The notes below the pieces were generated by a model. That model was not told the DNA's origin. It was given only the letters and a program-made list of their open reading frames with translations, and did no database searches. Source: Antedon mediterranea (lineage: Eukaryota; Echinodermata; Crinoidea; Comatulida; Antedonidae). From it: a stretch of 64,000 nt of DNA. The stretch's first letter is position 1. Each line of letters starts with the position of its first letter. This document shows, in pieces, positions 1-64,000 of the stretch. Location: NCBI RefSeq assembly GCF_964355755.1, contig NC_092675.1, positions 28,110,912 through 28,174,911 of the forward strand, given 5' to 3'. The translations under genes were made by a program, and so were the position numbers.

Positions 1-753
1 GTACAGAGTTATGCTTTCATATGATATGCAGCATGAACTCCAAAGGTTGAACCAGGAAAATATTGGAGGAAACCATTTCTTACGACACTTAACTTTTTGT
101 ATATTACTATTGCATATCCGATGGCGTTTATCATTACCAAACATGTTGAGTTTTTTTTAGTAATAAAGGAAAGGAAATAGACGAATTAATAATCAATTCA
201 ATTTGATAACTACTATGTTACTGTACTATTCAACATCAGGATACATATTCTCATAATGTCATCCTTTTTCCCCCAAACTTGTTGTACCTTTACAAATGAT
301 TGTTACTTGACGTCACCATCGTTCTATAGGAAGCTGAATTGGGAAATAACCTGTGTAATTTTAGATTTGGTACAACCATGTGAAATAATTAAAGTTTCAT
401 ATTGTGTTATAGTTAAGAAAAAAACAGGATATAAGTATGAAAATAATTGAGGTAGAACGCAAATATTAGTGCTTTGATGGAAATAAGGAAATACTTCTTT
501 ATAGAATCCTTTTTTCCTTTTCATTTGTTACAGTATATCTATTTTTAGTATTCTTTAATTCTACATACGGTAACCACAGAATAAAATTCCTAAAACTATA
601 ATAAGCATTTGAGGATGTATTGTCCAGCTTATCCCTAGACTTTTTTTTCCACCATAACTTTTGTCAAGCTTGCTAGAGCATGCATATAAAGTAATTAGGC
701 ATTATTACACCTTATGGTCTTAATGGTTAGAACCCCCTTCACCAGCTAGAGCT
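1..753. other. Gene-less AT-rich stretch
   Basis: No gene is supported here. Short open frames exist (for example 256-450 on + and 324-524 on -) but they lack family resemblance, codon character and splice context. A frame open from base 2 to about 150 could be the tail of an exon cut by the window edge, but there is nothing to test it against. Confidence 0.6.
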
Positions 754-2140
754 AGTATGAAGTCTGGCACTATTACAGTACTGTATTACACTCTAGCCAT
801 GTCCAAATGACCCATGTTGACGTACTTAGTATGAAGTCTGGCACTATTACAGTACTGTATTACACTCTAGCCATGTCCAAATGACCCATCTAGACGTACT
901 TAGTATGAAGTCTGGCACTATTACAGTACTGTATTACACTCTAGCCATGTCCAAATGACCCATCTAGACGTACTTAGTATGAAGTCTGGCACTATTACAG
1001 TACTGTATTACACTCTAGCCATGTCCAAATGACCCATCTAGACGTACTTAGTATGAAGTCTGGCACTATTACAGTACTGTATTACACTCTAGCCATGTCC
1101 AAATGACCCATCTAGACGTACTTAGTATGAAGTCTGGCACTATTACAGTACTGTATTACACTCTAGCCATGTCCAAATGACCCATCTAGACGTACTTAGT
1201 ATGAAGTCTGGCACTATTACAGTACTGTATTACACTCTAGCCATGTCCAAATGACCCATCTAGACGTACTTAGTATGAAGTCTGGCACTATTACAGTACT
1301 GTATTACACTCTAGCCATGTCCAAATGACCCATGTTGACGTACTTAGTATGAAGTCTGGCACTATTACAGTACTGTATTACACTCTAGCCATGTCCAAAT
1401 GACCCATCTAGACGTACTTAGTATGAAGTCTGGCACTATTACAGTACTGTATTACACTCTAGCCATGTCCAAATGACCCATGTTGACGTACTTAGTATGA
1501 AGTCTGGCACTATTACAGTACTGTATTACACTCTAGCCATGTCCAAATGACCCATCTAGACGTACTTAGTATGAAGTCTGGCACTATTACAGTACTGTAT
1601 TACACTCTAGCCATGTCCAAATGACCCATCTAGACGTACTTAGTATGAAGTCAGGTACTGTTACAATGTTACTGTACACTCTAGCCAGGTCCAAATGACC
1701 AGCAAATCCTCCTTCCCCATCTATACCTACAGTAGTATGAAGTCCGGTACTTTTACAGTGTTACTGTACACTCTGGCCAGGTCCAAATGACCAGCAAATC
1801 GTCCTTCCCCATCTATACCTACAGTAGTATGAAGTCCGGTACTTTTACAGTGTTACTGTACACTCTAGCCAGGTCCAAATGACCAGCAAATCGTCCTTCC
1901 CCATCTAGACCTACAGTAGTATGAAGTCAGGTACTGTTACAGTGTTACTGTACACTCTGGCCAGGTCCAAATGACCAGCAAATCGTCCTTCCCCATCTAG
2001 ACCTACAGTAGTATGAAGTCAGGTACTGTTACAGTGTTACTGTACACTCTAGCCAGGTCCAAATGACCAGCAAATCGTCCTTCCCCATCTAGACCTACAG
2101 TAGTATGAAGTCAGGTACTGTTACAGTGGTACTGGACACT
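754..2140. repeat. Minisatellite array, 74-bp then 92-bp units
   Basis: Twelve near-identical 74-bp units run from 754 to 1641, each starting AGTATGAAGTCTGGCAC. They are followed by five full 92-bp units (1642-2101) and a partial sixth to about 2140. The 92-bp unit is the same core (AGTATGAAGTC..GGTACTGTTACAGT..) carrying about 18 extra bases (AGCAAATCGTCCTTCCCC) after the CCAAATGACC motif. Within the 74-bp block most units carry CATCTAGACG while units 1, 8 and 10 carry CATGTTGACG, so the block is not a perfect clone of one unit. Confidence 0.97.
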
Positions 2141-2238
2141 CTAGCAATTAGGTCTCAATGATTATTTGGTAATTCCTCCATGACATATACTATGCTGTCA
2201 GAGTACAGTTACTGTAAGATATGCCACAACGGTGATTT

Positions 2239-2382
2239 TGTCAAACTAGTTTGACAAAAAAAATGTGATGTGCCCAAATATGGTAGTGATATGCCCAAAG
2301 ATGGTAGTGATATGACATCATCGTGTCAATATATGGGCACATTTTTTTGTCACATAAAATTTGATAGTGTAGACAGAGCTTA
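2239..2382 (-). mobile_element. MITE copy a (palindromic, ~145 bp)
   Basis: One member of a short palindromic element whose better copies begin AAGCTCTGTCTACACTATCA and end with the reverse complement TGATAGTGTAGACAGAGCTT. This copy has a degenerate left end, an internal duplication of GGTAGTGATATGCCCAAA, the core TGACATCATCGTGTC, and an intact right end. Other copies are at 3454, 13324, 14599, 18597, 33584 and 35608. Confidence 0.85.
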
Positions 2383-2811
2383 AGTGTAGTTTAGTTTTTA
2401 GGGAACATCCTGGTTATTAGACATGAAAATTAAACTTAAAATGACGATAGCAAGAAGGAAATAAACCTAGATTGTTTAATTCATTTATTCCTTTCGATTC
2501 TTCTATTGATATCTTATTTAAATCTAAAATTTGTTTGAGTGCTTTCAATTGTTCTTATTGTTGTTCTTGTCATTTCCTCTTGTATGTATTCCATTGAGTG
2601 AGATCCTTGCTTTTAATGTGAATGAAATACATACAAAAGTACTATGCATCAGTATGTTCTAAAATAAATGCATGTTCAAATTTCCTTAAAATTTATTGAG
2701 TTACAGTATGTACTAATTTGAATCGTTTTTTCAAATTATACATTCAATAATTAATGCAAAATGTATAACTGTCAACCGCAGAAATACAGTTATCATCAAA
2801 TCCAACCTGAA

Positions 2812-2863
2812 GCATACACCATAGAGATATTATAGTGAACTATAATATCTCTATGCATACACC
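2812..2863. repeat. Perfect hairpin bracketed by a 9-bp direct repeat
   Basis: Two 16-base arms (2821-2836 and 2839-2854) are exact reverse complements with a 2-base spacer. The direct repeat GCATACACC lies immediately on both sides (2812-2820 and 2855-2863). This looks like a short palindromic insertion with target duplication, or a template-switch event. Confidence 0.9.
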
Positions 2864-3453
2864 CACTGTTTAAAAAAAAATAGCTTTAAAATGTTAGTGT
2901 TGGTTTAATTCTTAAAAGTTGGTCTACTTTAATAATGTACATTTCATTTGCCAGACAATGTGTACATAGTACATTAAAGTTCAAAAATCAGACCATTAAA
3001 TTTATATATTTCCTACTGTAGTGTAGGTGCTATGTGGTTTACATCTTTAGCATTAGTCAAGGGAAATGATCACCTTCTATGGTTTAAAAAAAAAGTTGTT
3101 TGCTAAACGGAAAGTACTTCGGTGGTTGATATCATCACTTTAGAAAGTTTAATAATGCTTTTCAAACAGCAGACTTTTTTGTGTGTTGCAGACTTGTTGG
3201 CAGAGGAATGTTTTTTCATATGCAAAAGCCGGTTTAGTTTACAAGTCCTTATTTTATTTAAAAAGTACCTTTAGGATTTTATTCCAGCTTTGTGACCTAT
3301 ATGCATCCTTCTAAAATTATGTATTGGTTATTATTTAAAAGGAAAAGAAAATGTACTTGTTGTTAGAAATGTAACTTTGTTACGTGAGTAGCTCCTCATA
3401 TAATATTTCCAAATTAAAATGCTTTCGCACACTGGTTTGTCAGGGTATAATGT

Positions 3454-3609
3454 AAAGTTCTCTCTACACTATCACACTTTTTGTGACAAAAAAATGTGAT
3501 GTGCCCATATATGGACATGATGATGTCATATCACTACCATAATTGGGTATATCACTACCATATTTGTGCACATCACACTTTTTTGTCAAAGATATTGTAG
3601 ACAGAGCTA
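3454..3609 (+). mobile_element. MITE copy b
   Basis: Same family as the copy at 2239 but in the opposite orientation. The left end reads TCTCTACACTATCACAC and the right end TGTAGACAGAGCT. The core GGACATGATGATGTCATATC and two ATATCACTACCAT repeats are present. Confidence 0.88.
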
Positions 3610-3614
3610 GGTAT

Positions 3615-3687
3615 ACATAACCATGGAGTAAGGAACTCCATGACATAACCCATGGAGGTAATTTTACCTCCATGCATTGCATAACCA
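3615..3687. repeat. Two adjacent hairpins separated by CATAACC repeats
   Basis: CATGGAGTAAGGAACTCCATG (3622-3642) is an imperfect-loop hairpin. The second (3651-3673) has 11-base arms starting CATGGAGGTAA. CATAACC occurs three times, before, between and after them. Confidence 0.8.
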
Positions 3688-4393
3688 CTGTATCTCTGAG
3701 GCTTGTACTGACTTTTTCCCGAGAATATACATCAATGTAAACATGAACAAAATTATTTATGTTAAAAGAAAAAAAATACCAATAAAGAATAAATTTTTTT
3801 TAAATTTTGCGATTTAATTTAAATTAATCACTCATATAAAGTTGATTAATTAGTAGTTAAATCCAGATTATATTTCACCTTCTTACCATATATAATTTAA
3901 TCAATTACTTTAACAATAAACATTGACATAATAATTAGACGGAATACTTGTATTATTTGACAGAACACTTAACTTTTATGAATGGATTTAACAGACATGC
4001 TCACTTACAATAGATGTCCCCATCTTATAATGGAACAGTCCTCTAGCAACAACACAATAGGTTAGATTCAGTAGCAAATGATGACTATGCATAATTTCTG
4101 CTTTGAAGGTCACTGCAGTCACCCTGTTTGTGTTCTCATGCTAGCCACTAAGTGTGGGCACTTAAACTCAACAAAATATTGAAATTGTTATAGAATTCTT
4201 CACTTTCTGTTTTCAACTAATCTTCTTCACCCACTATCAGCTGTTTATAGACGACCAGAGACATCAAGAACGATTTGTAGTACTGAGTATAAACTCGCGT
4301 TCACTGTAGCATTGTATTGGATATCTTAAAAGCATAGCTGATTTGTCTTGGTATATTTGTGTTGTAATATAATATGATGGAATTTATAGACAA

Positions 4394-4463
4394 ATGAACA
4401 TGAATTTAAGCATTAAAGATGTTCGTTTACATAGAAACAAGACAGACTTTATGACAGATGCTG
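4394..4463 (+). CDS. Candidate first coding exon (unassigned gene)
   Basis: An ATG opens 23 codons (MNMNLSIKDVRLHRNKTDF..) that stop exactly at a consensus donor, GCTG|GTAAGTA, leaving phase 1. I recognise no family. Its phase-1 end could join the candidate exons at 12360 or 16299, either of which could then feed the exon at 25037. It may be a separate small gene, a 5-prime exon of the KEAP1 transcript, or chance; the evidence is only a start codon, an open frame and a good donor. Confidence 0.3.
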
Positions 4464-5074
4464 GTAAGTATAATTATGTATGGATTGCTAATATGTTGAT
4501 TTGAACTCATGAATGATATTATTGTGAGTCATAAATGGTCTTTCCCTATTGCTATTACTGTTCTAGTATTTTTGCTATGGCGTGGTGTTAACTGTAGCAT
4601 GGTATTTTCTTAGGAAAGGATGTGGTAATATTTCATAGTATAGTGAGAACCCAGGTTGTGAAATCGTAATTGGTTAAAATCAATTGTTCCTGGTATCAAT
4701 GAATATTTAATTAAATCAATTGAAGGAAGACTAGCTCATTATTGTGGTTTAGGACGTGTCGTTGGGCTTAATATAAATATACCTGTAGTAACATATTTTC
4801 TATTCATAATGCACTCAATAGATACAAGACCGGCTATATTAGTTAATCATTATCCATACAGGTATTTATAATTATTCATTGCTAATGACCACTCTCACTG
4901 TTTTATATGATGGCCAAGTTAGATCGGTCATTTATCGGTTTTATTTTTGTCACAATAAAATCTCATGGTATTTTCTAGATGGTAGTTTAGTAAAAACAAT
5001 ATTATCAAAGGCGTAGCTGATCTATTCATAAGAAAACAAGGCTTCCTTTAATGTGTAGTCCTAACAGGCTCTTT

Positions 5075-6653
5075 GGGCCTGTTTCTGCTGCATAGAAAAT
5101 AACCGGTTAAAATCGGTGTGAATAAATTAAAATCGGTGTGAATAAATTAACTCCATTTTCTTGGCAGCAGAAACAGGACAAATTTGGGGTAACCGGTTAA
5201 AAGGCAGCGCAAAATAACCGGTTAAAAACACCAATTTAAATCGGTGTTAGAACGCCGTTTAACCGGTTATCGCTGAGCAATTCTTAGCTGCAACACTAAA
5301 TAACGGTTATTTGATTGACAGTTGTGACCCCGGGTCAGATACTACCGTCGCATACGATGTGTGTTTTCCTCGTGGTTTTGACAGTTGAACGAAGAAGTGA
5401 ACATGTATGTGGATGAATGAAATCACAAGATATGTTATTCAGTTGTGGGGGGAGAGAAAGTACGGGGAAGGATGGAAGGCAATAGAAAAGAATCACAGAT
5501 AATAAATAAGAGCATTTTTGCGAAAGTAAAATAGAAATTTGGGGTGGAGTTAAGCAATTTGAGGCGTTATTAGGTACACGCTCGCGAAGGGAATAAACAC
5601 CAAAACGGAAAAAAAAGGGACTCAGAATGTTGCAAATACCTACCAAACGAGAGTAGATAATGGTTAATTAATTATGAAAACCCAAATTTTATAGCAAAAA
5701 TCATCCGAATTTATGTTATAAACGATGAATTTAGCAACAAAAACTTAATCCAAACGAGCGTATTTATGGCACGGCCTTAGTGCCTTTCATAGGAGAACAA
5801 TGAACAATCTTACTTTGATCGTTTTACATATAATTTGTTTAGAAAAACATCACATCGACCAAAAACAAAGGTTATCAGAGCCTTTGATAATATATTAAAT
5901 ATGATTTTATTAAGCATAGAAATGTGTTATTATTTATGTTAGTACATAAATATACGAAACAATGTTTAATACTCATTATTCTATTAAAGGCACTATGTGC
6001 GTGCGATAGGCCTATTCTATGACTTGGATACTCTCGTTTGATTTAAGTTTTTGTGGCTAAACTCGTCGTTTTTAACATAAATTCGGACGATTTTTGCTAT
6101 AAAAGTTGGGGTTTCATAATTAATTAACAATATATCTACTCTCGTTTGGTAGGTATTGCAACATTCTGAGTCTCGTTTTTGTTTCCGTTTGGTTTTTTGT
6201 AGGACCGGGCTCGCGAAAGACAACAGTCGTTCACGTGGGAAGGGCCTTTGTTGAGGAATTAGGCTAGATAAAAATTATCCTAGGCGATCGGGCGCTGCAC
6301 GACCCTCCCCGTGTTATTGAAGGCGCCATGAGAATTAATTTTATTAACGATGGTAAGTAGGCTTTACAAAAAACAAAACTTGTAGACAACATTTTATTAT
6401 GTTAACATGTTTAAGATGGCGATATCACACACGTGTGTACTGACGTCGATGTAAACAAACAGCCAACTTACTACTTCCGTCTGAGTGTATTGCATTTTGG
6501 GTAATGATGACGTTTTGCTCGACGACCACCCATAGATTTAACCGGTTATTTCGGAGCACAAATTGAGCAGAAACGCGGTCTTGTTATTGTTATCTATTTT
6601 TAATCTATTTTAAAATAACCGGTTAAATTGCGTTATGCAGCAGAAACAGACCC
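5075..6653. mobile_element. 1.58-kb TIR DNA transposon with nested foldback
   Basis: The left end GGGCCTGTTTCTGCTGCATA is matched at 19 of 20 bases by the reverse complement of the right end (6634-6653). TTT flanks both sides, consistent with a 3-bp target duplication as PIF/Harbinger-type elements make, although their usual target is TWA. Subterminal regions contain several copies of ATAACCGGTTAA. Inside lies a second inverted repeat with arms about 5580-5787 and 5986-6217. No transposase frame is visible, so it is non-autonomous. Confidence 0.82.
5580..6217. repeat. Long internal inverted repeat (foldback)
   Basis: The left arm (5580-5787) runs from CTCGCGAAGGG to GGCACGGCCTTAGTGCCTTT. The right arm (5986-6217) is its diverged reverse complement, with shared blocks such as ACTCAGAATGTTGCAA and CTACCAAACGAGAGTAGATA. 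The ~200-base spacer is AT-rich. It sits wholly inside the 5075-6653 element and may be a second element inserted in it. Confidence 0.85.
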
Positions 6654-6882
6654 TTTGTCTTAGCTAGGCTACCACGAAATTACTGGAATTTCGCACCTAA
6701 ATTTTGAGGGTTGCTGACAAGAACTAATATGGCCATATACTGTATGCCATCTGTAAAGAAAGAGTCTGATACGTGCTGTGATAGAAATGGCTTTAGGGTG
6801 TCCGTTATAATTTTTACATTGTCTTACTAGGGCGCAACACAAGGACAAAGCGACAGCTACAGTAGTTTAGTGATCTGTTGCA

Positions 6883-7194
6883 GTGAGTGGCCAAGCGGTT
6901 AAGACAGTGGAACCGTAATACCATATTAACATTGGCAAGGGTAGCCTCACTCACTCCATGGTTCTGGTGATAAAACAAGTTTTTTCGGATAAGGACTATA
7001 AACCGTAGGTCCAGTGTACACATCTAACTCATGTGCACTTTAAAGAATCTACAGCAGTACATCTTTTGAGACGAGTAGGGGTTACCCCAATGTACTAGTA
7101 TACACACAGCCACTGTCACTCATCAAGAGGGCCCCTTGATTTTCAGCATACGCTGTTTAGGGTAACCCTATAAATAAGGTGTAATAAAAAAAAA
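6883..7194 (+). mobile_element. tRNA-Leu-type SINE, copy 1
   Basis: The head GTGAGTGGCCAAGCGGTTAA resembles the tRNA-Leu/Ser A box and D arm, and the copy ends GGTGTAATA followed by A-rich sequence. The B box is degraded here (GGGTAGCCTCACTCACTCC) but clear in the sister copy at 54589. The two copies match over about 300 bases, including GTGCACTTTAAAGAA and TAGGGTAACCCTATAAA. Confidence 0.85.
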
Positions 7195-10100
7195 TTTAAA
7201 AAATAAATTTATTGTATGAAAATATTTCTAAAAATTGTTAACTGTTGTTAAATCTCGATCTCACACCTCCCGCCCCCTCCCCCTCTGCTTATGTCAATTC
7301 TCTCACTTTATTATTCAAATTTTATAGATTGAACACTTCTATTTCTACACTAAAATCATTTTGCGGTTTACCACCATTTAACGGCTAATGATTAATCCTA
7401 TAAATTGGAGTAATCACATTAGATTTTATTGTATCAAGAGGTTCCGTTTTTATTCAGTAATATTTTAAAACTGACCTTGCACAATAGATAGATGTCTGTT
7501 GTCATCATAGATACACAGCTGACCTACTTTTTCCTTATTATAATTAACTAACTTTTCACCTTTGACCCATCATGTCAGCAATACACCGTGACATGATGGA
7601 TACAGTGCACTTTAAATATCTTTATATAATAATTTATGGTAAAAAATATGTTCAAACCTAAAACTTTTCTGAATACAGTTAACATTGTTATACTTTTTAT
7701 CTAAAACGTAGGGGGAATAAATTTGATTATACATATTACATCCAAAAAAATAAATGCCTCCCTTGAATAAACGCTTCCCTCGAATAAACACCTCCCTAAA
7801 AAACTCTCTAACATTAAATAAAATCCCTGGGGTGTTTATTCGAATAAATACGTTATTTTATTTGTTATTTCTCAGGGAAATCATTCACATGTTTAACAAT
7901 CCCATTGTATTTTCATTTCCAATAGTGCATGTCATTTACATATATTTGTTGAGCATAAGGAAAGTGATTTAGCATACAATACTGAACTTGTCAATATGGC
8001 ACACAGTTTACTTTATGATAATAAGATGAATAATGTTGCATAGTAACAATTGTTACCATCCCTATTATTTATACCTGTATTGAATTTATACCAAAATAAT
8101 AAATAACAAAATCTAAGTATAGGTATATAATGCATAACATGTAAGTTGCTTCTGTTTCAAAGAAATCGGAGTCTAAAAAGCACATGGAAAACCACCATTT
8201 TCACTTGAAAGTACAGTAGCAGTAGTAGTAATAGTAGTAGTAGTACAGTAGGTCCGTCGTTTCTACAGAACATACAACAAACTAATAGACGCCAACCGTA
8301 CAAATTAAAATCTGATAAGTTAGATTTTTTTTTTTTCATTGTTTATTTCCGGAAAAAAGAATACAGAGTACAACATTCTCCATTAAATGTCTACATTATT
8401 ATAAATATAAAGAAAAACAATTATAGCCTGGATTGACCTGAAAATATTTCAAAAACATACTGTAGGCCTATAATACTATCCTACATATTCATTAATCTAT
8501 ATCCAGATGTACATTGCATTGCAACTGCGACATGCATAACTTTTTTTGGATCACAGATTATTAACCTATGAAGTCAGAATTACATGCTGTGATTGGATGC
8601 TGTTGTTGAAGGTGGCCTATCCAGTTTCAGTGAATACCCGGATGGTTAAGGGCCCTCGATAAAACATAATGTACTGTACATTAATCATATTAAATATTCA
8701 AAGGTATAATATTAACTAAAAAATGATAAATAAACTTTGAGGTTGAAGTAGATGGTTGAAACTACTGTACAGTACAGTAAAGTCAATGTTAATTTGGAAT
8801 TTTATTCAAGTACATACAGTACTCTAGTGTGTTTCTTCACTCCTACCTCAACACAGTTTTGATGGTGTGGACACATTGATTGACCTGACCTAGTTAGGTC
8901 ATCTGTCCTTGCAAATCAAAACTCCCTATTATTGCTTTAATATTCAAGGAACCATTTTGAACGACTCTTTTAAATTGCAGTATACAGTACTAGTATTACG
9001 GTCTGCTGAAAGTCATGTGCAGAAGTAGAAATGTTTTGTAATGTTGTCTTTAAAAAGTCATTTAATATTGAAATCAGACATATGGCAGTACGCACTTGAA
9101 AGAGACTGTATTGATGGAGCAGCGTACTATGAACTGGTACTATACTTATGATGATGTTTTAAGTATCATCCTGTAGCACTTGAGTACAGAAACTAAAAGT
9201 GTGGTATACATGTACTGTATGCATTCCCGACGACGACTAAACTGCACATGGTTTATAGGTTCATGGAACTCTACGTACACTACCGTACACGAGTCAGTAA
9301 CTTTTATGTTCGATAGGGCTTGTTATGTTTTTTTGGAGGGGGTTGTTTGCAGTGTTAAGCAAATTACCCAAGCCTAAACGGTACTACTGTAAACTACTGC
9401 ATTCAGCTCTTTGTCTTTCTTTGTAATTTGGTTACCATCTTTTCTCAAACACCCAGGTTCTCTCCACAGTACTCCCATTTGCAAAGGATTATCAGTTGTT
9501 TGCTGTCCAGTACAGTACCTGTGATTGTGAGTTCACAAACAAAATAGACTTTGATTATTAAACACTACATACTGTATCGTTGATACCTGTACAATCATGC
9601 TGAAATAAGTTATTCTCCTAATATCAATTTATGACACATCTGTTTAACTACAGACCTTAATTGCTTTTTATGTTTACCAGTTCAGTAAAGTTTGTAGCAT
9701 ATTAGTTTGAACTATCGACTGTTTAAATACAGTATGTTAGGATTTCTTATCATAGATAAATAAAGCATTCACAGCTTATATCCAGACTAATCTGGATTTA
9801 GTTTAGACCATGAAGTCTTACGAAATGTACATGAACAAATTCTAGAAATAAGCGCAGTCATTTAAGTACGTTAGTGGTGAACTTAGACCTTGAAAGCTCT
9901 TCATGTTTGGTATTGGGCACTAGTTTTGAATCACTTTCATTTTTATAAGCATGTTCCAATGAGATGAAAAGTTGTTGGTCCTGTGCTGTATGAGCAATTT
10001 CCACTTTTAAAAACGCAACCCTTTCAAATTCACTAAAGTCTAATAGAAGTTCTCTCTTTGTGTATATGCTGCGAATACTCTAGATAAAATTACTTGAGTT

Positions 10101-11440
10101 CATCCCAATCCCAGATCTTATACAAACCCTTCAGGACCCAACAAAGGGTCCCCTACAGTAATATCAGGAGATTCCCCTGAATAGAAAGTTAGACATAAAG
10201 TATTTTCAATCATTAATTTAATAGGAAAGTGTCAGACTCAGATTTGACAGGAAAATATCTGAAAGGTATTATAACTCTCTTCAAGAGTCATACAGTGAAT
10301 GATAAATATGCTGTTAATATTCAGGTAGAATTTGTCCTTTAATGTGCAATACCACTCGATTTAGGAAATCATTTGTCCACAACTCTAATTCATGTTTCCG
10401 ACTCAACATTTCAAAGATAGTTGTTTTTTTTTATTCCTTCAGTAAATATAACTTGTTTACTTTATAGTTTTAATGTATTGTATTGATATTGTTTAATGTT
10501 TTATATATTGTATGTGTTTTTAAGCATCAAGGAAAACCAATTTCATGTTCGCCTTGTTGTGTAAAGATTTATCATATCTTATATTTCAGGAAAATTAATA
10601 CAGTATTTTCAGATCCTTCTGCCTTCAAATTACTAATTGTCCCTGACTAATGTATTCAATATTGTATAATTTAACCATGACCGAATTTTAACTCTATTGC
10701 ATGCCCACTCCTTTCTTTCTATCCACTTTCACACTATCTTTCTCGCCCACATTATTTTTTATGAATCCTTAGGAAAATGTCTTTCCTGAAAAATGACCAC
10801 ATCAACAATTTAAAGTGCTTATTTGTGTTTATTTTCCTCACCATTGTGGTTACTTGTCTTTCTTTAATTGTACTTAAAACTTGTCCTTGGTATTAATTCT
10901 ATACTTAACAGTACTGTACTGTTGTTTACTTTATAGTCATTTACTGAAGGAGAGCAAAGAAATTAGTATGTTCAGTTCCAGATTCTTCTAACTTTTTAGA
11001 AAGGATTTGGAACCAATTATTTTCAGTTCAACTTTTTTTTTGTACACACAGTTTAATGAATTTTAAATTAACATCTAAAGTTCCATAAAATGGAAGAGTT
11101 GGCCATTTTATTGTACAGTAGCATTCAAATCTGTAGATTGACACTGGTATTAACATAATCATCAAGCTAGAGTACTTAAACCTCCTTGTTCAATAAATTC
11201 ATTTTTTCTTCAACATTTCCCTATAGTACTAAAGTAACAAATGCTTTGTTATTCTATCTACTATATAGTACAGTAGGGAGTACCCTCACTTTTTTCTGTT
11301 TGCATATCATGTGGTAGGATGTCATAATGTGGTAACCCATAAAAGCAGAAAATTGTCATGAGCTAGGCTATTTTAGTAAGCTTATTTACTTTATTGATGG
11401 ACAAGTATTACATACAGATATACAGTAGCATACCCTCTTT
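7195..11440. other. Gene-less stretch
   Basis: No gene supported. It contains an (AGT)n microsatellite, many TACAGTA-type words, and a short patch near 7755-7850 with repeated GAATAAACGC / CCTCCCT motifs that recur in inverse orientation near 63410 and 63640. Open frames such as 7754-7972 and 9180-9377 show no family resemblance. Confidence 0.5.
8216..8252. repeat. (AGT)n microsatellite
   Basis: Imperfect trinucleotide run of AGT/AGC/AAT units. The antisense Leu-run frame over it is a by-product of the repeat. Confidence 0.9.
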
Positions 11441-11680
11441 CAGATGAGACGTTGAGCCGTTGGTCCCATGTGCTACGTGGCTCATGTGCACCTTAAAGAA
11501 TGCAGTACAGTCTTTGATTGTCTCCCGGTGTACTGCCCGATTCACCAGCAGAAGGATCCTACTGGTCTACAGACGTACATTAGTGGGCTATCCTTGGTGT
11601 GTATCAATTCTGCTGCCTTTGTGTGTACAGTTTTAAAACAACTGGAAAAGGGGAAGGGGTTCAAAGCTTTGAAACTTAGT
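11441..11680 (+). mobile_element. Diverged SINE-like fragment
   Basis: TCATGTGCACCTTAAAGAAT and the following GCAGTACA match the middle of the tRNA-Leu-type SINE (CATGTGCACTTTAAAGAATC.. in the 6883 copy). The rest is too diverged to align by eye. The open frame across it (11468-11683) is probably not a gene. Confidence 0.5.
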
Positions 11681-12359
11681 TAGTTAGTTGTCTATTTAAA
11701 TAGCTCTAATTATAAAGACTGCTCAATACTGTGTTATGAATATAAATGAATGATAATAGTATACAGTAACCTTAAACATATTTATTCATATTTATAACCA
11801 CAAATTTATATGTGCTACCTGTAATCAATGTGGCAAGAATAAAAGAATTAGTAAAGTTTAAAAAGTAGCTTATTAAACTCATGGGATATTTAAAGATTTA
11901 AAATGAACAATAGAAGGGATATATCCTGAACGGTACCTATATTATGATAATCTAAAAAAATGGTTGATACAGTACAACTTAATAGAATGATTTAAACTGC
12001 AATGCTGTCCAAAAACTGTCATTCAACAATTGTGGACCAACAACAAATGTCTTTAGGAAAGGTTCTGATACCCTCTCTTTTTTACTTAATGCAATTTTCT
12101 GCAAGTAAGCACTTTTTCTAGGCTAATGTCATGATACAATAATTACCCTATATTCCTCTATGACTGATAGATTTGATCTTATATGCTTTAAGGCTAACAA
12201 AGAAAATATGACAAATAGTGTATTGGATCACTGACTACAAAATGGTTTGACCCGATCATACAGTAATAACAAATTTCCTGATAGGGTGTTGATGACTTGC
12301 TTGAATAAGGCCGCTAATTAGCAACGCTTCGTTTAACAGCTGACTTTTTTTATGTACAG

Positions 12360-12414
12360 GATTCGTATTGACTCGTCCTTTGAGAGTCGGAAGAACGAAA
12401 ACATACGCCGCGAG
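12360..12414 (+). CDS. Candidate internal exon (unassigned)
   Basis: A good 3-prime splice site (CTGACTTTTTTTATGTACAG) is followed by 55 bases with higher GC than the surroundings, ending at GCGAG|GTGTGT. Read in phase 1 it accepts the exon at 4394 and leaves phase 2, the phase the 25037 exon needs. It is phase-equivalent to the 16299 candidate, so the two would have to be alternatives. Function unknown; this is suggestive only. Confidence 0.2.
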
Positions 12415-13323
12415 GTGTGTTTGATTCGTTGATATCGCTGGGTGGTTATTGTCTAGTACCTGTATCATCATGTGGTTGCGAGGTTGGTTTACCCCTCATG
12501 CTGCTGACAAGTGTTGTACATTAAATTCAGGATGTGTGGCCCAGATAAATCTTGTTCTGTGTCAACTGGTCCATATTGATTATCAAACCCTGGTTATGTC
12601 ATGTATTTTTTTTTTTAGCAAGTAAGTAAATAAAATTTAATAATTATACATCATTCAAAGTTTAATTTTATTTATTAATCATTTTTTTGGATAGGATACA
12701 ATGTTTGTATCCTGCCATTTGTTTACCAGGTGTATGATACTGTATAGCACTACCATCATTTCTTAAATTAAAATATTTAGTAGGACATAAAAATAGGTCA
12801 TTTGGATGTGTAATGAACGAAGGTTAGCTTTGCCAACTATTAAATCAATAATTTTATATTAATAATTTTATGCTATGCTAGGGAGCTATTCAGACCTGTT
12901 AATTGGTTATTATACTTTACTACTTGTATGCTAGAGGCTGTTCAGACCTACTAGTACTATTGATGTTAATGGATCATATTGTACACAGTGTACAGCTATA
13001 TCACTGGAGATCTGAACTTAAGTGGGATTAGTGTAAACCATTCAAGTATATTATGAAATTTTAAGGTACCAGCATACAACACTAATATTGTATATACGAA
13101 AGGCTCCTTTTGGCTTCTTAAAAACTACAAACCACACCCCTGTCATACCATCTGCAGATGATTCTAAACATGTTTGTTGTTGAATTCGACACATTAGTTA
13201 AAATATAACCTCACTAATTACATAAAACCATATTAAATTCAGTTTATGAACATTTCAATGCAATGTTTGTAATAGATTATTTAAAATATTTGATTCCAAT
13301 TGAAATACTGTAAGTTTCTAAAA

Positions 13324-13458
13324 CTCTGACTACACTACTGTAGTTTGACAAATAAAGTAAGATGTGCCCAAATGGTAGTGATATGACATCATCATGTTCA
13401 TATATGGGCACATCACATGTTTGTTGTCACATAATATTTGATAGTGTGGACAGAGCTT
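13324..13458 (-). mobile_element. MITE copy c
   Basis: Short member with a single GGTAGTGATATGACATC core, a left end CTCTGACTACACTACTGTAG and a right end TGATAGTGTGGACAGAGCTT. It lacks the internal duplication seen in copies a, e and f. Confidence 0.85.
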
Positions 13459-14154
13459 AGCTGTTTAGGCTTATCCTGTTCGGCCTATCTTTAATGGTTT
13501 TTTTATTTTATTTTCCATATAAATTCAAATGTAAAATATACAAGGAAATACCGGTTATTTATCAGTTTGTTTGAGGCATGAATACATAATAAGCTTATTT
13601 TACAAGGTAAATACAGACAAGAATACCTTTTGAGGCTTTTATTTTTGGCGGACACAATTTAGTGTACATACTGTAACTGCCCAATAGTACAGTACTGTCT
13701 ATTGTTATAGTGTTTTATATTCATGAAATGGTACAAATACAAGATGAAAATTTGTTATACTTTCACTTAATGAAGTTTATGTACCATTTCACTCATATAA
13801 ATTCATTACTTGTATACTGTACAGTACTGTAGGACCTTATACAATAGGTTCTATTTTCTTTGGGACTACATTAAAGTGTCCCAATTATAGGGTTGTTCCC
13901 TGAATACGATTTGACTTTATAGCATTAAAACATATATTTCCCCATGTTAGTTTCACAGGAAAGTGTCCCCTTGGTAGAAGTGTCTTCTGAATAGGTAATC
14001 TAATGTATATCCACAACAAAAATTGTTTCCATTCATATAAATTATGAAACGTTTCTTTTGTCGGTTTATGTTGAATATATTTATATACACAAATGAGATT
14101 TTTCAAATGCTAAATTCTGTCAGTTGATAAAGAAAATAAAAAAAAGTTTTAACG

Positions 14155-14306
14155 AACAATAGACCATCCAATTTATGAAGTCAATTTCAAGATCAGAAAA
14201 GAAGCTTTTAAGAAACATGAAAAGCCATGGAACAATAGACCATCCAATTTATGAAGTCAATTTCAAGATCAGAAAAGAAGCTTTTAAGAAACATAAAAAG
14301 CCATGG
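14155..14306. repeat. 76-bp tandem duplication
   Basis: Two nearly identical copies starting AACAATAGACCATCCAATTT at 14155 and 14231. The period is not a multiple of three, so the open frame over it is not a repeat protein. Confidence 0.9.
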
Positions 14307-14598
14307 AATTACATGGCACTAAATAAAGAAACTTGCACTATTGTTAGGTCAATGTCTTATATATTATAATTATTAGGAAGTTGTTGGTTCTAGTCATTGA
14401 TGGTGCTTGACTTTTAATTCAATGATTATTACCCAGAAAATTCAAGGATTGATGATTGTTCATTAACAATTGACTTTTCAGTTATTATTAATGCATGATA
14501 ATTTTGTACAATTATCCTATTGTTATTAAGTGTAACAGAAGTGTGATAGTATAAAAGAAAGCTAACACAAATAATTTGTATTAAATATCAAATGTATT

Positions 14599-14728
14599 AA
14601 GCTCTGTCTACACTATCAAACTTTATGCAACAAAAATATATATGGACATGATGATGTCATATTACTACCATATTTGGGCACATCACATTTTTTTGTCAAA
14701 ATATAGTTTCATAATGTTGACAGAGCTT
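14599..14728 (+). mobile_element. MITE copy d
   Basis: The left end AAGCTCTGTCTACACTATCA is intact and the right end reads TTGACAGAGCTT. One ATTACTACCAT core is present, so this is the short form. Confidence 0.9.
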
Positions 14729-16298
14729 TAGGCTTGGTTCTTACTTGGACGCAACCCAAAGACATAAGCACGCTGTAATTAATTTGACCAATCATGATGC
14801 AATGGATTTTCTAAACTGTTGCTTGTGATAGGTCTACTCCCTGGCGTTGCGCCTACTTCGTTGCGTTTCATAAAAGTGGGATTGTTTTTTTAAAGTACAA
14901 TTAAGTCATAGAATACACGATTTACATAGGTACAGTACATTAGGATGTTTTAAGTACATTTTGAGTAAAAATTAATTTGCTGGTAAGGTTTTATAAAACT
15001 ACAGCACAAACTGCACTGGTTTCAAAGAAAACCATTTAGATTTTGTTATTTATTTTTTCAAAATGCTTCCCTCTACAAAGTACAATTTATTAATGTTAAT
15101 GGTATTACTGTACATCTGTATGGTCTGTACCATTCTACTATACACCATTCAGCCTATTGGACTGAAGAGAAAATACTTCCTCTAAAATGTATAATTAATA
15201 ATTTTTATAATGGTGGTAAAAATGTGTAAAGTATACTGCCTTCAATGTGTGTGATTTGACACGTAAACCAATATTAGGAAAATTGGATAATGATAAATCA
15301 TTGAGGTATTAGATATACATCAATAGATCTAAGCCTACTCAAATATAAAAACATTGTTAATCAGTAAATCTACTTGTAGTTTTTATCAACAGACGTCATC
15401 GGTGTGTCGCCAGCAAACCTCGACGTTTTAATCTTTACCTTGCCATTGTACGTCATTGTTTACTAATTTTATATTTGTTTAAGCTTGTAAAATACAATAC
15501 TATATCAAGCAAATATGAAATTGCTCAGCTCATTTCAAAGGAACATAAACACAACATAAATTTAATGATCAAAATTTATGACAATACTACTTTATTATTA
15601 TTATTTATTCAGGCAAAAGATACATTTCCAAAATATAATACAAATTAACAAACACAAGCAATGAGAAAATATAAAATCATAGTCACAAGCTGCCAGGAAA
15701 GCACAAAAGCAGCCTAAACCACTGATACCAATTAGGTGTGTACCTCTTTAGTTTATTTTTAAATCCTAATTTATGTATTTAGTGGTAAACATAAACAATT
15801 TATTGCATCACTTTCTGGGTTTTCCAACTTGGCATAAATTCCGTCAGACTACAATTATATATTCTGCTTCACTAAACAAATTTGATATCAATGCAGCATG
15901 TGGTTTGACCATCTTTTACTTATCACTTTTAATCAATTATATAAAAGCATTGTCACCCACACACATCAACACCCTCTTTTACAGTACAGTATACAGTATT
16001 GTTCCAAAAAATAAGTGTACTATCATATCATAGTTTTTAGAAAGGTTAATTTAAAAGAGCTACACACAGGTGCATGTAATTTACCAACTGAAATTACAAT
16101 GACTCCCTGTTAAATTATAATTTATACTGATACTGCCTTAAAAGATTTGAATATCTCACTTGATAAATCACTGCGTAGTGGAAAACAGGCTTAAAAGACG
16201 ATAGAAAGGTATTTTTCGGCGTAACCCCTTCTAGAGTTCAATGACATTCAACTATTTAGATTTAGGGGTGTGGTTTGCGTCATGTGAACAATTCTCAG

Positions 16299-16386
16299 AA
16301 ACCATGCAGACATTGGCGCCTCCCGAAAGACTTCCACAAGATTTGAAAGTTTCCAGTAAGGGGAATCATCCCTATGACCTAAAAAG
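16299..16386 (+). CDS. Candidate coding exon (unassigned)
   Basis: After ATTCTCAG comes an open frame containing an internal ATG (MQTLAPPERLPQDLKV.., then GNHPYDLK) with clear coding-like composition against AT-rich flanks. A possible donor is AAAAAG|GTCATG at 16387; a second, AAA|GTAAAG, lies near 16429. Phase 1 in and phase 2 out fit the 4394 exon upstream and the 25037 exon downstream. The acceptor has a weak pyrimidine tract. No family recognised. Confidence 0.35.
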
Positions 16387-16999
16387 GTCATGTGTTGAAT
16401 CTGTTAGCTATGGACCAGTCATGAAAGTAAAGGCATGATATTGATAAAGAAAACCTATATTCTATCATACCTCCTCTCCTTCATGCAGAGTTATGACAAA
16501 TTTCAGATAGAATAAAAACTGTACGCTTAAAGTGCATTCACATTTAGGCTTGTTTACAAAAGGAGTAGGTACATTATCACAGTGTATATTGACCCAACAA
16601 AACATTCCTATTTAGGCAACGGTGTTGGGCTAAAGCTGTCCTAACCCTTGTACTTAATAAAGACAATGGTGAGTAAATTATGAATATAGGTGTTCATAAC
16701 AGTTTTCCAAAATGACTGCTGGCTGAAATTATGAAACATGGACACATCATGGACACACCAATCCAAGGGTCCTGGGTTCAAGTTCTGTAACATGTCAGGA
16801 TTTTTACAAATGACAAATTACAACTCCATCCAATAACTTGTAACTTTATTTATGTATAGCATCGTGTGTATGTTTGTCTTGTGAACAGGACTGCCACCTT
16901 TAAGAAGGATAGTGAATAAATTCGACAATTTGCCTAAAATATATTTTTTAAAAACAAACAAAATAACATTTTACCAATGTACAGTATCAAAATTTTAGA

Positions 17000-19900
17000 T
17001 TTCCATCAGGTTGATGTCACCATTAATGCTTTATTTCTGGATTAATCATTACATGACCCTGATTACAATCATGTACTATCAATTGGAGTAAGATTTGGTA
17101 AAATATTTCCTTATATGTAAAAAAAACATTTTCATGTATAAAAACATTAGCAGTGTCCTGAAATTTTTACTTATCATTGTGCAGGAAATTTAATAGATCT
17201 TGGGTGGAAATAAACATGTGTTTTGACATTAGAATGTGTGAAGTACGTATAATGACCCAAGTTCTTAATACGGTTTGTGGTGAAAGATTAATCAATGTAA
17301 TAATATTGAGGCAAGTAACTCAGACAACAAAGAAAACATGCATCAAGAAGCATTAGAAGGTCATAAATTTTAATATTAATTCATTAAGATACAGTACTTG
17401 AAAGTCACGATGAAGAGAAACGATCGTTTTTTACAAATGCTTTTATTGCATCCTACTTTTAAATAATGTTTATAAACGATAAAAATAGTTTGTAGGAAAT
17501 TTAGAGATTATAATGACTCGGCAAAAATCATGATCATTAAACTTGGCAGGTACTGTTATTACCATACCAGGTTGTTTACTATTATCGTTTTTTATTTACC
17601 TTTTGTACAGATTTTGGTTTTAGCTACATTGGAAGCATAAATGTGACTTAAATTTATTTGTAACAATACCATGTGATAAGCCACAAGGAGGGTTAAAATA
17701 ACTCCTTTGTGATGTCACTGGTATTAACTACCACAAATAATATTATATAGTGCAACACACTGTATATTGGTTTAGTAGAAACTGTTTAGTCATTTTGCTT
17801 TTGGACTATTCCATTATTTTGACAGATATAATGAGCAAGTCTGACTAGGTCTATGACAGTGCAGGATATATCTTTGGTGTTACTAAACAGTAAAAGTTCT
17901 TTAAAAAAGGACTTTAAAGAAGACAGATTTTATTTTGGACTGGTGCAGACCTTTTTCTGTTTTTGGATTGTATTACAGAGGAAGGAAATAATTGCCTAAT
18001 TTTTAAGGTAAATGAAGCTGAGAAAAATATGTCACACTGTACATGTGAAATGTTTGAATAGTAGGTCATTATATTGTATTAGATGTCAACTTATTTATAT
18101 TTCAAAGTTGATATAACTGAATATTAATATTTATTATTGTGTGTCTACTATTTTTTGCTCATTGGTTGAAATTTATGTCACTGTCTAATTTAAATGTTCA
18201 AACAAATTTTTAGTAATAATTTTATTAGGGTTCTTTGTCAATAAGACACCAATTGTATTAATATATTACATAATAGCTTTAGCCTCAATGATACAGCAAA
18301 ATAATTAAATGACCCACAATAATTAAAATCTTGACCCGTAACTAGGACACAAAGAAGACACTGTATTCATTATCATAGGTAAGTTTACTATTATATGTAC
18401 ATGTACACTACTCACATTGACTTCTGACCTGCTACCAGATAATCAATGTAACAAATTAGTAGTTTCTGTCTATTTTTAGAAAATTATTAAATACCAAATA
18501 ACTAGTTTTATTTTAGCATTTTGCTTCACTAAATAACTGGTATGTTTGTTGTCAGTGGTAAAAGTTATTGAATATTGAATACACCAAACCTTTTTTAAGC
18601 CTTGTCTACACTATCAAACTGTATGTGACAAAAAATGTGATGTGCCCATGGACATGATGATGTCATATCACTACCATATGTGGGCATATCACTACCATAT
18701 TTTGGCACATCACACTTTATTTGTCAAACTAGTTTGATAGTGTAGACAGAGCTTTACAAATAACCATTCGTTTGCATTGCAGCTGAGGAGTTGCATTAGT
18801 ATAAAAGTTCTATAAAAGATCTCTTTCCAACACAAAATTGATATGTTTTTAACGATTATTCACTTTTCAAAAAGTTTAGATACCAGTAAATTAGATTTCT
18901 ATTATGTCCTCCTCACAGCAGAAACAAAACATTTTGTCACGCCTTCATTCAATCTACTCAAATGTATGTACAAAGTTGATATCCATCAACACTCCTTAAT
19001 CATTTGCTTCCTTTTGTCAAATCGACAAAAATGTTATAATTTAATATAAATATACTAAATATAGATATGTAATTGTATAATAATGAATTGAAAGTGATGC
19101 CTCATGGCCACTGTTTTTATAAAACAAACAAATTTTATGAATTATGTTTTTTAATATCTTAAACTTTAAAATGTTATAATTTTAAATATTTTATATTTGA
19201 TGTTTAAATTGTGATGTAATCCATCTCCTTTCCACATGAAGGATAAAATATATATTATAACCAATGAATTAATTGTGTCCAAAATGAGATTTAACGAATA
19301 CAAAATATTCTAATAGACTATTTCATTCAGATATAGAAAAATATACAAAATATAGCTAAGGGATATTTAAACAAATTGTTGTTTTTGTACTTTACTGATT
19401 AAATTAAACAAGTCACTTTGTCGGTGTTACAATATTTGAATAACACTAATATAGTAAATTGAATGATTTCTGAACTGAAATAAAGGTAAATATGATAATT
19501 AATAGCATTAGGTAAATGCTAATTACACAATTTATGAAGATGAGTCTGCAGAATTATAGATTTTTTTTATAAAACAGATATTATTAAAACCAACTGACCA
19601 TATAGAAATACACAAATCATTGTCAACCACGTCACTATAAAAATCACTGACAAGAAAAATTGTCTATCTGATAAATGAATAATATACTGTAATAATGATA
19701 TAAGTCTATTTATGCTCCAATATGGAAGTGGTATTATTCGTATACAGCCACCATTGGGCTGTTTTTCTAGACATTCTGGTATCCTGAATGTGTTTTTAAA
19801 TGGAAAAAAAAAAATGTTGGCTCATTTTGAGGCTGGTTGTTAGACTTTCCAATTTTCAGATAGTTGTGAGAGAATCTATCTAGAGTGAAATCTTTAGTTG

Positions 19901-20700
19901 TTAGACTTAGGTGAAATACTTATTTAAGAGGAATATGTCTGTGATTGGTGATATGACCGCATTGGCCATATTTACCATCACACATAAGTGAGATATTTCC
20001 CTTAACAATTAAATAATTACCGTAAGTGTTTAAGTCAATACATATTTAAGAATTTTTAAAGTATAAGGGTTAAGTATTTCCCATAACCTAGTGTTAAATA
20101 GTGAATAGTATTGGAAGATTTAACTGCTTGATAGAGGAATAATTCTGTACAGTGCCTTTAATGAAAACTAATTAATGGGACATAATTTCAATGTACAGCG
20201 CTTTTGATGATGGTTTCATTCTAAAAATAAAAGCACTACAGTATATCAAAATTGTAATGAAAACTTGGCACTGTCTCACAAAACAGGACAATAGAGCTAT
20301 AATTTTAATACCCAAATAACCAATGCAGTGTGTTGGAATGCGCACCCATGATCAATGGAATAACAGTCAATTGTTTCTAAATTAGGAAATATTGAAGCAC
20401 TGAATTGGTCAATGTAGTTAGCCCTGTAATCATTCTGTACTAGGTCAATGTAAACAAAGGTATCTTTCGTTCCTTTTGATTGTTACCGATCATCTGGTGT
20501 TGCGTAAGCTGGAATCGACAGTGTGTTGGTAGATGACAGAAGTGACTAAGCATATTTACAAGGTTGACAAACTTTCCTATGTTTACCAATCAATAGTACT
20601 ACACATTAAGCAGGTATACTATTGCAGTTTGTTCTGATGACCTACAAGATTGTCAAGCAGGACTTGTTAAAAAGAAACAGGATACTTGATTAGAAATAAT
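17000..20700. other. Gene-less AT-rich stretch
   Basis: Apart from MITE copy e I see no repeat arrays or supported exons. The open frame at 18843-19049 has no recognisable content. Confidence 0.5.
18597..18754 (+). mobile_element. MITE copy e (best full-length copy)
   Basis: Both termini are intact (AAGCCTTGTCTACACTATCA at left, TGATAGTGTAGACAGAGCTT at right), with two ATATCACTACCATAT units in the core and an AAACTAGTTTGA palindrome next to the right end. Confidence 0.92.
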
Positions 20701-20757
20701 TAAAAAGATAGTATTTAATGATGATTATTACAGTATAATGATGATTAATAATTACAG

Positions 20758-20884
20758 TATTAATATAAAGTTGATTCTCTATCAGAAATAGTCAATTTAT
20801 GACATCATTAAGTTGTTAATCTATCAGAAATGGCAGTATTGATATAAAGTCGATCCTCTATCAGAAATGGTCAATTTATGACAT
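20758..20884. repeat. ~79-bp degenerate tandem duplication
   Basis: ATTAATATAAAGTTGATTCT.. at 20758 and ATTGATATAAAGTCGATCCT.. at 20837 begin matching segments that both end TCAATTTATGACAT. Confidence 0.75.
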
Positions 20885-20958
20885 ACCCATGTACAATTAT
20901 ACATTATGTTGATAATCTATTAGAAATAATTAATTTACAACATGATTGATAGTAAGTC

Positions 20959-21075
20959 GATTCTATCATGAATAACGATTCTATCATGAATTATCAATTC
21001 TATCATGAATTATCAATTCTATCAGGAATTATCAATTCTATCAGGAATTATCAATTCTATCAGGAATTATCAATT
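20959..21075. repeat. 20-bp minisatellite, ~6 units
   Basis: Units of TTCTATCATGAATTATCAA, changing to TTCTATCAGGAATTATCAA in the last three copies. Confidence 0.92.
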
Positions 21076-22540
21076 CACATACAGTTTCAGTCGATATAAT
21101 CAATATAAATAACAGCATGCTCTCTGTATTTAGTAATACAGTATTAGTTAATTATCAATTCACAACATACATAAAAATACAGTAAGTATATACTCTAACC
21201 AAAATGATCAATTTCCATACAGTATTTTAAAAATAAGTACAGTATTATTATCAATGTACAGTACATTTAATTATTCAGTAAAGTTGTTTCTATTTCTATT
21301 AGGAATTTCTGATTTCAGTTAATTTGTATCATTTCTTTGAAATTTCAAGATTGTTGTTTAAACACAAAATCGTAATACCATTGTATACCATTGGTCTTTT
21401 TAAAAGTATTGTATCACTGATTGGAATATTAATGCTTTCATCAAATTACTATTAACATAAAAATATATTATCATTCATTATCTCTGGAAACATACTCTAA
21501 ATTCCAGTAAGCACCATGAAATGTAAACATTGCAAGCATCACCAATTGCATGGTAGCTAGTAGCAAAGACTAATTACAAGTTCCAAGATCATAACTGAAT
21601 ATGAACATTTGGAAACGCAATCAATGCTGAACACAAAACATGTGTACGTCATCCTGATAAACATTGACGTTCTCAAAGAAGGCCATATTTAGTGAGTTCA
21701 TATACTACAGAACGTTGCTATGTTGTTGTTAGTGGTTGTATAGTAAATTTACTCATGTGTTATGAACAGTGACGTTATGCACAGCCTGAAAGAAAATTCA
21801 TTTTTGTCACGCTATGATTAGCGTATTCAAAATAATAATAATACTACTACTACGGTATTGTGATTTTGATGAAGGTGGTTGTGAGGTAAATACCCCTTGT
21901 TTTATGGTGTTAGAAAATATGGTTAGTAGAAAATATATATGTCTTTATGTAAAACAACTCGCTGGTTGAATTATCAATATTTTGACCTGGCGCCTGCGAG
22001 TCTCTAATTGGCATTTTACCAATCAATTAGTCAATCAAAATAACATTATTTCTGTTTTGTTTAATAATACAATGTGGTAGCACGTTTTGTACTGCAACAC
22101 TTTATCTCAGCACTGTGACTTTTGTATTAGACCTTTTGTACTGCAGTAACTATGATAGTTCAAGACTTTTATTGTATTAGACCAGAAATATAATTTTTGA
22201 ACTTACTACTATTACTATATTACTACTCTTTTTTTATAGTTCTAACTAAATTTATATTCCAGTTCCACACATATCTATAGTAGGTACACTATGTGGACAA
22301 CAACTGCTCCCCTTAATGTCATTTCTATTCATCCGTAATTTTATTCACAAATTTTTATGAAATTTTGAACAATTTATTTGAGGAGTAGCTGACTCATTTG
22401 AGGTACAGCGATGTATTTTGCTTAAGCTGCCCCTGCCTAGCATTTTTTCATCTTTGTTGTTTAAAAAAAAAAATATATTGTATTGATTCTATGCTGGTCA
22501 AATAAATAAACGAAACGAACATGTGCTCTTTTCTATCTTA

Positions 22541-23422
22541 GGGTATGTTCAGACTCACGGAGTTACGGTGGAGTTATGTACGCGGCGTACATATTTTTGT
22601 GTCTGAACCATGCCGCGGATTAGCGTTAGGGAGCTGTTACTCCGCGCCAGTGGCGTTAATAACTCCAGCGGGAGAGGGTAGATTTCATAAGGCTAATCCA
22701 TTGATGCATCAGTGATTTCAACCTCCGGTCAACGTCAGCCAATGAAAAGACACGACCGCAATTAGCAGCAGTCTATTCGCGAGGTTTTTTTTAATAGCAA
22801 AACAATATAGCTATTCATCGAGCTAGCCTAGATCAACAGCAACATTCGAATTAAAATGAAACGTGTTACATGGAAAAGTACAGAAGTGGCTGATTTGATT
22901 TCATTATGGGGCAGCCCTGAATTTATAGACAAGATAGAAATTAGGAACTGGAAAGCTAGCGCCGGCAACAAGATGGCTGTTTTTAAAGAAATTGCATCTA
23001 AACTGCAAAATTCTTCCTGACGAAGTTGGCGTCGGCGACATGATTTCACAAAATTAATTAAAATCATACAAATAATGGCAAAGTCATTGTCCGTGTAATA
23101 ATTATGTTCGAAATTACTATCTTCTGTAAGGATTTGCAAAAAAATCGGCAAAAGAACCATTACATTTGAAGGTAACATTGTATTATATTGCTAGGCCTAG
23201 CTAGTGTTGTAAACTTTCGCGCGTGTCACTCTCAGCTCTCTGTTGTGTTGTTGTTGTGTATGTATCCCATCGGCCGTTTCGGTATGACGGAACTTCCGCT
23301 TTAAACGCAAGACGTTTGGAATGCTAATCGTTGTGTCTGAACACCTTGACTTTTAACGCCACGGATTACCGTACGCCTTGCGTAGATAACTCCACCGTAA
23401 CTCCGTGAGTCTGAACATACCC
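22541..23422. mobile_element. 882-bp TIR DNA transposon
   Basis: The left terminus GGGTATGTTCAGACTCACGG is the exact reverse complement of the right terminus, and the match continues for about 37 bases inward. TA is present on both sides (22539-22540 and 23423-23424), consistent with a TA target duplication. GTGTCTGAAC recurs in subterminal positions at each end. The interior carries a short Myb/SANT-like frame but no transposase, so it is a non-autonomous or decayed element. PIF/Harbinger/ISL2EU-type elements carry Myb/SANT proteins, but the class here is an inference. Confidence 0.92.
22856..23020 (+). pseudogene. Myb/SANT-like DNA-binding domain remnant
   Basis: Fifty-four codons starting MKRVTWKSTEVADLISLW, with later NWKA.., FKEIASKLQNSS, resemble the first two helices of transposon Myb/SANT-like (MADF-type) domains: early Trp, the EV..LI.LW motif, and a (V/F)F.EIA..L helix. 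The frame then stops. Downstream sequence is compatible with the expected third helix only if an intron or a frameshift is assumed. The antisense 116-codon frame across the same bases is a shadow. Confidence 0.6.
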
Positions 23423-25036
23423 TAAGACAGTGACCGTCGGGCCCTACACATCCCAAAAAGTGTGTTGTATTTTATAAAGTGCACATGGACAGGTGTGTTG
23501 TTTACTAGACCAATGGCTTCAGTCCTTATCTCAAGCAAATTGTTCAAATACTACAACCATAACAATGGAGAGCATTACAACCTGTTTTGTGTCTGTTATT
23601 TACAGCGCCTGTCTTAACCATATCAACTCGCTATCGGCTAGAGCATAATTGATTTCGTATACAATGGGAGGAACTAGAGCTCAGTTTAATAACCTACTCC
23701 CTAATATTGTGTAGTTTATGAGGAAATAATTAGATCTACTTTTGTAGTAATGTAATATTTATAGGCCTTATGTAATGAAGTAAGCACAGGATTTGAACTT
23801 CGTATAAAGTGACGGTACAAACTTAAAATGCTTTTTTTAAAACTTTCTGTACATCCGTGTCAACTATTTTTGGTGGAAAATATAGCAGTACTTTAAACTA
23901 GAACAGAAACAAACGCTGGTTGGTATTTTACCTTGTGTAAAATTCCCTTTTTTTCATGTGTATAGCACGTACTGTGTGTACGCTTCATGAAATAATGTTG
24001 TTGGTTGTAAATGACATGCATACCTAGGGTAGACCGGAATGACGCTCTTGGCTGGATTAAGTAGGTGAAACTATAGTTGTATGGTTTAAGCAGTTGTCCC
24101 TATTTCACTGTCCTTGCCTAAGTATATTACAAGACGATATCGTCTAGACAATATACGTAGCTATCTCAAGGGGTTAACAAGTTGCTGGCTGCAACGGAAA
24201 TTTCACTCGCTATCTTTGACACAGCATGTCTTTATAATGAGGATTGAAGACGCATCAGCATCTACTTTTCACGTACGCCCAGTGTTTATATTATAAGATA
24301 TACACTAAATCATTTGAGATCCAACAAATATTGATGATAAATTATCGACTTTTTAAAATGAAAACTAGATTAAAAAATATTGATTGATGACGTTAGAATA
24401 TCCATATTCTTGATATCCATAATTTGATACCAGCCACTTTAAAATTTCTTTCCATGGGTGTTTAGTTATTAGCTTGTCTAGTATTACAATACAACAAATT
24501 TAAAGCATTTATTGTAATGTTACAGGTGAAGGGAACATTGCTTGTATGTTAATTCAAAATGAATGCAACATGTTTTTATTTCAATCAATTTTCTATGATT
24601 TTATCATAATTGTAGTGTTAACATTTTTAATTGTAATTATAGTTACAATTTTATAATAAATTTATTGTACAGTACGCAAATGTAGGATTACCCTATAGAT
24701 GCAATCATTTGGAAGAAAATAACATTTACAAAATAAACAGATGCGAAATAAATTTGTGAATTTTGTCAATTTCAATTAATTGTATAAAAGTATACAGTAC
24801 AGTTTTTGTAACTGTCGTCGTTTGAACATTGTCTAAAAACCAAAAACCACTGGAAAGCATAAAGTACATTTAAGGAGTATCGGATATTAATATAAAATGA
24901 CCGCCGACACAACATGCACTTAGAAAAAAAAAATCTTTTTTTCTCTGCTTACTCAGATTGTGGACGTTAACGAATGAATTTCCTTATATGAGCAGTCTAA
25001 TCATTACGATCTTCCTCTTTCCTCTTATTTTCACAG

Positions 25037-25125
25037 TCTGCACCGTCACTTTATGATCACTACGACAGTTGATCAGCTTGTCGATGACGCTGCAGAGATC
25101 CTTAGCGCGTCGTCCAATCAAAACA
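25037..25125 (+). CDS. Candidate coding exon upstream of KEAP1
   Basis: A strong acceptor (CCTCTTATTTTCACAG) precedes a GC-richer block whose open frame reads LHRHFMITTTVDQLVDDAAE then ILSASSNQN, ending at AAACA|GTACGT (an alternative donor AAG|GTGCAA lies at 25143). It needs phase 2 input, which the candidate exons at 12360 and 16299 supply. It could be the coding exon of a small unrecognised gene or a 5-prime exon of the KEAP1 transcript carrying an upstream ORF. It contains ATGACGCTGC, a match to the antioxidant response element consensus RTGACNNNGC, which is too short to weigh much. Confidence 0.35.
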
Positions 25126-25340
25126 GTACGTTCCCAGCCAAGGTGCAAACAAAATTGTGCCAGTCATTTTACTAAGCTGTATTGATGTGTACTATTTTTA
25201 GGGTAGTGATTCGATGATGATTTAGCATTGTATATGTTGTAGTGTGTAGTTGAGATTGGCCCAGGTTGGGTAGCTGGCTTACTGAGCCTGCGTTTTGAGG
25301 GTCATTCAACCGGAGGGGTCAAGGAGGAAAATGGGCGGAT
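25111..25340 (+). promoter_or_regulatory. Possible promoter-proximal patch for KEAP1
   Basis: A CCAATCA box (25113) and a GGGCGG box (25332) lie in a locally GC-richer patch about 1 kb upstream of the KEAP1 start. No TATA box is obvious. Weak evidence. Confidence 0.2.
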
Positions 25341-26275
25341 TAGATTACAGGTCAGGAATTGTCACTTTTTGCTAATTGTCTGAACGCTTGAATTATAACG
25401 CGTGTTCGCAACAACACTCATTGTTGTATCTGACAGTGTGCTGAACAGATCGTAGTAACTTTTAGTAAACTTTGTGGATGTTAACATGTTTGCTTGTTAA
25501 TCAGGATTTTATCTTGTGTGGTACGTATGTACAATCACTCTCAGTATTCAACTATTTATTTATTGATAATTATTATTTCAATTAATAAGATTTTAATTAC
25601 ATTTTTTTTCCACAGCATTTATATTTTATTTTCCAGATAATTTTAAACCTCATTCATTCATTTGTGCTTTTTTTGTGTGTTTGTTTAAATTGTACAAAAT
25701 TTAATTTACTATCAAATATAAATGTATTATTTATAAAATGTTATGTTTTTATCTATCTTGTTGTGTATGGAATATGGTAAACCATATCATCTGTGTAAAC
25801 ACATGTATTCATTCATTTTTATTCAATATTTCTTTGAAAGACTGTGACTGAATTATTTAATAACAGAGGAATTTTATTTGCCTTCATGCAGAATCATAAT
25901 ATGAATAAATTTTCTTGCGAATGCCTGATAAGCATGCGGTTAAATACTGTATACATCTGTGCTTTAGTTTTATTACTCAGCATTATATGCTATCATCAGC
26001 TTTAGTTATTGTGTTGAAGAAAACTTGATGATAGACAATCAGCAGTTTGTTGCTAACTTCCTACTACAATGAAGTAGGCTCGTTTCACATACTTCAAATG
26101 TAATAACTATATCACATGTTTTAAATGTGAAATAGAAACTATGTACTGTAAAGAGCGAAAGTTTTATGTAAACTTATACTATGATTTTAGAAATGTTTTT
26201 GCTTTTAAAATTGTATTTATATCAAATGAATTGTCATATCACATTTATTTATTGTTTGTGGTTTTTGTTATACAG

Positions 26276-29200
26276 GCAGCGTCTTCCCGTAATTTAGCCA
26301 GCATTTGTCATAAGTCTGTCATCTGTGGATCCACAAAAGCATTTTGATGCCAGCAACTGTGTGTAACTGTTTCGTTGGAAACTCGTCGCTTGGTGATGCG
26401 GCTGAAGCTTGTCATTGCGGTCCAGACAAGATGGCAAACCCAACCCCGATACGTTCTAAAAAGGACGTCATACCTTGCACCCCGACCGGGGATCAAGAGG
26501 AGAAATCGCAAACCGAAGATATCACATTTCGAAAGGCTTGCAACGGCTCTGTAATATTTAAAAGCAACAGACATCCAAACAGTGCATTCAAGCAATTGAA
26601 TGAACTTCGACAGTCTAAAACATTATGCGATGTGACATTAGTGGTGGAGACTGTAAAATTCCATGCACATAAATGTGTTCTTGCAGCATCAAGCCTCTAC
26701 TTCAAAGCGATGTTTACTGGTGGATTTGATGAATGCGAGAAAAAAAACATTGAGTTAAAAGATATCCACCCGTGTTGTTTTTCACAGATTGTTGACTTTA
26801 TGTACACCTCTGAAATCACGATAACGGAATGCAATGTTTTGGAGTTGCTTCCAAAAGCTATTATGTTCCATCTGAAGGACATTATCGATGCATGTAGCAT
26901 GTTTCTAGAACAAGAACTCGATCCAAGTAACGCAATTGGTATTTCACTATATGCACAACAACATGGTCTCATGGACTTGCAAAAAACAGCTCAGGAGTTT
27001 GTCTGCAGGAATTTTACTAAAGTCAGTGAAAGCGATGAATTTCTTAATCTTAACTCACGGGAGATTGTAACGTTAATCAAATACGACAAACTGAATGTAT
27101 GGTGCGAATCTGAAGTATATAACGCATGCATTCGTTGGGTGAGGCACGATGAAGGAAAACGTAAAGCATGTTTTGACAAACTATTAGGAGGTGGAATTCG
27201 TTGTGAACACCTCACACCAGACTTTCTCAGAGAACAATTAGAAAAATGTGACATTCTCCATTCTGAACCAAAATGCAAAGACATTCTTTCAAAATACTTT
27301 AAAGAGTTAACTTTACATAAAGCACCACCAAGACCGAAGAGAAACCCAATTGCAGCTTGCGTAATATATACGGCTGGCGGGTATTTGCGACAATCGTTAA
27401 CAAATATGGAGTGTTATTGTCCAGAGGATGATCGTTGGTACAGGTTAGCATATCTTCCAGAACCGCGTAGTGGTCTTAGTGCTGCAACGATACATGGATT
27501 TTTTTATGCCGTCGGTGGTCGAAATAATACGTCAGAAGCAAACACGGACTCAAATCGTTTAGATGTTTATAATCCATTAACAAATCAATGGCATAGTAGA
27601 GCCCCAATGTCAGTACCAAGGAATCGTGTTGGTGTAGCCGTACTCGACGGGCAATTGTACGCTGTTGGTGGTTCGCAAGGCTGTCATCAACATAACTCTG
27701 TTGAAAGGTAAATTTACCAAAAACTATTCACTTATAAATTATAAATAATAATTCTATGTTTATACTTAAATACTGTTAGTTTAGTTTTTAGATAAACATA
27801 TGTATTTGTTCACTATAGGTATGATCCTGACCTGAATAGGTGGGAAAACATAGCATCTATGAGGACAAAGCGACTTGGAGTTGTCTGTGCAATTGTAAAT
27901 CGTCTCTTGTACGCCGTAGGAGGATATGACGGCCAAGAAAGACTGTCTAGCGTAGAGTGTTACCATCCAGAAAATGATGAGTGGATCACTGTTTCACCAA
28001 TGAACACGAAGAGAAGTGGTGCTGGTAAGTGTTTCTGTTTTTGGTTTGTGGATATAAATGCTGCAGGGTGACATTGAATGGGAATTTCTAAAACTTGTAA
28101 AATTTTATGAAAACTGAAAGGAGGAAGTGCAATTTTGAAGCATCAGAGAATACAAATTTGAATTACTTTGTAATTTATTAAAAGTAAACATTTGGGAGGT
28201 GTAGATATTAAGTGATGGCTTCAATTCAAGTCAATTTTCTTGCAGTATGTAGAATTAAAAATTGTGGTTTATAATATAAATGCCCTTTAGGCATTTTAAA
28301 TATGTTGATAAAGCCTTCATAAGAGGAAAGATCACTATGACCCAAGTATTTTGTTGTCTTTCTAAAACGGAATTACTTAATTATGTTCGTTTCTTGAACA
28401 AGATTACGACTGGCTTACTATCAACTTTATTGAAAAATTGCTGACACATCGTATCACCAGCTAACTTGCTCTGTTTAATTTGCGAAGTGTCAAAGATTGC
28501 TTTAAACCAAGTCACCGTAAAAAACCTAATTTGAACAACTTTATTCTAACCAGCAAACCAAATTCATGTCTATGATATTCCACGGCGGCCAATTTGTTAT
28601 AATTTTCACAATAATATCAATTTTAGGTCATTCAAACAAAAATTGCCAGAAATAATTTGACCCAATTTTTAATCTATAATCAGTTTGTTATTTTTGGAAA
28701 CTTTTTTTATAGAAGTGATTCATTTTCTGCCTTAGTGGCCCAGTTGTGATTGTCCCAAAAATTAATGACTTGTTATATATATATTTATTTGATATTTGAC
28801 AAATCAAACTAAGCCTATTTCGTGTAATCTCACTAATACTAATTCATTAAAGCGATTTGTAAATAGTCGTTTACCAGCATGTCAGTATAATCAAATTGCA
28901 TGATTGTGCAGAAATTGTTCCTGGCATGTCTAAGCACCGGAAATTTACAATTTTGGTTAGATAATAGAGTTAATAATGATGTGGATAAAAACATTATTAC
29001 GTCTTTTGTTAAAGAAACAATCTCTTTTAGACAGTTTATAACAAGTTTCAGATGTATGTCAATAATATTTAGATCTTTTATAACGTCAAGTGATGTAAAA
29101 GATATTTACAGCAAAAAGTTCTGGAAAAAATTAAATTAAAAAATCTATTAAACAATTGCTCTCTGACACCTTGTCAAATTCATGTCTCATTAGCAGTAAT

Positions 29201-30799
29201 GAGAAAAGTTAGAATAAAGCTCTGAAAAAGGACAAATTTAAATAAAAAAGTAAAAACCATTTTAAAACACCCTTATTTTTATAAGTTAAATTACAGTTAC
29301 AATACTTATGGCAAACAAAATATTGAATTTTAAAATGTAACACAGACAGAGTTTTTAGAATTTGTTTAATATTTCTCTGAGATGTTTGAATTGCTATCAA
29401 TTGAAGAACGTAGGCTAGCTGACACACACGGGAGCAAGCAAACTGATTGAATTTCTTATGATTTCCTTTTCTGAAGAGCCTTCCTATAGGCAATGATTGA
29501 GTGTATGTTACTAATATAATATTGTACTATTATCTGAGGCTTTAACTTCTGTCACAAGTTTGCTATTAAATAGTACACAACTCTGGACATTGTTAACAAA
29601 AATATTACAACATTTTAACAGCAAATTAAAGAAATCTCGGTTAAATTAATTCAGAGTATTAATTATAATTTTAAAAGAGCATGAAAATAAACACTCGATA
29701 AAAACCACAATATTTTTAAACAGGATATTTGATGATTAACTGACAAAAAGAGGAAGTATAAACTGTTAATTGATTAAAGTATTGTTATTTTACGTTCTTT
29801 ATAAGAATAAGGAAACCGATATCCATAAGATATGACTAAATTTCATTTGTCATTTTAAGTCATACAACACAAATCCATCTAAAATTTTTCATTTTTTTTG
29901 GTCAACATAAATATTGTTTATTCAGTCCTTAATAAATATATTAATTGTTTTAAGAAAAGTAAATAAATATAATAAAATGAATTAATAATTTTATTTATTT
30001 TTCTTCTTTCAGGAGTGACAAGTCTTGGCGATTATATTTTTGCCGTTGGTGGATATGATGGTGTTAATCAATTGAACAGTGTAGAACGATACGATGTAAA
30101 AAAAGATACATGGGAATTTATTGCACCAATGAACTCGAGGCGTAGCGCCCTCAGTGTAGATGTGGTTGGCGGAAAGCTATATGCTTTAGGTATGTTTTTA
30201 TTATTGTAGTAATGTTTTGATAACATAATGATTTAAGTATGACTTATTCCAGTATTGTTTAAATAAAGTATTTGAAGTAAATACATTAAATCTATAAATC
30301 CTAGCTCTTTTAAATTCTGTAAATTCTTGTGGTGAAAATCTTACAAAGTGCAGATAATGAATCTAGCAAAGTCATTCACGGATGACAACATTTAAAAAGA
30401 AAGTTTTTATTGAAAGTTAGTGCTAATTAGATGTTACTCATTTCAGTATGATTTCTAAACCAAACTTTCTAAACTTTAGAGAGGACCGTTCACTTTCATA
30501 TTATGTATCTATGGCAAAAAAAAGTATACTAGATATTAACCTACTTGCCTTAAAATTATGTAAACATATACATGGTCACTTATCAACGATTTTAATTTAT
30601 TTTCATAGGTGGTTACGATGGGCAAGAGTTTTTGAGCTCAGTTGAATGCTACGATCCTGAAACCAGTAGATGGACGATTGTTACGAATATGACATCAGGA
30701 CGTAGCGGAGCGGGCGTTGCAGTTGGTATGGAGCCTTGTCGGACTGGTTTATGCGGAGTCCGTCGTAATGCAGCTCAAGTGATGACAAACGCATCATAA
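26276..30799 (+). CDS. KEAP1: KEAP1: Kelch-like redox sensor, CUL3 adaptor
   Basis: KEAP1 is a cytosolic BTB-BACK-Kelch protein that bridges NRF2-type factors to CUL3 ubiquitin ligase and releases them under electrophile stress. Coding exons: 26347-27707, 27819-28024, 30013-30189 and 30609-30799; all phases match, giving 644 residues (human 624). The first exon begins at an acceptor at 26276, so upstream non-coding exons exist. BTB is about residues 78-190, with FKAMFTGGF and [13 protein letters not shown] follows, then six Kelch blades with [32 protein letters not shown] and FLSSVECYD, ending in the diagnostic [17 protein letters not shown]. Neh2-pocket residues appear kept. Cysteines equivalent to human C273, C288 and C613 are present, but the C151 position is Asn with Cys one residue earlier, and C226 is Arg. 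The ATG at 26347 has weak context (TTTTGATGC); the ATG at 26431 (ACAAGATGG) is stronger and would give 616 residues. Confidence 0.96.
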
Positions 30800-30943
30800 C
30801 AATGGGCTTTTTTGTTTGCTTCTAGACATCTTTAGACATCTTTTGATCGTACACTGCTGCTTGTGAAATCTACATGCATTAGTAAACTTAATTCGCACTA
30901 TATAATAATAACACTGCAAAACAGACAATTTAATAGTTCTCCT

Positions 30944-30949
30944 AATAAA
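30944..30949 (+). terminator. Candidate poly(A) signal of KEAP1
   Basis: AATAAA lies 145 bases after the stop codon. Other AATAAA hexamers lie further downstream, so the true 3-prime end is undetermined. Confidence 0.35.
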
Positions 30950-33583
30950 TTTTAAAATAACCTCAAATTGAAAAGTGTTGTTTCGATCATGCAATGGTCT
31001 TTTGTTTTGGAAGAAATTATATTAAAATCACTTACCGTTGCGATTTTTACTATTTTTCAAATCATTGGTTATTTTATTTTTAATTGGGAAAATCAACAAT
31101 TTCTTAACAGTTAATATTAGGTATCTTTGCAGAAAAGTGTTGAAATTATATTTGTTTTTTTGTTCCAAAATTATGCAATATTTAAAAAAGTTTATTTAAA
31201 AAATGCTATTTAGTATGCCGTATACCTTGATAAAAAAGCACTCTTCCATGCGGAAGGGTTTTAATGATTTAAAATTTGTTTGACTGCCGCCCTCTAGGAG
31301 TTTGTTATAATATTGTTTGAAGGTGTGATCTCAGTTTAGTCTTGAGTTTTAGTATCATATGAGGAAGGAAATGAAAGTGTTTTTTAGACAGTCTAAAAAA
31401 CTAATATTATTACTATAGTCAAATTAAAATATACAAGGCCTTTAAAAGGTTTTCAGATTACATTTACAGTGTACTATATTCTCTAGCAGTACAAAACACA
31501 ATATAATATACAACTCTACTCTAATTCAATCCGTTAATTAACTATTAGTGAACTATACCCCTTTAATACCATCAGCAGTCATAAGTACATTTGTAATTGG
31601 TTTCTTAAATGTTTAATTAATAATATGAAAGTGGTGTTTGCCAGACTTGCCAATCTGTTTTTGGTGATTAATAATGAATATGTTTATAATTATGTATGTT
31701 TAATTTACGTTAATTCTGCTTTGCTTGCTGATTTAAGAAATCAAAATGATTGTGTTGTTTTCTAGTACCATTGTACAAGATGGCAATAAACAATATTTGT
31801 TTCTATACGATGACAGGTTGTGCTTAATTTAATTGATAGTTTTGTTTAGAAGCATTGTGATAAAAAAAAAAGTAAAAGTATAAAAACATGTACTGCCAAT
31901 ATTTGAGCAGGAGGATGTGGTGCTTGAACTGGTATATTATTTATATAACATATATATAAATATCTATATATATATTTCTTGATTTTGTTATGGATGATAT
32001 CAAGATGTGTTGAACGATGCAACCAATTTTAAGATGAGTTGGTGTTAGGGGTGTAGATAAAATGTGTATGTAATTGTTGTTAAATAATCCTAAAATGTAA
32101 TATTTTGTACATTATAACCTTACAAGAGCTTTGTTGAGCTCAATATAAAAGCTCTTCCATGTTTGAAAATTCATATTATGTAAGTTATCTTTCCAGTGAT
32201 GTTTAATCAAATAAAAAATGCAATTTAAAATGATCCTCTTTGCTTTGTATGTATTGTGATGACTCTGAAATAATGCTTGACGACGATGATTTCAGTGGGA
32301 ACAGAGTTTAGAAAACTTGAATGCTTCTTAATAAAATACTTAATTTAAATGGTTTTTATGCTTGACTCCGATGATTACTGTGGGGACAGAGCTTAGAAAA
32401 CTTGAATGCTTCTTAATAAAATACTTAATTTAAATGGTTTTTATGCTTGACTACGATGATTACAGTGGGGACAGAGCTTAGAAAACTTGAATGCTTCTTA
32501 ATAAAATACTTAATTTAAATGGTTTTTATGCTTGACTCCGATGAATAAAGTGGGGAGTTTAGAAAAAGTTGAAAGCTTCTTAATAAAATAACTTAAATGG
32601 TTTTTCCCTAAGATGTACTAAAGAAAAAGGTTCCTGACTAATGTTTATTTTGCTTAATCCAAGACAGATGAATAAAGAAGATGAAACAACAACAAAGAAA
32701 GTGGCTTTGGTATGTATTATATTAAAGTACACTGCTAAAATGAAATAGAAAAATGTATAGAATATCACATTATTGGTGTACAAAATGAGCTCATATCATA
32801 TTTATTTATTAATATCAAAGTTAACATCAAAATAACTGAATTCTGAGCTTGTAACCCAGTGGCCGTATTCATCAACCATACTGTGAGATATTTCTCTTAA
32901 TACTTAATATTTTAAAGTATTTTCCTATGGTGAACACAGCCACTGGAATACAATGCATCCACTTTACAGGCCTCATGTATTAATATTACTGTATTACTAT
33001 TTTATGATTTTTTAACAATTCCCTGAGCTATAGCTCAGGTTTTTGTTTAAAAATAAGCAAATGTCGATCCTCTTGTAATTTGATACAAATTGGTTGTACG
33101 ACACCATACCTGTATACAAGTCCATGCACAATATTAGCACATAATAAATTCTGAACAGTCCATATTTTGGGTGATTTTTTTTTAATCACTGAGCTATATA
33201 TGCTGATGTTTTTTTTAACACTCTTGTATATCGATACAACTTGGATGCATGACACCATAGAATGATGAAAGCACAGAGATGATATATCCCATAATAATTA
33301 AATTTTGAAATGTTTATAAACCTATCAAGTTGGATTTATACACATGCTCACTTTTTTCAGACTAAACAAAAAACGATAAAACAACTGTTACACAAACTAT
33401 TAATTTAATATAGTAGCCATATAAATACATATAAACTTTTTGATAAAAAAAAAACATCTAAGTCTAATGCATATTTCCAATGCAAAAAATATAGTTACTG
33501 ATCAGTACTACATTGTGAACATTACCAATTATCACTTTTAAAATCATCATAAAGTGCATATCTCATTTACATACAACATGGCT
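30950..33583. other. KEAP1 3-prime flank, gene-less
   Basis: No coding exon supported. It holds a TA-rich microsatellite near 31947-31975 and the 85-bp tandem repeat listed separately. A CTCF-like word occurs near 31286 (minus strand). Confidence 0.5.
32262..32605. repeat. 85-bp tandem repeat, ~4 units
   Basis: TTAGAAAACTTGAATGCTTC recurs at intervals of 85, 85 and then about 81 bases, with GGTTTTTATGCTTGACTCCG in each unit. The last unit is diverged and shortened. Confidence 0.93.
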
Positions 33584-33745
33584 AAAGCTGTCTACACTAC
33601 TAAACTAGTTTGACAAAAAAAAGTATAATGTGGCAAAATATGGTAGTGATATGCCCAAATATGGTAGTGAAATGACATCATCATGTCCATATATGGGTAC
33701 ATCACATTTTTTGTCACATAAAGTTTGATAGTGTAGTCAAGGCTT
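33584..33745 (-). mobile_element. MITE copy f
   Basis: Left end AAAGCTGTCTACACTACTAA and right end TTTGATAGTGTAGTCAAGGC; both termini carry substitutions. Two ATATGGTAGTGA units are present. It abuts the 5S-derived SINE that follows. Confidence 0.88.
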
Positions 33746-33747
33746 TA

Positions 33748-34077
33748 TCACGTTTTGAAACACCGGTTCTCGTCGGATCATAGAAGTTAAGCAACGTTGG
33801 GCCTGGTTAGAGCTTGCATCTGGGAATATATATGGAGCTGGGGTCCAAATCAGCATTGCTGACTCCTATGGCAGCCCCTGCATCTAGTATCTGCCTCAGA
33901 CGTATTGGCCCATGCTTTTCCTCTGGTCAAGGTGGGCACTGGACGAGAGAAGCCCTTGATCAATGTTAGGACCAATCAAGGTGCTTTAAACAGTCCTGGC
34001 TTTGTTTGTATCAAACCTGTTAGTGGCAGTAATTATCGCTGTTGGTTTTGATTGAATAAAATAAAATAAGATAAAGA
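33748..34077 (+). mobile_element. 5S rRNA-derived SINE (SINE3-type)
   Basis: The head is recognisably 5S rRNA: CCGGTTCTCGTCGGATCA, then AGAAGTTAAGCAACGTTGGG and CCTGGTTAGAGCTTGCATCT follow the order and spacing of animal 5S rRNA, covering its internal promoter boxes. A ~220-base body follows, and the 3-prime end is the simple repeat AATAAAATAAAATAAGATAA. The head is too diverged and lacks the 5S 3-prime strand, so this is not a 5S gene. Confidence 0.88.
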
Positions 34078-34136
34078 CACATGTTCCAGTTCAACAGTAA
34101 AGTAAACAGACATTACTAGCAACAAGTAGATCACAA

Positions 34137-34329
34137 ATGGGGACTGCAAACCAAAAGCAAGATGTCACTACTCAGAATAAGTCATCTTCAATGTCAAGTG
34201 ACGTAAGTGATGGAGAACTAAGAAGATCATCATCATCATCATCCTCCTCAACACCATCTGGAAGATCTGAACCATCTGGTAGATCTGAAAGGGAGCTAAG
34301 AGACAGGGTATCTTCTGAAAGAATAAGAG
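34137..34329 (+). CDS. Candidate serine-rich first exon
   Basis: An ATG opens a frame rich in Ser, Arg and Gln (MGTANQKQDVTTQNKSSSMS.., GELRRSSSSSSSSTPSGRS.., ERELRDRVSSERIR). A possible donor AAGA|GTAAAT lies at the end. GC content and codon periodicity exceed the surroundings, but part is a TCA microsatellite and no partner exon was found, so this may be a low-complexity frame. No family recognised. Confidence 0.3.
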
Positions 34330-34330
34330 T

Positions 34331-37300
34331 AAATAAATGGTTTATTTAAATGATCTATAAAGGACCATGTGATTGTAGTCTGGTTGGATGAATGAAATTA
34401 GAAAATAAGAACAAAATTAAGATGATGAAGATGTGATACATTTAAAACCAAGTCTTTTGGGTTTGGTAGGCCAACATCTTAACTACTAAAATCTATATAA
34501 TATGTTAAATTTTAAAACTACAATAGACAATATCATTACCTAATATGGAAACATAAAATGACATGCCCAAAAGAAAGTAAAATTAAGATATCTTAAAAAG
34601 GAATACGTACAAGGACCTAAAATAACATCTTTTTTTTTTATATCATATCCGATAAACAAAAATTATCATGACAATGTTAATTACCATCTACATTGAGAAA
34701 GTGAACTATAAAAGAATAACAACACACAACGAATAAATCTGTTTATTCATTATGATCATCCATATTATTCTTAGGGAAAAAAATCTTTCTTTTGTGACCC
34801 ATCTAAAAATGCTACAGGGAAAAGCGTGCCTAATTATGTTCCCAATTATGTCTCAAATTTTAATTAGCAATTGATGTCACAAACATTGCATCCTCCTCTT
34901 GGGATCGACGGAGGTGAACAGAATGATACATGAAACTCTCTAGAGTAAGGAAGTTCGCTAATTACGAACAAATCACGACATCTAGGGTAGATTATGTAAG
35001 TCATGTAACTCACGGCATGAACCGTGTTAAACAATAATTTGCATCATTAAACACAAATCACATGACATGCTAAATTGTATGATTAAATAGAATAGAGCTT
35101 TGAGGATAAAGCAAATATTTAACTATATTCTATTTTTATATTAACAATTATAAGTTAAAAAACCAAAGCATAAACAAGACCAGAAACAATTAATATATGT
35201 TTGCATTTGTAGGTTTGTTACGTTTTTTAAAGACCTTTATTAAAGACCTGATTAAGCGATGGGTTAAGAAAGGGGAATGACCAGTGGCGTAACGACTATG
35301 AGCGCTCACTGGCTAAACCCAGGCAGGGCCCCAGCCAGAGCTTAGAAGTGTGCGAAAGAAAAAACTTGTATTAAAATATGTCGAAAAAGTCTCAAAACGT
35401 CCGAGGTCTCCTACGGTTCCTAAACCATGGGGCCTTAGGCCTCTGCATTACGCCACTGGGAATGACCTCTCCAAAATCCAAAAAAGTATTATGATAACTC
35501 TATTATAAAGTATTACTACTGTATCTACCATTTTACATTTGTAGGTTTTAGCTTTTCTATTGTTTTTTATTCATATGTTGTCATATGTTCCCCTCTCTAC
35601 ATCATGTAAAGCTCTGTCTACACTATCAAACTTTATGCGACAACACAAATGTGATGTGCCCATATACAGTATAGACATAATGATGTCATATTACTACCAT
35701 ATTTGGGCATATGACTACCATATTTGGGCACATCGTTTTGGGCTTCATGAGATTGCTTTCTGTTTACTTTTTAACTGAATATGTACAGTATTTTATAAAT
35801 GTTTTGGAAAACATTTTAAAATGTATAACAAATATAACAATCTATATTTGCAGAACAGGACTTTTATTATCATGTAATATGAATAGTTGACAATTAAAAA
35901 TCCATGTACATCAAAATTAATTAATCAATAAAACAAAGTCATCTAATTAAAATGTACAGAAAAAGTGTAAAACCAAAACCATCTTACAAGTCCCTAACAT
36001 GTCAAGGATGACTTTCCAAACTCTATCAGCCACAAGATAAAAATCTGATGTTCATTATTTTTTGACACTATCATCTTGTCCCCGATTTCCTTCTCAATTT
36101 TTTCCATTTGTAATTTTAACAATAACATCTGCTTGAAACGGGTTCGCGACCTCAGATACTGAAAGCAAAAATCTGATTGCTCATCATTTTTTTAAAAGAA
36201 CAATAGAGAATGGAAGATGAGACAACTCTTTGCAGTTTTCAATTTCATATGGTTATGTTTCGATACTCTACAACTAATGACATGTCTCTGTCATTCAGGG
36301 TTTGTCACTAATTAATTGCCAGGATGTTTCAAACTTTATCAAAAATGATAACAGACAAATCAGGGCATAAGGGCATGAGTTTATTAGGTCTGAATCTGAT
36401 ACAGCATTCTAGATGTTAATTCATTTATTAAAAAAAAATTTGTTGCACATTCAACCTCATGTTTATGGTGACCATATAAATTAGATTTCAGGGGACACCC
36501 CTATTAGGGGGACAATTTTTGTGTGCCACGGGGAAACACTTTGTTGGGTTGTGGTGTAATTTCCCCTTAATGGAGTTCTTACTGTAATTGATATCAATCA
36601 ATTTATTGTAAAGTTTATCACCGGCACACAGTGGTACTTCTAATAGAGAGACACCATCGTCAGCATGATTAATGATATATTATAACTGTAAAGTGTAGGG
36701 AAGATGTTTTTAAGTTTAGTTTAACTTCAGATTGCAAAACATCTTTTTGTTTGTCACTATGTGGGTGATGTGTAAGGGAAGGGGTGACAAATAGATTGTT
36801 TTGATGCCTTAAAATGAATATTTTTTTTGTTTTATGTTATGTTGACTCTGCAAAATAAGACTTGATACGTGATAGGGGATGGGGTGGGAGAGGGATGGAT
36901 TCCCATGTATTCTAGTGGTACAACGGTTGTTTTATAAAGTATTTACTGAACTATGCAGAACTTAATAGTTACAGTCAACTTGCAACTCCGCATGACTTTA
37001 AAACCATTTTGCCTCCTCGTGTGAAAACACACTTCCCTTTCTGACACATCGTGACAGATGAGTGATAGCTATAGTCTTATCTAAGATTTAGCAATTAAAT
37101 TTTCATCTATTTTTGTGTAAATCTAATGAAAAATACAATGACAAGCAAATATAAAATAATGCAATTCCCCAGAAGAAATTACATCCAATTGTGATCTGGC
37201 AATTTTTTTTTTTGGCACTATAATCCTTTTTTGTTTGATATAACCACAATTTTATTTCACAAAAAACAAAAGCGTAAAAAATAATCATGTAGCGACTTTT

Positions 37301-38187
37301 CTCGCTTAGCGTCTGGCATGGGATGACCTCGATAAGTCTAGTAATCTTTTTCAATAAGGAATTCATGTTTAGGTAATCGCAGTGCTTAAGTTTGTCTGAA
37401 AATTTGTTTGACCTTTTAGAGTACATGCACTGAATTTGAGAGATATTTGGTAATATTTTGAATAGCTTTCATAGCTGTAATACACCTTAATGCTGTAGTT
37501 CTGTAACTAATTATCACAATCACCTCTGAAAGATGTGTTGTAGTATGGTAAACAAGTGTAGGCCTACATTTTTACCAAGTTTATTTTATTGCTGTACTCT
37601 TTTTTTAAAAACTCAATGACATATACATTTACACTAACAATGAACTTTTCCATGTATGTTTGTTTATATAGTGTGCTCCCTATACTGTACAAAGCTTTTA
37701 TTTTGAGTCTGTTTTGTTTTAACCCGCTTGCACATTACTAAAGACATTCTTTTCTTTTCATTGACTTAATTTTACAAACTAATTGTTAATTAATGTAAAC
37801 CTTATTGTATGTGTGTATTACTGTAAAGTAACCCAAAAAACCTGATGGGGTAAACCACAATAGCAGAGATATTACTGTACCTTTATAGGTCCATGATATA
37901 ATATTGAACCTCAAATCAGAAACTTGTTTAAAATGTCAACAATAAACTATAGAGGGTGCTCTTGTGAAAAGACTTGTTTGGTACAGTATTTTATATCAAG
38001 AAAGATAATCGCACTGCTATACCCAGCACAAATGTTTTAATAATATATTTAACTGCTAATATGAATTTCTTGTAACATGTTAGAATCCTGAGTAACTAAA
38101 GTTTCACACATATAAACATTTAAGATGGGAGGTAATATAAATATTTTAAAAAGCAGGTTTTTTTTGTGAGTGACCATTGTTGTGCTA
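34331..38187. other. Gene-less stretch between candidate exon and coiled-coil gene
   Basis: No supported exon on either strand, apart from the truncated MITE copy g. A short inverted patch (GGGGACACCCCTATTAGGGG near 36492) resembles motifs near 10135 and 13865 and may be an old dispersed repeat. Confidence 0.45.
35608..35734 (+). mobile_element. MITE copy g (right end lost)
   Basis: Left end AAGCTCTGTCTACACTATCA is intact, and two ATTTGGGCA / ACTACCATA units follow. The copy breaks off after GGGCACATCG without the expected right terminus. Confidence 0.85.
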
Positions 38188-41100
38188 CTAACCTGTTTTG
38201 ATTGCTCTATGGACATTGATTGCATTGGACATTAGAACTGGACTCTTGTCCATGTCAATACTTGTATCGTTATCACTGTCTTCGATTGATGAACCAGAAA
38301 ATAGATCTTTTTCTCGTTGTCTTGTTCCTAAAAATTAAAAAAAAAATGATAAAGTAATCTTGTTTAGACTTCCGAAATTAAAAAGATAAAAGAAAAAAAT
38401 ACAATAACAGGTAGTCTAGAAGAGTTATTTGCTATAGTATTTATGAACATATATTTAAGTATATTATGCTATACCATGTTGCTTTGTTTTTCTGTGTGTT
38501 TTCTTGTTTCTTTTTGTATTTTTTAAGCTACTTGTGAAACTGTGACTTCCACTTTCTAATTTGCTTATGGAATCTTGCAAGCGCTCCATCTCCGACCTAT
38601 GAAAGCAAATGAAAATAATGGTATGAATTAAGATTCAAAGATTCTATAAAGCTATCATACCACTCAATTTATTCAACAGTACTGCAAACAAATTTTTAAT
38701 AGAAAACAACTAAAAAGAAAAACAAAATTAGAATGAAAGAAACAATTAACACTGTAATTGAAGATTCATAATAATATATTTTAAATTTACATGATTTTTA
38801 TGACTAAAAAAAAAACACCTTGTCAGTTGGTTGCTTTCTAAAGAAACTTCAAAGTTTATGAGCTAGCATTAGTTTTGATAAACTTTACCTTATTTGGTTT
38901 ATTTCTTGTTTTGCTTGTTGTTTTTCTCTTGTAGTTTGGCCTAGCTCACGTATATGTCTCTGTCCTGATGCTGATATCTCAGATACGCCCTACAAAAGGA
39001 ATTTGTGGAGATATTATGGGGAGAAGGGAGGCACATATTCAGATTATGATGTACATATCTTTGTCAGCAGTTTTATACGGCTATATAGTAATATTTATTA
39101 TCCTGACCATAAGTCACCTATTATGTTTTGGTTTCATTCAATAAACAATACAGTATATTGATTATTAATGAATAATTATTTAAAATATGAAAACAATTAA
39201 AATTACTTGAATATGTACAGTACTTAAATATTAAATAAGTACAGTACAATCTTTATATTTATATGAAAGAGTTGAGTGTAGTGTCAAATCGAGTGTAGTG
39301 TCAAGTTGAGGGGCCAAGCGGTTAAATGGCAGGGGTGCTGCAAACCGTAACAATACGATCGGCACAGGTTCAAGTCACTCCTTGACTATTATTGCTCAGG
39401 TGGTAGAACAAGTCTTCTCGGATAAGGACTTAAAACTGGAGACCCAGTATACTAATCTGGCTTGTATGTATCTTTCTGAAGAGTAGGGGGTTAACCCTGG
39501 TGTACTGGTCCATTCAGTCCCTGTCATTGTGGACAGACGTTTGGTGGCAACACTCGACACAAAGGGAACCTTAGAGAAGAAAGTTATTGTATGTGCTGTC
39601 CACTGTGCGCAATTCAGCTCAGTAGGCTGCGAGTCAGAGGTTATTCTCCCATTTACAAAGGTAAATCACATATACTGTAGTATATAACACTTTGGATCCA
39701 TGTACATTTAAAGAAAAGGTGTGAAGAAAAATGTGTACAATATTATGCTCAAGAAAATGTTTTATTTTATAAACAGTTTATTAAGAATTGATTAATGTTG
39801 ATTCAATGCAAGTTACATAAAACTTCATACCAGCAAATTCAATTCATATCATAATAAAACTCTTAATTTTTTCTTCATGTAATACTGATACCAAATCAAA
39901 TACTCTTCAATATAATTTGACACCATCTAGCCATCAGAATTGGTATACTGTATATTGTAAATATTCAGAATTAAAAGGTGTTTACAAATGGAATTCTAAA
40001 ATTGTTTGAAATGGTATGATGATCGTCATCATAACCAACTACGAACATTGAACATCAAAAAGGTAAGAAAAAGATAACTGAATATTAATACTGTTAACAT
40101 AAGTTTATTTTAAATAATAAATGTCCTTGCAATGATCCTAGGAAAGAAAGAAACTACAAAAGCTAATTAAATTTAGAATAAAATATACTAAAAGTTTAAA
40201 TGATAAATGAACTTTACCCTTTCAACTCTGTCAATTCGTCGCATCACTTCCTTGTTGTCCCCAGCTTGACCTGAGAGGTCAATCTCAATCTTAATAAGAC
40301 GAGTTCGTAAACTCTCTATGTCTCTTCTTATTGTGTTTGAATCTTCTTGTTGATAACGTTTACTAAAAAAGACAAAACATTGTTTTAGATTTTGTAGATT
40401 GTAACAGCGTTATGTTGGTACATCACAGCTAATACTAGTATAGTAAAGCCCCTCATGAACATGAACAATTCTTTTATTTTATGTCTTTGGCACATGTGGC
40501 CATGGATTACCTTTAGTGAGTTAATCACTGTCCTATCAGATAGGCTGTAATCCCCTGATACAGGGGCTATTTTGTGAACCAGTTCACCAGGGTAACCCCC
40601 TACTCATCTCAAATGATGAACTGGGTTCTTTTAAAGTGCACACAGGTTTAACTGTGTACACTGTTTTTAAAAATTTTGTTTTACATGATTATTTATTTCA
40701 GAATTATCGTGTAATGTTTCTTTCATATTAATTAATGTAATAATCTCAACCACTTATTTCATATCAACAATTTAGGGTTTAGTGTAAATATTTCCCTCAA
40801 GGGTAATTAATGTTGATTGTTTGGCGTCTACGGATTAAAATGAATGTTATCATTAGTATCAATGTGTAATTTCATAACATAATGGCGTCATCCTTCAACA
40901 TACAGAACAATGTGAATATGTATTAAAATGGTTAAAATACTGTATTTAGTCTACATGATTTAAATATTGCGCATATATCCACTACATGTGTTTACTAATT
41001 TATTATCCATTACTAGTTTCAATTAAATTACAATATTAAATTATGATGGCTGGACAAATAAAATTTGGTTAAAAAAACAATGTAAGGTAGCTTACCAAAT

Positions 41101-43367
41101 GGAACTATATTTTGTAGCAATGTAAAAACAACATAAGTTTTACTGTACAAAGACTATTTCTATACTGTTAGTAATTAATCGGCCAGAAAGCAATATAAAA
41201 ATTAAGGTCATTATCATCAATTTATATCACAAAAGATAATAACAAACACCTTCAATTAACTTCAAAGCCTATTAATGATACCTGAAACCTAAATTAGTGA
41301 AGCAGCTTTCATTAGCTGTTCCCATAGGAGCAACTGAATTGATGATCAACTAACCAGTCAGTAACATCTCTCATTAGGTTCATAGCAATATCATCATTGA
41401 CTGCTACCGTATCTTTACTCTGCATTTTCACTTGTGTTTGAAGGTCTCCAAGTTCAAACTTCATTTCTCGTTGTAAGTTTTGCAACTTCATTTCGGTTTC
41501 TAGGTCAACACCTTTTTCCGCTAGACGTCGATTCACCATTGAAAGGTCGCTTTGTAACTGTTTAACCTGGTTGTTGGAACGTTCACGGTCATTTTCAAGC
41601 GATTTAACCTGCAATGCTAATGTCTGGATCATCTACAATGAAAACCAAATATTCAAAGGCTGGTATCTTTATTTTCTATTTCTATGGAACCACTTGCGTG
41701 ACGGAGAAAGTAAAGTGTGGTAATAGGTCACATCTTAACACAGTTCTCCCCAAATATCAAGTGGTCTTTAGATTACAGTTAGCTATTTGAGAAAAACAAT
41801 GCATTGTAAATTTCATTTAAATGGGGTCATTAAATTGCTCTATAAATTAAAAAGAAATATTTTATTATTGCTGTCAATATTGCATTTTTCATTGACCTAT
41901 GTCAAAGGTCAAATGCTCAAAAAGTGCAATTCAGTGACCCCTAAAGTAAACCCCACATATACGGGCCTCATGTCCTGGGACAGTAAATTACCCCATATGG
42001 GATACAGGCCACGTCTTCAAAGGGTTAAGTTTTAAACAGAAAGGTGTAAATTGTAATTGTTTAAATTCATTAAAATATTTAATGCCCAATATGGGAATCG
42101 AATACATAACATGAGAAAAATATGTCAGAGCAGGACAAACATCTGATCAATTAACTTACAGTAGCTCTGTCTCTCTCGCAAGTATTTATACAACTATCAT
42201 GAGAAAAAAAGGTCATTTTTATATTAAATGTCTCCAAATTTTTACAATTTATTCTGTTATCCACCACCAACCTTGTTTTGGTTTTCAATTTTTTCACTAA
42301 GCAACGCAACTAATCCAGGAGTGTTGTCTGTTAAATTTAAACCATCAGTCGGCCGGTAACTTGTGAGCGATGAGTTTAGATGAGCATCGATGTAGTTTGA
42401 TGGAGAGGATGGACTATATGGATCACGCCTTCCACGATAAGATCCTAATAATCAAAACAAAATGACTATTATTAATAATACAGTCACCCCTCCAAATAAT
42501 GGACTCTCTGAAAACCAGAAACTATTCCAGACTTCTTGTGTTTTCCAAAAGTTTTAAATTATTTAAACACATTAAAAAATTATATACTATAGTTATACAC
42601 ATACTGTAATATGCCAGCTTATGGATGTCTGCTGGTATCGGGAGAATTGACTGTATCTGCCGGTTTTTAACCGTTATGCAAAATAATCAGTTTAGCATTT
42701 CTCGCACTTAAACCGGTTACACAACCGGTTCTGTCAATCAGGCACTGCATGCTTTAGAATACTGTACTAGATTGCAATTAGGAGTCAAGTATTTATATGT
42801 ATGTACATACTTATTTCATACAACACAATATTACATAAAACAAAAATATGTACAAATGGATGAGGATGAGCAAATAAAAGGCAATTTAATGCTAAATAAA
42901 CTATCTTTTGAAGTTTCTTTACAGCAAATGTGCAAAATATAGAGTTGTTACTGTATCCAAGGTTTAAAACCTCTATGCTGTATAAATTATACGCATTCAA
43001 CAATCCCTTGTCCCTTGATGTATTATTACTTTACCTGACGAGTGTTGAGGCTTGGACCGTCGACTTTCTTTAAACGAATTGTATACACCATGATGAGATG
43101 AACTATCCAAACGATTCTAATACAACAAAATAAACAATTAATTAATAAACAATTACGTTCTCGGCTTGGAATCAGGTTTCTCAGCCTACTGTAGGGCTAC
43201 GCAAATGATTATTTATATTTTTTTTAATAATATACTTCCATAACTCCTCCACACTTTTGCCTAGCTAGTAGGCTAGTACATAGTACGTAGGAAACAGACA
43301 GTTTCGCACCTAAATAAAATAAACTGGGCATAGGCCTAAGTAAGACTTCACGGTCACTCACCATCAT
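38188..43367 (-). CDS. Coiled-coil protein, 348 residues, eight exons
   Basis: Minus-strand exons 43367-43362, 43116-43035, 42444-42272, 41632-41355, 40362-40218, 38989-38889, 38596-38475 and 38327-38188 join in phase to one 348-residue frame; every junction has AG and GT. Exon 1 supplies only two Met codons before GTGAGT. Residues 1-75 are Ser/Arg/Tyr-rich and likely disordered (SHHGVYNSFKESRRSKPQHS). From about 76 to 280 there are long heptad-like helices, such as LVALLSEKIENQNKMIQTLA, VKQLQSDLSMVNRRLAEKG and EIDLSGQAGDNKEVMRRIDR, then SEMERLQDSISKLE. A Lys/Arg-rich segment (KNTKRNKKTHRKTKQH) and an acidic Ser/Asp tail (SSIEDSDNDTSIDMDK) follow. No signal peptide or membrane span. I do not recognise the family; a cytoskeletal or centrosomal scaffold is only a guess. 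The stop falls in a donor-like word (ACAG|GTTAGT), so further exons to the left are possible. Confidence 0.85.
39308..39620 (+). mobile_element. tRNA-type SINE, copy 3
   Basis: GAGGGGCCAAGCGGTTAAAT is an A-box-like head and GGCACAGGTTCAAGTCACTC is B-box-like. AAGTCTTCTCGGATAAGGAC matches the 6883 and 54589 copies. It lies in an intron of the coiled-coil gene, antisense to it. Confidence 0.75.
40490..40665 (-). mobile_element. SINE fragment, reverse orientation
   Basis: On the minus strand GTGTGCACTTTAAAAGAACC, GATGAGTAGGGGGTTACCCT match the body of the tRNA-Leu-type SINE. The head is missing. It lies in the intron between exons 4 and 5 of the coiled-coil gene. Confidence 0.7.
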
Positions 43368-43439
43368 CACAGCGCGGCGTGTGAATGTGAATTGGTGAAT
43401 GTTTTTAAATTGGGTAAGGTCGAGAGATTGTGGTGCAGT

Positions 43440-43680
43440 AACACCACCAGGCCTCCTAGCTCTTTTTAGGCCTAGGTAGTAGTAGTAGTAGACCTAGTCC
43501 ATCTGTCATTTGCTTAGGCCTGGGCCCTAGCTACCTAGGCTAGTAGCTACCCAGCAGAGTGAAGAGAGGGTAGAACAAGACTAGGGTAGAGGCCTCTATT
43601 TCTAGGCCTAGAAATAGAGGCCTAGCCTAGCTAGTTTAGTTAGTAGCTAGGCCTAGGCTAGATAAATACAGTCGTGTAGT
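43440..43680. repeat. GGCCTAG-rich upstream region with perfect palindrome
   Basis: The sequence just upstream of the coiled-coil gene is packed with CTAGGCCTAG words and a short (AGT)n run. At 43590-43623 a 34-base sequence beginning AGGCCTCTATTTCTAGG is its own perfect reverse complement, with no spacer. Confidence 0.9.
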
Positions 43681-43719
43681 CTTCAACGACATACTCTAAC
43701 TTTGCTTAAGTTTGCCTCC

Positions 43720-44769
43720 GTCTCTCTGACTATATCTGAAAATCTATTCTCCCATTCTCTTGGCATATTTAATGATCAAAACTTCAATTCTCTCACACGA
43801 AAGTGAAGCGTTATGTTGCGAAGGTAATGAAAATCGGTGATAAAAATAATAAACGGTAATCGACTATAGAGGGCGCAGGGTTAAAATAAGGTTCAGAGCC
43901 ATCAAATATTATTTGATATATCGCATAATATATATAGATATGTCATCAGGTAAAGTAAACAGATTGAAAACACAACAAATTTATTAAAATTTCTCACAGG
44001 GTGATGATAGAGATGACTATATAGGCCTAGTCTTCTTGAATTAACAAGCCTATGGTGAGAACAAAATATAAATTTATCTTAAAGATAAAATATTTAAAAA
44101 TATCATAATTTAAAATAGTAAAGATCGATATACAATATATATATATGGCTCTGATAGGGTTCAGTTTCAGAACTATGTAGTAATTGTATTCATTAGGCTT
44201 AGATGGTATATTGACATAAAATGCAAAATTTAGATCCATTGAGCGAAGAATGTTACCTAAGCGAAGTTTGTGGGTCCGAGTAGTTCCACACGATACTTTT
44301 TTTTTTCAAAAAGCTCAGGGTATCCAGTAGGCTCCTATCTTAACCAAGATAACCCACAACATAGGACTTTTCGTAAATAATATCATCACTAAATATGCAA
44401 AGTATAATAACCAAGATAACTACAATATATAAATTGTTGTAAATAATTGCTTAATATGCAAAGTATCATTTTATTTTCACTCGATGCTTTTATTAAACGG
44501 ATGTAGTAATTAGACTGGTATTAAACGTCCATGAAGGTTAAAGTATCTCAATATATATCACTAAGTTTAATACTTGATAATGGGTTTCATGGAGTTTTAT
44601 GAATAATTCATGTCTTTTTCATTAAAATAGTTTAATAAATACGTGATTGCTTGTCCTTTTAATTACTTGACAGTATATTAAACGTAGGTACATAAATTTA
44701 ATACATTTATTCATTTTATCACTCAATGAGCGTCGATGAGACTGAAGCTGATCATCAAAAGTCATCAAC
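43720..44769. other. Intergenic stretch before the receptor gene
   Basis: Contains upstream sequence of the coiled-coil gene (reading left) and of the receptor gene (reading right). CTATAGAGGGCGCAGG at 43864 is CTCF-like. No other gene supported. Confidence 0.45.
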
Positions 44770-47700
44770 ATGAAGTGGTGGATTTTCTTCTGTTGTTTTG
44801 TTTTTCTCATAGACTTTGGAAATTCACAAAACGGTAAGCCCAATACCAATGTTTATCTTCAACTTTTAGAGCAACTTTTAAAATTTGTTTGAAATAAAAA
44901 CTTCTCGGTGCTACATGGTTTTGTGGTGCTATAAAGATAACCGTAAGATTACCGTTTTTTTATTTTATACTTCTAATTTCACTACTAATCCCGTCAACTG
45001 CGTAGGCTTAATTACAAGTATTTTCTGGAAAAATTGATTGTTCTTTGGATTTATTTACTTTATATTATGCTTTAAATATACATAAATCAGAGTGAATTAC
45101 AACTTTTAGCACTAGAAAGGTTCTATAACCATCACTTTTAAAAAAGGACTTTTATTGTACGTGCTAGTTCTGTTGAACCACTGTCGGAAGAGGTTACGAT
45201 AAATGCATGTTTTATATTTGATAGATATTTGAAAGGAAGAAGAATGCCATTTGACCATTTTACTTATTGGTCTATTTCGCTATAAATATTGTTTTCATAT
45301 TTAAAAGACAAACAATATAAATATGATTTGGAATTTAAAAGTCTTACTAAATGTCCAGTGGGTGTTCTTAATAAATCGTGGAAAAAGAAAAGCATGGATT
45401 AATCTTCCAATATAACAAGTTAATTAAACAATTTTTTTTTAATGTAATCTTTTTATTTAATTTTCTCCATTTTTCCTGTTTACTGGACAATTGTTAGCTA
45501 TTTTTTCCTCTTTGCAATGTTTTTGTATACCTTTTTAAAAATGTTATTTGATTCACTGTGATGGAAAGTTATCACACAAAGCACCGTATAAATAAACGTT
45601 TTTATCAATAATTGTCTTATTGCTTATAGAAATACAATGTTCTTTGAATTCTAAATTACTTAATGCAAAGTAAAAATAATGTCGTAAGATGATTTAACTT
45701 TTACAGTTTCAAGAGAATTCCCGCCTCAAGTACTTGAAGAAAAATATTTGAACTCTTGCAGAAATCGCTGTCAGACATCTTCGACGTTTAGTGAGTGCGC
45801 CTGTGATGATTCGTGCCTATTCTATGGCGACTGTTGCAGAGACTATTTATACTACTGTGGCGATGATTACAAATTCAAGACAATGGAATCGTCTTTCAAA
45901 AATCAACTCGCAATTTCAGCAGATCCAACAAAACCTCGATGGAATTGTGTCAATGATCCCGAGGGCATTCAGCCATCTTTTGAAGGAATATTAGTCGTAG
46001 TCACTTGCCCGCCGATTTGGACTATTGAAGACATCAGACGGAAATGCGAAGAAGGAAGACTTTACGTAGCAACGGAAGATTTGGTATATGATTCCAGAGG
46101 TTATGTGTACGTAAACCAATTCTGTGCCATTTGTAATATGGATACTGCATTTAGGAGCAACAGTACGCTGAACATTAATGGCACATTTAACAGCCTATTA
46201 AACACGACAGAGTTTGTGGTTGAAGGAATCAGCGCAGAAGCTACCCAGTTGCGGCAATGCCCTTTATTTCTTGACGATACTTGTCTTCCGAACCATCCAG
46301 ACAGTGTGGTGGTGTTTGGTTGTACTGCTTTTTTGGAAGGTTTCTTATGGTATAAAAATTACATGTGTGAACAATGTAATGCATTTGTTATAGGTAAATC
46401 ATAAATAATATTTGACAGATATTTTAAACCCGAAAGTACTCTTTAATAATGCCATTTGACCAGTTTACTTATTGGTCTATTTCATTATTAATATTATTTT
46501 GATATTTAAAAGACAAGCAATATAAATGATTTGGAATTTAACAAAGGCTGCAGTCGCGTGCGCAAATTTGAGTTAGTGTTTACCGACCGACCGACCTACC
46601 GACAAACTGACCGACATTGTAAGCTACAGAGTCGCGTTGCACGACGCGACTAAAAACCTTACTAAATGCCGAGTGGGTGTTTTCACTAAATCGTGCAAAA
46701 GGCCTGGATTAATCTTCCAAACAATATAACAAGTTTAAACAAAAAAAAACTTATTTATTTTTCTCCATTTTTAGTCGCGTGTTAGTCGCGTGCAAACGCG
46801 ACTCTAATAGCTCTCTATGTTGGTCGGTTGGTCGGTCGATCGGTAAACACTAACACAAATTTGCGCACGCGACTGCAGTCATGTATGGCCTTGTTCCAAT
46901 TATGTCATCTGTTATCCACTGTGTATGGAAAGTTATCACATAAAGCACAGAAATAAATCACTTGTATATTGCTTAGAAAAATACAATATGTTTTTAAAAT
47001 TCTAAATCAAGTAAAAATAATGTCGTAGGATGATTTTAAATTTTACAGATTCAAGAGAATTCCCGCCTCAAGTAATTGAGGAAAGAATTAGGAACTCTTG
47101 CAGAAATCGCTGTCAGACATCTTCGACCTTTGTAAGTGAGTGCGCATGTGATGATTTGTGTCTATTCTATGGCGACTGTTGCAGAGACTACTTATACTGC
47201 TGTGGTAATGATTACAAATTCAAGACAATGGAATCGTCTTTCAAAAAACAACTCGCAATTTCAGCAGATACAACAAAACCTCGATGGAATTGTGTCAATG
47301 ATCCCGAAGGCATTCAACCTTCGTTTGAAGGAATATTAGTCGTAGTCACTTGCCCGCCGATTTGGACTATTGAAGACATCAGACGGAAATGCGAAGAAGG
47401 AAGACTTAACGTAGCAACGGAAGATTTGGTATATGATTCCAGAGGTTATGTGTACGTCAACCAATTCTGTGCCATTTGTAATATGGATACTACGTCCAGT
47501 AGCAACAGTACGCTGAACATTAATGGCACATTTAACAGCTTATTAAACACGACAGAGTTTGTGGTTGAAGGAATCATCACAGAAGCTATCCAGTTGCGGC
47601 AGTGCCCTTTATTTCTTGATGATACTTGTCTTCCGAACCATCCAGACAGTCTGGTGGTGTTTGGTTGTACTGCTTTTTTGGAAGGCTTCTTTAGTAACAA

Positions 47701-49437
47701 TGGAGCGTATAAAAATTACATGTGTGAACAGTGTAATATATTATTGATTACAAGTGAATCAGTATGGCGTGATGATACAACTAATAGTATTATTGGTTGG
47801 TCGCCGCCAATAATTGAAATATTTTACTTACCACCGAAATTAGAAATAATTGAAGTGCAAAAGTGTAATGTAAATGAGTTTTATGACGACAGTATTCAAC
47901 GATGTCAGAATTGTGAAAATGGAACAATCATTACAGAGTCTGAATACCTTTCTGCTCAAAATGCATTGGACATCACACTACTTGTAGACTCACGTGACGA
48001 CGATGGCAGTGGTTATAATTCTGTAACCAGCAGAGAAGAACCAAGAGATAGTAACGATGGCAGAGCACCATCTTCTGCCGACACATTTGTTTGCATCACA
48101 TCTTGTAATGTCATTGAACAAGATGGTACAGAGAATCAACCTACTGAAGACGACGGTTGGATTACCTTGTCAACAAACGGTTCAAAACTTTCGTGCCGCA
48201 TTTTAAAGAACGATCTTGTTAATGTGACAACTGGACGTCTGTTTTCATATGACAGCACGATGACTGTTCTGAACATATTAGTTTGTGTAATATCATTAAT
48301 AGCGCTATTTGTGTCCATTTTAACTTTATGTTGTTTTCGTTCATTACTTAATCTACCCGGTATCTGTCGTCTTTGCCTCATGATATCAATTTTCTTTGCA
48401 CAGTTTATAATGCTAACTATTGCCTACATAACTAAACCACGACAACTCTGTACTGGGACAGCCGTTGTAATGCACTTCTTCTGGCTAGCCCTTTTTTCAT
48501 GGAGCAATGTTCTAGCATTTGATTTAGCACGAGTGTTTGGAACTCAGTCATCAAGACCTAGTACGTCGAAGAAACGACGTCTGCTTGGCTTGTATGTGCT
48601 TTATGGCTGGGGACTTCCTCTGATCATTGCAACATTGTCCACCGGCCTTCATTTTAGCGGTAAATTTGATTTTAGTTACGGAGGAGAGACATTTTGTTGG
48701 TTTTCGGATAGACACTCACTCCTACTCGGCTTTGGTATTCCCGTATCAATTTGTATTGCTTTGAATTGTGTTTTATATTTGATAACTGTTGTCGGAATTT
48801 GGAAGGTTCACAGAGTTACCGAATTTGCTGTTCAAGAGAATCAAAGAAGAAACAAACGAAAGGATGAACTCAAACTATATATTAAGGTACGTATACATAA
48901 TTATTGTATTTTTGTTGATTGAACAAATGCGTTGTTTGATAGCCTTGATTGAACGCATTCAAATTTTAGGGACCAACTGACTGACTGCCTTGATGCCTTG
49001 GTTGCTAAATGTAGACTTAAACAGACAACTTATTGACTTGACGTAGTCGACTATCGTGGACATTGTCTTTCTGGAAATTCTTAACAAAGTCTGCGTCTGT
49101 ATATAGAAAATAGAATAAAAAATAGATGAATAAAATTAAATTGAAAAATATAGAGAAGGAATTGATACTGCTACATATTGTGATATTCAAATTTCATTCA
49201 TTAATTCAGTTATCTATTTTAATGGGAGTGACGTGGAGTTTGGTATTCATCACTGTATATACCGATGAACCTGTTCTCTGGTACATCTTCATAATCCTCA
49301 ACGGACTACAAGGATTTTTTATATTTATTGCGTTCACGTGTAATCATCAAACGCTGGCTATGTGGAGAGGGGCGTATACTACACACATTGCATCACATTC
49401 AAGTTCTCGACAGTTGACGAAAAGCACGTCAGTATAA
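44770..49437 (+). CDS. Somatomedin-B family-B-like 7TM receptor
   Basis: A predicted plasma-membrane receptor; the ligand is unknown. Exon 1 (44770-44833) encodes a signal peptide (MKWWIFFCCFVFLIDFGNSQ) and ends in phase 1. The main exon 47049-48886 follows, then 49210-49437, giving 709 residues. Near the N-terminus is a somatomedin-B module (SCRNRCQ.., ECACDDLCLFYGDCCRDYLY, CC). A long Cys- and N-glycosylation-site-rich ectodomain follows. TM1 starts at NILVCVISLIALFVSIL; further spans include FFAQFIMLTIAYI, VVMHFFWLALFSW and LYVLYGWGLPLIIATL. TM6-7 on the last exon read MGVTWSLVFI and LNGLQGFFIFIAF, typical of the adhesion/secretin/Methuselah-like group. I see no GPS autoproteolysis motif before TM1, so it is closer to the Methuselah-like architecture. 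An extra ectodomain exon lies in intron 1 (45707-46393). Confidence 0.86.
45707..46393 (+). CDS. Duplicated ectodomain exon (SMB module), phase 1-1
   Basis: This 687-base block is a close copy of the first third of the receptor main exon, starting after TTTTACAG and keeping the somatomedin-B cysteines (SCRNRCQ.., CACDDSCLFYGDCCRDYLYY). It is open throughout. Its two length differences from the 47049 copy, a 3-base and a 12-base deletion, are both in frame. A donor-like ATAG|GTAAAT closes it in phase 1, so it could be included between exon 1 and the main exon to give a two-module receptor of 938 residues. If not spliced there, translation stops at 46402-46404, giving a secreted ectodomain. The donor lies at the duplication junction and has no counterpart in the other copy. 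It may also be a non-functional relic. Confidence 0.7.
46548..46651 (+). mobile_element. Short MITE, left of an inverted pair
   Basis: Starts CTGCAGTCGCGTGCGCAAAT, has an ACCGACCGACCGACC core, and ends CACGACGCGACTA. Absent from the equivalent place in the other duplication unit, so it inserted after the duplication. Confidence 0.85.
46771..46879 (-). mobile_element. Short MITE, right of an inverted pair
   Basis: Diverged reverse complement of the 46548 element (GGTCGGTTGGTCGGTCGATC, then CACAAATTTGCGCACGCGAC). About 120 bases of ordinary intron sequence separate the two, so they are two insertions rather than one element. Confidence 0.85.
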
Positions 49438-51749
49438 ACTCGAGTTCTCGACAGTTGACGAAAAGTACGCTGAACAAGTTTCTATTTTCTTTGAAGAAAA
49501 TTCTAGTTATAAATTAATTATGAATTGAAATAACAAACTATAGGACATGTTGACAATACACACTCTTTCTGTTGATAGCTTTGTTGTACCCAGAGATTAA
49601 TGTCGTTACCATTGTTGTTGATTTATTGTCTTATTCAGCATAGGCCTAACTTATTGAAACACTAAAATACAACAAACAACTTTCCTTATTAATGACAAAT
49701 TTTTGCGTTGTGTTTAGTTTTGTATTTTTTTTTTTTTTTGTAAAAACATTTGTTGCGAAAATTAATTTAAAAATGAATAAATCTAATTTTGTTCTATATA
49801 TTATACGTTATGTATGTTTGATTTGACGTTATTTTTCCGCCGGTAAACACATTTGCGTTCAATGCTGCTAACGTCAATGGGTTCTCCCGAACCATAAAAG
49901 CCTGAACAACATCGCTATGAGTGTAATTTGGGATGGACCTCTTTATATTGTTCTTTCTGTTATTCCAATGTTCATTGTAAAAGTTCCCACCGCCGGTACA
50001 TTAAAGTTCGCAGTTTTTCAGTCAAGTTAATGCAAAAGGCATTAGCCGTTGACATGAATAACACCAATTGTTAGTTGTCACTTGGGGCTACTGTCTCGGG
50101 CAACTTACAGGATAGAGTTGCTGTTATTGCTGTTTTAACATTCTATACACATATGCGGACAATGTCCAACAACTTTTATTCGTATGGCTTTTCACATGAA
50201 TACATTTTTTACCCCTCCTATTTGGTGTCCCCCGGGAAAATTTACAGGATATGACCCGGCAGCAATATTGATTATTGAATCTTATTCATATATCTACATA
50301 ATCAGCCCATCAAATCTTTTATAGCTGTTCACATGAATACATTCTCTGGGCGCCCGGTCTAAGTTGGTAGGTTATTAAATCAACGTCCTTAAAGGGGATT
50401 CCCCACTTGTATATTAACAACGAACTATGCGTCAAAAGCATCCATTGCTCCGTCGTCGATTCCCAATTGTGTGTCGCCGGACTCGCCGCACGCCACATAG
50501 GGAAAAACTGTAGATGTAAAATGTAATCATTGTTGTAGATTCTACAAAACTAAGAACATTTCACATATAGATAAGTGTATAATTGATAAAAAGTTTCAGT
50601 ATCGTATCGTAGTATTAATTTTTGTTTCGCGACCCATAGGTTGCGGAACAGCGAGTTAAAGTCTAGGTCGTACGGCAAAACATTGTGTTTGAACACATTA
50701 ATAACAATCTCTCTCATAATGAGTTTAGATAACGTTCATATGAGCTCATTGAATAATTAGCATCCTGTGTATATGACCGTAACAGTTGGCCAGACAAATG
50801 TGATAAGTAAGAAAAAACAATTACTATGAATATGATCTATTCATTGCAATAATTCGGACAGAAACAATGTCATGTTTACTAATAATCTTGCGTTCCGGCG
50901 GACCAGTTATTTTTTTATTTGATTATAACTATAAAAATAATTTATATAACTACGGATAACATATTCAACAACGCCGTTGGATATTCGTCCACCCCAGTTA
51001 AAGTTTTTGAGTATGGATAAATTATAAAACATGCATGCCTGCCTGCATACATGACATTGACGCGCAACTTAGTGCGCATGGGACTATTCCATTATTAATT
51101 TAGGAACATATCATGTGGACATTGTCACAAATATCAAAGAACCGTGCATGAACTATTGTGCAAGAAATTATTTTGCACGTTTGGTTCTAAAAAGTATGCA
51201 TATCATTTCAAGTATCCAAATTCAATATTGATACGATGAAATTAGCAGGTTAATATAATATGCTTAGTTGGTACTAGAAAAGACTAAGTTAATTTAAGCA
51301 CCTGACTAGACGGAAATATCGCCGTTCGAAGACTTGAACAGGTTCTGTGAGTATCTCCTACTAAGGCAACTTGTAGTTGTGGCAGGATCGTCTATATATT
51401 ATTGGTAAATATGTATATATTACTTACTAAAACCCTAGAAAACTCCTAGGCCTTTGGACTTAACCCAACATCATAAATGTTTGGAATGCTCCAGGGTTTA
51501 GTAATCTCAGTCAGGCAGGTCATTGCAGTAAACATTGTGGATAGCTGACCTAGGCCTAGCCAATATCAATATCTCTTTATTAAACAATAAATATTTTCTA
51601 TCCCAAAATGTTGCATATTTAGTTAAAATTGAACCAGAATCTACTTTTATTATTATTACTTTAAGATGCTCACTTTTGTAAATTTTGATTTTTGTTCATT
51701 CAACCTGTTTTTTTAAGCACTGACCAGTATAGGACACATATATGGTCAA
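49438..51749. other. Intergenic stretch between receptor and DHCR24
   Basis: No gene supported. AATAAA at 49776 is a candidate poly(A) signal for the receptor. A GC-richer block at 49834-49965 recurs at 60228-60352. Confidence 0.5.
49834..49965. repeat. Dispersed repeat, copy 1 (see 60228)
   Basis: TTTTTCCGCCGGTAAACACA, GGGTTCTCCCGAACCATAAA and GAACAACATCGCTATGAGTG are shared in the same order and orientation with 60228-60352. Its nature is unknown. Confidence 0.85.
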
Positions 51750-54700
51750 ATGATGGAAACCATGCTTCTAGAAATATTAGGTACAGTCATTATTCTTGGC
51801 GTAATATGGGTGAATGTAAAAGGATTGGAACATGTGCTAATCCACCAACGATGGATCTTTGTCTGCCTCTTCCTCCTACCAATGTCTGTCATCTTTGATG
51901 CTTTTTACTTTGCTCGTAATTGGTTAATCTTCAAAATAAACAGCGCACCTAAAATGCATTTACAGAAGGTTAAGAAAGTTCAAAATCAGGTATCGGAGTA
52001 CGAAAATTTATAATTCATTTTTATACCATACCAGTAGGCCTATTATTTGTATGTCTATTTTCAAAAGGCCTATTCATTCAACAGAAAAAAAAATATTTGA
52101 TGATTTTACAATAAGATCTACAGAATAGTTAGTTTAAAAATGTTTCCTAAATATTGGCATTATATTTTGCTGGTATTGGTATTATATTGATTGGATATCA
52201 AATGTATTACTTAACTTAATTTAAAGGTTAAGAAAGTTCAAAATCAGGTATCGGAGTACGAAAATTGATAATTAATTTTTATATCATACCAGTACATTAT
52301 TTGTATGTCTATTTTCAAAAGGCCTATTCAACAGAAAAACAATCTTTGATGATTTTACAATAATAGATCTACAGAATAGTTATTTTTAATGTTTCCCAAA
52401 TTTTGGCATTTATATTTTGCTGGTATTGGTATTATTATATTGATTGGATATCAAATGTATTACTTTACTTTTACTTTGATAGGTTTCTGTACATTTGTTT
52501 TGCTAAACCTCTCTATTAATAATTTGAAAATCATGCAGTCAGAAAGGTCAGATAAAATTTATTACAATAAAAATATGTAATTCATTTGCATTCATTTACA
52601 AACTGTTTTCAGGTAAAAGAATGGAAAGATGGAGGGCGCCAGATTAAAATGTGCACTGCTCGCCCTGGTTGGCAGACGGTCAGTCCTCGTGTTGGACGCT
52701 ACAAAAATACGCACTTTAACATACATATCAACTTAATGGACATATTGGAAGTGGACACAAATAGGCGAGTTGTAACAGTTGAACCACTGGTCACTATGGG
52801 TCAGATTTCAGCCACTTTAAATCCTCTTGGATGGACGTTGCCAGTGTTGCCAGAGTTGGATGATCTCACTGTTGGTAGGCCTATGGTAATTTTTCTTGTT
52901 TTAAAAACCCTGCAGTCTTAATCCATCGGGCATGTTTAGACTAAGTTACCAACCGTCTTCCACCATGCAGGATGCTCCTACATTTTTTTTAAATATGAAA
53001 AATATGCAAAAACATAAGTGATCACTATTTGTCACAAATTTAGCACTATGTATGAGTGAAAATTGATCATTTTAAAGGAAATGTATTTAAAATTATGTTA
53101 TGATTCTTTGCGTACCTGGTAGCCCATCTATCCCCCAAATTGTGGAGTCTGTCGCCATGCAGTTAGGTATTTCTGCCATTCACTCAAACATGAATATAAT
53201 ATAAGTTGAATCACGGCTACCACCAGTCATCTCTGCAATTATGGTAAGGAAAGATAAAGTCGAAACGACCGTGTTGCCCATCTCCATTTCTTTAGTGTTT
53301 GGGCCAGACTCCACTATGTGGTTTATGTTTGTTATGTTTCCTGCACAAACGAGTGTGATTTACCTTCCCAGTACTTTTTACATACCGGTACCCATTTCTA
53401 TCACCTGGGTGAGGAGGAATAATGTGGATAATGAATCTTGCTCAGGGACTCAACACTGCAGTGACCAGGCTGGGGCTTGAACTGGCAACCTCTTGATTGC
53501 AAGTCCAATGCTCTAACTACTGCACCACAGTATGTTAAAATACTACAGTATAACTGTACTTTCTCCTGTAGGTGGACTTATAATGGGTGTAGGTATTGAG
53601 TCATCATCTCATAAGCATGGGCTATTTCAGCATACCTGCCTGGCCTATGAAATCATCCTTGCAGATGGAAGTGTTGTTAATTGCTCTAAGGTGAGTCAGG
53701 AGCAGATCCAGGGGGTTGCACCTTTGACAGCTAAAATAAAATTATAAATTACTTTTGGATATATTTTGACACACTATTAATATTTTATGTTAGGGCTCCC
53801 CTGAAAAATCCTAGATCTGCCTCTGTGATACCATATAATATGCTAGCCATAATTCCATTTATGGTCAATGCATCTCATATTTGGTAAGTGTATTCCATGA
53901 TAATTTTATTAATTTCTTTATTAGTCATAAAAAAAACTTTAAAAACACATGTACATTGTCTGAGAAGGCAAAAAATGACCACAGTTGAAGTTAAAAGGTT
54001 GTCTCTCCAGGCCGTTCACTCCGTAATCATTCAATGGTATTTACACAATGATCAGAGATTCTCCATTTTGTATCGTGCACTACCAAATATAAAAATGATT
54101 CCTTATCGAGAAATATAAAATGAATGGAAGTGTTTTGTAGCACAATACAGCAAGACCTCAATTTTTACTCAATCTTTACTCAATCTCACAGGATGAGAAC
54201 CCAGACCTGTTTTATTCCATTCCATGGTCCCATGGCACGTTGGGCTTTCTTGTGGCTGCAGAAATCCAGATAGTTCCTGCGAAGCGCTACGTAAAAATTG
54301 AGTACCAACCAGCTCATAATCTCAAAGAGATTGTTGACGTGTTTACGAGAGAGATAATGCTAGATGATGGGAACGCTTTTGTAGAGGGCCTGCTTTTCTC
54401 GGAGCAACAAGCAGTTATCATGACAGCTAATATGACAAACAACGTTGAGGATGATGGGAAGGTAACTTACGTAAAAGTATTTACAATAAAAATTCTAAAC
54501 GGTATATTGGTAGTCAAGATGGTTTGATAGAATAAAAACTGTAATTGGACAACCTACAATTATAATATATCAACTTACTGAAGATGGGGTGAGTGGCCAA
54601 GCTGTTAAGACAGTGGAACCATAATACCTTGGCATATTAACATCGGCAAAGGTTCGAGCCTCACTCGTTCCATGGTTCTGGTAGTCGAGTCTTTTCGGAT

Positions 54701-56739
54701 AAGGACTATAAACCATAGGTCCAGTGTACACATCTCGCTCGTGTGCACTTTAAAGAACCTAGTACATCTTTCGAGACGAGTAGTGTACTAGTATACACAC
54801 AGCCACTGTCGCTCATCAAGAGGGCCCCTTGATTGTCAGCATACGCTGTTTAGGGTAACCCTATAAAGAAGGTGTAATAAAAAAAATTAAAACAACTTGG
54901 CGATCCGTCATTGTAGTAATGAGCCGTCAGCCATGACGAAATCAAATGATTGGTAGACCTAATATCATAAAAGCATTTTTTGCATAGTATTTTCTTTTTT
55001 TCAATCTTTTTTATTATTATACAGTAAATAACCATGTACAATATAAACTGAAATATAACTCTGACTTTTAAATGCAATAATATAATAATAAAGATTCATA
55101 ATCTTACTTAAATTTAATTTTCTTTTAGGTGAATGAAATTGGACAATTCTGGAAGCCATGGTTTTTCAAACACGTTGAGCAATATTTGGAGACTGGCCCT
55201 GGTGTAGAGTATATACCATTACGGCATTATTATCATAGACACACTAGGAGTATATTTTGGGAACTTCAGGTAAGATTAATAAATTAACAAATAAGTTTCG
55301 CGCTCCCATTATTATTCCCAATTTTTTTTTTAAATGGTCGTATTCAGTAAAGAAGTGAGAGAGTTTTACATGATTGTGTGAAAGTAATAATTAGGCCATT
55401 AAAATTTAAGATTGTGTGTTGATCAATGCTAGCATTATTTTTGCCATTAAAGCAAAAAAACAAAAAATTACTTTCTTATTTATTTAGCTAGGTGATACAA
55501 TCTTTAGCAGAGTCCAGTCACTTATTTTGCATATTATTATCATTTTTTTTCTGCAGAACATAATACCCTTTGGAAACAACCCAATCTTCCGATACCTATT
55601 TGGTTGGATGGTTCCTCCCAAGATATCACTAATGAAACTCACACAAACTGAAACGATGAGAGCCCTCTATGAAAAAAAACATGTGATTCAAGATATGTTA
55701 GTACCATTGAATGTTATGAAAGAGGCTTTGAAAACATTTGACAAAGAAGTAAATGTAAGTCATTGCATCCTTGTTTCATGAAATATGTAATTTGTAGAGA
55801 GACAAAAGGGGGCGTTCGGGGAAGGTAGACGATCAATACGGTATTTAAATTTAATTGAATACTGAAATACAAGCAGAAATGTCAAAGAAATAATAACGTT
55901 CTTATGTTTCTATTCTTTAGTTGTATCCACTATGGATGTGTCCAATGCTTCTACCAAGTCATCCTGGAATGGTACATCCAGATGGTGTTGAGGATCAGAT
56001 GTACCTGGATATCGGAGCCTATGGAACACCTCACAAAGAAGGTTTTCACTATAAGGACACCACTCGTAGACTTGAACAATTTGTTCGCAATGTCAAAGGG
56101 TAAGAAATGTTGCTAGATTCAACTAATTTTGATGAACATAAACTTCAGTGGTGTAAAGGTATGAACGCCAGGCTAGTGAGCTGGAGGTTGTGGGTTCGAG
56201 TCCCACCCGAGAATTACTTGAATTTTTTCGCAAGTCGCAAGTCAAATGTACTTAGAATAAAGTAAAAAATTAGGTCAGAGTAGGGCAAAACATCTGACCC
56301 AAAGCTACTCCAAAGTAGTTAAATACAATTACAACCCATAAACTTTGTCTTATACAGTAGCTCTTTATTGTGGTACCGGTAGTACAATCATTTGTCTTCT
56401 AAACCGTCATGCTCAATGTTAGATGCGAAAGCTCACTAATAATTCTCTCCATTATCAAACACCTGAACCTAATCCTCCACACGCTAAACAAATGCACCAA
56501 ACAAGACATGTTCTGACAAGCAATCATAGCTTAAATGCACTTTAAAGTTCATATTCATATTCATTCATATGTTTACATATTACAGGTTTCAAATGCTGTA
56601 TGCAGATACATACATGACAGCTGAGGAGTTCAAGGAGATGTTTGATCACGCTCTTTACGACAAGTTGCGATCGCAGCTGAAATGCAATGAAGCATTTCCA
56701 GATGTCTATAGCAAAGTTTGTAAAGCAGCAAGATTATAA
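51750..56739 (+). CDS. DHCR24: DHCR24: delta(24)-sterol reductase
   Basis: FAD-dependent ER enzyme that reduces the C24-C25 double bond of sterol intermediates (desmosterol to cholesterol in vertebrates). Eight coding exons: 51750-51989, 52613-52874, 53572-53690, 54192-54461, 55129-55269, 55557-55754, 55921-56099, 56586-56739; phases all agree and give 520 residues (human 516). The N-terminal membrane anchor includes [19 protein letters not shown] and [17 protein letters not shown]. The FAD-binding PCMH domain has [33 protein letters not shown] and [16 protein letters not shown]. The C-terminal half has [65 protein letters not shown] and [10 protein letters not shown]. No frameshift or missing motif seen. 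Introns 2, 4 and 7 carry SINEs and intron 1 a partial exon-end duplication. Confidence 0.97.
51966..52470. repeat. ~259-bp tandem duplication across DHCR24 exon-1 donor
   Basis: The segment from AAGGTTAAGAAAGTTCAAAA at 51966 is repeated at 52225. The second copy includes eight codons of exon 1 and an identical donor (AATCAG|GTATCGGAG at 52248/52249). Both copies continue through TTTTGCTGGTATTGGTATTA. Confidence 0.93.
53210..53529 (-). mobile_element. tRNA-derived SINE (Cys/Ala-like head)
   Basis: Read on the minus strand from 53529, TGTGGTGCAGTAGTTAGAGC is an A-box region, ACTTGCAAT an anticodon-loop-like part, and GCCAGTTCAAGCCCC a B box. The body extends leftwards. It lies in DHCR24 intron 2. 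Confidence 0.75.
54589..54888 (+). mobile_element. tRNA-Leu-type SINE, copy 2
   Basis: Head GTGAGTGGCCAAGCTGTTAA, B box AGGTTCGAGCCTCACTC, and 3-prime end TAGGGTAACCCTATAAAGAA followed by GGTGTAATAAAAAAA. Highly similar to the copy at 6883. Lies in DHCR24 intron 4. Confidence 0.9.
56147..56370 (+). mobile_element. tRNA-like SINE head with tail
   Basis: GTGGGTTCGAGTCCCAC forms a perfect 5-bp T stem with a 7-base loop, and CCAGGCTAGTGAGCTGG a partial anticodon stem with loop CTAGTGA. No acceptor stem can be drawn, so it is a SINE head rather than a tRNA gene. The tail (GGTCAGAGTAGGGCAAAACA, CAGTAGCTCT) resembles 42120-42175. Confidence 0.6.
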
Positions 56740-56760
56740 AATAACATTTGTGATTGAAAT

Positions 56761-56766
56761 ATTAAA
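56761..56766 (+). terminator. DHCR24 poly(A) signal variant
   Basis: ATTAAA lies 22 bases after the TAA stop. It is the nearest signal-like hexamer; the spacing is short but possible. Confidence 0.4.
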
Positions 56767-57318
56767 CATGAATGTATTCTTGTGAGAATGTAGGTAATTT
56801 GGATATGCTGACACTAAGTATGATATCTATTGGTGTATGAAGCTTAAAGTCCATCATCCCTGGATAACTTAGCCATTATCCTTCTTAGAATCTAGCCTTC
56901 ATGGGCTGTAGTGACCTGGCAAATTTGCAGGGTACAGACCGCTACTTTTTTAGTGTAGTGATCGTTCAGATATAAACAAAGAATTTTAGGAGAGCTACTT
57001 TGGTGCAAAAATTGATTGTTAACTAGTGAAATTCGGTTTTCATGATTGGCTGACTCGATTTGAAGATGTTTTTATTCTCTGGCGGCAGTTGCATGCTCCG
57101 TCCGTGTGCTTACAAATTTTGTAAACACAGCCTGTATGCCTGATTTTTTAATTTGACTTTTTTGTGGAATGTTGGTTGATTGGACTGTTAGGTGCTATAA
57201 TAATTAATGGTATTATTGTATTACATAGAGTATGATTGACAGCTAATAAAGGGTAGGGAAGTTATTTTTGACTAAGTGTTAACATCACAATGAAGCCATT
57301 GTTTAGCTATCTACCATA

Positions 57319-57361
57319 GTATATCCATGGAGAAATATTTCTCCATGGTATATCCATGGAG
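57319..57361. repeat. Perfect hairpin flanked by a direct repeat
   Basis: The 24-base segment 57325-57348, starting CCATGGAGAAAT, is a perfect palindrome. GTATATCCATGGAG occurs both across its left edge and again from 57348. Confidence 0.85.
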
Positions 57362-58768
57362 GAATTTTGATAAAGTTAGTTATATTTAATATTTAATAAT
57401 TCCATCATGGTATAGCGTAGCATGTCATGATGCAAAGCCATATTTTTAAATTTTTATTAACCAAATTATTTATATATTAGAATAGATATATTAGAGGATA
57501 TATAAATTTACTTTAATTAACCAAGTATGCATGTCACGTAATAATAAATTAATTTATGAATGTACTTTCATCTAGGCCTAAATGATTATTGTTTTTCATA
57601 TATTATTCATGACGCTAATAAATACAGTAAACAATAGGCCTACCCATACAGAAATACCACTCATCACATCGCACTTCCCTAGAATGTACTTGTAAAGTAA
57701 AGTTGAATTTACTAAATTATATAATTCTTCAATTAGGCCTATATTCAATTTTATTTGCAGATATGATATTGCAGTACATATTAATATATGTAACCAAAAG
57801 TATTCAGTGTGCCTAGTACGTGCCATATTTTTGGGGATTTTATTTGTTTTACATGAGCTTGTTGTGTTACACAGTAAAATCTCTCTTCTTTTGTACACAA
57901 ATTTTGTAAATAGAGAGGCATTTTAAAAAGCTATAAAAAATAAACGGTGTGGTAGAAAATGTTATCAGATGACTAAATATAGTTAATATAACTTGAATTT
58001 TACATTTCTGGTATTTTTATTCAACTTCAGATTTTTATTTTCATGCTATAGCAAAAATTATCCACTGTATATCCACCATCTTTTTTCACCTTCTAGGGAG
58101 TCACCAGACATGTTTATTACATTAGGTTAAACTACCTAACTATTGAGAAAAAGTCTTCTTGGTTTTTATGGCAGAATTTTTACAAATTTGTATTTGACCA
58201 TATTAAGGGAAATTCATGTTTTTTTCGTCTTGATTTCTGTTACAAATATTTGATTTATGTACAATTAGCCAGATATTATATTTAAAATGCATACCTGTAC
58301 CTGGCTTTAAACACTCTGCACCCAACTCGACTTATGTATTTTTTTCTGCAATAAATTATACAGCACTATAAAAAAAACACAAGCGAATTTAAATCTCCGA
58401 TCATAATGTATTGATTACTGGTGGATCTGCATCTGCGGTGGCTACCACGGTCTTGTTCCGTCACGCTGCGCTCCTCGCTATGGTGTTTTAAAAATCTGTT
58501 TGAGAGCTAAATTTTGAACATTTTGTAATTTATGTTGTCTCAGTTTTCTTGACACCAACAACATTGATAATTATTATTTAAAAACCCGATGGTTTGAGAA
58601 ATAATTTGGGTAACAGTTTTCATTTAAACTGTAGACAACTCACAAAGTATAAGTAAAAGAGACAGAATGCATTGTTACGAAATACTAACAATGTACTGGT
58701 TCTAAGAGTTGGTGTATAACAATCTAGGGTCTTATCTATAGTTCTAAGTAAAACAAAGGTGTGAATTC

Positions 58769-58813
58769 GTAAAACCAGGGAAGAGTTAAATTACAACTCT
58801 TCCCTGGTAAAAC
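58769..58813. repeat. Hairpin with flanking GTAAAAC repeats
   Basis: Arms of 14 bases (ACCAGGGAAGAGTT and its exact complement) surround a 7-base loop AAATTAC. GTAAAAC lies at 58769-58775 and 58807-58813. Confidence 0.88.
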
Positions 58814-58970
58814 AACCGCGGAAGGGTAGACACCTTCCATCGAGTTATCTCTTAAAAACAATTTTCCAACCCTTCCTTCCTGGTTTGGAGCACAGTATAG
58901 GTAAGCAAGAATATTCAATGTGTACAAACAATTTTTGAACTCTACGATTTCTTAATATTTTCTACTGCTG

Positions 58971-59143
58971 TTCGTTAGTGGTTTTAATTAAGTTTGTTAC
59001 GTTAATGGTTGATGAAGTTTGCATTCTGTTACGTTAGTAGTTAAACTGTTGTTACGTTAGTGGTTAATGGATTGTTACATTAATGGTTGATTTTTGTTAC
59101 GTTAAGGGTTAATTTTTGTTACGTTAGTGGTTGATTTTTGTTA
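58971..59143. repeat. Degenerate minisatellite, ~22-bp units
   Basis: Repeats of GTTACGTTAGTGGTTGATTT with variable spacing; an isolated further unit is near 59297. It ends about 300 bases before the TATA box of the next gene. Confidence 0.85.
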
Positions 59144-59373
59144 TCACCTGTAATCACCTGTCTTGTCGGGCTGGTAAGTAGACCATACATTTCTGTATGG
59201 TACATGTCATGTCCTCCCAATTTCTTCAAGTCATCACTGCATGGTTTTTTTTTAAAGTTTTTTTTTAGAGGTTAATGTTAAATGAGTGGTTGATTGTTAC
59301 GTTAGTGAGTGATACAGGGCCTACCTTTCAGACATTGGGTAATGATCGTGGGCAAGAAGACTATTCGATTTAT

Positions 59374-59451
59374 CCCGCCCCTTTCTTATTTTAAGGCTCC
59401 GCCCATTGCCCTGAAATGAAGACTTTTACGACGAGCTCGAGTGTATATAAA
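59374..59451 (+). promoter_or_regulatory. TATA-type core promoter with GC boxes
   Basis: TATATAAA at 59444-59451 lies 60 bases before the ATG at 59512. CCCGCCCC (59374) and CTCCGCCC (near 59398) are GC-box-like. This is the only convincing TATA box next to a gene start in the window. Confidence 0.65.
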
Positions 59452-59511
59452 CAGATGACAGAGCAGAATATATCATTTCTACTTCTGATCCTCTTAAGAA
59501 GACACATCTGA

Positions 59512-61556
59512 ATGGCCTTCAGTAAGATGATTCTCCACTCATGGTTAGTGTTACTTCTCTGTGTTGCATGTAATCTGCACACCTCTGGAGCTGGTAAGTT
59601 TGAACGTAGTTAAGAATTAGTTAACCACTATAATTATAGGGTATTGAGTCAAGCATGATGACTCGTTTCAATAACTTACAGATTTTGAAAATCTCGGAAA
59701 TTGCATTTTTATGACTAGAGAAATAATCTCAGTAGGCCTACCATTACTAATTTTAAAGGTTTAAACACGGACCACACCAAGGTGATAATTACGCTCTTTT
59801 CAAATCCATCACTATGTTTAAAGAAAGTATAATAGGCTATAAATGCCCAGTAAAATTGACATTTCGCGCTCGCCACTGTTGATATTTTTGCTGGCTTCCT
59901 CCTCTTTGTCAACAAGGAGCCGTGCCCTTGAAAAATTACAAACCTCTCTCTGAGTGACAAATGGGCACTGGTTTGATGCGATATGTTTTTTTTCTAAGTT
60001 CGTAAAATTCTTAGGCCTCAATGTCCTTTTAAAATTACACTCATCAAAATCTTAGTACCGTCACTATGTTGAGCAAGTAAAGGCCAACTCAGACAGCGTC
60101 GTACGACGAGGCCCGACGACTCTCAAGTTGGTCTTAAAACGCCAAAAATTAAATGGCACCTCTAGTTGGCCGGAAATGACACTCTAATAATAGCGCGATC
60201 GCAATTGGCACAACGATCGTAGCCAGCTACTTTTTCCGCCGGTAAACACATTTGCGGTGAATGCTAACGTCAAGGGGTTCTCCCGAACCATAAAGACCTG
60301 AACAACATCGCTATGAGTGTAATTTGGGATCGACCTGTTTATATTGTTCTTTCCCAGCTAGCAAATTGGCGTCGGCATGCGTCGGCAGACGTCGATAAAG
60401 TCGCGGGCAAATTATCGACGTTGTTACAACGTTACGAAAACGTTTACCATAAGTCGTGAATTTAATGGTTGTTAGTCTAACGTCTTGCCGACGTCGTATT
60501 TCCGTTGAAAATGTGCCGACAAATGTGCCTTGCGATAACATAAATCCAACGTCTGTTTGACGTCGTTATCATTGGTTGGCACAACGTCTGCAAACGTCAA
60601 CATACTATAGTCGTTGTCAAAATTCAAACGTTGTCGCAACGTTTGAAATTTGACATTTTTTTTTTTTTTTTAATTTTCAATCGTTCTTTAATACATCGGA
60701 ATACAAAAAAAGCAGACATCAAACAGAGTAAAAATAAAAAAATTATACATAATCAATTCTCCTATATAAAAACCCTCTTATAAACTTATGGAAATACAGT
60801 TGTGCACGTCAAGTCAGCATATAGAGTGATACAAATATATGTTATAGAAGATTATCCCAGGCACTCCACTCTTCCCATTCTTCGGCTCTATTATTAATCA
60901 AACATCTAAACTTTTTAATTGTAAAGTAATATTTTACAAATCTTATGAGGCCGGTGGGTGAGAGGAGGCCCGAAAACTTACTTCTATATATATAAAACTT
61001 TAGTATTGACAAAAGTAAATTAATCCTATTGGATGGTGTATTACTCAAAAGAAGTTCACTTTCCAATACAAATATGCGAATATCTAGATTTCGAGAACAC
61101 CATTGAAAAAAAAAAAATTGCTTATCCATCTACTGATATTACAGAATAAATGATAAACTGTTTCTCTTTTAATGTTACAAAAGGAGCAGTTCTTCGTCAA
61201 TGTACTTAGTAATCTTAAGGTAAACTTTAGTTGTGAGGATACTGTAGTTAAGTCTATATTGGAACCATCGTAATTTTATGTTGTGGGTCACATTAAAAGT
61301 TGCAACATTAATTCCTTCCCATTCATGTTCCGAGATTTTACCCCACTTTTGTTTAGCTTTACAGTTAAAGTCTTTGTTTTGAATAAACTTATTATAGAAA
61401 GCTTTACATCATGTTTGGGGTTTGGTTATTGGTTCAAGTATGGGTAAATTTATTGGGTTTTGTAATTTAGTATTTATTTCTGTACCCAAAGAAGGGTATT
61501 TAGTTGCATAAATTGGTTATCCGCACTTGGCGGATAACCCCTTGTTATTGTCAGGA

Positions 61557-61588
<32 letters not shown>

Positions 61589-64000
61589 CTTTATTCTTCT
61601 TTTTTTCCACGAATTTTGTCCGCAGCATATCTCTATCTTCTGGCTACCATAAGATAGTGTAAATTTTTCATAACATTGAACTATAGCTGTAGATGTGCAG
61701 CCAAGATTTTGGACAATTTTGGAGTGGCGCAGCGTAAGTTACGCGCGATTTTATGAATTTCAATGATTGATCATAGATTAAAAACCAAAAGTCATTTTGT
61801 ATTGAAACTTGGTGAACATTTAAGTCATATCATGCGCAAACTTTCTATGGATTAAAAATGGCATGTTTCACATAAAGTTACGAGCGCACGCGCGTTTAAA
61901 ATTTCAAAATGCGTAAAATCAATTTCTAATCAACTTTCTACGCGTTTCAGGTCATTTTGAGCATTTCAAAAATTCCCACACATGCGCAATTTTTTACGCG
62001 CGCGTGCGCACTTAGCGCAGAAGCCTCTTTTTTTTGCTTGATTTTTGTTTTTTCAGCCTTTTCTAGTAAATTTACCAATTTTCAATCAATTTCGACTTCA
62101 AATCACGTCATACGAGCACGTAGAATTGAACAATTTGCGCGCGTTTTTGATGAAAAAGTTCAAAAATTCGTGAAAATTATGCCTTTTTTTAAAAAGTCAT
62201 AGATTCTAAACTCCGAGATGAAAATTTTTAAAATTTCAGATTCTGGAAGTAGATGAGTTATAGATATCAAAGCATGCTTCGATATGGCTAACCGGACATT
62301 GTGACGTCATCGTATGGCCACTCGAATATAAAATATAGGATTTTTGTCTCTTTCGCATAGCTCATCACATTTAATAGAGCGCATCTCCACTTATCCGTAT
62401 TCCATTTCCCTCCATTTTGTTATATTATCTAGGCCAATCAATTATCTTTCGCATAATCTACCATTTTTTAAATTGTGATGACATCATCATGTCCAAAAGC
62501 GTCAATAACTTTGGTCACTTATTTTCACCTATTCTGCACTGTATGTAGTACGTATACAGTATATAGTGTATACCGTATATACTCAGACGTGACGAAAAAT
62601 AGAGAGCGCACTGAAATTGTTGCAATGCCTTAATCGTTTTTCTGCGCGCAATATTCTAACGTATGACGTGCACGTGGCCTTTGCACTGCGGATAACCTAA
62701 CTCGTCCGTAGTGACGAGTTCAAATCTAGTTAATCCTTAGTATTTAAGGAAATTTTTTTTTTTCAACTTATAGTGTGTTTTGAAGTTTTCATAACTAAGC
62801 AAGGTTCCTCTATCCGAGATTAAATCATTTATGAACCTTACGCCACACTAATAATAATTGGTGTAAAAAATTGGAAAGTTATTGATTAGAATCGAATCAT
62901 TCAACCATATTGGTTCTTTTAGTACATTATAGTTTGTAGATGCCGTTGAATTATGAATAGCAATAAACTAGGACCATGAATGGAGAACATCTCTCCAGAA
63001 AAAATTGTTCATATTTTTCGACAGCCTGTGAATCATGCATGAGCCGTATTCAAAGATTGATTCAGTTTTTTTACCATAGCATATTTTGTTAAAAATACAT
63101 TGAGATTTCCAGTGTTGTTACGAATTCTTCGCATCCAACTAATCTTAACTGCCTTTATGTAACTTCGCTCGCTCCCCCTCTAGGAAGAAGTGTAGACGAT
63201 GGTTCTCGGAATGATAATGACCCGTGTAAAAAGGACGTTCTCCTTGTACGTTTTCTGTCGGTTACCATTATTGAAAATGTTTGACATTCGTAAAACTAAA
63301 CCTACTCTTTTTCACAGTGTCTTAGGTGATTAATAACATTTTAAAGTAGGCCTATATAGTGTGAATATTGTTTGGTAGGGCCCTTATAGGGCTGAGGTGG
63401 GGAGGTGGAGTTCATTTGAGGGAAGTGCTTATTCAAGGGATTTGTTTAACTTTTTAGTTTTAATAAATGGTAACATTTATAATCAAATAAAATCCTCTAA
63501 TAGATATAGGAAAAGTGGTAAAAAAAGAATAACAAATGCTTGGTAAATTGTAGATAACAGTGTGATGAATTCGACTACAAATAGTATCATTGTGTTACTA
63601 TAAATATATTTATAATACAATATTGTGTGTATAAATGTGGATGGGCGTTTATTAGATAGTTGGGTTTGGGTGCGGGTGGGGGGGGGGGGGAGGGAGCGCG
63701 ATTATTATTCAAAGTTATGTTTTATTTGGGAAGGCGTTTATTAAAATAAATGTCAAATGCTTGGTAAATTGTATATAACAGTGCGATGAATTCTACTACA
63801 AAATAGTATCATTGTGTTACTATAAATATAATACAATATTGTGTGTATAATTGTGGATGGGATCGATGTGGTTATGTTTTTATGGTGCGGAATCAAAAAT
63901 TACGTGGTCTACGCACGATTTAACGAAATCACGTTTGTAATCATGCTTCACAAGCATGAATCACAATTAAAATAAAATTTGGTACTCATAAATTTCAGGT
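59512..64000 (+). CDS. Secreted-protein gene, 5-prime part
   Basis: Exon 1 (59512-59593) encodes a classic signal peptide, MAFSKMILHSWLVLLLCVAC then NLHTSGA, and ends at GCTG|GTAAGT in phase 1. The next fitting exon is 63184-63245, after a strong pyrimidine tract (CGCTCGCTCCCCCTCTAG). In phase it reads RSVDDGSRNDNDPCKKDVLL and ends at CTT|GTACGT in phase 0. A further acceptor, AAATTTCAG, sits at the window edge (63997-63998), so a third exon would begin at 63999. The product is secreted, and its start is acidic with at least one Cys. No family can be named from 48 residues. Intron 1 has taken in a LINE, itself split by a Helitron-like element. Confidence 0.55.
60228..60352. repeat. Dispersed repeat, copy 2 (see 49834)
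   Basis: Same sequence and orientation as 49834-49965. Cut off after ATATTGTTCTTTC by a different repeat that begins CCAGCTAGCAAATTGG. Confidence 0.85.
60353..60655. repeat. CGTCG-rich dispersed element
   Basis: Starts CCAGCTAGCAAATTGGCGTC and is full of GACGTC/AACGTC words, unlike its AT-rich surroundings. It holds a 10-bp-arm hairpin (TCAAACGTTG, 60624-60646). It ends where the LINE tail begins. Probably a DNA-transposon fragment; class not determined. Confidence 0.6.
60656..61514 (-). mobile_element. L1/Tx1-like LINE, 3-prime part of ORF2
   Basis: On the minus strand, translation with frameshifts gives the C-terminal region of a LINE polymerase: KLRWFQYRLNYSILTTKVYL, then CSFCNIKRETVYHLFCN, the zinc-knuckle-like C..C..ET..HLF..C motif typical of L1-type ORF2 ends, then RINLLLSILKFYIYRSKFSG. 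The T16 run at 60656-60671 on the + strand is its poly(A) tail. Stops and frameshifts show it is dead. Confidence 0.85.
61515..62729 (+). mobile_element. Helitron-like non-autonomous insertion
   Basis: The right end carries an 8-bp-arm hairpin (AACTCGTC..GACGAGTT, 62699-62720), five bases, then CTAG followed by T: the layout of a Helitron 3-prime terminus (hairpin, CTRR). The left end starts with a hairpin of 10-bp arms (GGTTATCCGC acttg GCGGATAACC), and GGTTATCCGCA recurs inverted near 62697. A T30 run occupies 61559-61588. GC-rich GCGCGCGTGCGC words and no real ORF inside. It splits the LINE in two. Confidence 0.7.
62730..63159 (-). mobile_element. L1/Tx1-like LINE, upstream part
   Basis: Minus-strand frames read KAVKISWMRRIRNNTGNLN, LSKNMNNFFWRDVLHSW, PIWLNDSILINNFP and GVRFINDLISDRGTLLSYEN, in the order found in L1/Tx1 ORF2 between the polymerase core and the C-terminal zinc-knuckle-like region. 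Several stops and frameshifts. The 5-prime part is missing, as is usual for truncated LINE insertions. Confidence 0.85.
63533..63866. repeat. 221-bp period duplication (partial second copy)
   Basis: CAAATGCTTGGTAAATTGTA begins both copies (63533 and 63754); similarity runs through TAGTATCATTGTGTTACTAT to the AATGTGGATGGG / AATTGTGGATGGG ends. Confidence 0.92.
63662..63694 (+). other. G-quadruplex-type G-tract cluster
   Basis: GGGTTTGGGTGCGGGTGGG followed by a long G run and AGGG gives more than four G3+ tracts with loops of 3, 3 and 1. It lies between the two copies of the 221-bp duplication, in a predicted intron. Confidence 0.75.

Follow-up and report, generated by a model that had tools for sequence, protein, structure and literature searches.

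The window analysed here is a stretch of 64,000 nucleotides (C6:28110912-28174911) in one assembled genome of 354 Mb and 18 contigs, which was also the genome searched. Towards its right-hand side lies a predicted receptor gene with three coding exons (1, 2 and 3) and an additional exon, termed 2', between exons 1 and 2. The features of the gene are as follows, with positions counted from the first letter of the window.

44770-44833, + strand: exon 1, with the start codon and a hydrophobic signal-like peptide, MKWWIFFCCFVFLIDFGNSQN; donor ACG/GTAAGC, ending in phase 1
45200-46401, + strand: copy 1 of the duplicated segment, comprising the 3' part of intron 1 and part of exon 2; left edge approximate; aligned to 46402-47761
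45707-46393, + strand: exon 2', the putative new cassette exon, with an SMB domain and a cysteine-rich region; 687 nt, phase 1-1, 18 cysteines
46394-47048, + strand: new intron of 655 nt; donor GTAAAT, probably exon-derived; acceptor TTTTACAG, that of exon 2
46401-46404, + strand: duplication junction (46401/46402) and in-frame TAA (46402-46404); read-through beyond the donor adds only GKS
46402-47761, + strand: copy 2 of the duplicated segment, in the parental position and continuing into the rest of exon 2
46546-46880, no strand assigned: a short dispersed element present twice in opposed orientation, the two separated by old intron sequence, in the intron of copy 2 only; outer limits approximate
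47049-48886, + strand: exon 2, with SMB, the cysteine-rich ectodomain and most of the 7TM domain
49210-49437, + strand: exon 3, with the end of the 7TM domain and the stop codon; phase 0 acceptor

The placement of exon 1 is based on the position of the ATG and on the joined frames, together with a matching first exon in a paralog on contig C3. The frame of exon 2' is open and its borders are GT-AG. A previous sequence-only reading had proposed a duplication of the ectodomain-coding part of the large exon, and the alignment described below agrees with it; the sequence likewise bears out the coordinates given there for the duplicated exon, along with its open frame, its phases and its splice dinucleotides.

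Judging from its domains, the gene on C6 encodes a receptor combining somatomedin-B with a class-B 7TM domain. The frame of exon 2 matches 7tm_2 (PF00002) with an E-value of 2.3e-21 and 76.6 bits for a cut-off of 20.6, and the remainder of this domain is found in the frame of exon 3 at 20.2 bits, slightly below the same cut-off. Somatomedin_B (PF01033) exceeds its 23.1-bit cut-off in both copies, with 30.9 bits in exon 2' (E 3.4e-07) and 27.6 bits in exon 2 (E 3.6e-06). The 7tm_2 domain is that of Class B (Secretin/Adhesion superclade) 7TM receptors, and a Somatomedin_B domain placed N-terminal to it is the arrangement of SMB receptors of the amphioxus or Mthl type. Among the Pfam matches listed for the exon-2 frame with E up to 1, a range in which filters remove most matches above 0.1, there was no GPS model of the kind marking an Adhesion GPCR proper; the Methuselah_N ectodomain (PF06652) of arthropod Methuselah was also absent among the Pfam matches listed up to E 1. 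An NCBIfam search with two proteins returned 0 families. Searching the PDB by sequence with E up to 0.1 yielded 6 sequences, in all of which the match covers the SMB stretch at query residues 12-56, with a uridylate-specific endoribonuclease (9ftw) as the top match and vitronectin next. Over the same span, the ectodomain module holds 18 cysteines in copy 1, 18 in the C3 paralog and 19 in copy 2; with the count kept in this way, the module could make its disulfides independently.

According to the alignment, the tandem duplication takes in the end of intron 1 and 713 nt at the start of the large exon. The homologous exon stretches measure 695 nt in copy 1 (45707-46401) and 713 nt in copy 2 (47049-47761), the counterpart of exon 2' within exon 2 being 47049-47753. 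Exons 2' and 2 are adjacent and homologous, with matching phase and splice sites, as befits a tandem exon duplication. They share about 93-94% of their bases and 90% of their residues, with 39 mismatches in 693 positions (5.6%) in the nucleotide alignment and 46 in 684 in the codon alignment, a similarity far above chance (protein match E 8.1e-138). The codon alignment contains three gaps, of 3, 12 and 3 nt, all in frame, which agrees with the earlier claim that the only indels between the exon copies are in-frame ones; the nucleotide aligner splits these gaps and adds a compensating single-base pair, giving a gap list of 1, 3, 8, 4, 2, 1 and 1. The intron parts differ by 9.2, 14.3 and 10.6% over 120, 70 and 141 aligned bases and show 13 gaps in 331 aligned nt, three of which are multiples of three, these figures excluding a poorly aligning stretch at about 45421-45539. 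The start formerly assigned to the duplicated block, 45209, is slightly late, the intron homology reaching to about 45200.

The closest paralog among the matches listed is the gene on C3, with 66% identity over query residues 23-632. It has the identical three-exon plan with one module, and searches with the module at the protein and the DNA level list a single place in it. Since this paralog is single-module, the second module is probably a derived feature of the C6 gene, the alternative being that C3 lost a copy. Raw counts between copy 1 and copy 2 give 22 replacement and 17 synonymous codons among the 39 that differ; when polarised by C3, copy 1 accounts for 6 of them (2 replacement) and copy 2 for 9 (3 replacement), while 24 are unassigned, a weak polarity. 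Another member of the family, on C10 (L007, reverse strand), has a partial upstream copy consisting of the first exon and about 0.9 kb of the large exon. This copy shows 10.9% substitutions and, over 851 aligned bases, 12 gaps (7, 8, 26, 1, 5, 1, 29, 25, 6, 3, 3 and 2); its reading frame is interrupted by a stop at the SMB domain and shifted near the end. It illustrates decay as a single case and, at about twice the exon divergence of the C6 pair, is not a matched control for it.

The copied exon sequence likely, if not certainly, extends 8 nt beyond exon 2' and stops at 46401, as judged from a 14-base match. Positions 46388-46401 (TTATAGGTAAATCA) and 47748-47761 (TTACAAGTGAATCA) agree at 11 of 14 bases in the frame-keeping register, the three differences being transitions. 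Shuffled sequences equalled this match 9 times in 20000 in that register and 114 times in 20000 at any of 17 offsets. Beyond 46401 the sequence is that of the left edge of the intron (TAAAT...) and not that of the exon. The match up to 46401 would thus derive the donor region from exon sequence and leave to the junction the creation of the stop codon. The sequence-only reading had placed the donor exactly where homology ends and had attributed it to the junction. This part of it does not hold, the homology running 8 nt past the donor, and a junction-created donor was rejected on the strength of the 11/14 match to exon 2: what the junction supplied is the TAA. At present the site reads TATAG/GTAAAT in copy 1 and TACAA/GTGAAT in the parent, where it belongs to the coding sequence of exon 2. 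The donor consensus has G at -1 and A at +3, by which the donor of copy 1 looks stronger than the parental GT, while its A at +5 departs from the consensus. The exon-1 donor of the C3 paralog is also GTAAAT; at the site itself this paralog is too divergent to polarise the states of copy 1 and copy 2.

Within the new intron, the two opposed elements form inverted arms (46548-46607 and 46819-46878) that are 93% complementary, and folding of this stretch gives a z of -11.79. For the left element copy, at least 44 further genomic matches are listed.

Exon 2' seems to be selected as a protein. We fitted a codon model to three sequences (copy 1, copy 2 and C3) over 225 codons. With free times, omega is 0.35 for copy 1, 0.29 for copy 2 and 0.43 for C3. 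Under these conditions, fixing omega at 1 costs 1.34 log units for copy 1 (2dL 2.7, p ~0.10) and 1.60 for copy 2 (2dL 3.2), neutrality being rejected for neither copy alone; fixing both copies costs 6.13 log units (2dL 12.3) and is rejected. Since the two copies are of the same age and separated by 1.3 kb, it is reasonable to assign them equal times. With this assumption, omega is 0.36 for copy 1 against 0.28 for copy 2, the parent, and setting copy 1 to 1 costs 3.68 units (LRT 7.35, chi-square p 0.007), which rejects its neutrality. Simulations with a neutral copy 1 reached an LRT of 7.35 in 0 of 200 and 3 of 600 cases. When restricted, they did so in 2 of 250 cases for codons 1-218 and in 0 of 250 both without a low-divergence middle tract and with the two limits together. 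The estimated neutral change, 0.08 per site and copy or 0.16 per pair, is at or somewhat above the corrected intron divergence of 0.10-0.16, as expected if the worst-aligned part of the intron is omitted. We also simulated the survival of the frame under neutrality, taking copy 2 as the ancestor, in 4000 runs for each setting. The frame survived in 7.4% of runs with substitutions alone, in 1.1% with the observed number of indels, in 0.2% when both rates were lowered and in 0 at the intron indel rate.

The previous proposal that the frame was under selection after duplication is supported by the equal-times test, the restriction to in-frame indels and the decayed copy on C10; with free times, the neutrality of exon 2' alone is not rejected. 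In the comparison of dN/dS between the copies that had been suggested as a check, both values are below 1, neutrality of copy 1 being rejected under equal times and not rejected under free times.

The free-times result is compatible with exon 2' being a recent copy out of use, which conversion has kept close to exon 2 and which is still to be broken, a reading we regard as unlikely. Within a tract of 164 nt at about 45982-46145 the copies differ at 2 positions; the permutation P is 0.0099 for a window of this kind and 0.091 for the longest identical run between the exon copies. The tract hints at gene conversion, which could help to hold the copy intact. It is, however, also more conserved against C3, with 14 of 54 residues differing versus 30 of 88 and 44 of 83 elsewhere, so that constraint may explain it. 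Conversion would moreover erase synonymous and replacement differences equally and lead to an expected omega near 1, whereas omega is 0.33 once the tract is removed, a setting in which none of the 250 simulations attains the statistic. Many frameshifts would further be predicted from the indel load of the intron. As omega barely shifts without the tract, conversion alone was rejected as the main reading. High heterozygosity is common in invertebrate genomes and could in principle have led the assembly to set a second haplotype in tandem. Such an artefact appears extremely improbable in view of the 9-14% difference between the intron parts, the element insertions present in one copy only, and a copied segment that is partial and joined inside an exon; on this divergence and partial copying it was set aside as the main reading.

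We consider it probable that exon 2' functions as a coding cassette exon and that it arose by partial tandem duplication in an SMB/class-B 7TM receptor gene. The alignment shows that a nearly blunt join set a copy of the end of intron 1 and the first part of exon 2 beside the original. The duplication would have supplied a second real acceptor, while a GT within the coding sequence of the exon would serve as the donor of copy 1, the sequence after it becoming the new 655-nt intron. As both borders of exon 2' are in phase 1, splicing of 1-2'-2-3 and of 1-2-3 are both in frame, and the modularity previously claimed for this exon is supported by joined frames that stay open. Inclusion of exon 2' yields a frame of 938 amino acids and would give a receptor with two SMB and cysteine-rich modules in series; its skipping yields the frame of what would be the ordinary receptor, of 709 amino acids. 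The double-module form would be expected to alter avidity, reach or specificity for the ligand.

Two further products follow from frame joining, both with the signal peptide and without the 7TM part. Running from exon 2' into the intron ends at the TAA and gives 253 amino acids terminating in GKS. Joining exon 2' directly to exon 3 (1-2'-3), with exon 2 skipped, gives 269 amino acids, of which a 19-residue tail is out of frame in exon 3 and ends at a stop at 49268. Skipping of exon 2 is a route beyond those named in the sequence-only reading.

Since both frames exist, exon 2' might serve mainly to make a soluble ectodomain of 253 or 269 amino acids that competes for the ligand, which we hold to be quite unlikely. 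The stop of the longer form is in the presumed last exon, and this product would for that reason escape NMD; the skipping of a 1.8-kb exon on which it depends is, however, hypothetical. For the shorter form, one AATAAA is available in the intron at 46952, but it is single, lies about 550 nt downstream and occurs in AT-rich DNA. A stop in a retained intron is a target of NMD unless polyadenylation takes place in the intron, and this would apply to the stop at 46404. A form running into the intron would, in addition, need no donor. A broader scheme, in which one partial duplication gave three outputs (a single-module receptor, a double-module receptor and, through exon-2 skipping, an NMD-immune secreted ectodomain), their balance set by the splicing of the new intron, in which the opposed elements later formed a strong hairpin, with the module kept by selection, seems very unlikely to us.

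The cassette exon favoured here recalls several known systems. In B7-H3 (CD276), a tandem exon duplication is described as the source of 2Ig and 4Ig isoforms that differ in soluble release (PMC3172298). As in that case, duplicated ectodomain exons would provide a double-module form, here predicted, beside a single-module one. B7-H3 is nevertheless a vertebrate Ig-domain membrane protein with transcript and functional evidence, whereas the C6 gene, in which the duplicated unit is part of one large exon, encodes a 7TM receptor predicted from sequence. The birth of introns through tandem duplication has also been reported (PMC2891723); there, as proposed for the C6 gene, the duplication of exon sequence makes a latent splice site real and creates an intron. 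The two cases differ in that, in the published account, a duplicated AG/GY proto-splice site in the exon gives both borders, while in the C6 gene only the donor would be exon-derived and the acceptor is genuine.

Somatomedin-B class-B GPCRs are reported from amphioxus (PMC2246102), and SMB-bearing Mth/Mthl homologs from N. vectensis, B. floridae and S. kowalevskii, with lineage expansions of Mth/Mthl that include the sea urchin (PMC4768249). The C6 gene resembles these receptors in its combination of SMB with a class-B 7TM domain and in belonging to a group with lineage expansions; the resemblance is one of domain content, and the portions of these two accounts drawn on here make no mention of a duplicated ectodomain exon (PMC2246102, PMC4768249). 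Tandem duplication of exons is reported to be generally abundant (PMC9013439), and a narrow search of the open-access literature found no case of a duplicated ectodomain exon in an SMB receptor.

If confirmed by RNA, the C6 gene would represent a young and well-preserved case in which an additional exon, an additional intron and a modular ectodomain all originated together from one partial exon duplication. Both copies can be aligned, including much of the intron, so that the origin of the donor and the selection on the frame may be traced. It would offer a testable route by which an expanded receptor family could gain variants without a new gene.

The intron created by the duplication (46394-47048), which lies between the copied exon 2' and its parent, exon 2, carries the following feature:

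46546-46880, intron of copy 2 of the duplicated segment: a short dispersed element, present twice in opposed orientation.

Both element copies flank old intron sequence, and the left one has 44 other matches in the genome among those listed (1599 first-look candidates, of which 40 were scored). Together, the opposed elements give the new intron a strong hairpin (z -11.79), equalled by none of 20 shuffles. Elsewhere in the gene, a direct repeat of 30 nt (93%) was found at 49399-49469, its copies straddling the final exon's stop codon, with one upstream and the other immediately downstream.

Within the somatomedin-B stretch of the parent exon, the codon at 47198-47200 is TGC and encodes an additional cysteine, while a tyrosine (TAC) occupies the matching site in both exon 2' and the paralog on contig C3. 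It is thus the parent, and not the copy, that deviates from the common cysteine count.

The receptor is a member of an expanded family distributed over contigs C1, C3, C5, C6, C7, C10 and C11 of the Antedon mediterranea assembly (G000). The exon 2 protein gave 27 matches in the genome, separate pieces of a single gene being counted individually, and 33 somatomedin-B matches exceeded the Pfam cut-off. Two further loci contain copies:

L008 (G000:C5:29296800-29306500): two receptor copies in tandem.

L007 (G000:C10:1712000-1720500), about 2341-3626, reverse strand: decayed partial upstream copy of another somatomedin-B receptor gene.

The coding sequence of the L008 copies is divided among several frames, and they are possibly pseudogenes, or genes with additional introns. 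The L007 copy bears frameshifts and a stop. Added to exon 2' on C6, this decayed copy indicates at least two origins of partial upstream copies within the somatomedin-B receptor family.
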